Below are positions 1 to 64,000 of a DNA stretch of 64,000 nucleotides, piece after piece. This stretch comes from an uncultured Bacteroidales bacterium (GTDB lineage Bacteria > Bacteroidota > Bacteroidia > Bacteroidales > UBA932), in NCBI GenBank assembly GCA_905235085.1, contig CAJOKD010000008.1:50682-114681 (forward strand), read 5' to 3'. The position numbers and the translations under genes are program-made. Each line of letters begins with the position of its first letter. Position 1 is the stretch's first letter. The notes beneath the pieces are model-generated. The model saw nothing but the letters and a program-made list of their open reading frames with translations, did no database searches and was not told where the DNA came from.

Positions 1-484
1 CGTTGACTGAGAGTTCGCAGCCGCAGTTTCGTGCCGTGGAGAAGAAGCAATTGTAGGCGGGACTCTGGATGATCATCTTGGGAAGCTCACCGTTTGGACC
101 CCGGCCGAGATCCTTCCTCTCCACGACCTCGCCGTTCCCGTCCACCTTGAACCGCGTCAGGGCGGTGACTACGATGGACATTCCCGGCACGATGCCGTCC
201 ACAGGGATGTACCAGTCCTTTTCCGTATGCCAGCCGCGCCTCCGTTCCCACCAGTCTATAGCAGACTCGTAGTAGCTGTCAGGAATATGGGTGTAGCCGA
301 ATACTCCGTGGGCGATTCTCTCCTCGAGCACCTTGCGGATAGGCGGAGCGGCCTTGAAATCCATATCCGCCACCCAGAGAGGAATCACATCTTCGTCTAT
401 CGGCCCTGCCGGACTTTCTGCATCCCACTTGACGCAGTTCGTTCCGCGCCTGTCCAGCATCTCCTCAAAATCGTATTGTCCCAT
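1..484 (-). CDS. MalY/PatB-type PLP-dependent aminotransferase (C-S lyase), 5' part only
   Basis: Read directly from the reverse strand; the ORF track omits it because it runs off the left edge. The visible 161 residues begin MGQYDFEEMLDRRGTNCVKW and contain LPLWVADMDF-like (IPLWVADMDF) and HGVFGYTHIP signatures, the N-terminal hallmarks of the MalY/PatB cystathionine beta-lyase branch of fold-type I PLP enzymes. Such enzymes usually cleave the C-S bond of cystathionine or cysteine conjugates in the cytosol. The PLP lysine lies beyond the window, so activity cannot be judged. ATG at 484 is the only sensible start. It is divergent from the plug-domain lipoprotein at 604. Confidence 0.85.
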   Translation of the reverse strand, partial: MGQYDFEEMLDRRGTNCVKWDAESPAGPIDEDVIPLWVADMDFKAAPPIRKVLEERIAHGVFGYTHIPDSYYESAIDWWERRRGWHTEKDWYIPVDGIVPGMSIVVTALTRFKVDGNGEVVERKDLGRGPNGELPKMIIQSPAYNCFFSTARNCGCELSVN

Positions 485-557
485 ATCCTTCTTGAATATT
501 CTTCAAAATGCTAATATAGTGTTTTTTGTCCAAATATGATTATCGCACGAATCTTGC

Positions 558-565
558 TATATTTG
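558..565 (+). promoter_or_regulatory. Bacteroidota -7 element TATATTTG
   Basis: TATATTTG matches the TAnnTTTG consensus and lies about 38 bases before the ATG at 604. No convincing -33 TTG was found at the usual spacing. Confidence 0.5.
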
Positions 566-603
566 TTACCGGTTACTGATGTATGTATTTAAAAATGATT
601 GAT

Positions 604-1065
604 ATGAAACGATTTCTACTCTTGCCGGCCGTCCTGGTACTGACATTGGCCGGATGCTCGAGTTCCAGGAATGCCGTGTCACGCTCCGGCAATAATACTG
701 TGTACGACGGGTATTCTCACGTCAGTAATGATGCCAATATCCATTCTATCTCTACATTGGATGAAGAGAGGACCAAGAATCGTGTCTATAAATCCATCTA
801 CGATATGCTGGTTGGCGAAGTCGCGGGAGTCCGTGTGGAAATGACCGGCAGCAATTCCGCCAATATCTACATCCGGGGCAAGAACTCCATAGTCGGCAGT
901 TCCCAGCCTCTCTTCGTCGTGGATGGCTCCGAAGTGACAGACATTTCCTACCTGAATCCCAATGATGTGGAAAGGATCGACGTCCTGAAGGATGCTTCCG
1001 CTTCGATGTACGGTGTCCGCGGAGCAAACGGCGTGATCGTGATCACCACGAAGCACGGAAGGTAG
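604..1065 (+). CDS. Lipoprotein consisting of a solitary TonB-receptor plug domain
   Basis: From the ATG at 604 the product is 153 residues. It has a lipoprotein signal ending LAGC, a polar linker of about 50 residues and then a single plug domain. The plug is recognised by NIYIRGKNSI, PLFVVDGSEV, DVERIDVLKDASASMYGVRG and NGVIVITTK, the conserved core of SusC/RagA-type TonB-dependent receptors. No beta-barrel follows; the ORF simply stops. The track start at 583 would add seven residues before the signal peptide, so MKRF at 604 is preferred. The role is unknown; a plug without a barrel cannot itself be a channel. It converges on the phosphatase gene with a 9-base gap. Confidence 0.85.
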   Translation: MKRFLLLPAVLVLTLAGCSSSRNAVSRSGNNTVYDGYSHVSNDANIHSISTLDEERTKNRVYKSIYDMLVGEVAGVRVEMTGSNSANIYIRGKNSIVGSSQPLFVVDGSEVTDISYLNPNDVERIDVLKDASASMYGVRGANGVIVITTKHGR

Positions 1066-1074
1066 ACCGTAACC

Positions 1075-2973
1075 CTATTTGTAGATCAGCGTCATTACTG
1101 TGATGTCGTCGTTCTGGTCGATATCGCCTGTATAGGCTTTGATCGTATCCAGAAGTGAGCCGGCCAGGTCCTTGGCAGAACAATCCTTTCCGGCAGCTGA
1201 TGCCCAGGCCAGCAGTCTTTCGGAGCCGAAGAGTTCCTTGGCAGAGTTTTCGGCTTCCGTGACTCCGTCTGTGTAGAGGACGATCTTGGTTCCCTTGGCG
1301 ATGTACGTCTCCTGGCTTTCATATCTGAACCCGGACACCAGTCCGGCAGCAAGGTTCGGTTTCTGATCCAGGAACCGTGCTTTTCCGTCAGGCTCGACCA
1401 GGACCACAGGATTGTGTCCGGCATTGCAGTATGTCATCTTTCCGGTCTCTATATCCAGGCAAGCCAGGAAGAGGGTGACGAATATGTCCATCGGATTGTT
1501 GTCCGCGAGGGTATTGTTTATCTTGGCCACTGCGTGGTCGGTTTCTATAAGTCCCGTCACGAAGCGCAGGGCGCTTTTGGCCAACGCCATATGGAGAGCG
1601 GCAGGTATGCCCTTGCCGGAAACGTCTCCCACAGCGAAGTAGACCTTCTTGTCCTTGATGTTGAAGTCGTAGAGATCTCCTCCGACCTGCTTGGCGGGGA
1701 TGATCCTGGCGAAGATGTCCAGATGACCGTTGTCAGGGAAATCGTGTTGGAGCATCGCTTCCTGTATCCTGCTGGCGATGGACAGTTCGTTGGCGTAACG
1801 CTCGTTCGCGGCAGTGGATTCTTTCAGGTTCTCGACATATTCTTTCAGTGATACCTGCATATTGTCGAATGAGTCCTTCAGCTCCAGGATTTCGTCGTTG
1901 TGGGTTACTTCCGGGAGTCTGGTGTCGAAATTGCCTCCAGCTATCTCCTTGGCAGAAGCAGTCAATCTCTTGAGTGGTTTGAGCAATCTCCTTACTATAA
2001 GGCCGCAGAGCAGGCCCATAAGCAATACCGACAGCAAGCTGACAGGGAGCAGGAAATTCCGCATCTTGATCGTGGTCGCCGCGACTTCCTTGAACTTGTA
2101 GAATACGCAGATGGACCACCCGTTGGACAGGGTCCCGTAGCTTACCATAGTCCGCTCGGAGTCGTTCTTACCAAGTATCGTAGTGCCATTCCTGCCTTCC
2201 ACCAGGGATTTTGAGAGTTCCAGGAATCCCTGGTCATTCAACTGGTCGGCTACATCGAAGATAGTTACAAGGTCGGCGTTGCTTCCGGATTCCAGGTCAG
2301 CTGCCACGATAGTGCCGGTCTTTGTCGTGAGGATAGTCTGTGATTCGCTGTCCAGCTGCAGCGAGTCGATGATTTCGCTGAGGAGCTTGATCTCGATGTC
2401 AGCGGTGATCACACCGAGGGCGTTTCCGTCGAAACCAGTGATAGGGTAGCTGAAAGTAGTCATCAGCTTCTCTCCGCCATCGGTATCGTGGTATGGCTCG
2501 CTCCAACTTGGTTCAAGGGTATAGAACGGGCGGAACCAGTCTCTTTCTAAATAGTTGTACTCGTCACTCCCGAGCTGCTTGGAATGGATCCCTGAATCCG
2601 AGCGCCAGGAATACGGGCAGAAATACTTCCTGCCCCTCAGGAGGGTGTCCCCGATAGCTATGGCAGAACCGGTTATCACAGGGGTTTCCTCAACGAACCT
2701 CTTTGTGATCGTATACAGTTTCGCGTCATTCGTTACGCTCTCCCTTGCCACCCAGGCGACGGCTTCAGTCTTGGCTTCCGTGCTCTTGAGTACCTGCTCT
2801 ATCTTTGCGGAAGATATTTCGAGCATATCGGCAGCAGATTCCTTGGCTTGAGCCATCAGCGCCCTGTTGGTGACACGGCCGATATAGGCTGTACTGAGGA
2901 TATAAAGCAGCGCGACTCCTGCGGCTACGTACAAAGCGACCCTGGATGCCAGGGAAAGTTGTCTCCTTTTCAT
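1075..2973 (-). CDS. Membrane sensor PP2C-type (SpoIIE/RsbU-like) serine phosphatase
   Basis: 632 residues in the order TM (about 12-32), an extracytoplasmic sensor region of Cache type (35-300), TM (305-327), HAMP (328-381, with LLKPLKRLTASAKEIAGG), a short coiled linker and a PP2C phosphatase domain (415-630). Metal-binding motifs are visible: GGDLYD near 431, GDVSGKG near 449, YCNAGHNPVV and LYTDGVTEA. Phosphatases of this family dephosphorylate STAS anti-anti-sigma factors. A STAS protein with a phosphorylatable-looking serine is encoded 3 kb away at 5954, so it is the inferred substrate. It is the last gene of a three-gene operon; its ATG overlaps the stop of the HD/kinase gene by 4 bases. 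Confidence 0.92.
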   Translation of the reverse strand: MKRRQLSLASRVALYVAAGVALLYILSTAYIGRVTNRALMAQAKESAADMLEISSAKIEQVLKSTEAKTEAVAWVARESVTNDAKLYTITKRFVEETPVITGSAIAIGDTLLRGRKYFCPYSWRSDSGIHSKQLGSDEYNYLERDWFRPFYTLEPSWSEPYHDTDGGEKLMTTFSYPITGFDGNALGVITADIEIKLLSEIIDSLQLDSESQTILTTKTGTIVAADLESGSNADLVTIFDVADQLNDQGFLELSKSLVEGRNGTTILGKNDSERTMVSYGTLSNGWSICVFYKFKEVAATTIKMRNFLLPVSLLSVLLMGLLCGLIVRRLLKPLKRLTASAKEIAGGNFDTRLPEVTHNDEILELKDSFDNMQVSLKEYVENLKESTAANERYANELSIASRIQEAMLQHDFPDNGHLDIFARIIPAKQVGGDLYDFNIKDKKVYFAVGDVSGKGIPAALHMALAKSALRFVTGLIETDHAVAKINNTLADNNPMDIFVTLFLACLDIETGKMTYCNAGHNPVVLVEPDGKARFLDQKPNLAAGLVSGFRYESQETYIAKGTKIVLYTDGVTEAENSAKELFGSERLLAWASAAGKDCSAKDLAGSLLDTIKAYTGDIDQNDDITVMTLIYK

Positions 2974-4391
2974 CTTGCCAGCAGGTTTTTACGTATGTAT
3001 TCCATATGATTGTCAGGGATGTCGGCCAGAGTGCTGAAATACACCATATATAAGGCAGCGATGGGTTTCAGGGTATCTTCGACCGATTCGATGCTTTTCG
3101 AGCTGCCGAAATATTCCCTGACGAAAACTTCCCAGAACCGTACTATGTTCTTCTGGCTCGTATGATAGTTCGGCATATTGAACTCTTCGTCGTTGTTCCG
3201 TGCGATGTGGAACAGCATACCGAGGTCGAATACAGGATTGCCGAAACGGAAATCAGCCATATCGATCCAGTAGTCCGACGTTCCGTCAGTTATGATGTTG
3301 CCGAAGTGCAGGTCTCCGTGGAGGCAGGTCTGGGCGGAAGGGACTGACCGGACGAATTCGTGCATCTTTTTCTTCTCCTCGTCCGTGAAGTGCTTGTTGA
3401 TGGAAATCTTCTGGTTGAAGAAATCCTTGACGTTCCCGAATACAGTCGTATTGCAAGGGGTTGAATGAAGCTTCTTTGCAGCTCTTGCGAACCGGACGGC
3501 GAATTCATCGGTCCTCCCGGGCTCGTCGGAGATTGAACGCGCGAACGATTTCTTCGGGCTTATGAGCTGGAACTCTACACCCAGCCTTTTGCCGTCGGTC
3601 ACTATACGGCCGACCCGTGGGGTGTTGACTCCCATAGATACAAGTGTCTTTACGACTCTCTGCTCGCGGAATGGTACTTCTTCGGGGATAAAGTCCTTGT
3701 ACAGCTTCACCATCGTCTTGCCATCCTTGGCGTTATAGCTCTCGGCAGTGTATCCTTCACCGCTGCGCACATAGTCTTCAATGTCGATCGGAGAAGGTTT
3801 CTCAGTAGATACGCCTTTGTAAAAGACTTTGTTGATCAGGAACACGAATTCCTTGTATGCATCGGTGTCGGCCAGAGGGGAGAGGCAGCGGGCGAGGGCG
3901 CAGAACCGCCATTCGTGCTCCGACTTGTCCTTGACGTGGAACAGGTTCCAGATGGTGTCTCCGGAGATGGCATAGTCCTTCGCGATGGCCCTCATATTCG
4001 AGAGTTTGTCGGCAAGTGCGACTATCTTGGCATCATGGGGGGCTGCTCCCAGCCTGTTGATCGAGTCCTGCTTGCGGTCGTGCCAGCTCTCCTCGGCGGA
4101 TTTGCCATTTATGCTTACATCGCTTTCGCATTCTACCAGGGACGCCACTCTTTCTCCGAAATTGTCCTTGATAATCTCAATGGTCACCGGAGTGTCCTCC
4201 ACAGTGTCGTGAAGGATGGCTGCAGCGAGGATTTCCTGGTCATCAGTGATTGTGGCGGCTATCTCGGCAGCCTCCATAGGATGTATGATATACGGGAAGC
4301 CCTTGCCCCTCCTTTCTGTGCCCTGGTGCGCATTGACTGCGAAGATGACTGCCTTGTCGAACAGGCTCGTGTCAAGATGATTGTTGGCCAT
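2970..4391 (-). CDS. SpoT-like HD hydrolase domain fused to an APH-type kinase domain
   Basis: 473 residues. The N-terminal 165 resemble the (p)ppGpp hydrolase domain of SpoT/MESH1: GFPYIIHP with H37, the LHDTVEDT motif at 60-67 (HD pair H61/D62) and KIVALADKLSNMRAI. The C-terminal part, from about 205, resembles aminoglycoside phosphotransferase/choline kinase folds, closest by eye to the TIGR02172 group. It shows an ATP-lysine candidate in MVKLYKDF, the catalytic loop CLHGDLHFGNII near 360 and the metal site WIDMADFRFGNP. Hydrolase function is inferred from the intact HD motifs; the kinase substrate is unknown. The gene sits 2 bases after the synthetase-like gene and overlaps the phosphatase gene, so the three are probably co-translated. 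Confidence 0.85.
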   Translation of the reverse strand: MANNHLDTSLFDKAVIFAVNAHQGTERRGKGFPYIIHPMEAAEIAATITDDQEILAAAILHDTVEDTPVTIEIIKDNFGERVASLVECESDVSINGKSAEESWHDRKQDSINRLGAAPHDAKIVALADKLSNMRAIAKDYAISGDTIWNLFHVKDKSEHEWRFCALARCLSPLADTDAYKEFVFLINKVFYKGVSTEKPSPIDIEDYVRSGEGYTAESYNAKDGKTMVKLYKDFIPEEVPFREQRVVKTLVSMGVNTPRVGRIVTDGKRLGVEFQLISPKKSFARSISDEPGRTDEFAVRFARAAKKLHSTPCNTTVFGNVKDFFNQKISINKHFTDEEKKKMHEFVRSVPSAQTCLHGDLHFGNIITDGTSDYWIDMADFRFGNPVFDLGMLFHIARNNDEEFNMPNYHTSQKNIVRFWEVFVREYFGSSKSIESVEDTLKPIAALYMVYFSTLADIPDNHMEYIRKNLLAR

Positions 4392-4393
4392 CG

Positions 4394-5494
4394 TCAGTTG
4401 ATATTGAGTTTCTGAAGCTGTGAAAGGATCCTTTCTGCAGCTATGGTGTTGTTGGATGATTCACCGTAGAGTTCGTCGAGTATCCATTTGATACCCATCA
4501 GTCCGGCACCCTTGGATTTGGCGTGCACCAGGCATAGGTTCTGGACGGCCACGGTGGATGAGATAATGTCCAGGTCCGTTCCACCGATCTGGAATACGGC
4601 CAGCCTGAATGCATTGTCGGAGCATTCCTTCCGGATAGCTTCTACGTCTCCCAGGTTCTTGCATCCGAGGGAGAGGAATACCCTGAGGAAAGGCATCATA
4701 TTGGCCGGCACTATCTCTGCCTGGTTGATGGCCGCTATCCTTTCATTCAGTTTCTTGAACGGTTCCAGGCTGAGGTAGCTCTTGAATGTATCTCCATTGA
4801 GAGGCACTTCGGTGAAGTTCCCGCTGGCGACCAGGCTCTGTACTTTCCGCCGGTAGTCGGTTATGTCTTTCCTGATCAGCGAGATCTCGTCGTCGGCAAG
4901 TTCCAGCAGACCAGCCAGCCTGTTCAGGCTCCTGATGTACTGTTTCGGGATTTCCACTCCTGTCTTGTAGCCCGTATCGTGGTAGAGGTTCGCCCATGCG
5001 TGCTGAAGGATCGACCTCATCTGGACTTCGAAGCGTATCCGGTTCAATTCCGGATGCTCGGGATCGTGATACAGGTTCTCCGGAATCTTGCAGATGTAAT
5101 GGAGGGACATATATCCGAAGCTGTCCAGGTCGTGCATTTTCCGTTTGTCCACGCTGTTGTCCCAGTCGATTTCGAAGAGATTCTCTATGAGGGCGGCAAC
5201 CTTGTCTACTTCGTCGTTGTAGAATGTGATGATACGGGTGCCCAGTATGTCCGTCAGGTCTTCCAGGCAGCTGTACTTGCTGCCTTTAAGCTCCAGTTTT
5301 CCGGCAAGGCTGGATTCGGTCTTGATCCGTGATTCGAAGGCTGCGACCAGGATATTATTGTCCTGGAGGCATTTCCTGATGACGTCGGACACAACTTCCC
5401 TCATCTTTTCATAGACGGGAATCCTCGCGCAGTAGTCTTCGAGGATCAGGGTGCTATGCAGGTCAAGTCTATAGTTAGCAGGAGATTCTGGCAT
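4394..5494 (-). CDS. RelA/SpoT-type nucleotidyltransferase (alarmone synthetase-like) protein
   Basis: 366 residues. Residues about 40-215 carry the synthetase core: ESRIKTESSLAGKL, LTDILGTRIITFYNDEVDKV, SFGYMSLHYICKIP and FEVQMRSILQHAWANLYHDT, matching the G-loop and ExQIR-HxWA region of RelA/SpoT synthetases. There is no HD, TGS or ACT domain, so it is a small alarmone synthetase-like protein with an unassigned helical C-terminal extension of about 150 residues. The HD half is encoded by the next gene, so the two halves of a classical Rel protein are split here. Activity on GTP/GDP is inferred from family membership. It is first in the operon; a TAATTTTG box lies at 5514-5521 on its strand. 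Confidence 0.88.
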   Translation of the reverse strand: MPESPANYRLDLHSTLILEDYCARIPVYEKMREVVSDVIRKCLQDNNILVAAFESRIKTESSLAGKLELKGSKYSCLEDLTDILGTRIITFYNDEVDKVAALIENLFEIDWDNSVDKRKMHDLDSFGYMSLHYICKIPENLYHDPEHPELNRIRFEVQMRSILQHAWANLYHDTGYKTGVEIPKQYIRSLNRLAGLLELADDEISLIRKDITDYRRKVQSLVASGNFTEVPLNGDTFKSYLSLEPFKKLNERIAAINQAEIVPANMMPFLRVFLSLGCKNLGDVEAIRKECSDNAFRLAVFQIGGTDLDIISSTVAVQNLCLVHAKSKGAGLMGIKWILDELYGESSNNTIAAERILSQLQKLNIN

Positions 5495-5513
5495 ATCGTA
5501 TGCATTAGTTTTA

Positions 5514-5540
5514 CAAAATTACAAATATTTGCTAATTTTG
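5514..5540. promoter_or_regulatory. Divergent overlapping -7 elements between the two halves of the signalling island
   Basis: TAATTTTG at 5533-5540 on the plus strand ends 6 bases before the ATG at 5547. The reverse complement caaaatta at 5514-5521 gives TAATTTTG on the minus strand, about 20 bases upstream of the ATG at 5494. The two promoters share a 52-base intergenic region, so the synthetase/HD/phosphatase operon and the RsbW/STAS pair are likely to be expressed in relation to one another. Confidence 0.55.
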
Positions 5541-5546
5541 CGACAT

Positions 5547-5951
5547 ATGACCACACGAATAGTTCCTATAGCCGGCAAAACAGCCGAAATAATCGAGACT
5601 GTGATGACCAGTCCCGATGTCCCTCAGGATGAGGGACTTCGTTTCAAGATAAGGCTCTCCGTCGAGGAAATCGCCGAGAACATCGTCACATATGCCTACA
5701 ATAACGGCAACGGGTTCCTGGAGATTTCAACTTCCCTCGACGAGAACGGTGTGCTTACGATTTCGTTCAAGGATGCAGGTGTGCCGTTCAATCCTCTCGA
5801 GAAGGAGGATCCGGACATCACCTTGAGCTTGGATGAGCGCCCTGTGGGCGGATTGGGGATTTACATCTGCAAGAAGATGATGGACTCGGTCAGCTATGTA
5901 TTCGAAGATGGCTGCAACAACTTTACTATGACAATCAAGACAAGGAAATAG
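5547..5951 (+). CDS. RsbW/SpoIIAB-like anti-sigma factor kinase (HATPase_c)
   Basis: About 134 residues from ATG 5547. The single-domain GHKL ATPase fold is visible: an N-box-like stretch VEEIAENIVTYAYNNG, then LTISFKDAGVPFNPL and GGLGIYICKKMMD. These match serine kinases such as RsbW that phosphorylate STAS antagonists and sequester a sigma factor or other target. The track start at 5529 falls inside the -7 box region, so ATG 5547 is chosen. The STAS gene follows after 2 bases. No sigma-B homologue is in the window, so the final output is unknown. Confidence 0.85.
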   Translation: MTTRIVPIAGKTAEIIETVMTSPDVPQDEGLRFKIRLSVEEIAENIVTYAYNNGNGFLEISTSLDENGVLTISFKDAGVPFNPLEKEDPDITLSLDERPVGGLGIYICKKMMDSVSYVFEDGCNNFTMTIKTRK

Positions 5952-5953
5952 CG

Positions 5954-6256
5954 ATGGAAGTAATCATAAACCAAGAGGAAGGCAAGACTTACGTCAAACT
6001 CACAGGCCGTCTTGACACTACGAACACCACAGCATTCCAGGCGGATATCGAGCCGTTGTTCACGATGGAACATCCTGACATCGAGCTGGATTGCACCGAT
6101 ATGGAATATACTTCCAGCCAGGGGCTCAGGGCTTTCCTGATGCTTCAGAAAAGCGTTTCCGCACGCGGAGGCAAGCTGGTAATGACGAATATGAAACCTC
6201 AGGTGAGGGAAGTGTTCGACATCACAGGTTTCTCGACGATCATAAACATCCGTTAG
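5954..6256 (+). CDS. STAS-domain anti-anti-sigma factor (SpoIIAA/RsbV-like)
   Basis: 100 residues, a single STAS domain of normal length. The phosphorylation loop is clear: DMEYTSSQGLRAFLML, matching the D-x-S-S-x-G-L signature in which the second serine is the kinase target. The C-terminal VFDITGFSTI also fits. It should be phosphorylated by the upstream RsbW-like kinase and dephosphorylated by the PP2C protein at 1075-2973. Co-transcribed with the kinase gene. It converges on the DUF4230-like gene with a 3-base gap. Confidence 0.9.
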   Translation: MEVIINQEEGKTYVKLTGRLDTTNTTAFQADIEPLFTMEHPDIELDCTDMEYTSSQGLRAFLMLQKSVSARGGKLVMTNMKPQVREVFDITGFSTIINIR

Positions 6257-6259
6257 CCT

Positions 6260-7270
6260 CTACATCGAAAGCTGGTTCAAGGTATTCTCTTCGATAGCCT
6301 TGGTTTTACCCATTATGCTGGTGAGCATCAGCATATTCGTAGCTACGTCCGCCACTTCGCGGTCGGTCGTGCCGTTGAGTATGTACCAGTTCCGGTCACT
6401 GTCGTCTATGCTCTCAACGAAATCGATGTTGGGATAGCGGCTCTGGATGCTGTCGCGGAATACGCCCGTATATAGCTGGCAGAGATTGCCTACTTCGACG
6501 TCGAGATTCTCCTTGACGCTCTTTTCCTGTTCTTCGCAGTAGGTCTTCTTTATGTCGTTGAAGGCCTTGTCGTGCTTGATGTCGGTCTTTTCACCGTCCA
6601 CCTGGAGTATCTCGCAGCGTTCGATGTCGCCGTGGTCAGGCTCGAGTTCGCTGCTTATGTCGTGCAGCTTGGTGAACTTGACTCCCGAGAACAGGATCTT
6701 CCCTCCGTCGATGCTGTATTTGATCTTCGAGAAGTCGATTCCGATGGCCACTTTGTAGTAGAACTTGTGGATGTACTGGATCTTCTTTTCCCCGCTTTCT
6801 CCTATGAATACGGTCCACCAGTTCAGTTCTGGGATACGGTATTTCTCAGGATCGAGTTTCTCCAGGAAGTCTTCCTTGACGACGTAGCCTTTCTTTGCGA
6901 ACTCCATCTGCTCGAGCTTGAAAGTGTAGTTGATGGCAGTCGGGATGCTATCAGTCTGCTCCTTCGTGTCCAGTTGGGAAGTGAGTTCCTGGTTCTCGAT
7001 CTCGAGTCTGGTGACTTTGGATTCCAGCTCTTTCTGTTCCTCGATCCGGGCGGAGAGCTCTTTCTGCTTCGCTTCGAGTTCGGAATCCATCAGCTTGTTG
7101 ACCGGCCTGAAAGCCAGGACAGTAAGCAGTACCGTGATGACATTCGACAGTACGATGGCCACCGGATGCATAAGTCCCGGGAAAAAGATGAATACGGCTA
7201 TGTTCAATCCTATCAGCAAGGCACATACCGCAACGAGGATGTAATCCTTTATGTGTTCTATCTTTGACAT
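6260..7270 (-). CDS. Two-TM coiled-coil protein, DUF4230-like
   Basis: 336 residues. Two hydrophobic segments lie at about 10-32 and 36-55 and a Glu/Lys-rich coiled coil at about 62-105. A soluble domain follows that contains YKVAIGIDFSKIKYSIDGGKI and TNMLMLTSIMG. The AGIDLSK-like stretch and the layout resemble DUF4230 membrane proteins, but this assignment is by eye and tentative. It is probably anchored in the inner membrane. It lies 5 bases downstream of the EIIC-like gene and is the last gene of that operon. Function unknown. Confidence 0.7.
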   Translation of the reverse strand: MSKIEHIKDYILVAVCALLIGLNIAVFIFFPGLMHPVAIVLSNVITVLLTVLAFRPVNKLMDSELEAKQKELSARIEEQKELESKVTRLEIENQELTSQLDTKEQTDSIPTAINYTFKLEQMEFAKKGYVVKEDFLEKLDPEKYRIPELNWWTVFIGESGEKKIQYIHKFYYKVAIGIDFSKIKYSIDGGKILFSGVKFTKLHDISSELEPDHGDIERCEILQVDGEKTDIKHDKAFNDIKKTYCEEQEKSVKENLDVEVGNLCQLYTGVFRDSIQSRYPNIDFVESIDDSDRNWYILNGTTDREVADVATNMLMLTSIMGKTKAIEENTLNQLSM

Positions 7271-7275
7271 TCCTA

Positions 7276-8385
7276 TTAGTTGTTAAGCTTCAAGTCTCCT
7301 TCTTTGATCCAGCCGATCTTTCTCTCTATCTCTCCGAATATCAGGCAGATAATAGCAGGTAATACAACGCAGACGAGAGCCAGGCCGATCCAGTCCACAG
7401 CGGCAGGAACCATCTTCGAGGCTCCGTTCGCCAGAGCGGCTGCCGAAGGCTCCACCCACCCGGTCCAGACTCCGATAGGACCGCAGAGTCCGCAGGTTCC
7501 CATTCCTGAATTGATGGCTGCTCCGTTCATCTGCAGGTGGAATATGCAGGTTGCCACTGGACCGGTGATGAGACTGGTCAGGATCGGAGCTATCCATATT
7601 TTCGGATTATGGATTATGTTGCCCATCTGCAGCATACTCGTACCGAGTCCCTGGCTGACGATTCCGCCCCAGCGGTTCTCGCGGAAGCTCATCACAGCGA
7701 AGCCTACCATCTGGGCGCAGCATCCTGCCACTGCCGCACCTCCGGCTAGTCCCGTAAGAGCCAGGGCAGCGCATATCGCGGCGGAAGAGATGGGGAGGGT
7801 AAGTGCGATTCCCACGACGGCAGCCACGACCATACCCATGATGAACGGCTGCTGCTCGGTTGCCCACATAATCAATTTTCCGATCCAGGAAGCTGCCGAT
7901 CCTATCGGCGCTGCTATGAGGGAGGCTATGCCTATACCGGCAAGTATCGTTACGATAGGGGTGACCAGGATATCGATCTTGGTTTCCTTGCTGACCATCT
8001 TGCCCGCTTCGGCTGCGATTATCGCAACGAAATAAACGGCCAGCGGACCTCCGGCTCCTCCCAATGCGTTGGTAGCGTAGCCGACCGGAACCAGCGAGAA
8101 CAGTACCATCCCCGGTGCGTGCAGTGCCGTTCCTATCGCGACTGCCATTGCCGGACCTACCATAGCCGATGCAAGACTTCCGATGGTATAGCCTTGGCCT
8201 GCTATCGTTACTACCGATGAAGTGAGGAACCCGATATTGAACTGGGCTCCGAGGGTATTGAGGATAGTCCCGACGAGAAGGGTGCAGAACAACCCCTGCG
8301 CCATCGCGGACATTGCGTCTATACCATATCTCTTGAGAGAGAATACTATGTCCTTCCTCTTCAGGAAATCGCTGAACCTGCTCAT
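7276..8385 (-). CDS. EIIC-like polytopic membrane protein (PTS_EIIC_2 type), solitary
   Basis: 369 residues and strongly hydrophobic, with about ten membrane segments and many Gly/Ala. It includes GAGGPLAVYFVAIIAAEAGK, ALTGLAGGAAVAGCCAQM and SGMGTCGLCGPIGVWTGWV. The sequence style matches the PF13303 family of EIIC-like transporters. No EIIA, EIIB, HPr or EI gene is present in the window, so phosphotransfer-coupled uptake is not supported locally. The substrate is unknown. The exported phosphatase gene ends 7 bases upstream and the DUF4230-like gene begins 5 bases downstream, suggesting a three-gene operon. Confidence 0.8.
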   Translation of the reverse strand: MSRFSDFLKRKDIVFSLKRYGIDAMSAMAQGLFCTLLVGTILNTLGAQFNIGFLTSSVVTIAGQGYTIGSLASAMVGPAMAVAIGTALHAPGMVLFSLVPVGYATNALGGAGGPLAVYFVAIIAAEAGKMVSKETKIDILVTPIVTILAGIGIASLIAAPIGSAASWIGKLIMWATEQQPFIMGMVVAAVVGIALTLPISSAAICAALALTGLAGGAAVAGCCAQMVGFAVMSFRENRWGGIVSQGLGTSMLQMGNIIHNPKIWIAPILTSLITGPVATCIFHLQMNGAAINSGMGTCGLCGPIGVWTGWVEPSAAALANGASKMVPAAVDWIGLALVCVVLPAIICLIFGEIERKIGWIKEGDLKLNN

Positions 8386-8392
8386 CTTGAGT

Positions 8393-9319
8393 CTATTTGA
8401 AGACAGGCATCGAGTGCCCTCTCCACTGCTTTGGGATTGTCAGGCCGAGAGCCTCAGCCAAGGTAGCAGAGAGATCGTATTGCATCATGAAGTCGGTCAG
8501 TTCGCCCTTCCGTGCGACGTTCTTTCCGCAGATGACGAATGGGGTCTCCATCTCTTCGAGGGTGAATCCTCCGTGTCCTTTGCCCTTCCCGCCGTGGTCG
8601 GAGCCGATCACGATGATGCTCTTTTCGTAAATACCCTCATCCTTGAGTGCCTGGATGATCATAGCGATGGCATTGTCGGTCTCTTTCAGGCACTTCTGGT
8701 AATCCTCCGATTCCCAGCCGTATTTGTGACCGGCTTCATCCACGTCGCCGATGTAGAAGGTGAAGAAATGCGGATGCATCTCCTTGATGCATCTGACGGC
8801 TCTTTCGCGGGTATATTTTTCAAGAGTATATCCTCCTCCCTTGTTGTGATATCCGGGATCATACAGGTGAAAGTCCATAGAGAGAGTATCAACGACAGGG
8901 CCTATTCCATCCCAGTTATATATGCAGGCGGATTTCCTGTCGGGCCTCTGGTCGCTCAGAAGGGTATATATCGTCACAGGCATACCGTTCCCGCTGAGCC
9001 CATATGCTTCTATGTCAGGCTTGGATGAGTTCCATTTGTAGTAGCCGTGCATCTCCGTAGGCACTCCCATAAAGATGGTCGCCCAGTTGATGGCAGACGC
9101 CGAAGGCATAGCTGAGCGTTTGTGGAATGTATAGCAGCCGTTCTCCATAAGATACTTGACGGTCGGCATATTGTCGACCTTGTCCTTGAACGATTGCGTA
9201 GCCCAGCCGTCGATGGCTATGAACACTACATATTCAGCCTTCGGCTTGGGCCTTTTGGCTTCGGACTGGAAGGGGAGCACGAGGGCCGCGATGAAGATTG
9301 CAAGGAAAAACCGTTTCAT
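8393..9319 (-). CDS. Exported alkaline-phosphatase-superfamily phosphodiesterase/phosphatase
   Basis: About 308 residues from the ATG at 9319 (MKRFFLAIFIAALVLPFQSEA, a signal peptide); the track start at 9349 adds ten residues before it. The mature protein begins with VVFIAIDGWA. It continues with SAMPSASAINWATIFMG, supplying the nucleophile region, and IIVIGSDHGGKGKGHGG and ETPFVICG for metal ligands. This is the type I phosphodiesterase/nucleotide pyrophosphatase layout. It should act in the periplasm on a phosphomono- or diester. Probably the first gene of an operon with the EIIC-like protein. Confidence 0.85.
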   Translation of the reverse strand: MKRFFLAIFIAALVLPFQSEAKRPKPKAEYVVFIAIDGWATQSFKDKVDNMPTVKYLMENGCYTFHKRSAMPSASAINWATIFMGVPTEMHGYYKWNSSKPDIEAYGLSGNGMPVTIYTLLSDQRPDRKSACIYNWDGIGPVVDTLSMDFHLYDPGYHNKGGGYTLEKYTRERAVRCIKEMHPHFFTFYIGDVDEAGHKYGWESEDYQKCLKETDNAIAMIIQALKDEGIYEKSIIVIGSDHGGKGKGHGGFTLEEMETPFVICGKNVARKGELTDFMMQYDLSATLAEALGLTIPKQWRGHSMPVFK

Positions 9320-9385
9320 AACAAAGGATATATGAGGTTGATTTCTCAAATATACGCAACTTTTCCTTTACTTGAATATTTTGAT

Positions 9386-9393
9386 TAAATTTG
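9386..9393 (+). promoter_or_regulatory. -7 element TAAATTTG of the NifU-like/GGGtGRT operon
   Basis: TAAATTTG sits 37 bases before the ATG at 9431, giving a leader of roughly 30 bases. Confidence 0.6.
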
Positions 9394-9430
9394 CACGATT
9401 GACAAAAATCAAGTTTTATACGAAACAAAT

Positions 9431-10123
9431 ATGATCTACACAAAAGAAGTGCAGCAGATGTGCTGCGTTGCTAAAGGCGCCAATCACGCCAATGCACCTA
9501 TCCCTGAGGAAGGGAAGTGGGTGCACGCAAAAGAAATCAAGGACATCTCCGGCCTGACCCACGGTATCGGCTGGTGTGCTCCTCAGCAGGGTGCCTGCAA
9601 GCTTACCCTGAATGTCAAGGACGGCATCATCGAAGAGGCTCTTGTGGAGACTATCGGTTGCTCCGGTATGACCCATTCTGCAGCTATGGCTTCGGAAATC
9701 CTTCCTGGCAAGACCCTTCTTGAGGCTCTCAACACCGACCTCGTGTGCGACGCCATTAATACGGCAATGCGCGAACTTTTCCTTCAGATCGTGTACGGAC
9801 GTACGCAGTCTGCTTTCTCCGAGGGCGGCCTTGCTATCGGTGGTTCCCTCGAGGACCTTGGCAAGAATCTCCGCAGCCAGATCGGAACTATGTTCGGAAC
9901 GAAGCTCAAGGGTTCCCGTTACCTTGAAATGACGGAAGGCTACTGCACCAGGATGGCCCTCGATGCCGACAATGAAGTGATCGGCTACGAGTTCGTCAAC
10001 CTCGGCAAGCTTATGGATGCTCTCAAGGCCGGCGCAACTGGTCCAGAGGCTATCGAAAAGGCGAAAGGCACCTACGGCCGTTTCGCAGATGCAGTCAAGT
10101 ACATTGATCCACGTAAAGAGTAA
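9431..10123 (+). CDS. NifU/IscU-like scaffold-type protein paired with GGGtGRT protein
   Basis: 230 residues. The middle resembles the Fe-S scaffold fold: CKLTLNVKDGIIEEALVETIGCSGMTHSAAMASEILPGK. Cysteines are also present in MCCVAKGA and GWCAPQQGAC. It is longer than IscU (about 130 residues), and no IscS, HscA or ferredoxin gene is nearby, so a general Fe-S assembly role is doubtful. The next gene follows after only 6 bases, and I recall this pair as conserved in anaerobes. Codon use looks biased toward frequent codons, suggesting high expression. The biochemical role is not known to me. Confidence 0.8.
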   Translation: MIYTKEVQQMCCVAKGANHANAPIPEEGKWVHAKEIKDISGLTHGIGWCAPQQGACKLTLNVKDGIIEEALVETIGCSGMTHSAAMASEILPGKTLLEALNTDLVCDAINTAMRELFLQIVYGRTQSAFSEGGLAIGGSLEDLGKNLRSQIGTMFGTKLKGSRYLEMTEGYCTRMALDADNEVIGYEFVNLGKLMDALKAGATGPEAIEKAKGTYGRFADAVKYIDPRKE

Positions 10124-10129
10124 GAGACT

Positions 10130-11125
10130 ATGGCACTGTTTGAAAGTTATGAGCGTCGCATCGATAAGATCGAAGCAACTCTCGCAAAATACGGTATTTC
10201 CAGTATCGATGAGGCCAAGGCCATCTGCGATGAGAAGGGAATCAATCCATACAAGATGTGCGAAGATACGCAGAAGATCTGCTTCGAGAATGCGAAGTGG
10301 GCTTATGTGGTTGGAGCCGCCATTGCTATAAAGAAGGGAGTGAAGACTGCAGCTGAGGCAGCCGAGGCTATCGGCGAAGGCCTTCAGGCTTTCTGTATCC
10401 CTGGTTCAGTGGCCGACGACCGTAAGGTAGGTCTCGGTCACGGAAATCTTGCCGCCCGTCTTCTCAGTGAAGAGACCGAGTGCTTCGCCTTCCTCGCCGG
10501 TCACGAATCCTATGCTGCGGCAGAAGGTGCCATCAAGATTGCCGAGATGGCAAACCGCGTGCGCGTCAAGCCTCTGCGCGTCATCCTCAACGGTCTCGGT
10601 AAGGACGCTGCGAAGATCATCTCCAGGATCAACGGATTCACATATGTCCAGACAGACTTCGATTACGGCACAGGTGATCTCAACATCGTAAGCGAGACCA
10701 AGTATTCAGAGGGTGTCCGCGGTGGCGTCCGCTGCTACGGTGCCAACGATGTCCGCGAAGGTGTGGCCATTATGTGGAAGGAGAACGTGGATATCTCCAT
10801 CACCGGAAACTCCACCAACCCTACCCGTTTCCAGCATCCTGTAGCAGGAACATACAAGAAGGAGCGTGTACTTGCCGGAAAGAAGTATTTCTCAGTCGCT
10901 TCCGGCGGTGGTACCGGTCGTACCCTGCATCCTGACAATATGGCCGCCGGCCCTGCCTCCTACGGTATGACCGACACTCTCGGCCGTATGCATTCCGATG
11001 CTCAGTTCGCAGGATCCTCTTCCGTCCCGGCTCACGTCGAGATGATGGGTTTCCTCGGAATGGGCAACAACCCTATGGTCGGAGCAACCGTCGCTGTCGC
11101 TGTCGCAGTAGCACAGGCTCTCTAA
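10130..11125 (+). CDS. GGGtGRT-family glycine-rich protein
   Basis: 331 residues. It contains the family signature FSVASGGGTGRTLHPDNMAA, plus NGLGKDAAKIISRINGFTYV and a C-terminal FLGMGNNPMVGATVAVAVAV. The family (PF14057 by memory) is named after that motif and has no established function. No signal peptide or membrane span is evident, so it is probably cytosolic. The partner is the NifU-like protein immediately upstream; the two are surely co-transcribed and end at a strong terminator. A ligand-binding or enzymatic role with a cluster supplied by the NifU-like partner is only a guess. Confidence 0.85.
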   Translation: MALFESYERRIDKIEATLAKYGISSIDEAKAICDEKGINPYKMCEDTQKICFENAKWAYVVGAAIAIKKGVKTAAEAAEAIGEGLQAFCIPGSVADDRKVGLGHGNLAARLLSEETECFAFLAGHESYAAAEGAIKIAEMANRVRVKPLRVILNGLGKDAAKIISRINGFTYVQTDFDYGTGDLNIVSETKYSEGVRGGVRCYGANDVREGVAIMWKENVDISITGNSTNPTRFQHPVAGTYKKERVLAGKKYFSVASGGGTGRTLHPDNMAAGPASYGMTDTLGRMHSDAQFAGSSSVPAHVEMMGFLGMGNNPMVGATVAVAVAVAQAL

Positions 11126-11152
11126 CAGGACGGCCCCTGATACAAGCAAGAA

Positions 11153-11195
11153 GATGGCTGAAAGTCCCAGGACTTGAGGCCATCCTCCTTTTTTT
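11153..11195 (+). terminator. Rho-independent terminator of the NifU-like/GGGtGRT operon
   Basis: Inverted repeat GATGGC..AAGTCC-CA-GGACTT..GCCATC is followed by a run of seven T bases. It starts 27 bases after the stop codon at 11125. Confidence 0.85.
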
Positions 11196-11252
11196 GCATC
11201 TGCGGCGCCTTTACATAGAAAACGTATGGAGGTGACCGATAATCTGGAATGT

Positions 11253-11936
11253 CTATTCTGTCAGCTTGACCTTGACATCCTTGAGTGCGGAGGACATTGA
11301 CATATCGCTGGGATTCGTTCCTTCAATGCCCTGCGGGATCGAGGAGTCGATCAGGGCGAATAGCTGTTGCCAGTAGAGAGGGAATTCTCCGTCGGCACCC
11401 TTGAAATTCATAGGAGCAGATTCGAATACATATGAGCCGTCCTTCCCGATGTAGCTGTCACGGACCAGTTCGCTGCAGTACAGGGAATCGTTGTCCGGTA
11501 GGAAGTGGACGTCATACGGCTGCCCGATGAATCTCTTGGCATTCTCGACGTATGCCGATGCCTCCTTGTCATCCTTGAGCCTCTTGATAATGAATTCGGG
11601 ATAGGACCCGTCCTTCAGAGTGAAATCCGTGAGGAAGGTATCGAGAGGGTGGCGGTCTACGCCGTGCTTTATGGTCGCATCAATGATCCAGGTACCATCC
11701 CCGTCGACTTCGAGGATAGCGACGTGGATAAGGTTCAGCCTGCTGGAATCCCCGGTCGAGGAAACTATGGCTTCGTCCATCGACCCGGATTCGATCGAAT
11801 AATCTTCGGGTATTCCTACGAATACAAGGTCTCCTGTTCGGATCGTTTCAGACTTCCGGTTGGAATTGCAGGACGCGGTCATCACTGCGAAGGAGGCTGC
11901 GGCCAGAGCCGCAAGAATGAGTCTTGATGTCTTCAT
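11253..11936 (-). CDS. Lipoprotein, YiiX-like permuted papain-fold hydrolase
   Basis: 227 residues with a lipoprotein signal ending MTASC. The domain starts IRTGDLVFVGIP and carries LIHVAI (candidate catalytic His) and SLYCSELVRDSY (candidate nucleophile Cys). This is the order expected for the circularly permuted NlpC/P60-like YiiX (DUF830) family. These enzymes are thought to act on peptides or lipid amides at the envelope; the substrate is unknown here. The C-terminal 40 residues look like a disordered tail. It is divergent from the nicotinamidase gene. Confidence 0.8.
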   Translation of the reverse strand: MKTSRLILAALAAASFAVMTASCNSNRKSETIRTGDLVFVGIPEDYSIESGSMDEAIVSSTGDSSRLNLIHVAILEVDGDGTWIIDATIKHGVDRHPLDTFLTDFTLKDGSYPEFIIKRLKDDKEASAYVENAKRFIGQPYDVHFLPDNDSLYCSELVRDSYIGKDGSYVFESAPMNFKGADGEFPLYWQQLFALIDSSIPQGIEGTNPSDMSMSSALKDVKVKLTE

Positions 11937-11962
11937 ATGGCAAATATAACCATTTTATTTCC

Positions 11963-11970
11963 TAAATTTG
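11963..11970 (+). promoter_or_regulatory. -7 element TAAATTTG that excludes the upstream TTG start
   Basis: TAAATTTG overlaps the TTG at 11968 that the ORF track uses as start. Because transcription would begin after this box, translation must start downstream, most likely at GTG 12004. Confidence 0.6.
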
Positions 11971-12003
11971 GAGCCGGAAACCAAATCAAAACAGAATGCT
12001 GAA

Positions 12004-12573
12004 GTGACAGTTGAAAACGCACCTGCCAAGCTGCTGGTGGTCGTCGACGTCCAGAGGGATTTCTACGATCCATCAGGCTCTCTTTACGTAACTGGCAGTG
12101 AAGTGCTTCCAGAAAAGATTGCCGCCCTTGCCGGAGAATACGACGCCGTTGTGTTCACTCTTGACTGGCATCCGGGCAACCACTGCTCGTTCAAGGACGA
12201 AGGCGGTATCTGGCCCAAGCACTGCGTCCAGAACACCATAGGCGCAGGCCTTCCGGATTGCTTCACTCCGATCCTTTCGGATCCAGGCAAGTTCCGCATA
12301 TTCTTGAAGGGGACTCAGCAAGACAAGGAACAGTACGGGGCATTCGAGACTGCCGAAGAGATCGATCCGGTTATCCTTTCCTGGTTCGAAGGCTGCGAGC
12401 AGGTGGACGTATGCGGAATCGCAGGTGACTACTGCGTGAAGGAGAGCACGGCCAACCTTCTCAACTTCGTCCCGGCAGAAAAAGTAACGATGCTGCTGGA
12501 TTGCATCCGCAGCATCGATGATGGATCGACCGTCAAGGCCTTCGTCGAAGAAAAAGGGCTGAAGACTAAATGA
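12004..12573 (+). CDS. pncA: Nicotinamidase/isochorismatase-family hydrolase, probable PncA
   Basis: About 189 residues if started at GTG 12004; the track TTG at 11968 lies inside the promoter. The catalytic set of nicotinamidases is present: Asp in VVVDVQRDF, Lys in FLKGTQ, Cys in GIAGDYCVKEST. The metal site DWHPGNHCSF and WPKHCVQNTIGA is also intact. The enzyme would convert nicotinamide to nicotinate in the cytosol for NAD salvage. No ATG exists near the start in frame. It converges on and overlaps the end of the Dabb gene by 8 bases. Confidence 0.88.
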   Translation: MTVENAPAKLLVVVDVQRDFYDPSGSLYVTGSEVLPEKIAALAGEYDAVVFTLDWHPGNHCSFKDEGGIWPKHCVQNTIGAGLPDCFTPILSDPGKFRIFLKGTQQDKEQYGAFETAEEIDPVILSWFEGCEQVDVCGIAGDYCVKESTANLLNFVPAEKVTMLLDCIRSIDDGSTVKAFVEEKGLKTK

Positions 12574-12862
12574 AATAGTCGCAGGCTACCCTTGATTCAC
12601 GGATAAGCTTGCAGTGCTCCGATATCTTGACGTGTTCAGGATGGACCTTGTAAGCTTCCAGGTCTTCAAGACTGTCGAAAGTGGCGACAAGGCAGGCATC
12701 GTAATTGCCTGCCTTTATGTTTATCCCCACTTCGCAACTCCTGAGCTGCGGAACAACACCCATCAGGGACTCCAGATGTTCTTTCATCCATCTGGCGTTT
12801 TCCGCGGCGGAGTGACCCTCCGCCTCGCTCTTGAGTTTCCACATTACTATATGCTTGAGCAT
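12566..12862 (-). CDS. Dabb-domain (stress-responsive alpha/beta barrel) protein
   Basis: About 98 residues from ATG 12862 (MLKHIVMWKLKSEA). The longer ORF in the track reads back into potD out of frame. MLKHIVMWK, AGNYDACLVATFDSLEDLEAY and HPEHVKI are typical of the dimeric ferredoxin-like Dabb fold. The function of small solitary Dabb proteins is generally unclear. It starts 2 bases after the potD stop, so it is the last gene of the polyamine transport operon. Confidence 0.82.
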   Translation of the reverse strand: MLKHIVMWKLKSEAEGHSAAENARWMKEHLESLMGVVPQLRSCEVGINIKAGNYDACLVATFDSLEDLEAYKVHPEHVKISEHCKLIRESRVACDYFI

Positions 12863-12864
12863 AG

Positions 12865-14166
12865 CTATCTTCTTTTCTTGGAGTACTTTCCGTGCCTGTT
12901 CTTCTTGTTCCTGCGGGATATGACGATTCCGAGGATAAGGGCTGCCAGTACAGCTGCGATGATGATGTAGGTCATTACACCGGCGTTGTTGCCCTTTACG
13001 CGTGACCACATCGAGATCAGCATCTCGGAATCATCCCCCCAGTCGTGTTCGAGGCCGCAGCGCTCGATGACGCTCTGCTCAGGGTACATTACAGGGTTGA
13101 TCCTGACGGAATCGGCTTCAGCACCGAAGAAGTAGGTCAGGTTGATCGGATCATATGTGCTGTCGCGGAAATATTCGAGGACCTCGGGAGCACCGCAAGC
13201 GCTGACGTATCCTATTTCTTCAGCATTGCGGATCGCGTTCTCCGGCTTGCACATAAAGTTGATGAAGTAGTTGGCAGCCTTGATGTTCTTGGCATATTTA
13301 GGGATCACCCAGCCGTCGAACCATACGGTCGCGCCTTCGTCTGGTACGATGTAGTCGAGGTCGACACCGACGGTCTTCGCTTCGTCGATGGCCCAGCAGG
13401 CATCACCGCTCCAGTTGAGGCTGATCCAGCCTCTTTCCTGAGTCATCTGGTCCTTTCCGAAGTCGGCTTCATAACCGGCCACCTGTTCCTTTGTCTGGAG
13501 CAGATACTGTTCTACCAAGTCCACATTTTCCTGCGAAGGAGTGGCCAGGAGCTCGTCGAGGGTGACGGTTCCGGCAGCAAGCTCGTCTCTCTTGAGATAG
13601 ATGATGATCTGGCTGTAGATGTCCCTCGCAGAGTCTTTCATAAAGATCTTGCCCGCATATTTGTTGTTGCGGAGGACATCCCAGGTGCGGAGGTCTTCAG
13701 GATCGACGTACTTTGTGTTGTAGAGGAAACCGGTGGTGCCCCACATATATCCTACAGCGTAGTCGCTGGCGTCCTTGTCACCTGTCTTCAGTTCCTTGAG
13801 GCAGTCGACGATGTAAGGGGAGAGGCTGCCTTCGATATAGTCCGGAATTTCTCCGAAATTCCTGTCCAGAGGCAGGAGGAGGCCGCTTCTCAACATCCTT
13901 TCGATGATGTAGTCGGAAGGGCATACGACATCGTAGTCCTCCTTGCCTTTCTCGATCTTGGAGAGCATCGTTTCATTGATGTCGAAGACCTGGTAGACGA
14001 TCTTGACGGGTTCGCCGGTCTGTTCTTCGTACCACTGTTCGAACTCGCCGATGAGGGATTCGTCGATGTAATCGCTCCAGTTGTAGACCTTCAGGATGTG
14101 TTCCCTGTCGGAGGAGCAGGCTGCGACCATCAAGGCCGCGGCGAGGAAGCTGATAAGTTTCTTCAT
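12865..14166 (-). CDS. potD: Spermidine/putrescine-binding lipoprotein with extra C-terminal TM
   Basis: 433 residues, longer than typical PotD (about 350). The lipoprotein signal ends MVAACSS. The body has LKVYNWSDYIDESLIGEFE, YDVVCPSDYIIERM, GYMWGTTGFLYNTKYV and VWFDGWVIPKYAKN, all typical of PotD/PotF polyamine-binding proteins. Unusually, a hydrophobic segment (MTYIIIAAVLAALILGIVI) and a very basic tail follow, so the protein may be held at both ends. It is encoded directly after potC with a TAATG overlap. Polyamine preference (spermidine or putrescine) cannot be told from the sequence. Confidence 0.9.
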   Translation of the reverse strand: MKKLISFLAAALMVAACSSDREHILKVYNWSDYIDESLIGEFEQWYEEQTGEPVKIVYQVFDINETMLSKIEKGKEDYDVVCPSDYIIERMLRSGLLLPLDRNFGEIPDYIEGSLSPYIVDCLKELKTGDKDASDYAVGYMWGTTGFLYNTKYVDPEDLRTWDVLRNNKYAGKIFMKDSARDIYSQIIIYLKRDELAAGTVTLDELLATPSQENVDLVEQYLLQTKEQVAGYEADFGKDQMTQERGWISLNWSGDACWAIDEAKTVGVDLDYIVPDEGATVWFDGWVIPKYAKNIKAANYFINFMCKPENAIRNAEEIGYVSACGAPEVLEYFRDSTYDPINLTYFFGAEADSVRINPVMYPEQSVIERCGLEHDWGDDSEMLISMWSRVKGNNAGVMTYIIIAAVLAALILGIVISRRNKKNRHGKYSKKRR

Positions 14167-14987
14167 TATTTGACTGGAATAATTGGTTTCTGTCCGTCCT
14201 TTGAACGTCCCTGCCGCACATTGATAACTATGAGCAGGACAAGGATAATCGTGAATATCAATGTCATAAGTGGTCTGAGCTCTGGAGTCAGGCCACCCTT
14301 GCGCGCATCTGCGTAGATGTAGGTCGAGAGTGTTTCAAGACCTATCGTACCCCTTGTGAAGAAGGTGACCGCGAAGTCGTCCAGCGACATCGTGAAAGCC
14401 AGGATGAAGCCGGAAACCATTCCTGGCCGCAGCTGGGGAACCAACACCTTTCTCAGAGCCTGGACCGGAGTAGCTCCGAGATCCAGCGCCGCTTCGTAGA
14501 TATTCGGGTTCATCTGTCCGAGCTTCGGCATAACGCTGAGCACCACATACGGCGTGCAGAACGTGATGTGGGCCAGGAGCACCGTCAGGTAGCCCTGCGA
14601 GAAATGCAGGAATACGAACAGCAGGAACAGCGATACACCGGTGATGACGTCAGGATTGATCATCGGGATGTTGTTCAGGAACTGGATGGTGTTCTTCTTC
14701 CGGCCACGGAGATTGAATATTCCGATGGCTGAAACTGTCCCGAGTATGGTCGAAACGGCGGCAGCGATGACGGCTATGACCAAGGTATTATTGATCGCGG
14801 CCATCAGGCTGGTACCGCCACCGACGCTGCCGGTCAAGATATTCTTGTACAGTTCCATCGAGAAGCCTGTCCAGTTGCCCAGAGTCTTGGCCTCCGTGAA
14901 GGAGAACACTCCGATGAATATTATCGGAACATAGAGCAGGACCAGCAGGATCCAAATGTATGTCCTTGCAAGCAGTTTCTTCATCAT
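14166..14987 (-). CDS. potC: Polyamine ABC transporter permease PotC
   Basis: 273 residues, a normal length for PotC. Six membrane segments are visible. The EAA loop that contacts the ATPase reads AALDLGATPVQALRKVLVPQLRPG. Inner-membrane component that pairs with PotB. Its start overlaps the potB stop by 4 bases and its stop overlaps the potD start by 1 base, so translation is probably coupled through the operon. Confidence 0.92.
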   Translation of the reverse strand: MMKKLLARTYIWILLVLLYVPIIFIGVFSFTEAKTLGNWTGFSMELYKNILTGSVGGGTSLMAAINNTLVIAVIAAAVSTILGTVSAIGIFNLRGRKKNTIQFLNNIPMINPDVITGVSLFLLFVFLHFSQGYLTVLLAHITFCTPYVVLSVMPKLGQMNPNIYEAALDLGATPVQALRKVLVPQLRPGMVSGFILAFTMSLDDFAVTFFTRGTIGLETLSTYIYADARKGGLTPELRPLMTLIFTIILVLLIVINVRQGRSKDGQKPIIPVK

Positions 14988-15744
14988 ACGGTCCCTCCTT
15001 CAACTGCATTTTCCTTGTCACCTCCGAGCAGGATGGTGGTGAGTCCGATGATCAGAAGCATAATGAGCGACAGGGCCGCTCCGTAGTTCCACATCGATGA
15101 ATTGATGTTCTCCTGGATGATAGTTCCGAAGAGCTTGATCTTGTTGTTGGTCAGGAATTCGGATATGGCGAAGGTACTGACCGTAGGCATAAAGACCATC
15201 AGGATGCCGCTCGAAATGCCCGGCATAGACAGGGGAAGGGTCACCTTTCCGAATACCTGGACAGGAGTTGCTCCAAGGTCTGCGGCAGCTTCAGCGTACG
15301 AATTGTCCATCTTCAGGAGCACGTTGTAGATCGGATAGATCATAAACGGCAGGTAGTCGTATACGAGACCGAAGAGGAGCGTGCCCTTTCCGAGGGAGAA
15401 TCCCAGCACGTTGAAGAGCTCAGCCGTTGCCAGGGTACGCATAAGCGCGTTGATCCACATCGGGAGGATGAAGAGGATAACCGTCACTGCCGACTTATTA
15501 AGGTCCTTGTTCGCAAGTATATATGCGGCGGGATAGCCGAGCAGCAGGCAGATCAGGGTGTTCTCTATCGCACGGCAAAGGTATTGAGGGCATCCCCGTC
15601 CGTGAAGAACTTGGTGATGTTCTCGAACGTGAATCCACCGTTCTGTCCCTGGAATGCATAGACCACGATCAGGATCAGCGGCAGGGCCACGAAGATGACC
15701 AGGAATATGAGATAGGGTATCGCCCAGTTACTTCGCTTGCTCAT
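14984..15744 (-). pseudogene. potB: potB, polyamine ABC permease, with an apparent frameshift
   Basis: The reading from ATG 15744 gives [20 protein letters not shown], through NITKFFTDGDALNTF, then hits TAG after AVR. In another frame the protein resumes without a break as RAIENTLICLLLGYPAAYIL and continues into the 167-residue ORF listed at 14984-15487, with the EAA loop AAADLGATPVQVFGKVTLPL. The two parts join at about 15573-15580, where the net shift corresponds to one missing base (or two extra). Restored, the protein would be about 253 residues, a normal PotB. This is either a true lesion or a sequencing/assembly error. The start overlaps the potA end by 17 bases. Confidence 0.85.
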
Positions 15745-17152
15745 CTCCTTCAGTTACCGTTATGTCTTCAGGGAGGATCCTGATACCGACAAGGTCGCCC
15801 TTGTCCCAGATATCCTGTGTGTCAACATATAGATACTCTCCGCTCTCGGTCTTCACCGTAAGGTGGTAGTGGTCGCCCTTGTATAGGATGAACCAGACTT
15901 CTCCGGAAGCGGTTCCTTCTTCTTCGTGGTCCATCAGGTCTATCTTGGAGAAACTTATGTGTGCCTTGGCAGATGACCCCGGAGCTATTCCGGAAACAGG
16001 CTTGCACTCGAATTCCTCTCCCAGCATCTCGATATGGGTCTCGTCCACCAACGTACAGTCGACAGTATTCTCCACGCGCTCCTTGCGCATTACCTGGATG
16101 TCGTCCGGGCGGATTACGAGGCCTACCGTGGATCCTGTCTCAAACGCGTTGTAATCCTGTATCTGGAGTTCATTGCCTGAATCCGTATCGACGTACATCT
16201 CGTAATGTACTCCCTTGAAGGTGCAGGACTTCACGGTGCCGGTGAACTGGGCGCCTTCGGTCTTGTTCATAATGTAGATATCCTCGGGACGGATTACTAC
16301 GTCCACAGGAACGTTCTCGCCGAAGCCTTCGTCCACGCAGTCGAAATCGTAGCCTATGAACCTGACCTTCCTGTCCTCTATCATCGTGCCGTTCAGGATG
16401 TTGCTTTCCCCGATGAAGTCGGCTACGAAGGAGTTGACAGGTTCGTTGTAGATGTCGGTAGGCGTACCGATCTGCTGGATCTTGCCCTCGTTCATCACCA
16501 CTATCGTATCGCTGAGGGTCAGAGCCTCGGCCTGGTCGTGGGTGACGTAGATGAAGGTGATTCCGAGTTTCTGGTGCATTTCCTTGAGCTCGATCTGCAT
16601 ATCCTGCCTCATCTTGAGGTCGAGTGCGGCAAGCGGCTCATCGAGGAGAAGCACCTTCGGGCGGTTCACTATGGAACGTGCGATAGCTACCCTCTGCTGC
16701 TGTCCGCCGGACAGGGAATTGACGTCGCGGTCTTCATAGTCGCTCATACTCACAAGCTTGAGGACCTTGCGCACGCGCACGTCGATTTCATCCTTGGGAA
16801 CTCCCTTGAGCTTCAGGCCGAAGGCGATGTTGTCGTAAACATCCAGGTGAGGGAAGAGAGCATAGCGCTGGAATACAGTGTTCAGAGGCCTCTCGTGCGG
16901 CGGAATCTTGGCTACATCCAGGAACTCGGTCTTGCCGCCCTTGCTGTCCCACTCCATCATAATCTTGCCTTCGTCAGGCTGCAGGAAACCGGCGATCATC
17001 CTAAGTAGCGTCGTCTTGCCGCATCCGGAAGGTCCGAGAAGCGTGACGAATTCACCCTTGCGGATATATAGGGAAATGTCTTTGAGAACCTGCTGATCGC
17101 CGAACGACTTCGAGAGATGCTCGATGTCGATGATGATGTTGTTATCTCTCAT
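15728..17152 (-). CDS. potA: Polyamine ABC transporter ATPase PotA with duplicated TOBE region
   Basis: 474 residues, about 100 more than Escherichia coli PotA. The ATPase domain is complete: Walker [12 protein letters not shown], signature [14 protein letters not shown], Walker [13 protein letters not shown] and the H-loop YVTHDQAEA. After the first TOBE-like segment ([18 protein letters not shown]) a second similar one follows ([18 protein letters not shown]). Each ends in a 'RPDD' or 'LPED' element, suggesting tandem duplication. It energises import through PotB and PotC. The gene overlaps the upstream barrel gene by one base (TAATG). Confidence 0.93.
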
Positions 17153-18183
17153 TATTTCTTAGGGAAACTGAGGTAATAAATAGCTCCCAGCGTGAGGGAG
17201 ACCATATCCAGGCTTGTATTGTAGGCGGCCGCTGCGTGCAGCCTGAGATCCTTGCTGTCCCGGAGCGGGAACCAGTGGGCTGCACCTCCGAACGAATAGC
17301 TGTCGTATGCCGGGGAGTTGAAGAATACGATGTCTCCGCTCTTTTCTATGATGTCGCTTGTAGCGCGGTCCATTCCGCCCTTGAGAAGGAATTCCCATTT
17401 GTCGGAAGGAGTGTACATAGCCTTCGCATAGGCGCAGATACCGTTCCTCAATATAGCAAATTCATCAGATACCTTGTTGGAGACGTCGACACCAAAGGTG
17501 AAATCGCCGGCTTCGAGCTGATTGCCGAGGCTGAACACCCAGTCATAGCCATCACCGTTACCAATCAGATTGGTGCTGTATATGAGGCTCAGGGGGCCGA
17601 ATGCACCTCTGTATTGGAGGGAATATGACAGCAGTCCTCCTTCGAACGGGCGCACGCTGTAAGGGGAGCTCATAAGCTGGAAAGAAAGCCCTTGTGTCTC
17701 GTCTTCGTTCAAGAACCCGACCTTGCCGCCCCATTGGTAGCAGACGAAATTGTTCCAAAGTGAGGAACTCAGGTCAGGGTGTACGTCGAAGTCGTAGTCC
17801 TCGAATTCAAATCCACCGATGGACAGAATATCCTTGCCCGCGGTGATGAAGAAATTGCCGAATGAATATGTGAGGTTGGCCCAGTCGCACCAGGTAAAGT
17901 CGTCGGAATGCCAGGTGTTCTGATATAGAGGCTTCGGATCGTCGCTGAGCCAGTGGTTGCAGACACTGAAAGAAAGATTGTCCGTGATATCACCCTCGAA
18001 AAGGGTATAAAGTGAAGAATTGCCGAGAGTAACCTCTCTTTTCGTTCCACCATAAAACTTGGGGTTGAAGTCAACCCGTGGAACGATGGTAATCCCGGCA
18101 CTGGTGCCGGAATCACTGCCACCTTGCGCCTGGGCAAGGGTGCAGAGCAGGATCAAACCCGCAAAAACAACCAGTTTCTTCAT
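17152..18183 (-). CDS. Outer-membrane beta-barrel (porin-like) protein heading the pot operon
   Basis: About 343 residues from ATG 18183, where [20 protein letters not shown] is a clear signal peptide; the track start at 18300 adds 39 unlikely residues. The rest alternates aromatic and small residues in amphipathic strands, e.g. [18 protein letters not shown] and [12 protein letters not shown], and ends with a hydrophobic strand, [10 protein letters not shown]-like. It looks like a porin of 14-16 strands, family not identified. Because its stop overlaps the potA start, it is probably the outer-membrane entry for the polyamine transporter, but this is inference from context. Confidence 0.75.
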
Positions 18184-18223
18184 TTGAACGCATAAAAAAG
18201 TGTTTGGTTCAACTTTAACGCTG

Positions 18224-18231
18224 CAAAAATA
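18224..18231 (-). promoter_or_regulatory. -7 element TATTTTTG of the polyamine operon
   Basis: On the minus strand TATTTTTG lies about 40 bases upstream of the ATG at 18183, fitting the TAnnTTTG consensus. Confidence 0.45.
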
Positions 18232-18296
18232 AAACAAAAATGCGGACTTTTTCCAAGTACGCATCAAATAATTAAAATAAATAAATATAAGATAAA

Positions 18297-18800
18297 TCAA
18301 TCTGATTCCAGATGCCTGGCGATTATGACGGCTGCGTTACGGATTATCTCGGGGCAGGGCCGTTTCGCATAATATCCGGGAGTCCGGTCGGACGGTACCG
18401 GGCTTTCCGGCTTCCTCTCCTTCAGCCCAAGGAGTTCTCCACACACTATGCTTCCTCCATTGAGAGACTTGAATTCTTCAGCCATCTTCTGGACCAGGGC
18501 ATAATTGGCCGTCCTCCTTTCTTTCGCCGTGTCTTCTGCAGGACAGATGAGTCCGGCCATTATGACACAGGCGCTGAAACTGCCACAGACTTCCCTCATC
18601 CTGGCCATACCTCCTCCGAAACCGGAACCGATTACGGCCAGCGTCTTGCAGTCGCAAAGTCCATTGGCTTCCAGGATGTCGGAAAAAGAGAGCAGTACCG
18701 CCTGGCAGCAATTGTAACCCTGGAGGAATAAAGCCTTTGCTCTTTCGCCCCTCTCCTCCGGGGAGAACCCTTCCGGAAGTATGATCTTGCTCATAGGCAT
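18297..18800 (-). CDS. C_GCAxxG_C_C family redox-type protein
   Basis: 167 residues. It has spaced cysteines characteristic of the C_GCAxxG_C_C family: GYNCCQAVL, a glycine-rich FGGGMARMREVCGSFSACVIMAGLI, GGSIVCGELLG and KRPCPEIIRN. Family members are small cytosolic proteins thought to bind a metal or Fe-S centre, often next to redox genes. Here the gene lies 11 bases downstream of a Bcp-type peroxiredoxin, which supports a redox role. MSK at 18794 is an equally possible start. Confidence 0.88.
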   Translation of the reverse strand: MPMSKIILPEGFSPEERGERAKALFLQGYNCCQAVLLSFSDILEANGLCDCKTLAVIGSGFGGGMARMREVCGSFSACVIMAGLICPAEDTAKERRTANYALVQKMAEEFKSLNGGSIVCGELLGLKERKPESPVPSDRTPGYYAKRPCPEIIRNAAVIIARHLESD

Positions 18801-18811
18801 ATACCTGTATT

Positions 18812-19267
18812 TCAGCTGTTTCCGAGTATCTGTGAGGAATGCTCCTTGACCTTGATTTGTTTCGGGGTGAATATCTTCCGGACCACGCCGCCCTCATCTG
18901 CTATGAATGTGGTTCGGAATGTCCCTACAGTCTTCTTGCCGTACATCAGCTTCTCCCCGTAGACGCCCAACTCTGTCACCAGACTCTTTTCTGTGTCGGC
19001 GATAAGCGGGAAGGGGAGGGAATACTTTTCTATGAATTTCCTGTGGGATTCCGCACTCTGTATGCTGACTCCGATCACGGCATAACCGAGGCTCAGGAAG
19101 CGTTCGTAATTGTCCCGCAAGTCGCAGGCTTCAGAGGTGCAGCCTGGAGTACTGTCCTTCGGATATACATAAAGGACCAGCTTCTTGCCGGCGAAATCGG
19201 AAAGCTTCCATTCCTTTCCATCCTGGTCCTTTCCGAGGACCTCAGGGAGTCTCTGTCCTATTTCCAT
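18812..19267 (-). CDS. bcp: Bcp/PrxQ-type thiol peroxidase
   Basis: 151 residues, normal for Bcp. It has the peroxidatic and nearby resolving cysteines in YPKDSTPGCTSEACDLRD (C-x4-C), followed by VIGVSIQSAESHRKF and an intact AhpC/TSA fold ending with FTPKQIKVKEHS. It reduces hydrogen and organic peroxides with thioredoxin in the cytosol. Probably transcribed with the C_GCAxxG_C_C gene. Divergent from the acyltransferase gene at 19330. Confidence 0.92.
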   Translation of the reverse strand: MEIGQRLPEVLGKDQDGKEWKLSDFAGKKLVLYVYPKDSTPGCTSEACDLRDNYERFLSLGYAVIGVSIQSAESHRKFIEKYSLPFPLIADTEKSLVTELGVYGEKLMYGKKTVGTFRTTFIADEGGVVRKIFTPKQIKVKEHSSQILGNS

Positions 19268-19315
19268 TTTCCGTATTTTTTTTCAAAGATACACATTTTA
19301 TCGCTTCTTGTTGAT

Positions 19316-19323
19316 TATCTTTG
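19316..19323 (+). promoter_or_regulatory. -7 element TATCTTTG with only 6 bases to the ATG
   Basis: TATCTTTG ends 6 bases before ATG 19330. The expected transcription start falls on or next to the start codon, so the mRNA may be leaderless. Confidence 0.6.
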
Positions 19324-19329
19324 TCATCT

Positions 19330-20517
19330 ATGGAAGAAAAGAAGGATACTAATACTCCCGTCAGGGAAGCGTGGGTGGACTGGCTGAGAGTGACAGCCTG
19401 TTTTATGGTGATGGTCGTGCACAGCACGGAACCTTTCTATCTGGGTGGAGACGGATCCCTTGTCCTGACTAAGGCAGACGCTTTCTGGTCAGCCGTGATA
19501 GACTCACTGGTCCGCAGCTGCGTCCCGCTCTTCGTCATAGCGTCCAGCTACCTTCAGTTCCCGCTCCGCCGCAATACTCCTGATTTCTTCCGGCGCAGGG
19601 CCGTCCGGGTCCTTGTCCCGCTTCTTGTCTGGACAGTCGTATATGCCTTTGCTTACGGCAGCCCCGTGAATAACTTCAAGGACCTCCTTCTCAATTTTAA
19701 TTACTCTGCCGGACATCTGTGGTTCGTGTATATGCTTTTCGGCGTATACCTGTTGATTCCTCTTCTTTCACCGTGGGCGGAAAAGGTCAGCCGCAAGGAA
19801 ATGCTTGTCTATCTTTGCATATGGCTGTTCACTTCCTTGATACCATTCTTCCGCAGCTGGGCTACAGGGGATACTGCTCCCGTCATATACGGACCATCCG
19901 GGATTCCTATGCCTGCCTTCTATCCTGTATGGGGGGAGGCAAGCTGGAATGTCTACGGGACATTCTACTATGTGAGCGGCTTCATCGGATACCTTCTCCT
20001 GGGACTGTACTTCCGCCGGTTCCATAAGGAAATGTCCTGGGGAAAGACTCTTGCGGTCGCACTGCCTATGTTCCTTGCCGGATTCGCGGTTACAGCCGGC
20101 GGTTTCTACAGGCGGGTGATGCGTTCATCGGGTGGCCTTTTCCCTTCAGGCGGAGATGTCAGCCTTGCCGTAGGATGGGAAACTACTTGGGGCTACGACA
20201 CGCTCGGGGTTATCCTTATGGCTATTGCCATCATACTGTGTTTCAAGAAGATAGGCTCAGAAGTGAAGTCGTGCTCCCCACGTCTGCAACAAGTCTCCGA
20301 AGCCAGTTACGGGATGTATCTGATCCATATGCTCCTCCTGCCTGTCTTCTCCGGCCTTCTGCGTGGCTGGCTTGGTTTCGGTCCTGACGGAGTCTTGGGT
20401 TTCTGGACTACTCCTGTGGAGATACTGCTGACGGCCGCAGCAACCTTTGTCACCACGGCCGTCATTGCAGTCCAAGTCCGACGTATCCCGAAGGTCGGAA
20501 AGATCCTTATGGGCTGA
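19330..20517 (+). CDS. Acyltransferase 3 family membrane protein
   Basis: About 395 residues from ATG 19330. The track TTG at 19321 overlaps the promoter box. It starts with the family signature VDWLRVTACFMVMVVHSTEPF (the RxxA/H region, with the conserved His) and has about ten membrane segments. AGHLWFVYMLFGVYLLIPLL and YGMYLIHMLLL are also typical. These proteins transfer acetyl or succinyl groups to exported polysaccharide or other substrates at the inner membrane. The substrate is not indicated by neighbours. It converges directly on the sialate esterase gene. Confidence 0.88.
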   Translation: MEEKKDTNTPVREAWVDWLRVTACFMVMVVHSTEPFYLGGDGSLVLTKADAFWSAVIDSLVRSCVPLFVIASSYLQFPLRRNTPDFFRRRAVRVLVPLLVWTVVYAFAYGSPVNNFKDLLLNFNYSAGHLWFVYMLFGVYLLIPLLSPWAEKVSRKEMLVYLCIWLFTSLIPFFRSWATGDTAPVIYGPSGIPMPAFYPVWGEASWNVYGTFYYVSGFIGYLLLGLYFRRFHKEMSWGKTLAVALPMFLAGFAVTAGGFYRRVMRSSGGLFPSGGDVSLAVGWETTWGYDTLGVILMAIAIILCFKKIGSEVKSCSPRLQQVSEASYGMYLIHMLLLPVFSGLLRGWLGFGPDGVLGFWTTPVEILLTAAATFVTTAVIAVQVRRIPKVGKILMG

Positions 20518-22494
20518 TCAACGCCCCCAGTGGTCTGTCCTGAAGGAACCGACCGGAAGCATCGTCTCACCGCACAGGTTGCAGTCAGGGTTGGCGCCCC
20601 AGGCATAGCGTACCGCAAGCGGGAACCTGACTTCCGGGCACGAGACTACCACGCTGGTGCCTTCTATCCTGGCCTGAGCGAAATGGAACTTGCGGTCGGA
20701 ACCTGCAATAGCGAATCCCTTGACCGTGCTGCTGCCGTCGAGCGTCTTCAGGGACGCGGCGTTCTTGAACCTGATCCTGATGGAATCTCCCTCAAGTGAA
20801 TATGACTCCATTTTCGGAGAGTCGGCGATGATATCCTGGCCGTATGTGTACTTGAGCGCCAGCAGGGCGAGCCTCCTGCCGACTTCCTGCTTGTTCTTCG
20901 GGTGGATGTCGCCGGCATCTCCGATGTCGATTGTCACGCACATATGGGCGTCTTTCACTGCGTCTGCCGCAAGAGACTGGGCTTCACGTAGTTCCGCCCA
21001 TTCGGAAACAATGTCCGGATACTCCTGCCGGGCCTTGTAGTTGCAAAGCTGGACGATATAGAACGGGAAATCGCTGCCCCAGAGCCTCCTCCAGTCCGCT
21101 ATCATTATAGGAAGTGTCTCCGCGTATTGAGCTGCATCGGATGAATTCGATTCGCCTTGATACCAGATCGCTCCTTTGATGTCGAACGGGATGAGCGGAT
21201 GGATCATCGTATTGTAGAGGTTGGACGGATAGTCAGGCCTGGTGATGTCATCCTGCGGCATTACATCGATGTCGCTCTGGGAAGAGCCGATGCAGAATTT
21301 CCATTCGCCGCTGACATTGATCGACTCGTCTCCGCAAGAGACGGTGAAGCGATCCTTTTCACCAAGCAGTCCGCAGTTGAGATGGTTGTCAAGCACCCTG
21401 ACGGCTATCACGTTCCTGCCGGCCTTTACGAGTTTCCCGGGGACAGTGTAACGGCGGAAGATGTTGAAGCCGACAGTGTGGCCGATTAGTTTGCCGTTCC
21501 AGTAAGTCCAGTCATCGTCATCGATGCTTTGGATATTGAAGGTAAGGTCTTTGCCTTCCCAAGATTCAGGAATATCAGTCTCGTAGCGGAACCATATCAC
21601 TCCGTCCCAGCTTCCCAGGCCGACCGTTTCGATATTCCCGGGGACGTGCATCGTCTTCCAGGAGGAGTCATCCATTTGCGGTTGCGCCCAGGTGGCCGTC
21701 GTCCCTGTCATACCCCTGTCGGCCTTGGCGATGTCTTCGCGCCACTTGGTCTTCAGGGAATCAGCGTTCCTTCCCTGGGTCTCTCCTTTGGAACGCTTTG
21801 CGATTAGTTCCTTCTGGCTCGGCATCGTGCCGAGAGCCTCCAGGGTGGTCCATCCTTCGATCATTGTGCCGCCGTATGACGAGTTGATCAGTCCGACAGG
21901 AACTCCTGTGGATTTCTGTATCTCCCTGCCGAAGAAATAACCGCAGGCTGAGAATTGCTCGATGGCTTCATAGGAACTGACCTCCCATCCACTGTTCCCT
22001 ACAACCTTGAAATCCTCGGAAGGATCGAATGCCGATGTCCTTACCAGGTTGAGCACTCTCAGGTCGGGGTAATTGGCAGCATCATCCAACTCTTTCTCAT
22101 AATCGTTTACCCGGCCCCAGCCCTTCACCGGCATTTCCATATTGGACTGTCCAGAGCAAAGCCAGACGTCACCGGACATCACGTTGTGCAGTACCGTCGT
22201 GCGCTTTTCCCCCTTACCGTTGGAAAGTGTGATCTCGAACGGCCCGCCTGCAGGTGGGGTGTTTACCTTTACCGACCATTTCCCGTCAGCTCCGGTGATA
22301 CATTCGTAAGTCGCTCCATCCCAGGATGTCAGCACCTTGACAATGGATCCCGCCTTTGCCTTGCCCCATACGGGGACTTCGCTGTTCTGCTGCAGGACCA
22401 TATTGTCCGAAAACAAAGGGGAGAGCGTTACCTGTGCCTCCAAAGAATATCCGGCCATCAGCAAGGCGGCCAGGAGAGTGATGATTCTGTTCAT
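20518..22494 (-). CDS. Exported sialate O-acetylesterase-like SGNH hydrolase
   Basis: About 658 residues from ATG 22494 (MNRIITLLAALLMAGYSLEAQ, signal peptide). The SGNH catalytic blocks WLCSGQSNMEMPVKGWG and GAIWYQGESNSSDA are present, as are MCVTIDIGDAGDIHPKNK and a jelly-roll insertion (FRYETDIPESWEGKDL through GKLIGHTVGFNIFRRY). This is the layout of Bacteroidota sialate/carbohydrate O-acetylesterases. It probably removes O-acetyl groups from host or plant glycans in the periplasm. It converges on the acyltransferase with no gap and is divergent from a CE7-like esterase gene. Confidence 0.9.
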   Translation of the reverse strand: MNRIITLLAALLMAGYSLEAQVTLSPLFSDNMVLQQNSEVPVWGKAKAGSIVKVLTSWDGATYECITGADGKWSVKVNTPPAGGPFEITLSNGKGEKRTTVLHNVMSGDVWLCSGQSNMEMPVKGWGRVNDYEKELDDAANYPDLRVLNLVRTSAFDPSEDFKVVGNSGWEVSSYEAIEQFSACGYFFGREIQKSTGVPVGLINSSYGGTMIEGWTTLEALGTMPSQKELIAKRSKGETQGRNADSLKTKWREDIAKADRGMTGTTATWAQPQMDDSSWKTMHVPGNIETVGLGSWDGVIWFRYETDIPESWEGKDLTFNIQSIDDDDWTYWNGKLIGHTVGFNIFRRYTVPGKLVKAGRNVIAVRVLDNHLNCGLLGEKDRFTVSCGDESINVSGEWKFCIGSSQSDIDVMPQDDITRPDYPSNLYNTMIHPLIPFDIKGAIWYQGESNSSDAAQYAETLPIMIADWRRLWGSDFPFYIVQLCNYKARQEYPDIVSEWAELREAQSLAADAVKDAHMCVTIDIGDAGDIHPKNKQEVGRRLALLALKYTYGQDIIADSPKMESYSLEGDSIRIRFKNAASLKTLDGSSTVKGFAIAGSDRKFHFAQARIEGTSVVVSCPEVRFPLAVRYAWGANPDCNLCGETMLPVGSFRTDHWGR

Positions 22495-22546
22495 TGGCGT
22501 ATCATTTAGTGCAAGGACGAAGTTACTCAAAAACTTTCGTTTTATT

Positions 22547-22554
22547 TATATTTG
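22547..22554 (+). promoter_or_regulatory. -7 element TATATTTG with only 4 bases to the ATG
   Basis: TATATTTG ends 4 bases before ATG 22559, again predicting a leaderless or near-leaderless transcript. Confidence 0.6.
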
Positions 22555-22558
22555 CATT

Positions 22559-23878
22559 ATGAAAGATATCAAGAGACTGATAGTGTTGCCGGTCATCCTG
22601 ATGGTGGCCGGAATAGCCTTCGGGCAGACAATCAACGACCACATAACCCTTTCCATCGACGAGGCTGACGGAAGGTATGCGAAAGGGGAGTCCGTCAAGG
22701 TGTATGCCCAGTCGGACAGCACTTCCACATACAGGCTGAAACTCTATGTCAATGGACTTTATAAATCGGAATCAACGGTAGAGATAGGTCCTGATAGATC
22801 TGTGATATTCAACGAGTCATACGATAAGGCCATAGCGCTGATGTTCGAAGTGGCAGGAATCTGCGAGTCTTCGAATGGGAATGCTATGATAGGTGCGATC
22901 GTCGCTCCGGAGGAGTTCGAACCGGGGTTCGATGAGCCTCGTGACTTGAGGAAATTCTGGAGAAAGCAGTTCCGCCGGATGCGCAGGTCCGAGCCTGTCG
23001 TCATCCTCACGCCGGTTCCGGTCAGCAATCCGGAATATGCCTCCAGCACCGATTGTTTCGACCTTGAGATCAGTATGCCGGAGGGGCGTCCAGTACGTGG
23101 CTACATCGCCTTCCCGAAGGATGCGGGGAAGCGGACCCTTCCGATAGTGATATTCGCACACGCAGCTGGAAAGATCCATAACAAATGGACGCTCAGCGAT
23201 CCGGAAGTGACTGCTGCCCTTGCACACAGGGGAGGAGGGGCGATTGCGATGGATATCAATGCCCACGGTCTACTCAACGGCCAGCCTGAGAGCTACTACA
23301 AGGGATTCGAGGACGGCGAGTTGCATGATTACAGCGGGCGCAATGTAACAAGCCACGAGGAGTTCTATTTCCGTACAATGTTCCTGAGGCTTGAAAGGGC
23401 GCTTGACTATGCCTGCACGAGTCCGTACTGGGACCGCAAGAGAGTCCTGGTATTCGGTGAGAGCCAGGGAGGTGCCCAGTCCGCCTTCCTTGCCGGGGTT
23501 GACAAGCGCGTGGGAGCGGCAGTAATGACCGTTCCTGCGATGATGGATATGGGAGGTGCATTGAAAGGCAGGCTGAGCGCGTGGGTGAAGCCTCTTGAAA
23601 GGGACGGCATCGATTCTCCGGCGAAAGACATAGCTCCATATTACGACGGCGCCCTGCTCCTCAAGGGATGCAAGGCGCGTCTGTTTATCGAGGCAGGTCT
23701 CATAGACGTAACCTGCCCTCCTGCCGGGGTATTCTCGGGATATAACAACGCCAAGGGGCAAAAGAGGATATACACCTACCCTTATCGGCCGCATCACGAG
23801 CCGAATGCCAAGTACCACGACGGGTGGATGTACATCTACGAGGCCCGCAACGCGTTCATAGACGAGTATCTCGAATAA
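22559..23878 (+). CDS. Exported acetyl-xylan-esterase-like (CE7/AXE1) alpha/beta hydrolase
   Basis: About 439 residues from ATG 22559 (MKDIKRLIVLPVILMVAGIAFGQ, signal peptide). The track start at 22337 is inside the neighbouring gene. An N-terminal beta domain precedes the hydrolase. The nucleophile elbow is VLVFGESQGGAQ, the acid is probably in AGLIDVTCPP and the His in YRPHHEPN. RGYIAFPKDAG and FEDGELHDYSGRN fit CE7 enzymes, which deacetylate xylan oligomers or similar esters. Together with the divergent sialate esterase it forms a deacetylation pair for exported glycans. Confidence 0.85.
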   Translation: MKDIKRLIVLPVILMVAGIAFGQTINDHITLSIDEADGRYAKGESVKVYAQSDSTSTYRLKLYVNGLYKSESTVEIGPDRSVIFNESYDKAIALMFEVAGICESSNGNAMIGAIVAPEEFEPGFDEPRDLRKFWRKQFRRMRRSEPVVILTPVPVSNPEYASSTDCFDLEISMPEGRPVRGYIAFPKDAGKRTLPIVIFAHAAGKIHNKWTLSDPEVTAALAHRGGGAIAMDINAHGLLNGQPESYYKGFEDGELHDYSGRNVTSHEEFYFRTMFLRLERALDYACTSPYWDRKRVLVFGESQGGAQSAFLAGVDKRVGAAVMTVPAMMDMGGALKGRLSAWVKPLERDGIDSPAKDIAPYYDGALLLKGCKARLFIEAGLIDVTCPPAGVFSGYNNAKGQKRIYTYPYRPHHEPNAKYHDGWMYIYEARNAFIDEYLE

Positions 23879-23887
23879 GGTTCTCTT

Positions 23888-24049
23888 TTATCCTTCGGGA
23901 GAGAAGTCTTCCTTGCCGACTCCGCAGAGAGGGCATACCCAATCCTCAGGCAGATCTTCAAAAGCGGTCCCAGGAGCTATTCCTCCTTCCGGATCGCCGA
24001 CTGCAGGGTCGTATTCGTACCCGCAGACGTTGCAAACATACTTTTTCAT
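23888..24049 (-). CDS. Rubredoxin
   Basis: 53 residues, too short for the ORF track. Translation of the minus strand from ATG 24049 gives [20 protein letters not shown], then [20 protein letters not shown] and GVGKEDF. Two CxxCG knuckles hold a single iron; the spacing is that of a standard rubredoxin. It is a cytosolic electron carrier, often used with rubrerythrin or superoxide reductase in anaerobes. None of those genes is adjacent. A TATATTTG box lies 20 bases upstream. The gene ends 9 bases from the stop of the CE7-like esterase. Confidence 0.97.
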
Positions 24050-24069
24050 CTCGTTATTACGGTTTATCG

Positions 24070-24077
24070 CAAATATA
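24070..24077 (-). promoter_or_regulatory. -7 element TATATTTG of the rubredoxin gene
   Basis: Minus-strand TATATTTG, 20 bases upstream of the rubredoxin ATG at 24049. Confidence 0.55.
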
Positions 24078-24202
24078 GCGAATTATCAATTGAACAGCAT
24101 AAGTTGGTGGTCACCTTGAAGCTTTTTGCCTTGATAGGAGCGAAAGGCATCGTGGTCCCTGTTCCGTCTTCTTTTTGTTCTACAATATACGATTAAATTT
24201 CT

Positions 24203-24210
24203 TAAATTTG
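24203..24210 (+). promoter_or_regulatory. -7 element TAAATTTG before the barrel gene
   Basis: TAAATTTG ends 6 bases before the TTG at 24217 that opens the next reading frame. Confidence 0.5.
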
Positions 24211-24216
24211 TAGAAC

Positions 24217-25434
24217 TTGGAAGTAAACCATCCCACAAAACCATTCCAAAGAGTGAGAAGGGCATTCTTCATAAAGGTGCTGGCCGTCTTGTTGCTGTCA
24301 GGCGCTCCGGCTGCCAATCCTGCTTCAGCGCAGGGTCTGGATGATGCCGTGTTGTGGCTTTGGGATTTCTTCAGTTCGCCCAGCAGGAAGCTCGACCCAT
24401 CCTATGTTTTCCAACCGGGCAACTGTTTCAGCGTGTCTACGGATTATTCAGTCGCCAGCAACAGAGTCGTGATAGATTCCAACGAAGAGGTCTATACCGG
24501 GCCGCTGCATCTGAACTTCGGAGTGGACCTCAAGACCGAGCCTCGGGTGACGCATAAAATCGGATTCAGTGCCGGATACGGGCCTCTCAAGCTGGGGTTC
24601 TCCCACGAAGTGTGGCGGAAATCACGCGTTGCCAAGGATTATTCGCTGAGGTGGTTCAAGAATACATTCGCTATCGATGCACGTTATGACAGGTATTATT
24701 CAAAGCCGGGCGGTACGATGTCGGGCGAATTCCTGGAACCATCTGATCCGATGTATATGGAGCAGAACGGCACGGCCCCTCTGGTCGCGACCGGGGCTGC
24801 AAAGGTTATGGATATCCTGCTGAGCGGCCTCTATGCCTTCAACCAAGACAAGTTTTCCTACCGTGCCGCATACGACGGGGGAGTCGTCCAGCGTCGCTCT
24901 GCAGGTTCAATGCTCGCTGCAGCCAAATATGCCAGGGGAGACATTTCCCTGGATCCTAATGAAGCGGTCCTTATGAATATGATAATGGGAATGGGGAGCT
25001 TCAGCTCACGCCAGTTCTCCCTTGGAGTGGGCTATTCGTACAACTGGGTTCCTTTCCATAGGGATGCCGCCAGGAAAAGAGACCTGGACGGACTGCGCAA
25101 TGTCACTCTGAACATCACTGCCGTCCCTATGCTGGCAGTCCTCAACAAGGTCATTACCACCGAATATTCCGCCTCCGGTATATTCGGTTATACCAATGAA
25201 GCGGAGGAGACTTTCCAGATGCGCGGGCGTGTCCATCCAAGTTTTACGGCCAAGGCGGGCCTGAGCTATACCAGCGGCCATTTCTACCTGACTTCCTGGG
25301 TTGATTTTTCGCACTTCGCCTTCAATAACGGCTCCCGCGAGTATCCCGGTAAGACCGGCGACTATTCCATCCTCTCCCAAAAGGGGAGTTTTTCCAGCTG
25401 GACCGGACTATTCCAGCTTAACTATCGTTTCTGA
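24217..25434 (+). CDS. Outer-membrane beta-barrel protein, DUF4421-like
   Basis: 405 residues as drawn from TTG 24217; GTG 24253 (VRRAFFIKVLAVLLLSG) is an alternative start directly before the signal peptide core. A cleavage site after PASA is likely. The mature part consists of amphipathic strands, with YAFNQDKFSYRAAYDGGVVQRRSAGSML in the middle and a final FQLNYRF ending in phenylalanine, as expected for barrel assembly. The pattern resembles DUF4421 proteins; function unknown. The MBL hydrolase gene follows after 28 bases and may share its transcript. Confidence 0.75.
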   Translation: MEVNHPTKPFQRVRRAFFIKVLAVLLLSGAPAANPASAQGLDDAVLWLWDFFSSPSRKLDPSYVFQPGNCFSVSTDYSVASNRVVIDSNEEVYTGPLHLNFGVDLKTEPRVTHKIGFSAGYGPLKLGFSHEVWRKSRVAKDYSLRWFKNTFAIDARYDRYYSKPGGTMSGEFLEPSDPMYMEQNGTAPLVATGAAKVMDILLSGLYAFNQDKFSYRAAYDGGVVQRRSAGSMLAAAKYARGDISLDPNEAVLMNMIMGMGSFSSRQFSLGVGYSYNWVPFHRDAARKRDLDGLRNVTLNITAVPMLAVLNKVITTEYSASGIFGYTNEAEETFQMRGRVHPSFTAKAGLSYTSGHFYLTSWVDFSHFAFNNGSREYPGKTGDYSILSQKGSFSSWTGLFQLNYRF

Positions 25435-25462
25435 CTTGAATCACCAACCATAATCTCACGAT

Positions 25463-26521
25463 ATGAAAAGGATACTATTCATTTTGCTCGCGAGCGTTGC
25501 AGCGCTTACGCTCTCTGCACAGTCCAAGAAGACACAGCAGAACCCGTTTTCCATTCCCGGACATCGCTATGCCACTGAGTATTGGGGACTTCCCGACCAG
25601 TACCTTGAGCATCAGGCCTGGTATATGCTGGACCTTGCCGACAAGGCTTTCAATGCCAATCCTCCTTCCACGAAAGTTTCACTTGAGAGGGAGATGGCTC
25701 TCCTTATGCTCGATGTAGTAGCCCACGAACCGGACCCTGCACACAATCCGGCCGTGCTGGATTATCTAGCCAAGCGTACCAAGCTCGTCGCAGAGGACCT
25801 TGAGAAACCACTTAAGGGAAAGACCCTGAGGATCTACAAAATCTACAACTGCGGACTGATATTCAGGACCCGAGACGTCACCGTCGCCGTAGACCTGAAC
25901 GGCAGGAACGGGATGTTGATCCCTGATGACATTATGTCCCGTATCGTAGACAAGACGGATATCCTGTTCTATACGCATAATCACGGCGACCACGTCGACT
26001 CACACGTTGCAGCCCTGGCTCTGAAACGGGAGATTCCTGTCTATGCCACTGAAGAGATATTCAAGCAGGACGGCAAGGTACGCCATATCCATCCGGACAA
26101 CCTCTGGGCATTCGAAGTCGCACTGCCTTCCACCAAGCTGCAGGTGCACGTTCTGCCCGGTCATCAGGATGCCGTCAAGAACAACATCTGGGTGATTACC
26201 CTTCCTGACGGGAAGGTAGTTTGCGCTACGGGGGACCAGTGGCTTTCCAACGGAAAGGACCTTGTCTGGATAAAGGATGCGGTCACGAAGATTCCTAAGA
26301 TCGATGTCCTTGCTATGGATTGCTGGATCCACGACTTCGACCAGCATCTGGCTGCATTTGCTCCGCGCCTGCTGGTATCCCAGCACGAAGACGAGATCGG
26401 CGGCCACGGGATCGACCATAGGGAAGCGTTCTGGATGTCGATTTACAAGTACGAGAACATCTACCGGATCGGTATTCCTTACGTGCTGCTGAGCTGGGGA
26501 GAGTGGTACGACTACAAATAG
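25463..26521 (+). CDS. Exported MBL-fold metallo-hydrolase
   Basis: 352 residues with a signal peptide (MKRILFILLASVAALTLSAQ). The metal-binding motif YTHNHGDHVD (HxHxDH type), a later His in VLPGHQDA, Asp in CATGDQWLS and a final His in LVSQHEDE define a metallo-beta-lactamase fold. An N-terminal region of about 110 residues, rich in Leu and Glu, precedes it and is unassigned. It should act in the periplasm; the substrate is unknown. The neighbouring barrel suggests an envelope role. Confidence 0.85.
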   Translation: MKRILFILLASVAALTLSAQSKKTQQNPFSIPGHRYATEYWGLPDQYLEHQAWYMLDLADKAFNANPPSTKVSLEREMALLMLDVVAHEPDPAHNPAVLDYLAKRTKLVAEDLEKPLKGKTLRIYKIYNCGLIFRTRDVTVAVDLNGRNGMLIPDDIMSRIVDKTDILFYTHNHGDHVDSHVAALALKREIPVYATEEIFKQDGKVRHIHPDNLWAFEVALPSTKLQVHVLPGHQDAVKNNIWVITLPDGKVVCATGDQWLSNGKDLVWIKDAVTKIPKIDVLAMDCWIHDFDQHLAAFAPRLLVSQHEDEIGGHGIDHREAFWMSIYKYENIYRIGIPYVLLSWGEWYDYK

Positions 26522-26526
26522 GCTGA

Positions 26527-27291
26527 TCAGCCCAGCACCACGTCGAGCACCATCATCAGCGCGAAGCCTAGCGCGAATCCTACCGTGCCGATATTCGAGT
26601 GATTGCCTTGTGAGTATTCCGGGACCAGTTCTTCGATCACTACATAGAGCATCGCTCCTGCCGCGAAGGCTAGCATATAAGGCATAATACCCAGGACAGA
26701 GGTGGCCAGGAGGAGTACTATAGCTCCTCCTGCCGGCTCTACGGCACCGCTGAGGGTTCCGATGCCGAATGCTTTCCACCGGCTGTTCCCGGCAGCCCTG
26801 AGCGGCATCGAGATAATCGCTCCTTCAGGGACGTTTTGGATGGCGATACCGAGCGAAAGTGCTACTGCGCCGGCCATATTGAAGTCCGCTGCGAGTGCTC
26901 CGGCAATTGCGACTCCCACAGCCATTCCTTCAGGGAAATTGTGGATGGTGACGGCAAGCGCGAGTTTCGTCGTACGGGAAAACTTGCTCTCCGGACCTTC
27001 AGGCCCTCCTGCCGGATGGATATGTGGAGTTATATAATCTATCAGGAGGAGGAATGCGAAACCTCCAAGGAGGCCTATGACCGGAGGAATGACTGAAGCA
27101 GACCCTTCTCCCATTTCCAGGGAAGGAATCAGCAGCGACCAGACCGATGCTGCCACCATTACTCCGGAGGCGAAGCCAAGCAGGATTTTCTGGACCAGGC
27201 CGGGCATCTCTTTCTTCATAAAGAAAACGAATGCAGAGCCCAGGGCCGTCCCCAGGAGCGGAATAATCAATGCGACGAATACTGGAACCAT
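26527..27291 (-). CDS. ZIP-family metal ion transporter
   Basis: About 254 residues from ATG 27291 (MVPVFVALIIPLLG); the track start at 27327 lies upstream of the promoter box. Eight membrane segments are present. The two metal-site helices are recognisable: VTIHNFPEGMAVGVAIA (HNFPEG) and AIQNVPEGAII. IEELVPEYSQG is typical of the ZupT/GufA branch, which imports zinc and other divalent metals. It converges on the MBL hydrolase gene with a 5-base gap. Confidence 0.9.
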   Translation of the reverse strand: MVPVFVALIIPLLGTALGSAFVFFMKKEMPGLVQKILLGFASGVMVAASVWSLLIPSLEMGEGSASVIPPVIGLLGGFAFLLLIDYITPHIHPAGGPEGPESKFSRTTKLALAVTIHNFPEGMAVGVAIAGALAADFNMAGAVALSLGIAIQNVPEGAIISMPLRAAGNSRWKAFGIGTLSGAVEPAGGAIVLLLATSVLGIMPYMLAFAAGAMLYVVIEELVPEYSQGNHSNIGTVGFALGFALMMVLDVVLG

Positions 27292-27299
27292 ATCTTTTA

Positions 27300-27307
27300 C
27301 AAATATA
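27300..27307 (-). promoter_or_regulatory. -7 element TATATTTG of the ZIP transporter gene
   Basis: Minus-strand TATATTTG ends 8 bases before the ATG at 27291, so the leader would be only a few bases. Confidence 0.55.
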
Positions 27308-27343
27308 ACGATTCGGATTGAAAGCAAAGTCTCTTTCTTTTCT

Positions 27344-27351
27344 TATATTTG
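27344..27351 (+). promoter_or_regulatory. -7 element TATATTTG upstream of the GNAT/corrinoid genes
   Basis: TATATTTG overlaps the TTG used by the ORF track at 27349, so the true start of the GNAT gene is the ATG at 27388. This is the only clear promoter before the corrinoid operon. Confidence 0.55.
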
Positions 27352-27387
27352 TATAAATGGAAAGACACTGGAAAAATCACTTTTGAC

Positions 27388-28137
27388 ATGGATATCAGAC
27401 TTGAAAGACCGGAGGATTATGCAGAAGTGGAAAAACTCACCCGAGATGCATTCTGGAATGTATTCAGGCCAGGTTGCCTAGAACATTATGTCCTGCATCG
27501 TTTCCGTACGGATCCGGACTTTATCCCTGAACTGGATTTCGTGATGGAGGAAGACGGGCGCATAATCGGTCACGTTATGTTCTCAAAGGCTGTCCTAGTC
27601 CTTGATGACGGAACCGAGAAGCCATCCTGGACATTCGGCCCGATCAGCATTCATCCGAATTTCAAACGACGTGGATACGGACTGAAGCTCCTGGAATATT
27701 CTCTCGACAAAGCCCGTGAGATGGGTGTCGGCTTCCTCTGTATGGAAGGGAACATAGATTTCTACAAGCACGCAGGATTCCGTCCTGCCAGTGAGTTCGG
27801 CATCCATTACCATTCGGAGCCGAGGGATGCCGTGGTCCCGTATTTCCTTGCCAATGAGCTTATTCCTGGCTGGCTGGGAGGCATTGAGGCCACTTACACT
27901 CCGCCTCGTGGGTATTTCGTGGCAGATGCAGAACCGGATGCTTTCGAGGAAAAAGGGTTCGCGGCGCTATGGGGGGATTATTTCCCGGATAATCCCGCAT
28001 CAGGAAGGGTTATGGAGAAATGCGGCTTCGTAGATACGGGCCGAGAGGTAATGTGCCCGAATCTGATTGTCGGATCCGACCGTCCGGTGCATGTGATGCG
28101 ACTTGACAGGAAAGAGGATGGTCGGCACTCTGCATAA
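27388..28137 (+). CDS. GNAT-family N-acetyltransferase
   Basis: About 249 residues from ATG 27388 (MDIRLERPEDYAEVEKLTRD). The acetyl-CoA loop is clear: FGPISIHPNFKRRGYGLKLLEYSLDKAREMG, followed by HAGFRPASEFG. A second GNAT-like stretch appears at the end (NPASGRVMEKCGFVDTGRE), so the product may be a fusion of one complete and one partial acetyltransferase motif. The acceptor is unknown. The methyltransferase gene follows after 29 bases, so it may be the first gene of that operon, though its function gives no obvious link. Confidence 0.8.
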   Translation: MDIRLERPEDYAEVEKLTRDAFWNVFRPGCLEHYVLHRFRTDPDFIPELDFVMEEDGRIIGHVMFSKAVLVLDDGTEKPSWTFGPISIHPNFKRRGYGLKLLEYSLDKAREMGVGFLCMEGNIDFYKHAGFRPASEFGIHYHSEPRDAVVPYFLANELIPGWLGGIEATYTPPRGYFVADAEPDAFEEKGFAALWGDYFPDNPASGRVMEKCGFVDTGREVMCPNLIVGSDRPVHVMRLDRKEDGRHSA

Positions 28138-28166
28138 TACTGATTCGAAGATATAGGTTTAGAGTT

Positions 28167-29426
28167 ATGACAGGTAAGGAAAGAATTAGGACCGTATTGG
28201 AGCATCGTGAAGCTGACAGGATCGCCGTTGATTTCGGAACGACACCCGTGACCGGTATACACTGCAAGGTAGTGGAAGCCTTGCGGCGGCATTATGGACT
28301 GGATGACCATCCGGTATACGTACACGAACCAGGCCAAATGCTTGGATACATAGAAGACGACCTGGCTGAAGCGCTGGGCACCGATACGGCGGGCTGTTTC
28401 GCTCCCAAGAACTCCATAGGCGTCCTGAACAAGGACTGGAAGGAGTACAGGATGCCCTGGGGCCAAGTCGTTATGCTGCCGGCAAAGATGGTTGATTCCT
28501 TCACCCCGAAGGACGGAGGACTCTATACTTATCCTGAGGGAGACAATACATTGCCGCCTTCCGGGTATATGCCCGAGCGGTGTTATTTCTTCGATTCCAT
28601 CGAGCGGCAGCAAGGCGAGATCGATGATGACAACCTCAATGTGGAAGACAATCTCCAGGAATATAGCGAAATAGACGATGAGACCCTCCTTTACTGGAAG
28701 ACCGTCACCGACCGTGCGGCACAGACCGGGAGAGCTGTCGTGGCAGGATTCGGTGGAATGGCACTGGGAGATGTAGCACGCATCATATCGATGGCTATCC
28801 GTGAGCCGAGGGGCATCCGCAGCGTGGCCGAATGGTATATGTCCACGGTCTGCCGTCCAGATTATGTCAAGGAACTCTTCGACCGCATTTCAGCTCTGGC
28901 CGTCAGGAACCTTGAAAAGATCCACTCTGTCGTAGGTGAGAACGTGGATGTCGTTTATGTCTGCGGCGCCGATTTCGGTACTCAGACAAGCCAGTTCCTT
29001 TCCGTAGAGACTCTTGACGAACTGTATGTCCCATACTACAAGAGGATGAATGACTGGATACATCAGAATACCACCTGGAAGACCTTCAAGCACTGCTGCG
29101 GCGCAATATATCCATTGCTTGACAGTTTGATCGGTGCCGGATTCGATATAATCAATCCGGTGCAGATCGCAGCCAAGGATATGGATCCTCAGAGACTCAA
29201 GGATGAATTCGGAGACCGGGTTACATTCTGGGGAGGAGGCGTTGATACCCAGAAGACGCTTCCTTTCGGGACTCCCGCCCAGGTCAGGGAAGAAGTGTTG
29301 AAACTGTGCGATATTTTCTCAAAGGGAGGAGGATTCGTCTACAATACGGTGCACAATATCCAGGCTAACGTGCCGGTGGAGAATGTAGTTGCGCTTATGG
29401 ATACTTTGAAAGAAATACGATCTTGA
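28167..29426 (+). CDS. URO-D-superfamily methyltransferase (likely substrate:corrinoid methyltransferase)
   Basis: 419 residues with the uroporphyrinogen decarboxylase fold found in many corrinoid methyltransferases. It begins MTGKERIRTVLEHREADRIA. It has the zinc-type motif WKTFKHCCGAIYPLLDSLI (HxCG), GADFGTQTSQFLSVETLDEL and TFWGGGVDTQKTLPFGTPAQV. It is not haem HemE: it is longer and sits beside a corrinoid protein gene 1 base downstream. By analogy it transfers a methyl group from an unknown methylated compound to the cobalt of the corrinoid protein. The third zinc ligand expected in MtaA-type enzymes is not obvious here. Confidence 0.82.
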   Translation: MTGKERIRTVLEHREADRIAVDFGTTPVTGIHCKVVEALRRHYGLDDHPVYVHEPGQMLGYIEDDLAEALGTDTAGCFAPKNSIGVLNKDWKEYRMPWGQVVMLPAKMVDSFTPKDGGLYTYPEGDNTLPPSGYMPERCYFFDSIERQQGEIDDDNLNVEDNLQEYSEIDDETLLYWKTVTDRAAQTGRAVVAGFGGMALGDVARIISMAIREPRGIRSVAEWYMSTVCRPDYVKELFDRISALAVRNLEKIHSVVGENVDVVYVCGADFGTQTSQFLSVETLDELYVPYYKRMNDWIHQNTTWKTFKHCCGAIYPLLDSLIGAGFDIINPVQIAAKDMDPQRLKDEFGDRVTFWGGGVDTQKTLPFGTPAQVREEVLKLCDIFSKGGGFVYNTVHNIQANVPVENVVALMDTLKEIRS

Positions 29427-29427
29427 T

Positions 29428-30048
29428 ATGGACAATCTCTACAATGCAATCTTCAAGGGTCTTGCTCCAGTTGCAAAGACTTCGGTCCAGGAAGCCTTGG
29501 ACTCAGGTAAAACACCTCAGGAAATCATCGATGCCTCAATGATACCTGCTATGGAGGCCATCGGCAGGGAATTCGAGGCCGGCCGCGTATTCGTTCCAAA
29601 CCTCCTTCTCAGTGCGAGGGCTATGAAAGGAGCCTTGGATATCCTCAAGCCCTTGATGATGGCCGGCCAGACCACTACTCTCGGGACTGTGGTGATAGGC
29701 ACCGTCAAAGGCGACCTCCACGATATCGGCAAGAACCTAGTAGCTTCTATGCTAGAGGGACGCGGCTTCAAGGTAATCAACCTGGGTACAGATGTTTCCA
29801 AGGAGCGTTTCATCGAGGCTGCCAGGGAGAATGAAGCAGACATAATCTGCCTTTCGGCCCTGCTTACCACTACGATGGATTATATGAAGGACATCGTGGA
29901 TGCAGTCAGGGAGTCCGGACTGGATGTGAAGATAATGGTAGGTGGTGCGCCTCTTACTCCTGATTTCGCGTCCGGAATCGGTGCTGATGGCTACAGTTCC
30001 AACGCCAATGAAGCTGTAGCCGTGGCGAAACAGCTCGTAGCGGTATGA
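29428..30048 (+). CDS. Methyltransferase corrinoid (B12-binding) protein
   Basis: 206 residues, a typical length. An N-terminal helical cap (about 1-85, with SGKTPQEIIDASMIPAMEAIG) precedes the Rossmann-like B12 domain. The cobalt-binding motif is VKGDLHDIGKNLVASMLEGRG (DxHxxG), followed by INLGTDVSKERF and IMVGGAPLTPDFASGIGADGY. This is the methyl carrier of the operon, accepting methyl from one URO-D-type enzyme and donating it to the other. Its stop overlaps the next ATG by 4 bases. Confidence 0.95.
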   Translation: MDNLYNAIFKGLAPVAKTSVQEALDSGKTPQEIIDASMIPAMEAIGREFEAGRVFVPNLLLSARAMKGALDILKPLMMAGQTTTLGTVVIGTVKGDLHDIGKNLVASMLEGRGFKVINLGTDVSKERFIEAARENEADIICLSALLTTTMDYMKDIVDAVRESGLDVKIMVGGAPLTPDFASGIGADGYSSNANEAVAVAKQLVAV

Positions 30049-30719
30049 TACAGAAGTCTTTCCAGATCAGTCCGGAAGAACTGCCTGAAAAAGAGGTCTG
30101 GTTCGCGATGGGATACCGGGACTCTGTCCCCGAAGCCCGGATACGGGACTATGTGCTCGCCCTGCGAGACCGGCTCGTTCCCCAGGCTACCCTCCGTTAT
30201 ATGTACCAGGTTGTCGAGGCCGAGAAGCTTTCCTCCAGGAAAGTTCGTATGGGAGGGGAGACCTTCACTCCGGAAGGGATCATCTGTTCCTATCTGGAAG
30301 GTATGACTCACGCCTTGCTCTTCGTCGGTACTGCAGGATGGGAATACGACCGGGCGAAGGAAGAACTTAAGAGCGATGGAGATATAGTATCCGATTTCAT
30401 TGCGGATGCGATCGGTACAGTCCTGGCGGAAACTACTGTAGCCAGGATTGAAAGCGATTATGACGATCTCCGCACACTTTCGATGCCGTACAGTCCTGGA
30501 TACTGCAACTGGGACATCCGAGAGCAGCATATCCTCTTCTCCCTTTTCCCGGAGAAGCCTTGCGGGATCATTCTCTCCGATACTTCTCTTATGGCTCCGG
30601 AGAAGTCCGTCAGCGGCTTCTTCGCTATGGGGAAGGACCTTCAGCGCCAGCCCTATCATTGTCAAATATGCAAGAACACAAAATGTTACAAAAGAAGAAA
30701 CGCTTGGCTATCCCCATAA
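30045..30719 (+). CDS. MetH activation-domain-like protein (corrinoid reactivation candidate)
   Basis: 224 residues. The C-terminal half matches the AdoMet-binding reactivation domain of cobalamin-dependent methionine synthase: YSPGYCNWDIREQHILFSLFP and LMAPEKSVSGFFAMG. Cysteines CQICKNTKC at the end add a possible metal site. There is no homocysteine or folate domain, so it is a stand-alone version. In this operon it would be expected to restore inactive Co(II) to methyl-Co(III), or otherwise service the corrinoid protein. Start ATGA overlaps the corrinoid gene. Confidence 0.85.
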   Translation: MIQKSFQISPEELPEKEVWFAMGYRDSVPEARIRDYVLALRDRLVPQATLRYMYQVVEAEKLSSRKVRMGGETFTPEGIICSYLEGMTHALLFVGTAGWEYDRAKEELKSDGDIVSDFIADAIGTVLAETTVARIESDYDDLRTLSMPYSPGYCNWDIREQHILFSLFPEKPCGIILSDTSLMAPEKSVSGFFAMGKDLQRQPYHCQICKNTKCYKRRNAWLSP

Positions 30720-31660
30720 TGACCCACCCGGGGATAGAGTTATGCGGCAGTACTGTCCTGAAAGCAGTGACTGACGGTCAGGTACACGCAGATGCCATAT
30801 GCGCACTTGAAGCTGAATTCCCGGCGGATGCGGTCACTGCCATTATGGACCTCACTGTCGAAGCGGAGGCCTTCGGAGCAGAGGTACGTTTCAGCGAAAA
30901 CGCTATACCGAACATCGTAGGCCGCCTGGTCACCGATGCCGATTCAGTTGCAGCTCTGGCTGTACCTTCTCTTGATGCAGGCAGGGTCAAAGAGTATCTG
31001 AAAGCGAACCGTATCGTCGCATCCCGCATCAAGGACAAGAAGGTTTTTGGGGGATGCATCGGTCCGTTTTCCCTTGCCGGCAGGCTGTTCGACCTGTCCG
31101 AACTTATGATGGCTATGTACATCGAGCCTGAAACGGTGACTATGCTCCTTGAAAAGTGTACGGCTTTCATTACTAGTTACATACAGGCGATGAAGGAAAC
31201 GGGTATCGATGGTGTCGTCCTTGCCGAACCTGCTGCCGGACTCGTATCCAATGACGATTGCTATTCATATTCGTCAGTTTATGTGCGCAGGATAGTCGAT
31301 GCGGTTCAGGATGAGAGCTTCTCCGTCATCCTGCATAATTGCGGTAATACCGGTCATTGCACGGACGCTATGATACGTTCAGGCGCCGCAGCCTTGCATT
31401 TCGGCAACCGGGCCGATATGGTCGAAGCCTTGCGCGTATGTCCTCCTGACCTTCCTGTCCTGGGCAATATCGATCCCGTCGGTATACTCCAGCAATCTTC
31501 TCCTGAAACAGTCTATTCCGCCGTCAGCGAGTTGCTTGACAAGACTTCCGGATACGCCAATTTCATTCTTTCGTCAGGATGCGATGTACCGCCCCGCACT
31601 CCTTTCGAGAACATAAAGGCATTCTATAAGGCTCTTGCCGAATACAATGAAAAGGATTGA
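30668..31660 (+). CDS. MtaA/MtbA-type URO-D-superfamily methyltransferase
   Basis: 330 residues from ATG 30668 (ATG 30683, MLQKKKRLAIPIM, is also possible); both overlap the previous gene, and the track start at 30560 is deep inside it. The zinc ligands of MtaA/MtbA-type methylcobamide methyltransferases are present: VILHNCGNTGHC (HxCG) and the later FILSSGCDVPP. HFGNRADMVEAL and LPVLGNIDPVGI also fit. It is expected to pass the corrinoid-bound methyl to a thiol or folate acceptor. As the second URO-D-type enzyme of the operon it complements the one at 28167. Confidence 0.85.
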   Translation: MQEHKMLQKKKRLAIPIMTHPGIELCGSTVLKAVTDGQVHADAICALEAEFPADAVTAIMDLTVEAEAFGAEVRFSENAIPNIVGRLVTDADSVAALAVPSLDAGRVKEYLKANRIVASRIKDKKVFGGCIGPFSLAGRLFDLSELMMAMYIEPETVTMLLEKCTAFITSYIQAMKETGIDGVVLAEPAAGLVSNDDCYSYSSVYVRRIVDAVQDESFSVILHNCGNTGHCTDAMIRSGAAALHFGNRADMVEALRVCPPDLPVLGNIDPVGILQQSSPETVYSAVSELLDKTSGYANFILSSGCDVPPRTPFENIKAFYKALAEYNEKD

Positions 31661-33110
31661 TTATGCATCTTCGATGACCTCCTTCAGGTGGTGGATGTGT
31701 GCGCTGCTCTTCTTTGCGACCACCATAAACTATCTGGACCGGCAGGTCCTCTCCCTGACTTACGAGGAGTTCATCAAGCCGGAATTCCACTGGACTGATG
31801 CAGAATATGGTACGGTGACAGGATTTTTCTCCCTCTTCTACGCGGTATGCTGCCTGTTCGCAGGCAAGTTCATAGATTGGATAGGAGTCAAGAGGGGATA
31901 TCTGATTTCGATCCTGGTATGGTCGACCGGCGCCTGCCTCCACGCTGCTACGGGATGGATGACAGTGTCCCTCACCGGGCTTGAGTCCGCCTCTGCTCTC
32001 AAGGCAGTCGAGGCCGGAAGCAATATCGCCCTTGCCGTCTCGGTGACATCGGTATATCTGTTTATGTTCTGCCGTGGAGTCCTGGCTCTTGGTGAAGCCG
32101 GCAATTTCCCATCGGCCATCAAGGTCACTGCGGAGTACTTCCCGAAGAAAGACCGAGCCTTCGCCACTACCATATTCAATGCAGGAGCTTCCGTGGGAGC
32201 CCTTGCTGCTCCTCTCTGTATTCCCGCCCTGGCAAAGTCCTATGGCTGGGAAATGGCCTTTATCATCATAGGTGCCATAGGTTTCATCTGGGTATTCTTC
32301 TGGATATTCCTCTATGACAAGCCTGAGGAAAGCAAGTATGTAAATGCAGGAGAACTCGAGTATATCCATCAGGATGATGCCGGAGATGAGGCAGGGGAGG
32401 CGGTCTCGGAAGCCGTCAAACCGATCCCTCTGCGTCAGTGCCTGCGCTACCGCCAGGCCTGGTGTGTCATACTCGGGAAATTCATCTCCGACTGCGTGTG
32501 GTGGTTCTTCCTGTTCTGGGCTCCATCGTATTTTGACACCCAGTTCGGCGCCAAAGCCAGTTCCACGATGGGGAAGCTGCTTCTGATCACGCTCTATGCC
32601 ATCTGCTCGATCCTTTCGATATTCGGAGGATATGTTCCTAAGTATTTCGTGGAGAAGAAAGGAATGCATCATTATGATGCCAGGATGAGGGCGATGTTCA
32701 TATTCGCGCTGTTCCCGTTGTTCTCATTGCTTGCTCAGCCTCTTGGAGCAAGCTTCAATTCGCCGTGGTGGCCTGCTGTCCTGATCGGTCTGGCAGCTGC
32801 GGGACACTCCGCCTGGGCGGCCAACCAGTACAGCGTAATCTCCGACTTGTTTCCTAAGAGTACCATCGCTACAATGACAGGACTCAGTTCGCTTGCCGGG
32901 GGAATATCCACGATGGCTCTTCAGAAAATAGCGGGAAACCTATTCACTTATGCAGAAGGAGCCGGAAGTGCGTTCCGTTTCCTCGGATTCGAAGGCAAAC
33001 CGGCAGGTTATTTCGTAATCTTCTGTTACTGTGGGCTCGCATACCTCCTGTCCTGGGTGGTTATGAAGTCCCTTGTCCCGAAATACAATCCTGTCGTTTA
33101 CACGGAATAA
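31647..33110 (+). CDS. MFS transporter of the anion:cation (ExuT-like) group
   Basis: 487 residues from ATG 31647, overlapping the methyltransferase stop by 14 bases; the track TTG at 31635 is less likely. Twelve membrane segments. The N-terminus RWWMCALLFFATTINYLDRQVLS and the loop GKFIDWIGVKRGYL are typical of the ExuT/organic-anion branch. An extra stretch of about 60 residues around 110-140 separates TM3 and TM4, and TLYAICSILSIFGG is in the second half. It is probably the importer of the substrate demethylated by the operon. An organic acid is suggested by the branch but not proven. Confidence 0.88.
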   Translation: MKRIDYASSMTSFRWWMCALLFFATTINYLDRQVLSLTYEEFIKPEFHWTDAEYGTVTGFFSLFYAVCCLFAGKFIDWIGVKRGYLISILVWSTGACLHAATGWMTVSLTGLESASALKAVEAGSNIALAVSVTSVYLFMFCRGVLALGEAGNFPSAIKVTAEYFPKKDRAFATTIFNAGASVGALAAPLCIPALAKSYGWEMAFIIIGAIGFIWVFFWIFLYDKPEESKYVNAGELEYIHQDDAGDEAGEAVSEAVKPIPLRQCLRYRQAWCVILGKFISDCVWWFFLFWAPSYFDTQFGAKASSTMGKLLLITLYAICSILSIFGGYVPKYFVEKKGMHHYDARMRAMFIFALFPLFSLLAQPLGASFNSPWWPAVLIGLAAAGHSAWAANQYSVISDLFPKSTIATMTGLSSLAGGISTMALQKIAGNLFTYAEGAGSAFRFLGFEGKPAGYFVIFCYCGLAYLLSWVVMKSLVPKYNPVVYTE

Positions 33111-33112
33111 GG

Positions 33113-33757
33113 TCATACGAGCTCGAGGAGTTCCGAGATGTCGTCTATGATTTTATCCGCTCCTGCTTCTGCCAGGGCTTCGCGGAAAGAATTGCCGTAG
33201 GTTACTCCGACGGTAGAGGTCCCTGCCCTGCGTCCCATTATTATATCCACAGGCATATCTCCTACGACAAGACTCTCTTCCGGAGGAATGCCCAGCTCGC
33301 GCATTGTCTTCAGGACAGGTTCCGGATCCGGTTTTGCCTTCTCCACGCTGTCAGCGCCCAGAACGTATGAAATGCAATCCTCGACCGACATATCGTGCAG
33401 GAATCCTCGCAAAGACACCGACTGGCGTGATGAAGCGACGGAGAGGATATAACCTCTTTCCTTCAGCAGGTTCAATGTCTCCTTCACATTCGGGAACAAC
33501 TTGGGTACCATCTTCTTGCGGTTCCGCTCGAAAAGAACCCTGTACACGTCGGCGCATCGGAGTATGTCTCTTTCAGTCAGTCCCGGGAATAGTTCCCTGA
33601 ATCCGTCTTCAAGGGTGATGCCGATTGTCGCAGTTATCGCTTCTTCTCCGGCAACGGGATAACCGAGGACACGCATCGTCTCCTGCATTGTCGTGATTAT
33701 ATTGGCACGCGTGTCGCCTAGTGTGCCGTCGAAGTCGAATATGATCAGTTTTATCAT
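33113..33757 (-). CDS. HAD-superfamily phosphatase (Gph-like)
   Basis: 214 residues. HAD motif I IIFDFDGTLGDT, motif II VASSRQS, motif III lysine in VEKAKPDPEPVLK and motif IV LVVGDMPVDIIMGRRAG are all intact, with a helical cap between I and II. The closest functional class is phosphoglycolate phosphatase, but HAD specificity cannot be assigned from motifs. It overlaps the start region of the carbonic anhydrase gene by 4 bases (ATGA), so the two are one operon. Confidence 0.88.
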   Translation of the reverse strand: MIKLIIFDFDGTLGDTRANIITTMQETMRVLGYPVAGEEAITATIGITLEDGFRELFPGLTERDILRCADVYRVLFERNRKKMVPKLFPNVKETLNLLKERGYILSVASSRQSVSLRGFLHDMSVEDCISYVLGADSVEKAKPDPEPVLKTMRELGIPPEESLVVGDMPVDIIMGRRAGTSTVGVTYGNSFREALAEAGADKIIDDISELLELV

Positions 33758-34299
33758 TGTATTTCAGTCAGTTCGCCGGTTACCGAATCGATTATGAAGC
33801 CGCGCACGGTGACATCTTCCGGAACAAGCGGATGATCTTTTATCGACTTGACCGTCTTCCTTACGGAGGCAACCGTATCGTGGAATCCCTCCAGCCAGCT
33901 TCCGATGCCCCTGGCCTCCCATTCTACCAGTGTCTCCAGGGATATTCCCCTTTCCAGCATATGTGGCTTGAATTCTTCATAACTCATATGGCACGCACCG
34001 CAGGTCGAGTGATGTATGACCATCACATCTTGCACGCCGAGTTCGTAAATCGCGACCAGAAGGGATCGTATCGCCGAGTCTGTTTCTGACAGTATGAGTC
34101 CGCCGGCATTCTTTATGACCTTGGCGTCGCCGTTGCGGAGCCCCAAGGCCTTCATAAGAAGCTCGGTGAGGCGGGTGTCCATACAGGTGAGGATGGCCAG
34201 CCTCTTGGCCGGGAACTTGTCAGTGACGTAGGGTTCGTATGCCTTTGAGGCCACGAAGCGCTTGTTGTATTCCAGGATTTCTTCAACCATATCAAACAA
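33754..34299 (-). CDS. Beta-class carbonic anhydrase
   Basis: 181 residues. Zinc ligands and the Asp-Arg dyad are visible: ILTCMDTRLTELL (C-x-D-x-R) and VMVIHHSTCGACHM (H-x2-C), with IKNAGGLI between them. This is the short, archaeal/type II-like beta class that interconverts CO2 and bicarbonate. MVEEILEYN at 34290 is an alternative start. The HAD phosphatase is translationally coupled downstream. Confidence 0.92.
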   Translation of the reverse strand: MFDMVEEILEYNKRFVASKAYEPYVTDKFPAKRLAILTCMDTRLTELLMKALGLRNGDAKVIKNAGGLILSETDSAIRSLLVAIYELGVQDVMVIHHSTCGACHMSYEEFKPHMLERGISLETLVEWEARGIGSWLEGFHDTVASVRKTVKSIKDHPLVPEDVTVRGFIIDSVTGELTEIQ

Positions 34300-34322
34300 A
34301 TGTCAACTCTTTCGTATTGTTA

Positions 34323-35033
34323 TCATCTGGCCATATAGCGTTTCCGTTCATTTTCGGGAAACTTTTCGATGGCGTACCTCAGCATAGTCCGTGGCATTTT
34401 GCGGCAGCGGGGCTCCAGCCAGGCAACGAGAGCGGTCTTGTCACGCTTCCCGGCTTCCCTGAGCAGCCAGCCTACGGCCTTATGGATCAAGTCGTGAGGG
34501 TGGTTCAGAAAGATATCGGCGATTGCGAACGTATCTGCTGTCTGTCCCTTCCGAATGAAGGCCATCGTGCTCACTATCCCTATCCTTTGTTCCCAGATTG
34601 TCTTCCCATTGCTGGCGAGTTCATACAGGATGGACCTGTCCTTATCCATGAGCCATTCCCCGAGCAGGGAATAGCAGGACAGGTCGACCAGGTCCCAGTT
34701 GTTGATCGCTTGGGTATGTGAGAGATAGAAATCGATGCAATCCTTCCTGGACACCCCGGTCTTTGCCGAATGTTTGAATATCTCCACCAAGGTGAGCAGG
34801 GCGGCAAGGCGGACTTCGTGATATTCGCTGGAGAGGCATTCCTCCAGTTCGGGGAAGCCGGCAGAGCGCCAGCAATCTTTCACGACGGACCTTGTCACCG
34901 GGACCTTGATTCCAAGGAACTTGTCACCTTCTCCGTATTGGCCTTTGCCGGTTTTGAAGAAGCGTGAAAGGCCTTCCACCTGAGAGGGGTCGGCCGAGTC
35001 TAGCATATGTTTCAGAAGTATATTGTCGTTCAC
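34323..35033 (-). CDS. AlkD-like DNA alkylation repair HEAT-repeat protein
   Basis: 236 residues, normal for AlkD-like glycosylases. Signature stretches are FLGIKVPVTRSVVKDCW, RLAALLTLVEIF, DFYLSHTQAINNWDLVDLSC and DLIHKAVGWLLREAGKRD. The family removes positively charged alkylated bases from DNA. NWDLVD supplies the Trp/Asp pair used in AlkD. Single gene between the carbonic anhydrase and a divergent lipoprotein gene. Confidence 0.9.
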   Translation of the reverse strand: MNDNILLKHMLDSADPSQVEGLSRFFKTGKGQYGEGDKFLGIKVPVTRSVVKDCWRSAGFPELEECLSSEYHEVRLAALLTLVEIFKHSAKTGVSRKDCIDFYLSHTQAINNWDLVDLSCYSLLGEWLMDKDRSILYELASNGKTIWEQRIGIVSTMAFIRKGQTADTFAIADIFLNHPHDLIHKAVGWLLREAGKRDKTALVAWLEPRCRKMPRTMLRYAIEKFPENERKRYMAR

Positions 35034-35103
35034 GTTGCTAAGTTAGTGAAATTATCTGGCATTATCTTGGTATAAGTCCTGTCGGACCATAAGACTGATC
35101 AAG

Positions 35104-35439
35104 ATGAAACGGATGAATGGATTATCGTTCGCACTGGCCGTAGCTGCGGTTGCCCTGTGCGCTTCCACCTGCGAGAAAATGGAACCGGGCGACTATCGCG
35201 ACCATCTCGGCAACAAGATAAACCTGCTGGGAGGCTGGATCCTTTCGGAGGTACAGTACAAGACCGCCGGGATAATTGAATCCCGCGGGGTCGACGCCCA
35301 GTCTGTAATGGAGTTTGCAGGCGATGGACTCGGGTACACGAAGAGCTTCTCCGGGGCTGTCGAAGGAGTCGTCTCCGTCGAACGGGACCGGATATACCAT
35401 CTGATAGACCCGGTCAAGCCTCGGCTCGAAGTAAAGTGA
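35104..35439 (+). CDS. Small lipoprotein of unknown function
   Basis: 111 residues. A signal sequence with a lipobox-like CASTC (MKRMNGLSFALAVAAVALCASTC) precedes about 90 residues including NLLGGWILSEVQYKTAG and MEFAGDGLGYTKSFSG. The latter hints at a small lipocalin-like sheet but is not assignable. It may be a shortened relative of larger lipocalin-like lipoproteins. It converges on the reverse transcriptase gene. The start ATG at 35104 could alternatively be MNG at 35113. Confidence 0.65.
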   Translation: MKRMNGLSFALAVAAVALCASTCEKMEPGDYRDHLGNKINLLGGWILSEVQYKTAGIIESRGVDAQSVMEFAGDGLGYTKSFSGAVEGVVSVERDRIYHLIDPVKPRLEVK

Positions 35440-35486
35440 TTGTCGCTGCCATTATTCCCTTGCATGTATGGCCCATTGCAGTGACG

Positions 35487-36692
35487 CTATAGTTTATTCC
35501 TGTATAGGTAATATTCGTGTACCAGGCTGCGGTAGCCAAGGGATTTCAAGTCCTTGTACCGCAGCCGGTAATTTGCTTTATTATGCCTGCCCGTCGAAAG
35601 GAACCGTATATATTGCTGCAGGTACCGGTCTATTTCTCTTAGGCCTTCTGTCCTGTTGATGACGGGGAAGAACCACCTGGACCAGCTCAGCGAATCGGGA
35701 TCCTCGCTTTCGAACAGTTTTCCGTTGAACTTCCTTATCAATGCTCCGGCGGCCTTGCCGGTATCGATGCCCTTGATGCTGCTCCAACGGTGGAGAGAGC
35801 GTGCAGCACGCCGGATCTTGCCCTTCATCTTGCTCCGCACCGCCGTCGATATGTCAATTGCCTCTCCCAGGCACCTGAAGCCCAGGAATTCAAAGGGTTC
35901 GTCCGGAGGGTAAATCCTTTCCTTGTCGGGATTGACCTCCAATCCGTATTCCTTCAGATAACCGAGCAAGGCGGCCTTGTGGACTTCCAGTTCTTCCTTG
36001 TCGGGAGCGAATAGGATGATGTCGTCCGAATATCTGGCATATACTACTCCGGCTTCCTCGAAATGCCGGTCCACCTCCATCAAGTACACATCGGCCAGGA
36101 ACGGGGATGTCGGCGTACCCGCCATCACACCTCTGTTTTCCTGGATTATCTTTCCGTCGGAAAGTGCCCTACCATCGGTCAGTATCCTCTCGAAGAAAGC
36201 ATAGAGAGGCGGGTCGTCCGCCAGCATTTCCTTGAGTATTGGGAGAAGTTTGGGGATTGAAATGGAATTGAAGTAATCGTGGATGTCGAGTTTGTAGGCC
36301 CACATATTCCTGCCGCGCAGTTCTTTACGCAGACGGAATATAGCATCGCTGGCCTTGATCCCGCGGCGGAAAGAATAGCAGTTGGGGGAAAACCGGTCAT
36401 CGTAGCGATAAAGGAGGAAAGCCATCAGCTTGAGGACTTTTGTCTCGTCGGGAGGGAAGCAGTATATCGTCCGTTTCTTTCCCGTCCCCATCTTGTTTAT
36501 CTGCTTCTTTTCCGGGATGCCCAGACCTTCGCCGCTCAAGATGTCACGTACGGCAGGGATATATCTCTCATTACCGACCCAGTCGTCCGCATCACTGAAC
36601 ATAGGCCAGTTGAAACGACCTTTAACCAGGCGGTGAGCGAGGAATTCCTCCCAAACCGCCTGGCTGTCGAGCTGAAAGATAATGCTTTGCAT
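35487..36692 (-). CDS. Reverse transcriptase of unassigned class
   Basis: 401 residues. RT blocks in order: KRTIYCFPPDETKVLKLMAF (block 1/2), NCYSFRRGIKASDAI, WAYKLDIHDYFNSISIPKLL (catalytic Asp, block 3), RGVMAGTPTSPFLADVYLME (block 4), YARYSDDIILFA (YSDD catalytic block 5), LEVNPDKERIY and FEFLGFRC (blocks 6-7). No maturase or HNH endonuclease domain can be recognised. The VTG and NAxxH signatures of retrons and the SQ of diversity-generating RTs are lacking. The C-terminal 130 residues are helical and unassigned. It could be one of the 'unknown group' or defence-associated RTs. A structured 132-base element ends 8 bases before its ATG. Confidence 0.88.
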   Translation of the reverse strand: MQSIIFQLDSQAVWEEFLAHRLVKGRFNWPMFSDADDWVGNERYIPAVRDILSGEGLGIPEKKQINKMGTGKKRTIYCFPPDETKVLKLMAFLLYRYDDRFSPNCYSFRRGIKASDAIFRLRKELRGRNMWAYKLDIHDYFNSISIPKLLPILKEMLADDPPLYAFFERILTDGRALSDGKIIQENRGVMAGTPTSPFLADVYLMEVDRHFEEAGVVYARYSDDIILFAPDKEELEVHKAALLGYLKEYGLEVNPDKERIYPPDEPFEFLGFRCLGEAIDISTAVRSKMKGKIRRAARSLHRWSSIKGIDTGKAAGALIRKFNGKLFESEDPDSLSWSRWFFPVINRTEGLREIDRYLQQYIRFLSTGRHNKANYRLRYKDLKSLGYRSLVHEYYLYRNKL

Positions 36693-36700
36693 AAAGAAAA

Positions 36701-36832
36701 GAAAAAGGGGAATGATTTTGAATCAGCAAAATTGCTGATCACCGGACGGGGACATCATCCTGCCGCCTGCAAGGCATTGTTATGGTGATGCTGCGTCCTT
36801 CGCAGGCGCAACTGTGTTGCATCCCCTTTTTC
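36701..36832 (-). ncRNA. Structured RNA candidate upstream of the reverse transcriptase
   Basis: An exact 11-base inverted repeat (GAAAAAGGGGA at 36701-36711, TCCCCTTTTTC at 36822-36832) encloses three further inverted repeats. They are GCAAC-TGT-GTTGC (36808-36820), CGCCTGC.AAGG...CCTT.CGCAGGCG (36764-36808, one bulge) and ATCAGCAA..TTGCTGAT (36722-36739). On the RT strand this would fold as a closed multi-branch RNA. It fills almost the whole gap between the upstream stop (36839) and the RT ATG (36692). It could be a template or cofactor RNA for the RT, or a cis-acting leader; the identity as an ncRNA is inferred. Confidence 0.5.
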
Positions 36833-36838
36833 AGATTG

Positions 36839-37351
36839 CTATCCCAGAAACCTGTGGATGCGGCTTGCTACATATCCGCGTTCGTTCGGCATCTGAGTGT
36901 AGAAGTTGATGTAAGGAATGCCGATCTTCTTGGCATACATCCTGGCTATCAGGTACTTCACATTCGCATCGTGGCTGTGACCGCTTCCCAGCATCACGAC
37001 TCCCTTGGGTGATTCACCCTGGAACAGGACGAAGGAATATGGCTCTCCCCATTCTGCCTTGTAAACCTGGAGCGGACGGGATCTGTAGAGTTTGGCCTCA
37101 TCGGCGGCGTTGCCGGCGAGTTCGGTTACTGGCACATTCTCGCGTACCTCATATCCGGGGCACTCCGACTGGATGATGCCGCGGAAATAGTCGCGCCACT
37201 CCACGGCGGTTTTCTCCTGGACAGGAGCCGAATCGTAGGAAGGGGAGTACGAAGGCTTAGGCTTGGCCTCGGACTCTTGCTTGGTGGCCAGCTCCTGGGC
37301 AACGGATGCTACTTTGCCGGCAATCTCGAACAAATTCTTTAATAGGCTCAT
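36839..37351 (-). CDS. Hypothetical protein upstream of the RT
   Basis: 170 residues, no signal peptide. The N-terminal 50 residues are low complexity (KPKPSYSPSYDSAPV). The C-terminal 120 form a compact domain with VEWRDYFRGIIQSECPGYEVRENV, QVYKAEWGEPYSFVLFQGE and AKKIGIPYINFYTQMPNERGYV. The second part is reminiscent of small nuclease-like folds, but no catalytic motif can be named. It shares strand and probably a transcript with the RT. Function unknown. Confidence 0.7.
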   Translation of the reverse strand: MSLLKNLFEIAGKVASVAQELATKQESEAKPKPSYSPSYDSAPVQEKTAVEWRDYFRGIIQSECPGYEVRENVPVTELAGNAADEAKLYRSRPLQVYKAEWGEPYSFVLFQGESPKGVVMLGSGHSHDANVKYLIARMYAKKIGIPYINFYTQMPNERGYVASRIHRFLG

Positions 37352-37407
37352 AGTGCATTGTTATTCAATGCTATAAAAATACGAATAGTTTTCTCAAATG
37401 CAAGCGT

Positions 37408-37833
37408 CTACAGCGATTTCCCGAAAAAGAAAAACCACGCCGCTCGCTTGGCGGGAACCCCGTCTACGTGGCCGATTGTCCTGTAAGACGCATCCTGAAT
37501 TGTTCCGCCGGACTTCACATAGCCTATCGTCCTGTATCCTGAATCCTGTACGGTGCCATTGCCCTTTATGTATCCCAGGGTGCGGTATGACGCATCCTGT
37601 ACGGTTCCGTCGCCCTTGAGGTATCCGATGGTCCGGTAAGACGAGTCCTGTATCCTTCCGTCAGCATTGAAATAACCCACGGTCCTGTAAGAGCCGTCTT
37701 GAATTGTGCCGTCCGACTTGATATATCCGACAGTCCTGTATCCCGAGTCCGTGATACGCTGGGCGTGGATCGCGGTTCCTGCAACGAGGAAACAGAGCAC
37801 GAAGAATATGCCCGATATGAACTTATTCATCAC
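37408..37833 (-). CDS. Exported protein of six 17-residue repeats (beta-flower-like)
   Basis: 141 residues with a signal peptide (FISGIFFVLCFLVAGTAIHAQ). The mature part consists almost only of repeats of IQDSSYRTIGYLKGDGT type, about six copies of 17 residues (51 bases). Each has a conserved YRTxGYxKxDG core, and a short tail follows. I recall this repeat from small Bacteroidota proteins called 5-fold beta-flower, but treat that as tentative. Likely periplasmic or surface; role unknown. Repeat copies differ at many third positions, so they are not a recent expansion. Confidence 0.8.
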   Translation of the reverse strand: MMNKFISGIFFVLCFLVAGTAIHAQRITDSGYRTVGYIKSDGTIQDGSYRTVGYFNADGRIQDSSYRTIGYLKGDGTVQDASYRTLGYIKGNGTVQDSGYRTIGYVKSGGTIQDASYRTIGHVDGVPAKRAAWFFFFGKSL

Positions 37834-37844
37834 AATGAAGATTT

Positions 37845-38948
37845 TCAGGCACTTCTATCAATTTTCATACCCAGTACAGCCCACCTGATGAATGGAATGC
37901 GCCGGAGTATTTCGTATATGAGCGGTGACAGAGTGAATACGGCAACCGTAAGGATAGCATACATTGCAAACGGAGGAAGCTGTGTGTATGTCTTCATCAT
38001 ATACCCTATGCTTGCAATTACAAGATAATGAACTATATAAAGCCCATAACTTGAACGTGTCATATAGCCTGCGAAGGTTCCTGTCCGGTCGAACTTTGCC
38101 TGGAACAGGCCTATCAAACCAAGGCAGGCAAGCCATCCGTACAGGGAGTTGAGCGGACTGCCAAGATAGCTTGGGGAAGTGTTGTCCTGCCCGAAAGTCG
38201 TGCCGATGAGAATGCCTCCGGAAACTATCGCGCAGGCAAGGAGAGGAATCCAGGCTTCCTTCAGCTTTTCCTGAACCCGGTCGTGCGAAAAGACAAAGTA
38301 ACCGAGCAGGAAAGGAACCAGATAGAAAAGCGGCTTGTACAGATTCAGGAGTCCGTCCAGGCTATCGGGTCTGGGATTCTTGATAAGCGTCTGTTCTCCC
38401 GCCCATAATAGGTTCCCCAGCAGGATCAGGACGACGATTCCGGCGTTCCCGCACCAATCCCGGAACCTGTCATTGCGGTCCAGTGCGCGCACGATCAGCA
38501 GAACGATACAAAGCAGCCACAGCAGTTGTATGAACCAGAGAGGCCCCGTTCCGCTGACCGCACACATAAGATATCTTCCTACTCCTGTAACATTGTCAAA
38601 AGCTCCCTCCCTGGCTGCGACGACAGTATTGAAATAGCCTGTCATCCAATGGTATACGAGTAGACCGACCGTTCCGGGTACGAGGAGCTTGCGTGTACGT
38701 GCCCTGAACCATTCCCTGGCCGAGCGCTTCTCGAGTGCATAGCGTGCGCTTATTCCGGCGAGGAGGAAAAGCAGGGGCATAAACCACGGGTAGAGGATAT
38801 ACATTACCACATCCTGGTATTGCGGGCCGTCTCCGAACCCTCCTATGCCGCCGAATACTCCTTTGTTGTTGAAGAAATAGATGACGTGGTAGAACAGAAC
38901 CAGGAGTACGGTCACCCAGCGTAGGTTGTCAATCCAGTGTTTCCTCAT
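37845..38948 (-). CDS. Acyltransferase 3 family membrane protein
   Basis: 367 residues with about ten membrane segments. The N-terminus MRKHWIDNLRWVTVLLVLFYHVIYFF has the family's conserved Arg and His, and SSYGLYIVHYLVIASIGYMM is the usual late motif. It probably acylates an exported glycan or lipid at the inner membrane. Its ATG overlaps the stop of the AbrB-type gene by 4 bases, an unusual partner. The repeat protein gene lies 11 bases downstream and may be in the same operon. Confidence 0.87.
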   Translation of the reverse strand: MRKHWIDNLRWVTVLLVLFYHVIYFFNNKGVFGGIGGFGDGPQYQDVVMYILYPWFMPLLFLLAGISARYALEKRSAREWFRARTRKLLVPGTVGLLVYHWMTGYFNTVVAAREGAFDNVTGVGRYLMCAVSGTGPLWFIQLLWLLCIVLLIVRALDRNDRFRDWCGNAGIVVLILLGNLLWAGEQTLIKNPRPDSLDGLLNLYKPLFYLVPFLLGYFVFSHDRVQEKLKEAWIPLLACAIVSGGILIGTTFGQDNTSPSYLGSPLNSLYGWLACLGLIGLFQAKFDRTGTFAGYMTRSSYGLYIVHYLVIASIGYMMKTYTQLPPFAMYAILTVAVFTLSPLIYEILRRIPFIRWAVLGMKIDRSA

Positions 38949-39154
38949 TTTGTCAGGCCCTCCATAGCCTGGTCGACCGCACTTTGGAATATCTCTGTCT
39001 TCAGCATCGCCATACCGCGTTGGTCACCCAGTACGATCAGTGCGTCGCCCGGCTTGATGTCATATACCTTGCGGGCATCGCGGGGAATGACGATCTGCCC
39101 TTTTTCTCCGACTTTCACAACGCCGAAGATGTACTTTCCCTCCTGTTCGTGCAT
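38945..39154 (-). CDS. AbrB/SpoVT-family swapped-hairpin DNA-binding protein
   Basis: 69 residues. FGVVKVGEKGQIVIPRDARKVYDIKPGDALIVLGD is the swapped-hairpin AbrB fold in full. Such proteins are either transition-state type regulators or antitoxins. No toxin gene is adjacent; the coupled gene encodes an acyltransferase, so a local regulator is more likely. The C-terminal helix (IFQSAVDQAMEGLTK) may mediate partner contact. Confidence 0.9.
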   Translation of the reverse strand: MHEQEGKYIFGVVKVGEKGQIVIPRDARKVYDIKPGDALIVLGDQRGMAMLKTEIFQSAVDQAMEGLTK

Positions 39155-39234
39155 TTTCGTATAACTTGTAAGAAATTTCCTACTAATATAACATTATTTG
39201 TTGCATATTTGCAAATGATATTGCCGTTCGAACG

Positions 39235-39795
39235 ATGGAAGTTACCAATCTGCTTGATATACATACCAGGAAAGACCTTTACGATTGGTTCCTGGCGAAT
39301 CACGACAAGGTGAGTGATTTCTGGATACGTGTGAACCGCGCCGAGGCTGATTATCCAGGAGTTATCCGATATGCGGATGCAGTGGAAGTCGCGCTTTGCT
39401 TCGGCTGGATCGACAGTACGATGAAACGCATAGATGATGGCAAAGCCATCCAGCACTTCACTCTGCGCAGGAAGGGAAGCAACTGGTGCGAGCAGAATCT
39501 GGTGCGCTGTCGGCGCCTGGTAGCATCGGGAGATATGACCCCGGCCGGGCTGAAAGTGATTCCGGACTTGGATCCGGCTCACTTCGTCTTCGAGGATTGG
39601 GTGCTGGATGCCATCAGGGCTGATGACACCGCTTGGAAGCATTTCCTTTCATTTCCGGAGAATTACCGGCGCATAAAAGTAGACCGCATACAACACTATC
39701 AGCACACCGGCCGTCCTGAATATGCGGCTAAAGCATTGCAGAAGTTCATACGCGACTGCCACGAAGGCAGGATGCAGAACGGATGGAGCGATTGA
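39235..39795 (+). CDS. YdeI/OmdA-family protein
   Basis: 186 residues. LYDWFLANHDKVSDFWIRVNRAEAD, YADAVEVALCFGWIDSTMKRID and FTLRRKGSNWCEQNLVRCRRLV are typical of the YdeI/OmpD-associated family. So is the C-terminal WKHFLSFPENYRRIKVDRI...GRPEYAAKALQKFI. Some members protect against bacteriocins or peptides; the mechanism is unclear. No signal peptide. Single gene, promoter only approximate (CATATTTG at 39205). Confidence 0.85.
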   Translation: MEVTNLLDIHTRKDLYDWFLANHDKVSDFWIRVNRAEADYPGVIRYADAVEVALCFGWIDSTMKRIDDGKAIQHFTLRRKGSNWCEQNLVRCRRLVASGDMTPAGLKVIPDLDPAHFVFEDWVLDAIRADDTAWKHFLSFPENYRRIKVDRIQHYQHTGRPEYAAKALQKFIRDCHEGRMQNGWSD

Positions 39796-39800
39796 ATGAC

Positions 39801-40433
39801 TTACCTGTTGTCTATTATCTTCGCACTCGGGAACTCGGCGGCGTCGAACGTGACGCTGGACTCAGGTACCCCAAGGGTGTAGTTCTCGATCCTGACTGAG
39901 ATGACCGAACGCTTGGAACTGATGCAGATAGGGAGGTAGGTGGCCTTTGAAACTATCAGTTCCATCTTCTTCGGATCGTCCTTATCCTTGTTGTCCCTTG
40001 CCTTCTTGCACACTATGTACCAAGCATCCGGAGTTTCCTTGATGAGCTTGAGCTTGTAGCCCTTCACAATGCCGTCAGGTATTCCATAATCGGTATCATT
40101 GTTTTCCGTGGTAGGCGACTCCTTGGCCGTAATGGTAACCTCTTCGGTCGAGCTGTCGTATTCCCATTTGGTCGTAGGATCGCTCCAGTTGATCGTAGTC
40201 TTGTCCATGCCGACAATGGTGCTCCTCATCTTTTTCTCATTGATCAGGTTGTGGGCGGTGACGGTCCCGATGATAGGCATCTTGATGCTCAGGTCCATAG
40301 CGAAACCTTCAGTATCGCCTTTCTGCATTTCGGTCGACATCTTCTGTACGATTTCTTCAGGAGTCTGGGCGGATAGGATTGTCCCGGCGATAAGGCTGGC
40401 TGCTAAAGCCATCACGACGTGCTTTACGTTCAT
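39801..40433 (-). CDS. LolA-like exported protein
   Basis: 210 residues with a signal peptide (MNVKHVVMALAASLIAGTILSAQ). The pattern PEEIVQKMSTEMQKGDTEGFAMDLSIKMPIIG, KWEYDSSTEEVTIT and VSKATYLPICISSKRSVISVRIENYTLG matches the LolA fold of periplasmic lipoprotein carriers found widely in Bacteroidota. Whether it is the main LolA or a paralogue cannot be said; no LolB or LolCDE genes are nearby. It is followed, in the upstream direction, by a lipoprotein gene with a 22-base gap. Confidence 0.75.
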   Translation of the reverse strand: MNVKHVVMALAASLIAGTILSAQTPEEIVQKMSTEMQKGDTEGFAMDLSIKMPIIGTVTAHNLINEKKMRSTIVGMDKTTINWSDPTTKWEYDSSTEEVTITAKESPTTENNDTDYGIPDGIVKGYKLKLIKETPDAWYIVCKKARDNKDKDDPKKMELIVSKATYLPICISSKRSVISVRIENYTLGVPESSVTFDAAEFPSAKIIDNR

Positions 40434-40455
40434 AGTGAATTGATAATGATGAGGG

Positions 40456-41085
40456 TTATTGTATTATTAATGGTTTCAGTTCAGCTTCGAATATGTCCTT
40501 GGCGACTATCCTGTAATGAGGATGGTATGCGGCCCTGAAAGCACTGCTGTGGTGAATGATCGGAGTGCCTGCGACAATCAGCGAGTCAAGTATCCTGAGG
40601 TCTTCTTCAGCTCCGGGAATATCCCCGAAGTCCTTGCGGATGACTCTTGAAACGCTTTTCCACTTGGCGGCCCATTCGTCCAGGCTGACTTTCCTCCCCG
40701 TATTTGCACTCCTGATGAAAGCATCCAGAAGGACGTCATCGCCGACCAGTCCGTCCAGGACAGTCGAAAGATCTACGCGGACATAGTTCCCTTTGTCTCC
40801 TACGGGATAGAACGATCTTCCGGGCGCCTCATACCTCAGGCTGTCCAGATCCTCGCGGTAGGTCGAAAGCTCCGATTCGAGGTAGTTTCTGGCCGATTCT
40901 GGATCCTGTATGAGATGCTCGGGGCCGAGATTGTCCTGGCAGAAGCTTTTGTAGATGTCCTGCACCGTAGATTCAGGATAGTCCGCAAGCTGCTGCCTGA
41001 TGGCTTTCTCGGCAGCGTTGTCCCGGCAGCCGAAGAGGATGAGCAATGGAAATATGAGGATGCTGAATATCGAGGATTTCTTCAT
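40456..41085 (-). CDS. Lipoprotein of unknown function
   Basis: 209 residues; lipoprotein signal MKKSSIFSILIFPLLILFGC. The mature domain has YPESTVQDIYKSFCQDNLGPEHLI, YVRVDLSTVLDGLVGDD and IIHHSSAFRAAYHPHYRIVA, a layout I recall from unnamed Bacteroidota lipoproteins. Two histidine-rich stretches (PEHL, HHSSAF, HPHY) could bind a metal. Probably shares a transcript with the LolA-like gene downstream. Confidence 0.7.
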   Translation of the reverse strand: MKKSSIFSILIFPLLILFGCRDNAAEKAIRQQLADYPESTVQDIYKSFCQDNLGPEHLIQDPESARNYLESELSTYREDLDSLRYEAPGRSFYPVGDKGNYVRVDLSTVLDGLVGDDVLLDAFIRSANTGRKVSLDEWAAKWKSVSRVIRKDFGDIPGAEEDLRILDSLIVAGTPIIHHSSAFRAAYHPHYRIVAKDIFEAELKPLIIQ

Positions 41086-41179
41086 AGGGATCGGTCATTA
41101 TGCATTCCAGTGAACAAATTTACTGATTTTGTCCTTTACTTGCAATTGATGAAGCAGATGGTCTCAGAGTGAATATGGC

Positions 41180-41542
41180 TTGGATTATTCTGAAATATTG
41201 ATTAAAAATGAATCCAACATACCAGAATGCCAGGAACAAAATACCTTGGGAGATTATCGCCAGAAGTCATTGTGGGGGAACAACCTCATTTTCTGCTGCC
41301 TGGCAGGCGTGCTGTGGTACAGCCAATTCTTCGGGCTCAGCCTCGGAAAGGGGTTCCTCACCAATTATCCTGTCCTCATCACATTCAGCTGGTGCATACT
41401 GATGTCACTGAATGTGGTATTTTCCAATGTCTGGGGAATTATCCTGAAGGAGTGGAAGGGAGTCTCCCGGAAAACCATCACGGTTTTGTTGATCGGTATA
41501 GCAGTACTGATAATCAGCACTTTCCTTCCGCAGCTAATATGA
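41180..41542 (+). pseudogene. rhaT: C-terminal remnant of L-rhamnose/H+ symporter RhaT
   Basis: The 120-codon ORF begins with a TTG and an unrelated-looking N-terminus. From about residue 32 it reads WGNNLIFCCLAGVLWYSQFF and then SWCILMSLNVVFSNVWGIIL and KEWKGVSRKTITVLLIGIAV, the last three membrane segments of RhaT (about 340 residues). The first two thirds are missing and no upstream frame carries them. No rhamnose catabolic genes are in the window. It is best read as a gene relic. Confidence 0.75.
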
Positions 41543-41560
41543 GATCAGCCGTCGTCGTCC

Positions 41561-42007
41561 TTATTGTTTTTCGCTTAAAGTCTTGATGATATCGTCCAGC
41601 ATCCGGAACAGGTCCTGGGCATTGTCACGTGTCACGCTGTCGCATATGACAGCACTGCCGACGGTAGAAGGGACATCCGCGAGTTTCTTGCGAAGACCGG
41701 CTCCCTTTTTCGTCAGCGAGACGATCATCTGGCGAGCATCGGTTTCTCCCTTCTTCCGCGTCAGGATACCTTCTTTTTCCATCCGCTGGAGGAGGGGAGT
41801 GACCGTGTTGGTTTCCAGATGCAACCGCTTGGCAATGTCATTTACCGGCTGGGCATCCTTCTCCCACAGGACCAGCAATACCAGGTATTGCGGGTAAGTT
41901 ATTCCTTGCTCGGAAAGCAGGGGATGATAAGCCTGTGTGAGAAGGCGCGAAGCGGTATAGAGCCTGAAACAAAGCTGGTTGTCCAGTTTGAATTCGTCAG
42001 GGATCAT
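41561..42007 (-). CDS. ohrR: OhrR-type MarR family peroxide-sensing repressor
   Basis: 148 residues. The N-terminus LDNQLCFRLYTASRLLTQAYHPLL carries the reactive cysteine position (Cys13) of OhrR, and ITYPQYLVLLVLWEKD is an OhrR signature. The winged helix contains RLHLETNTVTPLLQRMEKEGIL and RKKGETDARQMIVSLT. It should repress peroxide-defence genes until its cysteine is oxidised. Its start overlaps the glutathione peroxidase stop by 4 bases, and two palindromes at the operon promoter are candidate binding sites. Confidence 0.88.
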   Translation of the reverse strand: MIPDEFKLDNQLCFRLYTASRLLTQAYHPLLSEQGITYPQYLVLLVLWEKDAQPVNDIAKRLHLETNTVTPLLQRMEKEGILTRKKGETDARQMIVSLTKKGAGLRKKLADVPSTVGSAVICDSVTRDNAQDLFRMLDDIIKTLSEKQ

Positions 42008-42546
42008 ATCATTTCCTTGATCGCCGGTTCGATGTCTTCCGGTGTTGTAGTCGGAGCAAAGCGCTTGACGACAGATCCATCGCGGTTGATGAGGAACTTG
42101 GTGAAGTTCCAGAGGATATCGCTGTCTTTTTCGACGCTCTTGCTGATGCCTTTGAGCAGTTTCCTCGTAGCCTTGGCCTTCAGACCGGAGTATTCCTCGT
42201 CAGGTGCCTGCGACTTCAAGTATTCGAAAACAGGTTCCGCATTTGGACCGTTGACGTCTGTCTTCGCCATAAGCGGGAAAGTGACTCCGTGGTTGATGCG
42301 GCAGAACTCTTCGATCTCCTCATTGGAACCCGGTTCCTGTCCGGCGAACTGGTCGCACGGGAAACCGACAATCACGAGTCCGTTGTCCTTATATTTCTGA
42401 TACAGGGCCTCCAGGCCGTCGTACTGAGGGGTGAACCCACATTTGGAAGCGGTGTTCACGACCATCAGGACCTTGCCTTCGAACTGTGCGAAGTCGACGG
42501 TTGCGCCCTTGTTGCTCAGCGTTTTAAAATCGTATATCTTAGCCAT
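42004..42546 (-). CDS. Glutathione-peroxidase-family thiol peroxidase
   Basis: 180 residues. The catalytic set is VNTASKCGFTPQYDGLEALY (Cys in place of selenocysteine), VGFPCDQFAGQEPGSNEEI (Gln and a resolving Cys) and DILWNFTKFLINRDG (Trp, Asn). Bacterial members generally use thioredoxin rather than glutathione to reduce peroxides. Encoded 12 bases after the ferritin-like gene and coupled to the OhrR-like regulator, consistent with a peroxide-response operon. Confidence 0.93.
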   Translation of the reverse strand: MAKIYDFKTLSNKGATVDFAQFEGKVLMVVNTASKCGFTPQYDGLEALYQKYKDNGLVIVGFPCDQFAGQEPGSNEEIEEFCRINHGVTFPLMAKTDVNGPNAEPVFEYLKSQAPDEEYSGLKAKATRKLLKGISKSVEKDSDILWNFTKFLINRDGSVVKRFAPTTTPEDIEPAIKEMI

Positions 42547-42558
42547 AGTAGATCGATA

Positions 42559-43014
42559 TTAAAGCTGTTTGGTAAGCCAGAGCTGAAGACCTATCTTCTC
42601 GATGAGATCCAGCTGAGTCTCGCTCCAAAGCATATCTTCTTCCTCGTCAAGTGCATATGCCTTGAGAATATCGTAAGTCTTGAAGTCATCCTGGAGAGAG
42701 AGAACCAGCTGCTGGAGGATCGGAACCTGCTCGTGGGATACAGCAAGGTCGGCCTTGATATATTTGACTGGATCTGTAGTGACTGGCATAGCCGGTGCGG
42801 TTTCAACCTTTGGAGTTCCACCGAGATCCAGGATACGCTCGATGAACTTGTCGACCCAACCCATCTCTTCTGCAGCGTGCTCTTCATATTTGCTGCCGAG
42901 AGCAGTGAAGCCCTGGTCTGCAAAAATCTTACCTTCTACCTTGTGCTGGAGTGACTGAGCGGCGAGGCCGGTTGCATATGCCTGAAGGGCCGCGATTGAT
43001 TTCTGTTTGTCCAT
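42559..43014 (-). CDS. Ferritin-like (bacterioferritin-type) four-helix protein
   Basis: 151 residues. Helix motifs with possible iron ligands are KYEEHAAEEMGWVDKFIERIL (ExxH) and DEEEDMLWSETQLDLIEKIG (a second Glu-rich helix). KIFADQGFTALGSKYEEHA and LDLGGTPKVE recall bacterioferritin/Dps relatives. It probably stores or detoxifies iron during peroxide stress. First gene of the operon with the peroxidase and regulator. Confidence 0.82.
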   Translation of the reverse strand: MDKQKSIAALQAYATGLAAQSLQHKVEGKIFADQGFTALGSKYEEHAAEEMGWVDKFIERILDLGGTPKVETAPAMPVTTDPVKYIKADLAVSHEQVPILQQLVLSLQDDFKTYDILKAYALDEEEDMLWSETQLDLIEKIGLQLWLTKQL

Positions 43015-43042
43015 AATAATTGTTGTTTTATCGTTTATTTAT

Positions 43043-43092
43043 ATCGTTCACGATGCAAATATACGACTAAAAATTAATATCGCAAGCGATAT
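43043..43092. promoter_or_regulatory. Two palindromic operators at the ferritin/peroxidase/OhrR promoter
   Basis: ATCGT-TC-ACGAT (43043-43054) and ATATCGC-AA-GCGATAT (43077-43092) are perfect inverted repeats. Between them, on the minus strand, lies TATATTTG (43063-43056), the -7 box of the operon. One palindrome sits at the expected transcription start and the other over the -33 region. They are likely binding sites for the OhrR-like repressor encoded last in the operon. Confidence 0.6.
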
Positions 43093-43138
43093 ATCGAAAA
43101 AATTTTGAAAAAATTAGCAAATAGTCTGATACAGGCGA

Positions 43139-43690
43139 TTACTTCAGGCTTTCCACCCACTCTTGGATATCTTCCTGAGAGGCACTGTTGAGAGTTTTTC
43201 CAGCCTTCCAGTCGATATCCGGATATGCTTCCTTGAATTCGGCATTGGCTTTCTCTATACTGCTTCCCCCGGAAGTAGCAAAGAATATGACTGTCTTCCC
43301 ACTAAATCCGTAAGCCTCTATGAAAGTATTGATGATCGTCGGTGCAGTATACCACCACACAGGGAAGCCGATATAGATGACGTCGTAGCCGTCAGCCTCG
43401 TCGAGGTCCTTGACGATTGCAGGACGGGAACTGCGGTCCTGCATCTCGACGCTGCTGCGTGAGGTCTTTAAGGTCCAGTCCAGATCTTCGGAAGTGTATT
43501 TGACTTCCGGCTTGATTTCATACAATGTCCCGCTGGTAACGGCAGCCAGGTCCTTTGCTACCGCCTCAGTGGTGCCGGTAGCTGAAAAATACGCTACAAG
43601 TGTTTTCATATCTTCCGTGCTTTTGTTCTTTTGCCCGCAGGCAGTCAATGTCGATGCCAGGATGGCAATCGCGAGAAGGAAACGTTTCAT
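43139..43690 (-). CDS. Flavodoxin with a lipoprotein signal
   Basis: 183 residues. The signal MKRFLLAIAILASTLTACG predicts a lipid-anchored exported protein. The flavodoxin fold follows: TLVAYFSATGTTEAVAKDLA (FMN phosphate loop), YDVIYIGFPVWWYTAPTIIN and VIFFATSGGSS. Flavodoxins normally work in the cytosol, so the exported form is notable. It lies 43 bases downstream of the AraC-type gene on the same strand. A related exported flavodoxin is encoded in the divergent operon. Confidence 0.9.
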   Translation of the reverse strand: MKRFLLAIAILASTLTACGQKNKSTEDMKTLVAYFSATGTTEAVAKDLAAVTSGTLYEIKPEVKYTSEDLDWTLKTSRSSVEMQDRSSRPAIVKDLDEADGYDVIYIGFPVWWYTAPTIINTFIEAYGFSGKTVIFFATSGGSSIEKANAEFKEAYPDIDWKAGKTLNSASQEDIQEWVESLK

Positions 43691-43733
43691 GATACCGACA
43701 ATTGATAATTATAATAATATATTGGTTTCACAG

Positions 43734-44627
43734 CTATTTTTCGAGGAATTCCGAAGGAGTGAGGCCGGTCATCTTCTTGAAGAGCCGGCTGAAATGATGC
43801 GGATATTCGAAGCCCAGCATATGCGCGGCCTCGTTGATGTTCTGACCGTTCATCAGCAGGTTCTTCCCGCGTTCGACTACGAAGGAGTGGATGTAGGCTA
43901 TGGCCGTGCTCCCGGTCGCCCTGTGGATTACATCTCCGAGATAACGGGGGGAATAAGCCATCTGGGCTGCGCAGTACTTGACAGACGGAACGCCGAGTTC
44001 GAGCTGTCGTCCATCCAGATAGTATTCCCGAAGCAGATTGTGGAAACGCTTGAGGAGGTCCGGTGAATCCGTATCATCTTTAGAAAGTTGCCTGAGGTAG
44101 ATCCGGTAACAATACTCGAGGATCAGGCGGATGTATCCGAGGATGACGGAACGCAGGGAAGGGGAATCTGTGTTTTCCTGCATTTCGTGACGCAGCTGCG
44201 ACAGCAGTTGGGTGATCCTGCTCCATTCGGAAGGCTCCATCTTCAAGGTTTCGGTTGAAAAGTACGAGAAGAACCGGTACTCCTTCATCCGGGCTTCCAG
44301 GTCGGTGCCGTGAAGCAATTCCGGAGAAAACAGCAAGGCCCAGCCGCTGATGTGGATTTCTTCTCCATCATCTTCTCTCCCTCCGATCTGGCCCGGTTCT
44401 ACGGCGATTATGGAGCCGTCAGCCGCATCGAACATCTTCATCCCATAGGTGAGGTTCTTTGGAAAATTCTTCTGGATGAAAAGACCATATACGCCGTAGC
44501 GGTTCAGGCTGGAGTGTATAGGTGACACTTCATCATAATGGATGATGCTCACCAGCGGATGTAGCACAGGGGCATTCAGGAAGCGGGCATAGACATTTGG
44601 ATCCGAAAGTTTCAGGATGTTCTTCAT
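43734..44627 (-). CDS. AraC-family transcriptional regulator
   Basis: 297 residues. The N-terminal half is an AraC-type ligand-binding cupin-like domain (GVYGLFIQKNFPKNLTYGMKMFDAADGSIIAVEPGQI). The C-terminal double HTH is complete: VKYCAAQMAYSPRYLGDVIHRATG and NINEAAHMLGFEYPHHFSRLFKKMTGLTPSEFLEK. It is positioned between two oppositely transcribed sets of flavodoxin genes and is the probable regulator of both. The ligand is unknown. Confidence 0.93.
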   Translation of the reverse strand: MKNILKLSDPNVYARFLNAPVLHPLVSIIHYDEVSPIHSSLNRYGVYGLFIQKNFPKNLTYGMKMFDAADGSIIAVEPGQIGGREDDGEEIHISGWALLFSPELLHGTDLEARMKEYRFFSYFSTETLKMEPSEWSRITQLLSQLRHEMQENTDSPSLRSVILGYIRLILEYCYRIYLRQLSKDDTDSPDLLKRFHNLLREYYLDGRQLELGVPSVKYCAAQMAYSPRYLGDVIHRATGSTAIAYIHSFVVERGKNLLMNGQNINEAAHMLGFEYPHHFSRLFKKMTGLTPSEFLEK

Positions 44628-44727
44628 TTCGCTAGTAAAGGTATATAATTAGCGTCAAAATACAAAATATATGCGTTATTGGTAGATAATCAGCGAAAAT
44701 CGGTTATATTCTGAGCGGCGAATCACT

Positions 44728-44735
44728 TAATTTTG
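44728..44735 (+). promoter_or_regulatory. -7 element TAATTTTG of the hydrolase/flavodoxin/fusion operon
   Basis: TAATTTTG ends 17 bases before ATG 44753. The 125-base divergent region also holds the promoter of the AraC gene. Confidence 0.55.
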
Positions 44736-44752
44736 CAAAAAAGATTGGAACA

Positions 44753-45799
44753 ATGAAACGCATCTTCTCCATACTTATCGCCGCACAGCTTGTCTTATCG
44801 TGCGAAACAAATACAAACAAGGATATGAAATCACTGAACATTACCCAGGAGTGGGACAAGACCTTCCCGAAATCCGAACTGGTCGATCACTCCAAAGTCA
44901 CTTTCCACAACCGCTACGGTATAGAACTGGCAGCGGATATGTATATTCCGAAGAATGCAGAAGGAAAGCTTCCGGCAATAGCTGTCAGCGGTCCTTTCGG
45001 CGCAGTAAAGGAGCAGTCCAGCGGCCTCTATGCGCAGCATATGGCTGAGCGCGGTTTCCTGACAATAGCCTTCGACCCGTCCTACACCGGAGAATCAGGC
45101 GGAGAACCACGCAGGATGGCTTCCCCGGACATCAACACGGAGGACTTTCTCGCTGCGGTAGATTTCCTTTCCACTTATGACCTGGTAGATCCTGAGCGCA
45201 TCGGTATAATCGGCATCTGCGGTTTCGGCGGAATGGCCGTCAATGCCGCAGCCCTCGATCCCCGCATCAAGGCTACCGTTGCATCCACGATGTACGATAT
45301 GAGCAAGGTGAATGTCGAAGGGTATTTCGCCAGCGAAGACACTCCCGCACAGAGGATGGAGAAACGCCGTGCCCTGGCCGCGCAGCGCACTGAGGACTAC
45401 AAATCAGGCACTTACAAGCGCGCGGGTGGCGTAGTCGATCCTCTGCCTGAGGACGCTCCCTGGTTCGTGAAGGATTATTACGCATATTACAAGACACCTC
45501 GCGGGTATCACAAGCGCAGCGGCAACTCCAATGATGGCTGGAATGTCATAGGCTGCCAGAGTTTCCTGAACCAGCCGTTGCTGGCCTGGGCCGGTGAGAT
45601 AGAGAATCCGGTATTGCTTATCCATGGTGAAAAGGCGCACAGCCGCTATTTCAGCGAATATGCATATAGCCTTATGAGCGGGGACAACAAGGAATTGATG
45701 ATAATCCCGGGCGCTTCACACGTGGACCTCTACGACGACGAAGCCGGTGTGATCCCTTACGACAAGATCGAGTCATTCTTCAAAACGAACCTGAAATGA
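44753..45799 (+). CDS. Exported alpha/beta hydrolase (dienelactone-hydrolase-like) lipoprotein
   Basis: 348 residues with a short lipoprotein signal ending VLSC. KVTFHNRYGIELAADMYIPKN opens an alpha/beta hydrolase of the YcjY/DLH-like group, followed by AFDPSYTGESGG. The nucleophile position IGICGFGGMAVN has Cys in the GxCGxG elbow rather than Ser, as in dienelactone hydrolases. The acid and His are in LLIHGEKAHSRYFSE and GASHVDLYD. Substrate unknown. First gene of an operon whose members overlap by 4 bases (ATGA). Confidence 0.85.
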   Translation: MKRIFSILIAAQLVLSCETNTNKDMKSLNITQEWDKTFPKSELVDHSKVTFHNRYGIELAADMYIPKNAEGKLPAIAVSGPFGAVKEQSSGLYAQHMAERGFLTIAFDPSYTGESGGEPRRMASPDINTEDFLAAVDFLSTYDLVDPERIGIIGICGFGGMAVNAAALDPRIKATVASTMYDMSKVNVEGYFASEDTPAQRMEKRRALAAQRTEDYKSGTYKRAGGVVDPLPEDAPWFVKDYYAYYKTPRGYHKRSGNSNDGWNVIGCQSFLNQPLLAWAGEIENPVLLIHGEKAHSRYFSEYAYSLMSGDNKELMIIPGASHVDLYDDEAGVIPYDKIESFFKTNLK

Positions 45800-46824
45800 A
45801 GACATTGAATTCCGTTGCCGCGAGTCTTTTGGTTTTCATCTCCCTGACTTTCCTGCCGCTGGCATCCTGTTCGGCTGATCCTATCCCGGTCGATCCGGAA
45901 GAGAAGGAAGAGCAGGAGCAGGAACAAGAGAAGAAGGAAGAACCGGAAAAGACAGGGAGCAAGACCCTGCTCGTGTGGTATAGTTTTACAAACAATTCTA
46001 CAGCAATCGCCGCGGCACTCCGTTCTCACATCACGGCTGACGCTCTCGAAATCAAACCTGCTGCCGAAGGTCTCGACTATGCTGCAAACAATTATGCCAT
46101 AGGCAGTTCGCTTATAGATGCAATCCGTAGGAATCCTTCAGCAGCTTCTTCCTACCCTGAAATCAAGAAGGTGGAGGTGGAATTCGGCGAATATGACACC
46201 ATCATAATAGTGACCCCTCTATGGTGGAGCCAAATGGCGGCGCCTATGCAGAGCTTCCTCTTCAGATACGGCGGGAATATGGCTGGCAAGACCATCGGTC
46301 TGATAGTTACCAGCGCCAGCAGCGGCATATCGGGAGTCGTGCAGGATGCTAAGCGACTCATACCGCAAGGGAATTTCCTTGCCGAAAGCCTCTGGATACG
46401 CTCCGCCGAAGTCGGCAATGCACCCGAGCTCACATCTGCCTGGTACGACAGGCTGTTCAAGACCAATAATCAAAATACTTCTATGAAAGTGACCATTACA
46501 GCAGGCGGCAAAGCATTTACAGCAGATATCGATGATTCGGAGACAGGCAGGGCCTTTCTCGAAAAACTGCCGCTGACCCTTGATATGTCGGAACTGAACG
46601 GGAACGAGAAGTACTGCTACGGCTTGTCTCTGCCAAATAAAGACAGCCGCTTCGACAGTCTGGAAGCCGGAGACCTTATGCTCTACAGCGGCAATTGCAT
46701 AGTATTGTTCTATGGTGCGGCAGGTGGCTACAGCTACACCCGTATAGGCAAGATTGCCGATACATCCGGGCTTGCAAGTTCCTTGGGCAGTGGAAGTGTT
46801 TCTGTAAAGTTTGAAAGGCAATGA
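45796..46824 (+). CDS. Exported flavodoxin fused to a cyclophilin-like domain
   Basis: 342 residues. The lipoprotein-type signal ends LASC, followed by an acidic linker (PEEKEEQEQEQEKKEEPEK). The flavodoxin domain spans about 55-225: LLVWYSFTNNSTAIAAAL, YDTIIIVTPLWWSQMAAPMQ and GLIVTSASSGIS. A cyclophilin-like domain spans about 228-342: MKVTITAGGKAFTADIDDSE, LPLTLDMSELNGNEKYCYG and GDLMLYSGNCIVLFYGAAGG. The two families often occur together. FMN binding in the periplasm and the partner protein are inferred. Coupled by ATGA overlaps to both neighbours. Confidence 0.85.
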   Translation: MKTLNSVAASLLVFISLTFLPLASCSADPIPVDPEEKEEQEQEQEKKEEPEKTGSKTLLVWYSFTNNSTAIAAALRSHITADALEIKPAAEGLDYAANNYAIGSSLIDAIRRNPSAASSYPEIKKVEVEFGEYDTIIIVTPLWWSQMAAPMQSFLFRYGGNMAGKTIGLIVTSASSGISGVVQDAKRLIPQGNFLAESLWIRSAEVGNAPELTSAWYDRLFKTNNQNTSMKVTITAGGKAFTADIDDSETGRAFLEKLPLTLDMSELNGNEKYCYGLSLPNKDSRFDSLEAGDLMLYSGNCIVLFYGAAGGYSYTRIGKIADTSGLASSLGSGSVSVKFERQ

Positions 46825-49034
46825 GGAAAGTTATTGTATTCTTTACTATGGCATTGATATCCCAACTGGCCGGAGCCCAGCTCGTAATCAACATCCGCTA
46901 TTCAGGCGAGAACGGCAGTACCCGGAAATATGTAGAGGAAATGGAAAGCAACGGGATCGCGGCCAAGATCCGCGCCATAGAAGGCTGTATCCGTTACGAC
47001 TATTTCTTCCCTGCAGATGATCCCGAAGGCCTGCTCCTTATCGATGAATGGGAGAGCCAGGAAGCTCTTGACCGTTACCACAGCTCGCCTGTGATGAAGG
47101 AGGCTGCCGCGCTCAGGGAAAAATACAAGCTTGGCGGAAGGCAGATCCGTATGTTCAACCCGGCCGTTGCCCCTGCCGCTCCCGCGAGCCAGGGCGACAA
47201 GACTGTTGCCGGGCAGATCGATATTCACAGCCATATGATTCCGGAATCCTATATGCGTGTCTTGAAAGTGCATGGGATGGAGATGGACGAAAAGTTTCCG
47301 ATTCCATCCTGGAGCGCAGAATCGCATCTCCAGTTTATGGACGAGGCAGGTATCCGGACCGCTGTCCTTACGATGCCTGCGCCTCAGCCGTACTTTGGAA
47401 ATTCAGCTGAATCAGCTGTTATCTGCCGCAAGTTCAATGAAGAAGCGGCAGCGCTCAAAAAGCACAACCCCGGACGCTTCCTCTTCTGTGCCGCCCTTCC
47501 ATTGCCGGACGTGGATGTTGCAATGATGGAGGCGAAGTACGCATTGGAAGTCTTGAAGGCAGATGGAGTCAAGCTCGCCACCAATAGCTACGGACAATAC
47601 CTGGGTGATGTGGAACTTGAACCTCTGATGGCTTATCTGAACAGCCGCAAGGCCGTGATCATCATCCATCCTCATAAGCCTTCCGAAGTAAACGACAAGC
47701 TCATCTCGGAAGTACCGCTTGCCTCTTATGAATATCTGGCCGGTACCACCACGGAAGAGACCATCAAATCACTTCTCACCATCACGGAACCTTCGCACAT
47801 CCTCTATGGCTCGGATTATCCCTATGTGGCAGCGCCTGCGCTAGTCGGAGCAAATAAGGGTCTGGAACAGCGTCTGGGGGCCCTTGGACTGGATCTCGAC
47901 TCAGTCCTTTCCGGCAATGCAGCCAGGCTTTTCGGGATCAATCCGCCAGTGCCGAGTGAAGATAACCTTCCAGCAGGAAAGACAACGAAACCTCAAATTA
48001 TGAATGATAACCTTACCCCCAGGCGGCAGGGCCTTGCCGTCATTGCAGCTCTTGAAGCTAAAGGAGATATAAACGGCTTGGAAACAGCTATTTCCAATGC
48101 GCTTGACAATGGCCTGACGGTCAGCGAAGCAAAGGAGGCGCTGTCGCAGCTGTATGCCTATACGGGATTCCCGCGGTCATTGAATGCGCTCGGAGCATTG
48201 CAACGTATCCTTGAACTACGCAAGGCGGGAGGGATCAACGATGATCCCGGCAAAGATGCCGAGCCACTTCCTGAAGGCTACGATGCACTGAAAAAAGGAG
48301 CGGAGGTCCAGACCCGTTTGACTGGTAAACCTTTCAGCTATGGTTTTGCTCCTGCAACGGACTACTACCTGAAAGCCCACCTCTTCGGAGACATATTCGC
48401 CAGGAACAATCTTTCTTTTGCCGACAGGGAGATTGTCACTGTCAGTGCAATATCTGCGCTGCCAGGATGTGGGCCGCAACTTATCGCCCACGTTTCAGGG
48501 GCACTCAATATGGGTGTATCCTATGAAGAACTCCATGCCCTTCCGGGATTGCTTGAGGAAAAGGTCGGTGCCGCTGAAGCAGAGCGTCTCCGCAGTGCGT
48601 TGGCGGTCGTTTTCGGCGAGAAGCATAACTCCGTCAATACAGTCGATTTCTCAGTGTGGCCGAAGGGTGAACCCAATACCGCATATGCCAAGTATTTCAC
48701 AGGCAACAGTTATCTCGCCCCTTTGGATGGCGGCATTGCAAATGTAACATTCGAGCCGGGCTGCCGGAATAATTGGCATATCCACCATAAGCAAGTACAG
48801 GTCCTGATATGCGTCGCTGGCCGCGGCTGGTATCAGGAATGGGGCAAGGAGGCCGTGGAGATGACTCCGGGTGACATCATCGCGATTCCGGCGGAGGTCA
48901 AGCATTGGCACGGGGCAGCTAAAGATTCCTGGTTCCAGCATCTTACATATCACAAAGACGTCCTGGAAGGCGCTTCCAATGAATGGCTTGAGCCTGTCAC
49001 CGGGGAGTTTTACGACAGATTGGATCAGCGGTAA
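46821..49034 (+). CDS. Secreted fusion: ABM monooxygenase, amidohydrolase, two CMD domains, cupin
   Basis: 737 residues with a signal peptide (MRKVIVFFTMALISQLAGAQ). Modules in order: antibiotic-biosynthesis-monooxygenase-like (about 21-113; LLIDEWESQEALDRYHSSP); amidohydrolase-2 type (about 130-375; QIDIHSHMIPE, VIIIHPHKPSE and ILYGSDYPYVAAP supply metal ligands); CMD 1 (about 395-470; VSEAKEALSQLYAYTGFPRS); CMD 2 (about 490-600; FADREIVTVSAISALPGCGPQ); cupin (about 620-725; NNWHIHHKQVQVLICVAGRGW and IIAIPAEVKHWHGAAKD). Such a five-part chain is unusual. It may handle a quinone, lactone or aromatic substrate together with the exported flavodoxins. Last gene of the operon. Confidence 0.85.
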   Translation: MRKVIVFFTMALISQLAGAQLVINIRYSGENGSTRKYVEEMESNGIAAKIRAIEGCIRYDYFFPADDPEGLLLIDEWESQEALDRYHSSPVMKEAAALREKYKLGGRQIRMFNPAVAPAAPASQGDKTVAGQIDIHSHMIPESYMRVLKVHGMEMDEKFPIPSWSAESHLQFMDEAGIRTAVLTMPAPQPYFGNSAESAVICRKFNEEAAALKKHNPGRFLFCAALPLPDVDVAMMEAKYALEVLKADGVKLATNSYGQYLGDVELEPLMAYLNSRKAVIIIHPHKPSEVNDKLISEVPLASYEYLAGTTTEETIKSLLTITEPSHILYGSDYPYVAAPALVGANKGLEQRLGALGLDLDSVLSGNAARLFGINPPVPSEDNLPAGKTTKPQIMNDNLTPRRQGLAVIAALEAKGDINGLETAISNALDNGLTVSEAKEALSQLYAYTGFPRSLNALGALQRILELRKAGGINDDPGKDAEPLPEGYDALKKGAEVQTRLTGKPFSYGFAPATDYYLKAHLFGDIFARNNLSFADREIVTVSAISALPGCGPQLIAHVSGALNMGVSYEELHALPGLLEEKVGAAEAERLRSALAVVFGEKHNSVNTVDFSVWPKGEPNTAYAKYFTGNSYLAPLDGGIANVTFEPGCRNNWHIHHKQVQVLICVAGRGWYQEWGKEAVEMTPGDIIAIPAEVKHWHGAAKDSWFQHLTYHKDVLEGASNEWLEPVTGEFYDRLDQR

Positions 49035-49042
49035 GGATCATT

Positions 49043-50494
49043 CTACAGGCGGGATGAGGCGGAACGCAGCAGATACAGCGCCGGGAATATCTCTAGACGG
49101 CCTATGAGCATTTCAATCAGGCTCGTGAACTTGAGGATACCCGGGAATGCTGCATAATTGGACATCGTACCTACGTCTCCGAAACCAGGGCCGACATTGC
49201 CGATGCAGGCAATTGAAGCCGTTACACCTGTAGTGAAGTCCAGTCCGAGAGCGAAGTTGACTGCCGCGAAAAAGAACATAATCAGCAGATAGCAGAAGAT
49301 ATACCCGTATGCGTCACTGACTTGTGCATCTGTCTTGACCTTCCCGTCTACGCGCACCAGCGAGACTGCCTTCGGAGAAACCGCCAGTTTCACTTTGCGG
49401 CTGATCCCTTTCATTGCGAGGATCGCACGGTCCATCTTGATACCTCCTGAAGTCGAACCTGAGCAGCCGCAGACAAAGGAACACAGTATCAGGATCGCGA
49501 TACACAGATGTGGCCATAATGTCGTGTCCCGCGTAGCGAATCCCGTAGTAGTCGATATCGAGGCCACCTGGAACGAAGCATCGCGAAGAACGGTCCAGAA
49601 TGAAGTGTAGTGACCTTCAGCCATCAGGTCTATGGTGATTATGATGATGGCGATCGATACCATCGATAGGAAGACCTTGATGATTTCAGATTTCCGGATA
49701 TAACTGAGTTTTCCTCTGATAAATGCGAGGAACAAGATTCCGAAGTGCACACCGGCAGCGAGCATCGCCACGACAAGGACCCATTCGGCAGCAGGGTTGT
49801 CGTAGAAACCGATACTGGTATTACGTGTGCAGAATCCGCAGGTACTGCAGGCGGACATAGCGTTCGTGAGCGCATCGAACCACTGCATCCCGGTCAGCTT
49901 CAGCGAGATGAAGGTGATGCTTGTCAGTGATATGTAAGCAGTCAGCATCCTGCCGGCAAAACTGCCGCTCCTTTCCCTTGCGAGACTGTCCAAGGCCATA
50001 TTGGATATTTCTGAAAGGGAGAGTGTGGATTTGTCTGCCCCCGATGCCAACATCGAGAATAGAGTGACTATACCTATACCCCCGACCCAAGCTGTCGAGA
50101 TACGCCAGAACTGAAGACTGCGGGGAAGTGCTTCTATATTATCCAATATGGATGCTCCGGTGGTAGTAAAACCGGATACGCTTTCGAACAGGGCATTGAT
50201 AGGAGTAAACTCCCGTCCGAAAAACAGGTAGGGGAGCATACCGAACAAGCAGGCAAGTGTCCACGCTACCACTACTATGCAGTTCCCCTCGCGGAATGTA
50301 AGACTGTGATTTCCTCTTTTGACGAATATAAGTGGATAGAAGCCGATCATTCCGACGAGGAAGGCAGACAGGAACAATGCTGTCCGGCTCTCATCTCCGG
50401 GGGTGCACCAGGCTATCAAACCAGAAACTGCCATAAGCGTTGCCAGAAGAAGCAGCGAAACTCCGGTGTACCAAGTGATTATCTTCCAATCCAT
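49043..50494 (-). CDS. trkH: TrkH-family potassium uptake membrane protein
   Basis: 483 residues with the four-fold pore repeat of TrkH/KtrB. Selectivity loops are visible in SVSGFTTTGASIL, MSACSTCGFCTRN, SISTTTGFATRDT and IACIGNVGPGFGDVG. SAFLVGMIGFYPLIF and WRISTAWVGGIGIVTLF are also typical. It mediates K+ uptake with a TrkA-type regulatory subunit, which is not encoded nearby. It converges on the fusion gene with an 8-base gap. Confidence 0.92.
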   Translation of the reverse strand: MDWKIITWYTGVSLLLLATLMAVSGLIAWCTPGDESRTALFLSAFLVGMIGFYPLIFVKRGNHSLTFREGNCIVVVAWTLACLFGMLPYLFFGREFTPINALFESVSGFTTTGASILDNIEALPRSLQFWRISTAWVGGIGIVTLFSMLASGADKSTLSLSEISNMALDSLARERSGSFAGRMLTAYISLTSITFISLKLTGMQWFDALTNAMSACSTCGFCTRNTSIGFYDNPAAEWVLVVAMLAAGVHFGILFLAFIRGKLSYIRKSEIIKVFLSMVSIAIIIITIDLMAEGHYTSFWTVLRDASFQVASISTTTGFATRDTTLWPHLCIAILILCSFVCGCSGSTSGGIKMDRAILAMKGISRKVKLAVSPKAVSLVRVDGKVKTDAQVSDAYGYIFCYLLIMFFFAAVNFALGLDFTTGVTASIACIGNVGPGFGDVGTMSNYAAFPGILKFTSLIEMLIGRLEIFPALYLLRSASSRL

Positions 50495-50556
50495 ATCTTG
50501 AAATTTGCCGCTGCAAAATTATCGCGCGGTTTTTCATTAATCAATACAATTATTTT

Positions 50557-50564
50557 TATCTTTG
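50557..50564 (+). promoter_or_regulatory. -7 element TATCTTTG of the LysR gene
   Basis: TATCTTTG ends 27 bases before ATG 50592. Confidence 0.5.
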
Positions 50565-50591
50565 CATTGATAGAATCAATTGGAATATAAG

Positions 50592-51515
50592 ATGACACTT
50601 CAACAACTGCGATATATCATTGCCATAGACCAATACCGGCATTTCGGGAAAGCAGCCGAAGCCTTCGGTCTTACACAATCTACTTTGAGCCTGATGGTCA
50701 AGAAGTTAGAGGAAGAGTTGGACGTATTGATATTCGACAGGGATACACATCCCGTCGCCCCCACCGAAGCCGGCCGTAAGGTAATCGACCAGGCAAAGGT
50801 GGTTTTATATAATGTCGAACAGATCACGCAGATTACCCAATCTGAAAAGGAATCTCTCAGCGGCCAGCTTAAAATAGCACTGATTTCTACTGTCGCCCCT
50901 GTCCTGATTCCTGGATTATTCAAACATATTGGACAGACTTGTCCGGCCATATCCCTCCAGACTGAGGAAATGCTGACGGATACGATCAAAGCCAAGCTCA
51001 GGAAGGCGGAAGTGGATATGGGTGTTGTTGCCGTACCTGTCAGCGAACCGGATCTCCTGGAGATTCCGATGTACCACGAGTGTTTCCTGGCTTATGTATC
51101 TCCGAAGAACGTAGCCTATGCGCAGGAGCAAATCAAATCAGAGTCTCTGCCTAGGCGGGGTGTATGGATTATCCGCAACGGCCTGAGACAATTGGACCCA
51201 TCTGACCTCCATGGAGAACGTTTCTCATATGAACAATATTTCGAAGGAGGACGTGTGGGAACCCTGATACAGGTAGTTAATGACAATGGTGGAATTACGA
51301 TCATCCCGGAAACGCACCGGAACTTGATTATGTACAGCCAGCAGGAGTGCCTTCGTCCCATCGTCGATCCAGTGCCGATGCGTACCGTTTCACTTGTCAT
51401 AAGGAAAGACTACATCCACGAAGCCAAACTCAACGCCGTCGTGGATGCGGTCAAGCATATTGTTCCGGGGACTCTTCTGGACGGCCAGATAAGGAAGGAA
51501 CATATAAGGATATGA
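50592..51515 (+). CDS. LysR-family regulator, OxyR-like but lacking the redox Cys pair
   Basis: 307 residues from ATG 50592; the track TTG at 50580 is an unlikely start. The HTH reads YRHFGKAAEAFGLTQSTLSLMVKKLEEEL, close to OxyR. The effector domain follows, but at the position of the OxyR redox centre the sequence is WIIRNGLRQLDPSDL with no cysteines. Remaining cysteines (QTCP, HECF, QQEC) are scattered. Thus it is OxyR-related in sequence but unlikely to sense peroxide by the classic disulfide. Target genes are not evident; it converges on the AlkZ-related gene with a 6-base gap. Confidence 0.88.
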   Translation: MTLQQLRYIIAIDQYRHFGKAAEAFGLTQSTLSLMVKKLEEELDVLIFDRDTHPVAPTEAGRKVIDQAKVVLYNVEQITQITQSEKESLSGQLKIALISTVAPVLIPGLFKHIGQTCPAISLQTEEMLTDTIKAKLRKAEVDMGVVAVPVSEPDLLEIPMYHECFLAYVSPKNVAYAQEQIKSESLPRRGVWIIRNGLRQLDPSDLHGERFSYEQYFEGGRVGTLIQVVNDNGGITIIPETHRNLIMYSQQECLRPIVDPVPMRTVSLVIRKDYIHEAKLNAVVDAVKHIVPGTLLDGQIRKEHIRI

Positions 51516-51521
51516 GACAAG

Positions 51522-52223
51522 TCAGCCAAGCAGTTTGAGGAAGGTTTTCTCAGGTAGGCAACCGCAGGCTGCAGCGACTATATCCTTCAGATAATCAAGC
51601 GATTCGGATGGAGTCAGTGCAGATTTCATAGAGCGCGGTACATATCCCGGAAAAGGGAAGTCCAGCTCCTCGAACAAGGCTTCCGGAGAACAGAAACTGC
51701 TCCGCTGCCAGCCGGAATACTTCAGGTCAGGTCCCCTGTAGACGCGGGTGATATCGCCTGTGATGATCCGTGTCTGCATCTGGATTTTCGCCAGTATGGC
51801 ATCGGCTGCCGACTTGCTGACACCGAGCAATTTGCGTACTTCAGGAACGGATATGGAGCCTTTTTCCTGAATATAGTCCAGGATACGCTGCTGGACCTCG
51901 GATGGTTGATACTTCGGCAGCGAGCGTCTCCAGTTCATAAGTTCCCTGTAGACATCCACCGTTGCGAAAGCAGCCTTACCGCCCCATAGGAACTTGCCAT
52001 AGGCTATATCGCCGCTATGCACACATTCGATCTTCCAGTCCCAGGGACCCAGGTTATCCTCGGTGAACCAAAGCTCAGGCGGGGTATGCTCCTCGATGGA
52101 ATATCCTGTGACGGGATTCTCGAAAAACGGCACAAGCCGGTACTCATGTATGAGCGCCAGCATCGACTCCGGTCCGTTTACGACCGGAGTCCTGATTTCT
52201 CCATTTATTCTGATGATAGACAT
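51522..52223 (-). CDS. AlkZ-related winged-helix protein
   Basis: 233 residues. GPWDWKIECVHSGDIAYGKFLWGGKAAFATVDVY and RRSLPKYQPSEVQQRILDYIQEKGSISVPEVRKLLGVSKSAADAIL combine the small substrate-like region with a winged helix, as in proteins annotated AlkZ-related. The QxQ glycosylase motif of AlkZ/YcaQ is not seen, so DNA glycosylase activity is doubtful. Its ATG overlaps the GH3 stop by one base (TAATG), so the two are co-transcribed despite unrelated roles. Confidence 0.7.
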   Translation of the reverse strand: MSIIRINGEIRTPVVNGPESMLALIHEYRLVPFFENPVTGYSIEEHTPPELWFTEDNLGPWDWKIECVHSGDIAYGKFLWGGKAAFATVDVYRELMNWRRSLPKYQPSEVQQRILDYIQEKGSISVPEVRKLLGVSKSAADAILAKIQMQTRIITGDITRVYRGPDLKYSGWQRSSFCSPEALFEELDFPFPGYVPRSMKSALTPSESLDYLKDIVAAACGCLPEKTFLKLLG

Positions 52224-54523
52224 TATTCCTTTAGCAGAACGCGGTTTACCTGCATCTCAGAGCCAGCAATCTCTGCTGTTGCCGTGCAGCGGATATCGCG
52301 TGAAGAGGCTCCGAAGAGGAAGCTGTAGGTTCCTTCATCCACCACCCAGGCAGACGCTTCCTCGTCGAACGATGCAAGTCCGGAAACCGGGAAGCAGAGC
52401 GTAAGCTCCTGGCTTTCACCTGGTTTCAAGGAAGCAGTCTTGGCATATGCCTTCAGTTCCTTTACAGGTTTGTCCAACTTGCCGGCCGGAGCGCTTGCAT
52501 ACAGCTGGACACTTTCTTTGCCTTCGAAGGAACCGATATTCTTCACGGTAACCTTGGCGGTGACAGTGCTGCCGTCATTCTGCACAGATGGATGGCTGTA
52601 TTCGAAACTGGTGTAGCTGAGGCCGTAACCGAAAGGATATGAAACGGCGAGGTCCTGCTTGTCAAACCAGCGATAACCCACATAAATACCTTCGGCATAA
52701 TCGGTCTGGTCAACGTCTTTCTGGCCGATATCCTTGCGGCGGTCGAGGAAATATACTCCTGCATCGGCATCGATTGGGAAGTTGGCTGAAGAGGCGGCAT
52801 CCATAAGGTTCACAGGGAAGGTCATCGGCAGTTTTCCGGAAGGACTTTCTATACCGGAGAGGATGTCGGTGACGGAATTGCCACCTTCCTGGCCGGCCTG
52901 CCAGGCCAGCAGGACAGCGTCCGGAATGCTTTTCCAGGAAGCTGTTTCGATGACTCCGCCGATATTCAGGACCACGACAACCTTCTTGCCTTGGGTGTGG
53001 AAGGCAGCAGCGACTTTGTCCAGGAGTTCGCGTTCCTTTGCAGAAAGCTCGAAGTCTGCGGCGCTGCGGTCGAAGAATTCACCAGAATTGCGTCCGAACG
53101 TGATGATGGCCACATCGTTCGCCTTGGCAGATGCCGCAAGCTGGACTGGCGAAGGAATGAATTCTGATGGACGCGGGGCAGGGAAGAACACGGCAAAAGA
53201 ATCGTTGCCAAGGCTGGCTCTGAACGCGGCTTCCTTATCTGCGATATGCTTGAGGACAGCCCCTTTCTGGCTATCGTCCACGTTGAACCCGGCATTCTTG
53301 AGGCCGTCCAGCAGTGACACTGTATAGGCACGGTTTACATTGCCCGAACCTGTGCCGCCGGCGATGAAATCATAGCTGGTACATCCGAATACGGCGACGT
53401 TCTTGACCTCTTTCAGTGGGAGTACGCCATTGTTCTCCAGCAAGACCATCCCTTCCAGGGCGCTCTTGCGAGTAACGGCGGCGTGCCCTTCCAGGTCAGG
53501 CTTGTTGCTGTAAGCATATCCCTTCACATTCGGGCTGCGCTTTACAAGTTCCAGCACGCGTTTAACGCATACGTCCAGCTGTGCTTCGGTCAGGGATCCG
53601 TCCTTGAGGGCCTCCATAATCTGCTCGTACTGCTTATCGGTACCGGGCTGGAGCATATCATTGCCGGCTGCAATCTGCTGGGCGCCGTCGTCTCCGCCGA
53701 ACCAATCGGTCATCACCAGGCCTTTGAAGCCCCATTCGTCGCGAAGAACGGTGGTAAGCAGGTCGTAGCTCTGCGAGGTATAGGTTCCGTTGATTTTGTT
53801 ATATGAGCTCATAATGGTCCAGGGATCAGCCTCCTTTACCGTGATTTCAAATCCCTTGAGGTAGATCTCACGCTGGGCGCGGGGACTGATTATGGCATTG
53901 TTGCCGGTACGGTTGGTCTCCTGGTTGTTGTAGGCGAAATGCTTGACTGAAGTGCCTACATCGTTCTTCTGGACACCGCGCACGTATGCGGCTGCTGTCT
54001 TGCCGGCCAGGACGGGGTCCTCGGAATAGTATTCGAAGTTGCGGCCGTTCAGAGGATGGCGGTGGATATTCAGTGCCGGAGCCAGATAGACATCGGCGCC
54101 GTATTCGTGGACCTCTTCGCCCATCGCCTGGCCTACGCTTTCCACCAGCTCTTGGTTCCAGGTACTGGCCAGCAGGGTACCGATCGGGAAGTGGGTGCAG
54201 TAATATGTGTTCTCATCACCCTCACGTGTAGGATCGATACGGAGGCCAGCAGGACCGTCTGCCAGGACTATGCTTGGTATGCCCAGGCGCTCTATGGGGT
54301 AGGTGGTGCCGGCTGCCCCTGGGACAATGCTCTTGGTGGCACCGACGGCGGCATTGTCCCCGCTGAAACCGGCCATTCCGGTTCCGATAACGAGGTGGAC
54401 CTTTTCTTCCAGGGTCATTGCTTTGAGGACTCTGTCCACAGAAGCCGTCTTGAGCTTCGGCTCGCCGCACCCGTAGGCGGTAATCGCCAGTGCAGCAAGG
54501 GAGATAAAGAGGATGTGTTTCAT
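52223..54523 (-). CDS. Exported GH3-family beta-glycosidase
   Basis: 766 residues. Lipoprotein-type signal MKHILFISLAALAITAYGCG. The N-terminal (alpha/beta)8 domain has LADGPAGLRIDP, ALNIHRHPLNGRNFEYYSEDP, KHFAYNNQE and the nucleophile-containing GLVMTDWFGGDDGAQQI. The alpha/beta sandwich (FGCTSYDFIAGGTGSGNVNR) and a C-terminal FnIII-like domain (FGYGLSYTSFEYS) complete a full-length GH3. Likely a beta-glucosidase or similar exo-glycosidase at the envelope. No SusCD pair is nearby. Confidence 0.93.
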   Translation of the reverse strand: MKHILFISLAALAITAYGCGEPKLKTASVDRVLKAMTLEEKVHLVIGTGMAGFSGDNAAVGATKSIVPGAAGTTYPIERLGIPSIVLADGPAGLRIDPTREGDENTYYCTHFPIGTLLASTWNQELVESVGQAMGEEVHEYGADVYLAPALNIHRHPLNGRNFEYYSEDPVLAGKTAAAYVRGVQKNDVGTSVKHFAYNNQETNRTGNNAIISPRAQREIYLKGFEITVKEADPWTIMSSYNKINGTYTSQSYDLLTTVLRDEWGFKGLVMTDWFGGDDGAQQIAAGNDMLQPGTDKQYEQIMEALKDGSLTEAQLDVCVKRVLELVKRSPNVKGYAYSNKPDLEGHAAVTRKSALEGMVLLENNGVLPLKEVKNVAVFGCTSYDFIAGGTGSGNVNRAYTVSLLDGLKNAGFNVDDSQKGAVLKHIADKEAAFRASLGNDSFAVFFPAPRPSEFIPSPVQLAASAKANDVAIITFGRNSGEFFDRSAADFELSAKERELLDKVAAAFHTQGKKVVVVLNIGGVIETASWKSIPDAVLLAWQAGQEGGNSVTDILSGIESPSGKLPMTFPVNLMDAASSANFPIDADAGVYFLDRRKDIGQKDVDQTDYAEGIYVGYRWFDKQDLAVSYPFGYGLSYTSFEYSHPSVQNDGSTVTAKVTVKNIGSFEGKESVQLYASAPAGKLDKPVKELKAYAKTASLKPGESQELTLCFPVSGLASFDEEASAWVVDEGTYSFLFGASSRDIRCTATAEIAGSEMQVNRVLLKE

Positions 54524-54612
54524 CGTGTCATTCGCTTATTATACAAATATATGATTATTTTTCGGTCATTCCTTGTCTGGTGCGGCATATGTTGGTTTGT
54601 ATACATTTTTCG

Positions 54613-54620
54613 TATCTTTG
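54613..54620 (+). promoter_or_regulatory. -7 element TATCTTTG with only 6 bases to the ATG
   Basis: TATCTTTG ends 6 bases before ATG 54627; a TTG at 54592-54594, 18 bases upstream, can serve as the -33 element. The spacing predicts a leaderless transcript even though GGAGG directly precedes the ATG. Confidence 0.65.
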
Positions 54621-54626
54621 TGGAGG

Positions 54627-55064
54627 ATGAGACGATTCGTGTCCATAACGATGTTGTTTACGGCAAGTATTTTAATACTCGTCCATATTCTGGTGCCGCA
54701 TCATCATCAGCCTCTGTCACCTGAGGCGTTGGTTCATTCGCACTGCGACTTGGGAATTGTCCACGGTGAAACTCCCGCCCATACCCATCATAACGGCAGT
54801 CCTGATGAGACTTGCCTGATAAGCGAAGCTATAGAAGGTATCGTGCTGCGGATGCTGGACGACGATCCATCCATAGAAGTGCAGATGTGCCTCTCTGGGA
54901 ATCTGCATTCCATATTCTCATCTGCTATTGCAGTTTCTTTACTCCCGGATGTCGAGCCGGGAAACGACATCAGCCTTCCATTCCGACGACGTCCGTATCT
55001 ATCTGTCAATTATACTGATGCCGTGGTCCGCACCAGCGGGCTGCGGGCTCCTCCTGTTTGCTGA
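54627..55064 (+). CDS. His-rich exported protein preceding the metal efflux operon (DUF6769-like)
   Basis: 145 residues from ATG 54627. The N-terminal TM/signal (SITMLFTASILILVHILV) is followed by PHHHQPLSPEALVHSHCDLG and AHTHHNGS, a His-rich stretch suited to binding Cu, Zn or Ag. A C-terminal domain contains three more cysteines. Small proteins like this commonly precede Cus/Czc-type efflux genes in Bacteroidota (I recall the DUF6769 name, tentative). It ends 66 bases before cusB. Probably a periplasmic metal-binding partner of the pump. Confidence 0.75.
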   Translation: MRRFVSITMLFTASILILVHILVPHHHQPLSPEALVHSHCDLGIVHGETPAHTHHNGSPDETCLISEAIEGIVLRMLDDDPSIEVQMCLSGNLHSIFSSAIAVSLLPDVEPGNDISLPFRRRPYLSVNYTDAVVRTSGLRAPPVC

Positions 55065-55130
55065 TTTTCTGTCGTAAGCCACGTCCGACCCAGTTTGAAA
55101 TGACGTGGCAAGTATCAGATTATCAGCATA

Positions 55131-56633
55131 ATGAAAGCAAATCATATATTATCGGTTGCTGTGGCCATCGCGTTGGTTGCCTATACCGGGTGCCGTCACC
55201 ATTCAGACCATAGCGGGCACGAACACGATGAGAAAATCCAGCTCGCAGCATATAATGAAGACTTTGAACTCTTTGCCGAAGTGGAGCCGCTTGCCGTCGG
55301 AAACGAGAGTTCCGTAGCGGCGCATTTCACCAAGTTGGACACCTTCAAACCTTTTTCCGGAGGGCGAGTGACTTTGACGCTTACCATAGATGGGAAGTCT
55401 CTGTCCTGGACACAGGAAGCACCTGTCCGAGAAGGAATATACAAGTTTGACATCACACCGGAAAATCACGGCGATGGAGATATCCGTTTCGACATAGAGA
55501 CGGCAGACAGCATATCGTCACTGACTGCAAAGGTAATTGTATTTGATGACTTGCACGAAGCCGAACACGCTGCAGAAGATGCCCAGGTTACCAGTGCCAA
55601 TGGTGTGGAATTCACCAAGGAAATGAGCTGGGAAGTCGATTTCTCCACGGCTCCGGTGCTCTGCGAGCCTTTCGGCCAGGTTATCCGTGCGATGGCACAG
55701 GTGCAACCGACGGAAGGAGATGAGCAGATACTCAGCGCCAAAGGCTCCGGAATCGTCCGCATTCCGGGTGGAACACTTCCGGAGGGGAAGCCCGTCAGTG
55801 CAGGGCAGACGCTCCTCGTCCTGGAAAGTGGAACGGTAGGAAGCAACGACCTTTCAGTACAATATGCCCGCGCAGAGTCGGAATATCTCATGGCTCAAGC
55901 TGAATATGAGCGTAAGCAAACGCTCGCCTCCGACAAGATTGTCTCCGAAGCCGAACTTCAGAAAGCCAAGTCAGATTATGAGCAGGCGAAAGCCATCTAC
56001 GATAACCTTCGCCGGCATACATATTCAGGCAACCAATCTATAAAGGCTTCATCCGGCGGGTATATCGGTCACTTGCTAGTCAGGAGCGGCCAGTTCGTAG
56101 AGGCGGGAGCGCCTTTGGTCACTATTGTCCGGAACCGGGAAATCATCCTTAAGGCTGAAGTCCAGCCGCGTTATTACCCCCTGCTGGGAGAAGTTGCAAG
56201 CTCTTCCGTGCGCCTTCCCGGAAGCTACGAGGCCGTAGCGCTGGAGAGTCTGGGAGGCAAGATGCTCTCCTATGGTCACTCAGTCGATGCCGACCATCCG
56301 CTTATCCCTGTCACTTTCTCGGTCAACCGCGACGGGCGGCTCGTTCCGGGCACCTTCGTCGAGATGTTCCTCCGCACGCATTCGGAAACACCCGTGCTGA
56401 CCGTACCCAAGGAGTCCTTGCTGGAAGAAATGGGAAATTACTTCGTATATACGCAGCTCACGCCGGAATATTTTGAGAAGAGGGAAGTGCAGGTCGGCAG
56501 GACTGATGGTATCCGCACGGAAATCGTGTCCGGTCTTTCCGAAGGTGAACGCGTGGTTGCCAAAGGGGCAGTCCTCGTGAAAGTGATGCAGGCTGCAGGC
56601 GGCTTGGATGCCGAATCCGGCCATCATCATTAA
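55131..56633 (+). CDS. cusB: RND efflux periplasmic adaptor (CusB/CzcB-like)
   Basis: 500 residues. Lipobox-like AYTGC, then a His/Asp-rich stretch (RHHSDHSGHEHDEK). An N-terminal beta domain of about 130 residues is followed by the standard adaptor. The lipoyl/barrel halves (AKGSGIVRIPGGTLPEGKPV and IKASSGGYIGHLLVRSGQFVEAG) flank a coiled-coil hairpin (YERKQTLASDKIVSEAELQKAK). The C-terminal part LSEGERVVAKGAVLVKVMQ ends in GHHH. It bridges CusA and the TolC-like protein. Copper/silver or zinc/cobalt specificity is not decided by the sequence. Confidence 0.9.
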   Translation: MKANHILSVAVAIALVAYTGCRHHSDHSGHEHDEKIQLAAYNEDFELFAEVEPLAVGNESSVAAHFTKLDTFKPFSGGRVTLTLTIDGKSLSWTQEAPVREGIYKFDITPENHGDGDIRFDIETADSISSLTAKVIVFDDLHEAEHAAEDAQVTSANGVEFTKEMSWEVDFSTAPVLCEPFGQVIRAMAQVQPTEGDEQILSAKGSGIVRIPGGTLPEGKPVSAGQTLLVLESGTVGSNDLSVQYARAESEYLMAQAEYERKQTLASDKIVSEAELQKAKSDYEQAKAIYDNLRRHTYSGNQSIKASSGGYIGHLLVRSGQFVEAGAPLVTIVRNREIILKAEVQPRYYPLLGEVASSSVRLPGSYEAVALESLGGKMLSYGHSVDADHPLIPVTFSVNRDGRLVPGTFVEMFLRTHSETPVLTVPKESLLEEMGNYFVYTQLTPEYFEKREVQVGRTDGIRTEIVSGLSEGERVVAKGAVLVKVMQAAGGLDAESGHHH

Positions 56634-56646
56634 TGGAGGATCTGTT

Positions 56647-59600
56647 ATGGAAATCATCAACGGTATAATCCGGTTCTCACTGAAGAACCGCCTAATAGTC
56701 TTGCTTGGAGCGGCGCTTGTCATCATCGGAGGAATTCTCGCCGCCCGGAAGATGGACATCGATGTATTCCCTGACCTGACTGCACCGACAGTCGTCGTTA
56801 TGACTGACGCCCACGGGATGGCCGCAGAGGAAGTTGAACGATTGGTCAGTTTTCCCATTGAGACGGCTGTGAACGGCGCTACGGATGTGCGTCGCGTGCG
56901 CTCTACGTCTGTATTCGGGTTTTCCTTCGTATGGGCCGAGTTCGGCTGGGGAACGGATGTTTTCAAGGCCCGGCAGATTGTGAGCGAGAAGATGGTGGCT
57001 CTCTCCGGGACCCTTCCCGATGGCATAACACCGCAACTGGCCCCGCAATCCAGCGTTATGGGAGAAATCCTTTTCATAGGAATGCAAGCCGACACCACCT
57101 CCCAGATGCAACTCAGGGAACTGGCTGACTGGGTCATAAAACCCGCAATCCTTTCGACAGGCGGTGTTTCCCAAGTGACTATCATCGGAGGCGAATACAA
57201 GGAGTACCAAATCCTGGCCGACCCGGTGAAGATGGGAGCCTATGGTGTATCGATGGCCGATCTCGAAGCGGTCGGGAAGACATTCAGCAACAATTCCGAG
57301 GGAGGTGTCCTCCGTGACTTCGGCAACGAGTTCGCACTTAGAGGAATAGCTCGCACGGCAGATTTGGAGGAACTGGGCGCGACCCTTATCAAGCGGAAAG
57401 AAGGCTCTCCCGTACGTCTTGAGGATGTCGCCTGTGTGCAGATCGGGAGTGCAGTGAAGATGGGAACCGCTTCCCAGAATGCTTCGCCGGCCGTCATCCT
57501 TTCTGTCTCCAAACAGCCGAATATCAACACCTTGAGGGTGACGGAGAATATCGAATCCAACCTGGAGGATATCCGCAAGTCCCTTCCTGCCGATGTCCGT
57601 CTGGATACTCATATCTTCCGTCAGGCGGATTTTATCCAGACATCGGTGAACAACGTGGGACGTGCCCTCCTGGAAGGAGCTCTGTTCGTCATCTTGATTC
57701 TCGTCCTGTTCCTTGGGAGCTTGCGCACCACGCTCATATCCGTTCTCGCCATTCCCATCTCTCTGCTAGGCTCGGTGATAGTCCTGTACCTGATGGGCTT
57801 GGACATCAATACGATGACGCTCGGAGGTATGTGCATCGCTATCGGTTCTCTGGTGGACGATGCCATCATCGACGTGGAAAATGTCTATAAGCGACTGCGT
57901 CAGAACCATATTTTGCCCCCTGAGCAGCGTAAGGACGCATTTTCGGTAGTGTTCGAGGCATCCAAGGAAATACGTTCTTCCATCATCAATGCTACCTTTA
58001 TCGTAATGGTTTCTTTCGTCCCGCTGTTTTTCCTGTCCGGTATGGAAGGAAGGTTGCTGAAACCGCTGGGCATCGCATACTTGGTTGCGTTGGCGATGTC
58101 GCTGCTTGTAGCGATGACCCTGACGCCGCTCCTATGCAAGATGATGCTATCTGACGAAGAGTATCTGTCGAACAACGAGAAGGACAGTTTCCTGAGCCGT
58201 AAGCTGCTGGGATGGTACCGGAACTCGCTTGAATGGGTATTGAAGCATTGGAAGACGGTACTAGGAACAACTGGTGCACTGCTGGTCGGAGCAGTGGTGG
58301 TGTTCTTCCTTATGGGACGGAGCTTCCTGCCGGACTTTAACGAAGGATCGGCGGTCATAACTGCCGTTACTGCTCATGGCGTGTCGCTGGATGTAAGCGA
58401 TGCCTTGGGAAACCTTATGGAAAAGGAACTGATGGAGATTCCGGAAGTTACCGGTACGGGTCGACGGACCGGGCGTGGTGAGTTGGACGAACACTCACAA
58501 AGCGTCAACGGTACGGAAATCGATGTTCGGTTCACCCTGAAAGACCGCAGCCGGGAGGAAGTTTTCAATGATATCCGGCAGAGACTTGCCGGAATTCCAG
58601 GTATTGCAGTTACCGTAGGCCAGCCTCTCGGACACCGGATCGACCATATGCTTTCCGGAACACAGGCGAACCTGGCCATCAAACTCTTCGGGACAGACCT
58701 GGGCAGGATGCAGATGATCGGGAATCAGATCAAGAGTACCATTGAAGGCATCGAGGGACTTGTGGACGTGACGCTGGAGCAGCAGGCTCAGACTCCCCAG
58801 ATCCAGATCAGGGCCAAACGAGAAGCGCTTGCGTCATATGGAATCACGGTGGAAGATTTCAACCGGTTCGTGACATTGGCTTTTAGCGGCGAAAAGATTT
58901 CCGACATCTATGAGGGGCAGCGGAGTTTCCCGCTTACGGTCAGGCTGGACGGCTACTATACAGGCTCGATGGAAGGACTCCGGGATGCTCTGATCGATAC
59001 GCCGGACGGCGGAAAGGTTCCGCTGGAGGCTGTGGCGGAGATCGTTTCAACGTCAGGTCCAGGAGGTATCTCACGCGAGAACGTTCAGCGCAAGTTGGTA
59101 GTATCTGCCAATGTATCAGGCCGGGACATCGGGTCGGTAGTGGAGGATGTGCAAAAGGAAATAGACCGGAATATTGTACTGCCCGAAGGCTACCGGGTGG
59201 AATACGGCGGACAGTTCGAAAGCGCACGTAGCGCGTCCAGGACTCTTGTCGTTGCCACCATCCTGGCAATATTGGCAATATTCATCCTGCTCTATGGAGA
59301 GTTCAAGGACGTGGGTCTTTCCGGCATAGTGCTGGTAAGTTTGCCGCTGTCGCTTATCGGTGGTGTGGGAGCTGTATGGATTTCTTCCGGAGTGGTGAGC
59401 ATTCCGTCCATTATCGGCTTCATTACTTTGTTTGGCATAGCAACGCGAAACGGCATCCTGCTTATCTCACGCTATCAGCATTTGTCCGAGGAGGGATTGC
59501 CGCTGGAACAGTTGGTCCGTGAAGGATCGGCAGACAGACTCAATCCTATCCTTATGACGGCGCTCACATCAGCATTGGCCCTGATTCCGCTTGTGCTGGG

Positions 59601-59736
59601 GGCAGACAAGCCCGGCAACGAAATCCAGAGTCCGATGGCTATGGTCGTACTGGGCGGCCTTCTTACATCTACGCTGCTGAACATCTACGTGATTCCTGTT
59701 GTTTATTCGTGGTTCGCAAAAAGGAGAACGAAATGA
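56647..59736 (+). CDS. cusA: Heavy-metal RND pump (CusA/CzcA-like)
   Basis: 1029 residues from ATG 56647, the typical CusA length; the track start at 56608 overlaps cusB. It contains the HME-RND signature DIDVFPDLTAPTVVVMTDAHG, AEEVERLVSFPIETAVNG, the TM4 motif CIAIGSLVDDAIIDVENVYK (proton-relay acids) and FGIATRNGILLISRYQHL near the C-terminus. Twelve TM segments and two large periplasmic loops are intact. It exports a heavy metal across the outer membrane using proton motive force. The cusC start overlaps its stop by 4 bases (ATGA). Confidence 0.94.
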   Translation: MEIINGIIRFSLKNRLIVLLGAALVIIGGILAARKMDIDVFPDLTAPTVVVMTDAHGMAAEEVERLVSFPIETAVNGATDVRRVRSTSVFGFSFVWAEFGWGTDVFKARQIVSEKMVALSGTLPDGITPQLAPQSSVMGEILFIGMQADTTSQMQLRELADWVIKPAILSTGGVSQVTIIGGEYKEYQILADPVKMGAYGVSMADLEAVGKTFSNNSEGGVLRDFGNEFALRGIARTADLEELGATLIKRKEGSPVRLEDVACVQIGSAVKMGTASQNASPAVILSVSKQPNINTLRVTENIESNLEDIRKSLPADVRLDTHIFRQADFIQTSVNNVGRALLEGALFVILILVLFLGSLRTTLISVLAIPISLLGSVIVLYLMGLDINTMTLGGMCIAIGSLVDDAIIDVENVYKRLRQNHILPPEQRKDAFSVVFEASKEIRSSIINATFIVMVSFVPLFFLSGMEGRLLKPLGIAYLVALAMSLLVAMTLTPLLCKMMLSDEEYLSNNEKDSFLSRKLLGWYRNSLEWVLKHWKTVLGTTGALLVGAVVVFFLMGRSFLPDFNEGSAVITAVTAHGVSLDVSDALGNLMEKELMEIPEVTGTGRRTGRGELDEHSQSVNGTEIDVRFTLKDRSREEVFNDIRQRLAGIPGIAVTVGQPLGHRIDHMLSGTQANLAIKLFGTDLGRMQMIGNQIKSTIEGIEGLVDVTLEQQAQTPQIQIRAKREALASYGITVEDFNRFVTLAFSGEKISDIYEGQRSFPLTVRLDGYYTGSMEGLRDALIDTPDGGKVPLEAVAEIVSTSGPGGISRENVQRKLVVSANVSGRDIGSVVEDVQKEIDRNIVLPEGYRVEYGGQFESARSASRTLVVATILAILAIFILLYGEFKDVGLSGIVLVSLPLSLIGGVGAVWISSGVVSIPSIIGFITLFGIATRNGILLISRYQHLSEEGLPLEQLVREGSADRLNPILMTALTSALALIPLVLGADKPGNEIQSPMAMVVLGGLLTSTLLNIYVIPVVYSWFAKRRTK

Positions 59737-60914
59737 AAAATCTATATCTGATCTTGTCAATTGCCGTCCTGCCCATAGTTACGGTGAAGGCGCAAGACAT
59801 CTACGCACCTGTATTGCAGCAAGTGGAAGAGGGGAGTACCCGCTTGGCCGCCTTGCGGGATGTAATGGAAGCAGAAAAACTCTCCAGCAAGACGGGACTG
59901 GCTCCTTCCGACCCCGTGGTAGATGGTGGATATCTGTTTGGTTCGCCATCGACCATCGGTGTACGTAAGGATCTCAGCATCCGGCAGGAGCTGGATTTCC
60001 CGACCGTGTATTCCCAGAGGAGCAAATTGGCTGAATTGAAGAGTGCAGGAGCCGGATACCAGTATGCCCAGGAGCGGATGGAACTGATGCTGGATGCCAA
60101 GAGGCTTTGTATAGAGATAATATACCACAATGCGCTGGGCCGCCAATACGATGCCCGGCTGGAACGAGCTGAACGCATCAACGAGACATTCCGTCGGAAA
60201 CTGGAGTCAGGCGAAGCCAATCAGCTTGAGTTCAACAAAGCGTCGCTGAATCTCTCTCAAGTCCGCCAGAAGCGTTCCCGGTTGATAGCCGAACGGGAAG
60301 CACTTCTCGCAGAGCTTCGCAGGCTGACCGGGAATCCAACGCTGGACTTCACGGCCGATACATACCCTGCAGTTTTGCTCCCAGCCGATTTTGAGACTTG
60401 GCTCGAAGAAGCTTCCAGCAAGTATCCAGTCCTTCAATATCTTAGAAATGAGGTGGAAGCCGCATCGCGGGAAGTGTCTCTCGCCAAAGCGTCTTCCTTG
60501 CCAAAGCTTTCTGTGGGATATATGGGTGAGTACGTAGTAGGGCAGACTTTCCAGGGCGTGACCTTCGGCATATCCATCCCGCTGTGGGAAAACCGTAGAA
60601 GAGTGCGGCACGCCGATGCGGTCCGTTCAGCCACGGAACGTGTGGTCGACGATGCCACACAAGCCTATACATCACGGTTACGGGTGCTTTTCTCCCAGGT
60701 AGGAGCAGTGCAGGCCGCACTTGCCGAATTTGAGAATTCGCTGGCGGAAAGCCGGAGCAATGACCTTCTGTACAAGGCATTTGAAAAGGGAGAGATTCCA
60801 CTGTTGGATTACCTGCTGGAACAAGAGTTTTGGCAGGAAGCCTATGAAGAAAAGTTGCAGGAGGAACGGGATCTGCACCTGCTTCTCGCTGAGCTGGAGG
60901 CTTGTAAGCTATAG
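59733..60914 (+). CDS. TolC-family outer-membrane channel (CusC-like)
   Basis: 393 residues from ATG 59733 (MKNLYLILSIAVLPIVTVKA, signal peptide). Two long alpha-helical hairpin regions are visible: ERMELMLDAKRLCIEIIYHNAL through LNLSQVRQKRSRLIAEREALL, and VSLAKASSLPKLSVGYMGEY through EFENSLAESRSNDLLYKAFE. The latter is the TolC repeat. It closes the efflux operon. It is shorter than many TolC proteins (about 450) but appears complete. Downstream begins the decayed region. Confidence 0.88.
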   Translation: MKNLYLILSIAVLPIVTVKAQDIYAPVLQQVEEGSTRLAALRDVMEAEKLSSKTGLAPSDPVVDGGYLFGSPSTIGVRKDLSIRQELDFPTVYSQRSKLAELKSAGAGYQYAQERMELMLDAKRLCIEIIYHNALGRQYDARLERAERINETFRRKLESGEANQLEFNKASLNLSQVRQKRSRLIAEREALLAELRRLTGNPTLDFTADTYPAVLLPADFETWLEEASSKYPVLQYLRNEVEAASREVSLAKASSLPKLSVGYMGEYVVGQTFQGVTFGISIPLWENRRRVRHADAVRSATERVVDDATQAYTSRLRVLFSQVGAVQAALAEFENSLAESRSNDLLYKAFEKGEIPLLDYLLEQEFWQEAYEEKLQEERDLHLLLAELEACKL

Positions 60915-61051
60915 TATCAGGTAGACTTAGTGGTCTTTTTGGAAATACGTTGATTACTAGCGTGTTATACTATTTGACACGGTGGGTGATCCGAGAGGAA
61001 GCGAACAAACAATGATGTTTAACAATCTAATTCCTCTTGGGTACGAAAAGA

Positions 61052-61322
61052 ATGGTTATCCTAGTGATCGTTGCTCTTATGAGCATCTCAATGGTAAACG
61101 CAAAGACACTCCGCGGCTATGTCTCGGACAAGGACGGGAACCCTGTCGCTGGTATGAAGATGGTCGCGGTGAATGCTGACAATCCTTCCAAAAAGAGCAT
61201 TGCAGTAACTGATGAAGATGGATATTTCTCGATGCGGGTTCCTGATGAAATCGCTACTTCGGATCTTGTCGAAGTCGCAGCAAGCGACGGGGCAAGTATC
61301 ATCGGATATCCTCTGAGGAGAG
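61052..61322 (+). pseudogene. Fragment of a carboxypeptidase-regulatory-like-domain protein
   Basis: From ATG 61052 the reading gives MVILVIVALMSISMVNAKTL, a signal peptide, then RGYVSDKDGNPVAGMKMVAV and TDEDGYFSMRVP, a CarboxypepD-reg-like domain of about 75 residues. Such domains usually begin TonB-dependent receptors or surface proteins. The domain is intact but the rest of its protein is missing. The frame continues, through a short palindromic repeat, into an unrelated sigma-54 activator fragment. It is likely non-functional. Confidence 0.7.
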
Positions 61323-61380
61323 ACACCCGATCAGAGTCGGGTATGACGGGTCAAGTCATCCCCGGCCAGGTCGGGGATCC
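61323..61380 (+). repeat. Short palindromic (REP-like) sequence at a fragment junction
   Basis: ACCCGA-tcagag-TCGGGT is followed by a second inverted repeat ATCCCCG-gccaggt-CGGGGAT. It lies exactly where the carboxypeptidase-regulatory fragment ends and the sigma-54 activator fragment begins. Its style resembles dispersed intergenic repeats of uncultured bacteria (GTCATCCCCGG...CGGGGATC). No second copy of the same sequence was noticed in this window. Confidence 0.55.
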
Positions 61381-61740
61381 GATGTTCTGGTGCAGTTTTA
61401 GCTCTATGGCTGCCATCCGCAAGACCGTCAAGAAGATTGCTCCCACAGATGCCACCGTCCTGATTTCCGGCGAAAACGGTACCGGCAAGGACGTGCTGGC
61501 ACGTGAAATCCACGCCCACAGCCTCCGTAGCGAGAAGCCTATGGTTGCAGTCGATGCCGGAGCGATCACCGAAACGCTGTTCGAGAGCGAACTCTTCGGC
61601 CACGTCAAGGGCGCATTCACAGATGCGCATACAGACCATATGGGTAAATTCGAGCAGGCCGACGGGGGTACACTTTTCCTGGACGAAATCGTGAATATCC
61701 CGCTTCATCTTCAGGCCAAGCTGCTGCGCGCTATCCAGAG
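61381..61740 (+). pseudogene. Fragment of a sigma-54-dependent response regulator (AAA domain)
   Basis: About 120 codons of the sigma-54 activator domain: IAPTDATVLISGENGTGKDV (Walker A), ESELFGHVKGAFTDAHTDHM (GAFTGA-region equivalent) and DGGTLFLDEIVNIPLHLQAK (Walker B). The receiver domain before it and the end of the AAA and HTH domains after it are absent. It breaks off at RAIQSRS and joins a histidine kinase fragment in another frame. A relic of a two-component system. Confidence 0.8.
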
Positions 61741-61918
61741 CCGGAGCTTGCGTCATCGCTGCGGTTGTCGTGGCGGTGATCGCTACGTTAAGGACCAGAC
61801 GCAAGGACATCAAGAAAGTAGCCTATATGATGGATGCGCTGGAGGACGGAGAACTCAATTTCCGTTTCCAGGAAAAGAACAAGTTCAACCGCACCCTGAA
61901 ATCGCTACGCTCGGAATG
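61741..61918 (+). pseudogene. Fragment of an NtrY-like sensor histidine kinase
   Basis: In the third frame, not the one shown in the ORF track, the sequence reads AGACVIAAVVVAVIATLRTRR then KDIKKVAYMMDALEDGELNF and RFQEKNKFNRTL, ending at a TGA. This is the TM end and linker region that precedes the dimerisation helix in NtrY-like kinases of Bacteroidota. About 58 codons survive. Its right edge coincides with CGCTACGCTCGGAATGAC, a repeat-like sequence. It would have been the partner of the response regulator fragment just upstream. Confidence 0.7.
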
Positions 61919-61943
61919 ACAAGAGAATGCTCAGGATGACAGA
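61899..61943 (+). repeat. Repeat-like GTCATTCC/GTCATCCTGAGC-type sequence
   Basis: CGCTACGCTCGGAATGAC and GCTCAGGATGAC stand next to each other at the right edge of the kinase fragment. Both halves resemble dispersed intergenic repeats known from many genomes (reverse complement GTCATTCCGAGCGTAGCG). Only this copy was noticed in the window, so its repetitive nature is inferred from memory of the pattern. Confidence 0.45.
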
Positions 61944-62273
61944 TTATCGTATCGAAGCGAAATGGTCCAAATACCGGTTGGCGGCGGCAAGTTCGGGGAG
62001 ATTGTGCTCTTCGAAGGCAGCGCAGTACAACTCCCGGAAGCGACAGAGTTCTTCCCACATGGCGCTACGAGCGGATGCCGTCTGCCCCGCACGTCCATAT
62101 CTGATGGTAAGGTCGATAAGTTCCTGGAAACGGGCGAAGGCACTCTGTGCACGGTTTTCTTTCCCGTCCTCCAGCGCCTTTAGGACTCGGGAAGTCTCGC
62201 TGCCGATGTTGGCCATCTGCTGCGGAAAAGAGAGTTCGGCCCAGCGGCCGTTTTCCAGGGAAGCGTGTTGCAT
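61944..62273 (-). CDS. Small helical protein paired with DUF5674
   Basis: 109 residues: LENGRWAELSFPQQMANIGSETSRVLKAL, AFARFQELIDLTIRYGRAGQ and RYLDHFASIR, predicted to be all helix. I recall proteins of this type encoded directly after DUF5674 genes in many bacteria. Here the ATG at 62273 immediately follows the DUF5674 stop. The pair has the size and layout of a toxin-antitoxin or small regulatory module, but no activity is known to me. Both genes look intact although they lie in a decayed region, which suggests selection or recent arrival. Confidence 0.75.
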   Translation of the reverse strand: MQHASLENGRWAELSFPQQMANIGSETSRVLKALEDGKENRAQSAFARFQELIDLTIRYGRAGQTASARSAMWEELCRFRELYCAAFEEHNLPELAAANRYLDHFASIR

Positions 62274-62615
62274 CTATGCTGTAATGAATTTATCGACAAT
62301 GGATTTGATGGCTTTCCGAACCTCTGGATCTTCCACATCCCTAGAAGGATTGCCCTGCCAGGACCGGATGTTGATGAGCGAATCGTATTCAATGAAATCC
62401 TCGCCTTCTTCCTCCACCCAAAGGTTGAATCCCCAGAGGCTTTCCTGCGCAGATCCGTCTTCCAGAAGAAGACGCTCCAAGTCTGCGTGCAAATCGGCAT
62501 CGATGGCCAGGAGGCCTTTCTGGACATCCGCTACGCATTTAATCATGTCACCGAATGTGTTTTGTGCCAACTCTTTGAGTTTCGTGATGGGGATGGGCTT
62601 CTGAAGAATCTGCAT
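62274..62615 (-). CDS. DUF5674-family protein
   Basis: 113 residues from ATG 62615 (MQILQKPIPITKLKELAQNT); the TTG start at 62633 used in the track overlaps a TATCTTTG promoter box. Family features are FGDMIKCVADVQKGLLAIDADLHADLERLLLEDGSAQESLWG and IEYDSLINIRSWQGNPSRDVEDPEVR. Function unknown. It forms an operon with the 109-residue protein. A -7 box (TATCTTTG on the minus strand) lies about 15 bases upstream of the ATG. Confidence 0.8.
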   Translation of the reverse strand: MQILQKPIPITKLKELAQNTFGDMIKCVADVQKGLLAIDADLHADLERLLLEDGSAQESLWGFNLWVEEEGEDFIEYDSLINIRSWQGNPSRDVEDPEVRKAIKSIVDKFITA

Positions 62616-62648
62616 AAAAAAGTGTTTCGACAAAGATACAAATAAAAG

Positions 62649-63100
62649 ATGAAAAGCTACCTGAAATTCCTATCCCGGAACAAGTTATACACCGCCATCG
62701 AGGCGGTGGGGCTGGCCGTGAGCCTGGCGTTCGTGATTTTGATTGGCTCCTATGTGGTACAGCAATAAGAAGTGGCACACGAGTCGCCTCAGTGGGAGCG
62801 AACGTTTGTGTTGGGAACCAAGGAGTTCCTGGGGTTGACTTACTGGGACAAGGAGGAATTGGAGATGAATATCCCTGATGTGGAGGCAGCGACCAGAGCC
62901 GCTATGCTGTGGCAGCCGTTCATCCGCAAAGATGACCAGCTGCTCCAGTGCGCAGGTATGGAAACCGATGCCGACTTCTTCAAGGTATTCCCTGAATACC
63001 ATCTGGTAGAATGAAGTATTGATGATTTTGTAGGGAAGGACGATGTTCTCATTAGTGAATCTTTGGCCAGAAAGATTGCCGATCAGGTCGGTAATGACGC
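62649..63100 (+). pseudogene. FtsX/MacB-type ABC permease remnant with two in-frame stops
   Basis: In one frame the sequence reads MKSYLKFLSRNKLYTAIEAV and GLAVSLAFVILIGSYVVQQ, then TAA at 62766. It continues VAHESPQWERTFVLGTKEFL, EVEAATRAA-like MLWQPFIRKDDQLLQCAGME and FPEYHLVE, then TGA at 63012, and again SIDDFVGKDDVLISESLARK. This is the N-terminal TM and periplasmic core of a MacB-type permease. After about 63100 the similarity is lost. Two stops plus truncation make it non-functional. Confidence 0.85.
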
Positions 63101-63288
63101 GTCCGTTATACCGTTTGCTTGCAAAACGAGAAGAACCAGTATGCCCACAACAACTAATATGTTCAACAATTTGTGCACGAGCCATTTAACTGCAAAAATT
63201 ACACCAACTCCCAATTGGTTAGGGTCTTTCCCCGATACCGAATATGACTTACGGAATTCATCGAAGTGTTTTCCGCGAAAAGAATGGG
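63083..63288 (-). other. Possible small membrane-protein fragment (no clear start)
   Basis: The minus strand is open from the end of the AraC gene to a TGA at 63083-63085. It reads IAHSFRGKHFDEFRKSYSVS, then GVGVIFAVKWLVHKLLNILV and VVGILVLLVLQANGITDA, one strong hydrophobic span. There is no ATG; it may be the 3' end of a deleted gene or chance. The rest of this stretch shows nothing else recognisable. Confidence 0.3.
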
Positions 63289-63795
63289 CTATACATATGG
63301 CTGTAAACTGGAGCGGTATTCGGTAGGCGTCATCCCAAGGTGTTTTTTACAATATCGGCTGAAGTAGGACAATGAAGCGAAATTCATCCTGTTAGCTATC
63401 TGCGTGAGCGAATAGCGCGGATTGTCCAGGTATTCCTTAAGGATAGGAATGGTGTGTCTGTCGATATAAGAAATGACAGAATGTCCGGTCAGGCGTTTTA
63501 CCGTGGATGAGAGATATTTATCCGATACATTCAATTGAGCGGCATACCAGCCTACGGTTCGCGCCATGCGCGAATTTCCTTCGGCCAGAAGCCGCATAAG
63601 TTCGTTTACGATGAACCCCGCCCGCTCCGTGGATGCGTTTCCGCCGTCCCGCTGGCTGTGGAAGGAGAAGGTCCGATTATTTTGCTGCAAAAAAGACCTT
63701 GGGGGACAAAAAATCAAAGGAGTGACCCCGATACTATAAAGCCAGTTTCTGTTCAGTTCAATCCTAACTAATACCATTTGAAAAATAAGCATCAA
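63289..63795 (-). CDS. Short AraC-type HTH protein, probably truncated
   Basis: 168 residues. The C-terminal AraC HTH pair is intact: VGWYAAQLNVSDKYLSSTVKRLTGHS and YSLTQIANRMNFASLSYFSRYCKKHLGMTPTEYRSS. Only about 65 residues precede it, compared with about 190 in full AraC proteins, so most of the sensing domain is missing. Either it works as a short DNA-binding protein or it is a relic of the decayed region next to it. Confidence 0.75.
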   Translation of the reverse strand: MMLIFQMVLVRIELNRNWLYSIGVTPLIFCPPRSFLQQNNRTFSFHSQRDGGNASTERAGFIVNELMRLLAEGNSRMARTVGWYAAQLNVSDKYLSSTVKRLTGHSVISYIDRHTIPILKEYLDNPRYSLTQIANRMNFASLSYFSRYCKKHLGMTPTEYRSSLQPYV

Positions 63796-63874
63796 AATGA
63801 ACTTTATCGTGCTAAATATTCGAGATAAAGTACAAAAAGGTCACACTTTTTGTTGCTTGGAAAAATATTATTGC

Positions 63875-63882
63875 TAAATTTG
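63875..63882 (+). promoter_or_regulatory. -7 element TAAATTTG before the AAA ATPase gene
   Basis: TAAATTTG with a TTG (63853-63855) 19 bases upstream as -33 element; the ATG at 63906 is 23 bases downstream. Confidence 0.65.
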
Positions 63883-63905
63883 CACGTAAACTAATATGAT
63901 TAAAA

Positions 63906-64000
63906 ATGAATAATGCGAAGATAATTGCCCGGGAGAAGGAAATGGCCGAGCTAAGGAGATGCTATGAGTCCGACCGATCTGAATTTGTTATAGTGTACGG
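63906..64000 (+). CDS. AAA ATPase (archaeal-type/DUF234-like), 5' end only
   Basis: Only 31 codons are visible: IIAREKEMAELRRCYESDRS and EFVIVYG at the window edge. This matches the start of the ATPase family whose Walker A reads GRRRVGKT right after the sequence seen. Assignment depends on the short N-terminal motif, so it is probable rather than certain. The gene starts fresh after a good promoter, marking the right end of the decayed zone. Confidence 0.65.
   Translation, partial: MNNAKIIAREKEMAELRRCYESDRSEFVIVY

What the first reader, a model, noticed from the sequence alone, without database searches (positions are those of the whole stretch)
36693..36838. Closed multi-branch RNA-like element directly upstream of a reverse transcriptase
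An exact 11-base inverted repeat (GAAAAAGGGGA / TCCCCTTTTTC) encloses three smaller hairpins in 132 bases and fills almost the whole 146-base gap, 8 bases before the RT start. RTs of several defence systems and retrons use a structured RNA encoded immediately upstream. The RT lacks retron, DGR and maturase signatures, so this may be a separate RT-plus-RNA system. The outer stem and inner arms are seen in the sequence; the role is inference.
Basis: partly seen in the sequence, partly recalled or inferred. Interest (0 to 1): 0.75.

Follow-up and report, generated by a model that had tools for sequence, protein, structure and literature searches.

The report
Pseudoknotted RNA partner of UG26 reverse transcriptase
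The stretch before this bacterial reverse transcriptase encodes a real, strongly conserved folded RNA, already catalogued as 'RT-5' but without a known job; it always travels with this enzyme, so the two probably work together, most likely as an anti-virus system that copies the RNA into repetitive DNA.

Summary
The region is a member of Rfam family RT-5 RNA (RF03026, 90.1 bits), and the RT is a UG26-class enzyme (PADLOC E=8e-157). It is conserved at all 77 intact homologous loci with compensatory changes, down to RTs only about 32% identical. I also found a pseudoknot (GCCUGC with GCAGGC) in which five of six pairs show compensatory changes. In 295 Bacteroidales genomes RNA and RT co-occur 10 of 10, and no credible RNA lacks an RT. 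At one locus trkA and trkH sit between the RNA and the RT, so it is not a simple cis leader. A ~170-aa RTasCOG2852-like protein lies directly upstream of the RNA in all 77 close relatives but is absent from a deep clade. By architecture it works like ncRNA-dependent Class 2 UG systems (DRT9, DRT10, DRT3a). However, no DRT10-type A-B-A' pattern, DRT9-type U template or SLATT partner was found, and neither cDNA nor phage defence could be tested.

The parts
36701..36832 (-). Whole structured RNA as defined by the closing stem (132 nt). Rfam RT-5 (RF03026) matches its core, 36709-36811.
   Evidence: cmscan 90.1 bits, E 1.3e-16; own covariance model 143.3 bits; single copy in the genome.
36822..36832 (-). 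P1 5' strand, GAAAAAGGGGA (outer stem; outside the Rfam model)
   Evidence: 97.3% of cells paired over 78 loci, 4 pairs with changes on both sides; 97.0% and 9 of 11 pairs compensatory when divergent loci are included.
36701..36711 (-). P1 3' strand, TCCCCTTTTTC
   Evidence: Same as P1 5' strand.
36808..36820 (-). P2 hairpin (GCAA...UUGC)
   Evidence: 98-100% paired, 2 compensatory pairs in the close set, 3 of 4 in the deep set.
36802..36807 (-). Pseudoknot 5' strand, GCCUGC
   Evidence: Pairs with 36765-36770: 99.8% of cells over 78 loci; 97.9% with 5 of 6 pairs compensatory in the deep set, e.g. GCCUUC/GAAGGC, GCUUUC/GAAAGC, GCCCGC/GCGGGC, ACCUGC/GCAGGU.
36765..36770 (-). Pseudoknot 3' strand, GCAGGC, in the 8-nt loop of P5
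   Evidence: As above.
36744..36798 (-). P3-P4-P5 arm: P3 36795-36798/36744-36747; P4 36784-36791/36752-36760; P5 36773-36776/36761-36764; variable loop 36777-36783
   Evidence: P3 98.7%, P4 94.1%, P5 92.3% paired; 2, 6 and 3 compensatory pairs.
36722..36739 (-). P6 hairpin (AUCAGCA AUUU UGCUGAU)
   Evidence: 93.6% paired, 6 of 7 pairs with changes on both sides.
36712..36721 (-). Junction J6/1, UCAAAAUCAU: invariant UCAAA, usually 10 nt; candidate template loop by position (after the last hairpin, before the closing stem). Inference.
   Evidence: UCAAA invariant in A3; length and sequence table; positional analogy to the DRT9/DRT10 template loops. A-B-A' enrichment tested and not found.
35487..36692 (-). 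UG26 reverse transcriptase, 401 aa, active-site YSDD 221-224
   Evidence: PADLOC RT_UG26 E 8.4e-157 over residues 3-399; Pfam RVT_1 only; D136, D223 and D224 invariant in 65 homologues; AF2 pLDDT 91.9.
36839..37351 (-). U1: 170-aa partner protein with an N-terminal amphipathic stretch and a compact C-terminal domain; RTasCOG2852-like
   Evidence: Directly upstream in 77 of 77 intact relatives, the only conserved neighbour; PADLOC RTasCOG2852 in 44 of 49 members; AF2 C-terminal domain pLDDT above 90; found only in genomes that also have the RT in a 295-genome scan.

Best explanation
The element encodes a ~132-nt noncoding RNA (RT-5 family) that is the dedicated RNA partner of the downstream UG26 reverse transcriptase. 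Shown here: conserved pseudoknotted structure, obligate co-occurrence with the RT, conserved intact RT active site, and a third gene (U1) in one large clade. Inferred: the RT binds the RNA as a ribonucleoprotein; P1, P2, the P3-P5 pseudoknot arm and P6 scaffold the enzyme; and a short single-stranded segment, most likely J6/1 (UCAAA...), is copied, probably repeatedly and protein-primed, into cDNA, as in the Class 2 UG systems DRT9, DRT10 and DRT3a. U1 would sense or execute the response as SLATT does for DRT10. The likeliest biological role is phage defence.
For: Rfam RT-5 hit. UG26 assignment, with UG17 (=DRT10), UG27, UG4 and DRT9 the next-best named UG groups. RNA at 77 of 77 intact close loci and at all 9 other RT loci of the order scan, RTs 32-64% identical. 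No RNA without an RT in 295 genomes apart from two closing-stem-only, terminator-like hits. Covariation including the pseudoknot. RNA and U1 separated from the RT by trkA-trkH at one locus and by inserts of up to about 170 nt at others, so the RNA acts as a separate molecule. Foldseek: after group II intron and G2L4 RTs, the RNA-dependent DRT9 and DRT2 are the best DRT matches. Characterised Class 2 DRTs use ncRNA templates in a loop after a stem-loop (PMC12632851, PMC12483538, PMC13174585).
Against: DRT10's A-B-A' template signature is not enriched either in the variable P4/P5 loop (24 loops with repeats of 3 or more against 19.2 expected, p = 0.09) or in J6/1 (11 against 9.0, p = 0.27). No universally conserved U tract as in DRT9. 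No SLATT partner. The window's tested neighbours are not defence genes. In one genus RNA and RT sit at a syntenic site between yggS and the same downstream genes with 54-63% RT identity, which suggests vertical inheritance unusual for defence genes. No RT-like match in phages or plasmids at UG26-like identity. UG26 was not placed in a phylogeny here. No expression or activity data.
Confidence: 0.6

Rival explanations
1. The RNA is an obligate structural or allosteric cofactor of the RT but not its template; DNA synthesis is untemplated or copies another RNA, with the pseudoknot RNA driving assembly or activation.
For: No A-B-A' signature and no conserved homopolymer. ncRNA-driven oligomerisation is known for DRT9 (PMC12489045).
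Against: All characterised Class 2 relatives with an ncRNA copy it (PMC13174585). J6/1 has an invariant core and near-constant length, as expected of a template.
Confidence: 0.22
2. A role other than phage defence (for example a housekeeping or stress RNP) carried by the same RT-RNA machinery.
For: Syntenic chromosomal site across one genus; no neighbouring defence genes in the window; absent from phage, plasmid and viral-contig collections.
Against: Patchy distribution, about 3% of Bacteroidales genomes, and different neighbours at nearly all other loci, as in horizontally moving defence genes; UG RTs are a defence-rich family.
Confidence: 0.2
3. A cis-acting leader (attenuator or riboswitch) controlling translation or transcription of the RT.
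For: Usually ends 6-16 nt before the RT start.
Against: Inserts of up to about 170 nt and a whole trkA-trkH pair separate RNA and RT with the RNA intact; invariant unpaired motifs and the pseudoknot persist to about 32% RT identity. Rfam types it as a gene/sRNA.
Confidence: 0.06
4. A retron-like msr-msd RNA, with P1 as the a1/a2 repeat and cDNA joined to the RNA by a 2',5' branch.
For: Inverted repeat flanking a structured RNA just upstream of an RT.
Against: RT lacks NAxxH and VTG (0 in the window protein; 3 and 1 of 56 members); NCBIfam retron models far below cut-off; best-scoring RT family is UG26 by about 400 bits.
Confidence: 0.04
5. A degenerate group II intron or DGR remnant.
For: Foldseek's best match is a group II intron RT; TIGR04416 scores 115.9 bits.
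Against: TIGR04416 cut-off is 300; no intron RNA in Rfam; no TR/VR repeats; intact conserved RT and purpose-made RNA in many species.
Confidence: 0.02

Closest known systems
Rfam RF03026, RT-5 RNA
   Same: The core of the element (36709-36811) matches the whole 104-position model at 90.1 bits.
   Different: The closing stem P1 and hairpin P2 lie outside the model, and the pseudoknot is not in the nested structure shown by cmscan. The seed annotation could not be viewed, so the pseudoknot may be noted there. Rfam's copy gives no function.
UG26 reverse transcriptases (PADLOC 'DRT', PDLC03764)
   Same: Full-length match, E 8e-157.
   Different: The group is catalogued only; I found no paper in the held library that describes its function or links it to RT-5.
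DRT10 (UG17 + SLATT + ncRNA)
   Same: RT plus structured ~137-nt ncRNA with a large stem carrying smaller stem-loops, plus a small third protein (PMC12632851).
   Different: Partner is RTasCOG2852-like, not SLATT; the RNA lies between the partner and the RT rather than upstream of the partner; A-B-A' not enriched; a pseudoknot is present.
DRT9 (UG28 + ncRNA)
   Same: RT plus ncRNA; a late loop in the RNA as template; DRT9 is among the best Foldseek DRT matches.
   Different: No universally conserved U tract; RT is about 90 aa shorter; the word pseudoknot does not occur in the two DRT9 papers read.
Telomerase RNA and TERT (distant analogy)
   Same: RT with a dedicated pseudoknotted RNA; Class 2 UG RTs are the proposed kin of TERT (PMC12632851).
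   Different: No templating or repeat addition shown; analogy only.

Membership tests
Rfam RT-5 RNA (RF03026) | Score above the curated gathering threshold over the whole model | tested here: met
   90.1 against 45.7 bits, positions 1-104 of 104.
UG26 reverse transcriptase | Full-length profile match clearly better than to any other RT group | tested here: met
   520 bits against 115 for the next model; residues 3-399 to 2-397/398.
Class 2 UG/Abi system with ncRNA (DRT9/DRT10-like) | Single RT domain without HEAT-like repeats, catalytic YxDD intact | tested here: met
   Pfam RVT_1 only; YSDD in 56 of 56; D136, D223, D224 invariant in 65.
Class 2 UG/Abi system with ncRNA (DRT9/DRT10-like) | Conserved structured ncRNA at the locus | tested here: met
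Class 2 UG/Abi system with ncRNA (DRT9/DRT10-like) | Phylogenetic placement in Class 2 | tested here: inconclusive
   Profile ranking and Foldseek point that way, but no tree was built; the Bacteroidales RTs fetched as comparators were mostly group II intron RTs.
Class 2 UG/Abi system with ncRNA (DRT9/DRT10-like) | RNA-templated repetitive cDNA and phage defence | not testable with these tools
   Needs RIP-seq, cDNA sequencing and plaque assays.
DRT10 | A-B-A' pattern in the template loop | tested here: not met
   No enrichment in the variable loop (p = 0.09) or in J6/1 (p = 0.27).
DRT10 | SLATT partner | tested here: not met
   The only conserved neighbour is U1, with no SLATT hit in Pfam or PADLOC.
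DRT9 | Universally conserved unpaired U tract | tested here: not met
   Alignments A3 and A4 show none.
Protein-primed UG RT | Conserved C-terminal Tyr/Ser primer near the active site | tested here: inconclusive
   Y379 is invariant in 65 RTs, and a Tyr is present at Y394/Y395 in the sequences inspected; the geometry was not examined.
Retron | Retron RT motifs NAxxH and VTG, retron RT model | tested here: not met
Group II intron / DGR | Intron RNA, or TR/VR repeats | tested here: not met
COG2852-type nuclease (for U1) | PD-(D/E)XK fold with catalytic acids | tested here: inconclusive
   RTasCOG2852 match in 44 of 49 members, best E 7e-8; element order compatible with the fold but no significant Foldseek hit (best such, 4qbn VRR_NUC, prob 0.28); I see no acidic residue in the corresponding strand, so it may be a dead nuclease.

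The most novel reading that the evidence does not exclude
UG26 plus RT-5 RNA is an uncharacterised telomerase-like ribonucleoprotein: a pseudoknotted RNA whose J6/1 segment is the template for tandem-repeat cDNA, coupled in one clade to a catalytically degenerate nuclease-fold protein as sensor or effector instead of SLATT.
Probability: 0.3. Interest if true: 0.75.

Novelty: new member of a known kind. Interest (0 to 1): 0.5.

Why it matters
RT-5 RNA and UG26 RTs are each catalogued, but I found no paper in the held library that gives either a function or joins them. Showing that they are one obligate unit, with a pseudoknot and a third gene, turns two orphan entries into one testable candidate defence system. 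It also adds an independent lineage for asking how generally Class 2 UG enzymes use RNA templates, and whether the pseudoknotted RNA architecture known from telomerase is found among its proposed bacterial kin.

Tried and rejected
A-B-A' template signature in the variable P4/P5 loop and in J6/1: an apparent AUUC...AUUC repeat in the window and some distant members looked striking by eye but is explained by P1 pairing and base composition. Hairpin ACAT/ATGT in the variable loop: seen by eye in one clade only, not conserved. Retron, DGR and group II readings. cis-leader reading. Two extra model hits, L097 and L098, are closing-stem-only terminator-like hairpins. Viral contigs gave one 30%-identity RT fragment without the RNA; plasmids and phages only remote RTs, group II, retron-type or unannotated. 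An RT tree was attempted through Drt2, UG17 and Drt9 searches, but the Bacteroidales hits were mostly group II intron RTs, so no tree was made. Mestre 2022 and Weinberg 2017, the likely sources for UG26 and RT-5, are not held, so I cannot say whether they already link the two. Nothing was learned about expression.

Full report
What was checked. The gap 36693-36838 lies between two genes on the minus strand, a 170-aa ORF (36839-37351, here U1) and a 401-aa RT (35487-36692). The gap folds better than every one of 200 dinucleotide shuffles (z = -4.33).

Identity. cmscan against Rfam 15 gives one hit in the whole 64-kb window: RT-5 RNA, RF03026, 36709-36811 minus, 90.1 bits against a 45.7-bit gathering score. 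The RT is RT_UG26 in PADLOC (E 8e-157; the next model is 405 bits lower), listed there under DRT; the next-best named UG groups are UG17 (DRT10), UG27, UG4 and DRT9. The RNA and the RT are therefore catalogued families, and the finding is not a new RNA class.

Structure and covariation. A genome scan gave 80 homologous RT loci, all from uncultured Bacteroidales or related MAGs, 60-92% identical. All 77 loci with enough upstream sequence have the RNA, including the outer stem. On the 78-sequence alignment 96.3% of cells pair, 26 of 44 pairs show changes on both sides, and no shuffle reaches any of the five measures; sliding the partners drops pairing to about 48%. The outer stem P1 (97.3% paired) and hairpin P2 lie outside the Rfam model. 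A pseudoknot between GCCUGC (36802-36807) and the P5 loop GCAGGC (36765-36770) is 99.8% paired. With divergent members it changes in concert to GCCUUC/GAAGGC, GCUUUC/GAAAGC, ACCUGC/GCAGGU, GCCCGC/GCGGGC and GCCCGU/ACGGGC (5 of 6 pairs compensatory). Caveat: alignment A4 was fitted to the nested structure, but not to the pseudoknot, and A3 was aligned by sequence only.

Depth and linkage. In 295 Bacteroidales genomes 10 carry a UG26 RT at E <= 1e-40. The other nine RTs are 32-64% identical to the window's, and all nine have the RNA: eight directly upstream, and in G505 the RNA and U1 lie about 3 kb upstream, separated from the RT by trkA and trkH. No convincing RNA was found without an RT (the two weak extra hits are closing-stem-only hairpins). 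Several other loci have inserts of up to about 170 nt between RNA and RT. The RNA therefore behaves as a separate molecule tied to the RT, not as a cis leader.

The third gene. U1 is the only conserved neighbour among the 80 close loci: 77 of 77 intact loci, always directly upstream and on the same strand. It matches PADLOC's RTasCOG2852 in 44 of 49 members. AlphaFold gives a confident C-terminal domain with alpha-beta-beta-beta-alpha-beta order but no significant Foldseek match. Its first ~18 residues are amphipathic in 40 of 51 members (p < 0.05 each). U1 occurs in 5 of 295 genomes, all with the RT, and was not found at the loci of the deep clade L087-L091, so the minimal unit is RNA plus RT.

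Mechanism. The Class 2 UG systems DRT9, DRT10 and DRT3a use the ncRNA as template, from a loop after a stem-loop, to make repetitive cDNA (PMC12483538, PMC12632851, PMC13174585). By position the equivalent here is J6/1 (36712-36721), with an invariant UCAAA and a length of about 10 nt. I tested the DRT10 A-B-A' signature there and in the variable loop and did not find it above chance, so the template assignment rests on position and conservation only. RT catalytic residues are invariant, so the enzyme should be active. The AlphaFold model resembles group II intron RTs first, then G2L4, DRT9 and DRT2. Conserved C-terminal tyrosines are possible protein primers, untested.

Context. The genes tested around the RT are not known defence genes. 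In one genus RNA and RT sit at a syntenic site between yggS and the same downstream genes, with 54-63% RT identity, pointing to long vertical inheritance there; elsewhere flanks differ. Phage, plasmid and viral collections hold no close UG26 relative. Phage defence is therefore the most likely role by family but not established.

Verdict. Novelty is limited because RT-5 and UG26 are catalogued. What this work adds is the obligate pairing, the outer stem, the pseudoknot and the partner gene. The sources that might already state the pairing (Mestre 2022, Weinberg 2017) were not held.

Noticed in passing
window 37408-37833 (-): Pfam 5-fold beta-flower protein (Bflower_2, E 5.5e-35) made of 51-nt tandem repeats (17 residues, SYRTIGYIK.DGTIQD); shared only with the nearest relative L003.
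   Followed up: partly
L100 2003-6387 (genome G505): trkA and trkH lie between the ncRNA and its RT, with U1 and RNA left together upstream.
   Followed up: yes
L023, L024, L028, L035, L036, L038, L039, L083, between RNA and RT: Short repeat-like inserts containing GACACGAGACACGG...CCCGTGTCTCGTGTCTC-type sequence separate RNA from RT while the RNA stays intact; possibly a small mobile repeat.
   Followed up: no
L103, L104, L105: In one genus RNA and RT sit at a syntenic site between yggS and the same downstream genes, suggesting vertical inheritance of an RT-RNA unit.
   Followed up: partly
window 34323-35033 (-): DNA alkylation repair enzyme (Pfam DNA_alkylation, E 4.9e-56) downstream of the RT; shared only with L003.
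   Followed up: no
L032 2848-2996: One homologue carries a 5-nt insertion (CGCCT duplication) just 5' of the pseudoknot strand, possibly a natural variant useful for testing spacing.
   Followed up: no
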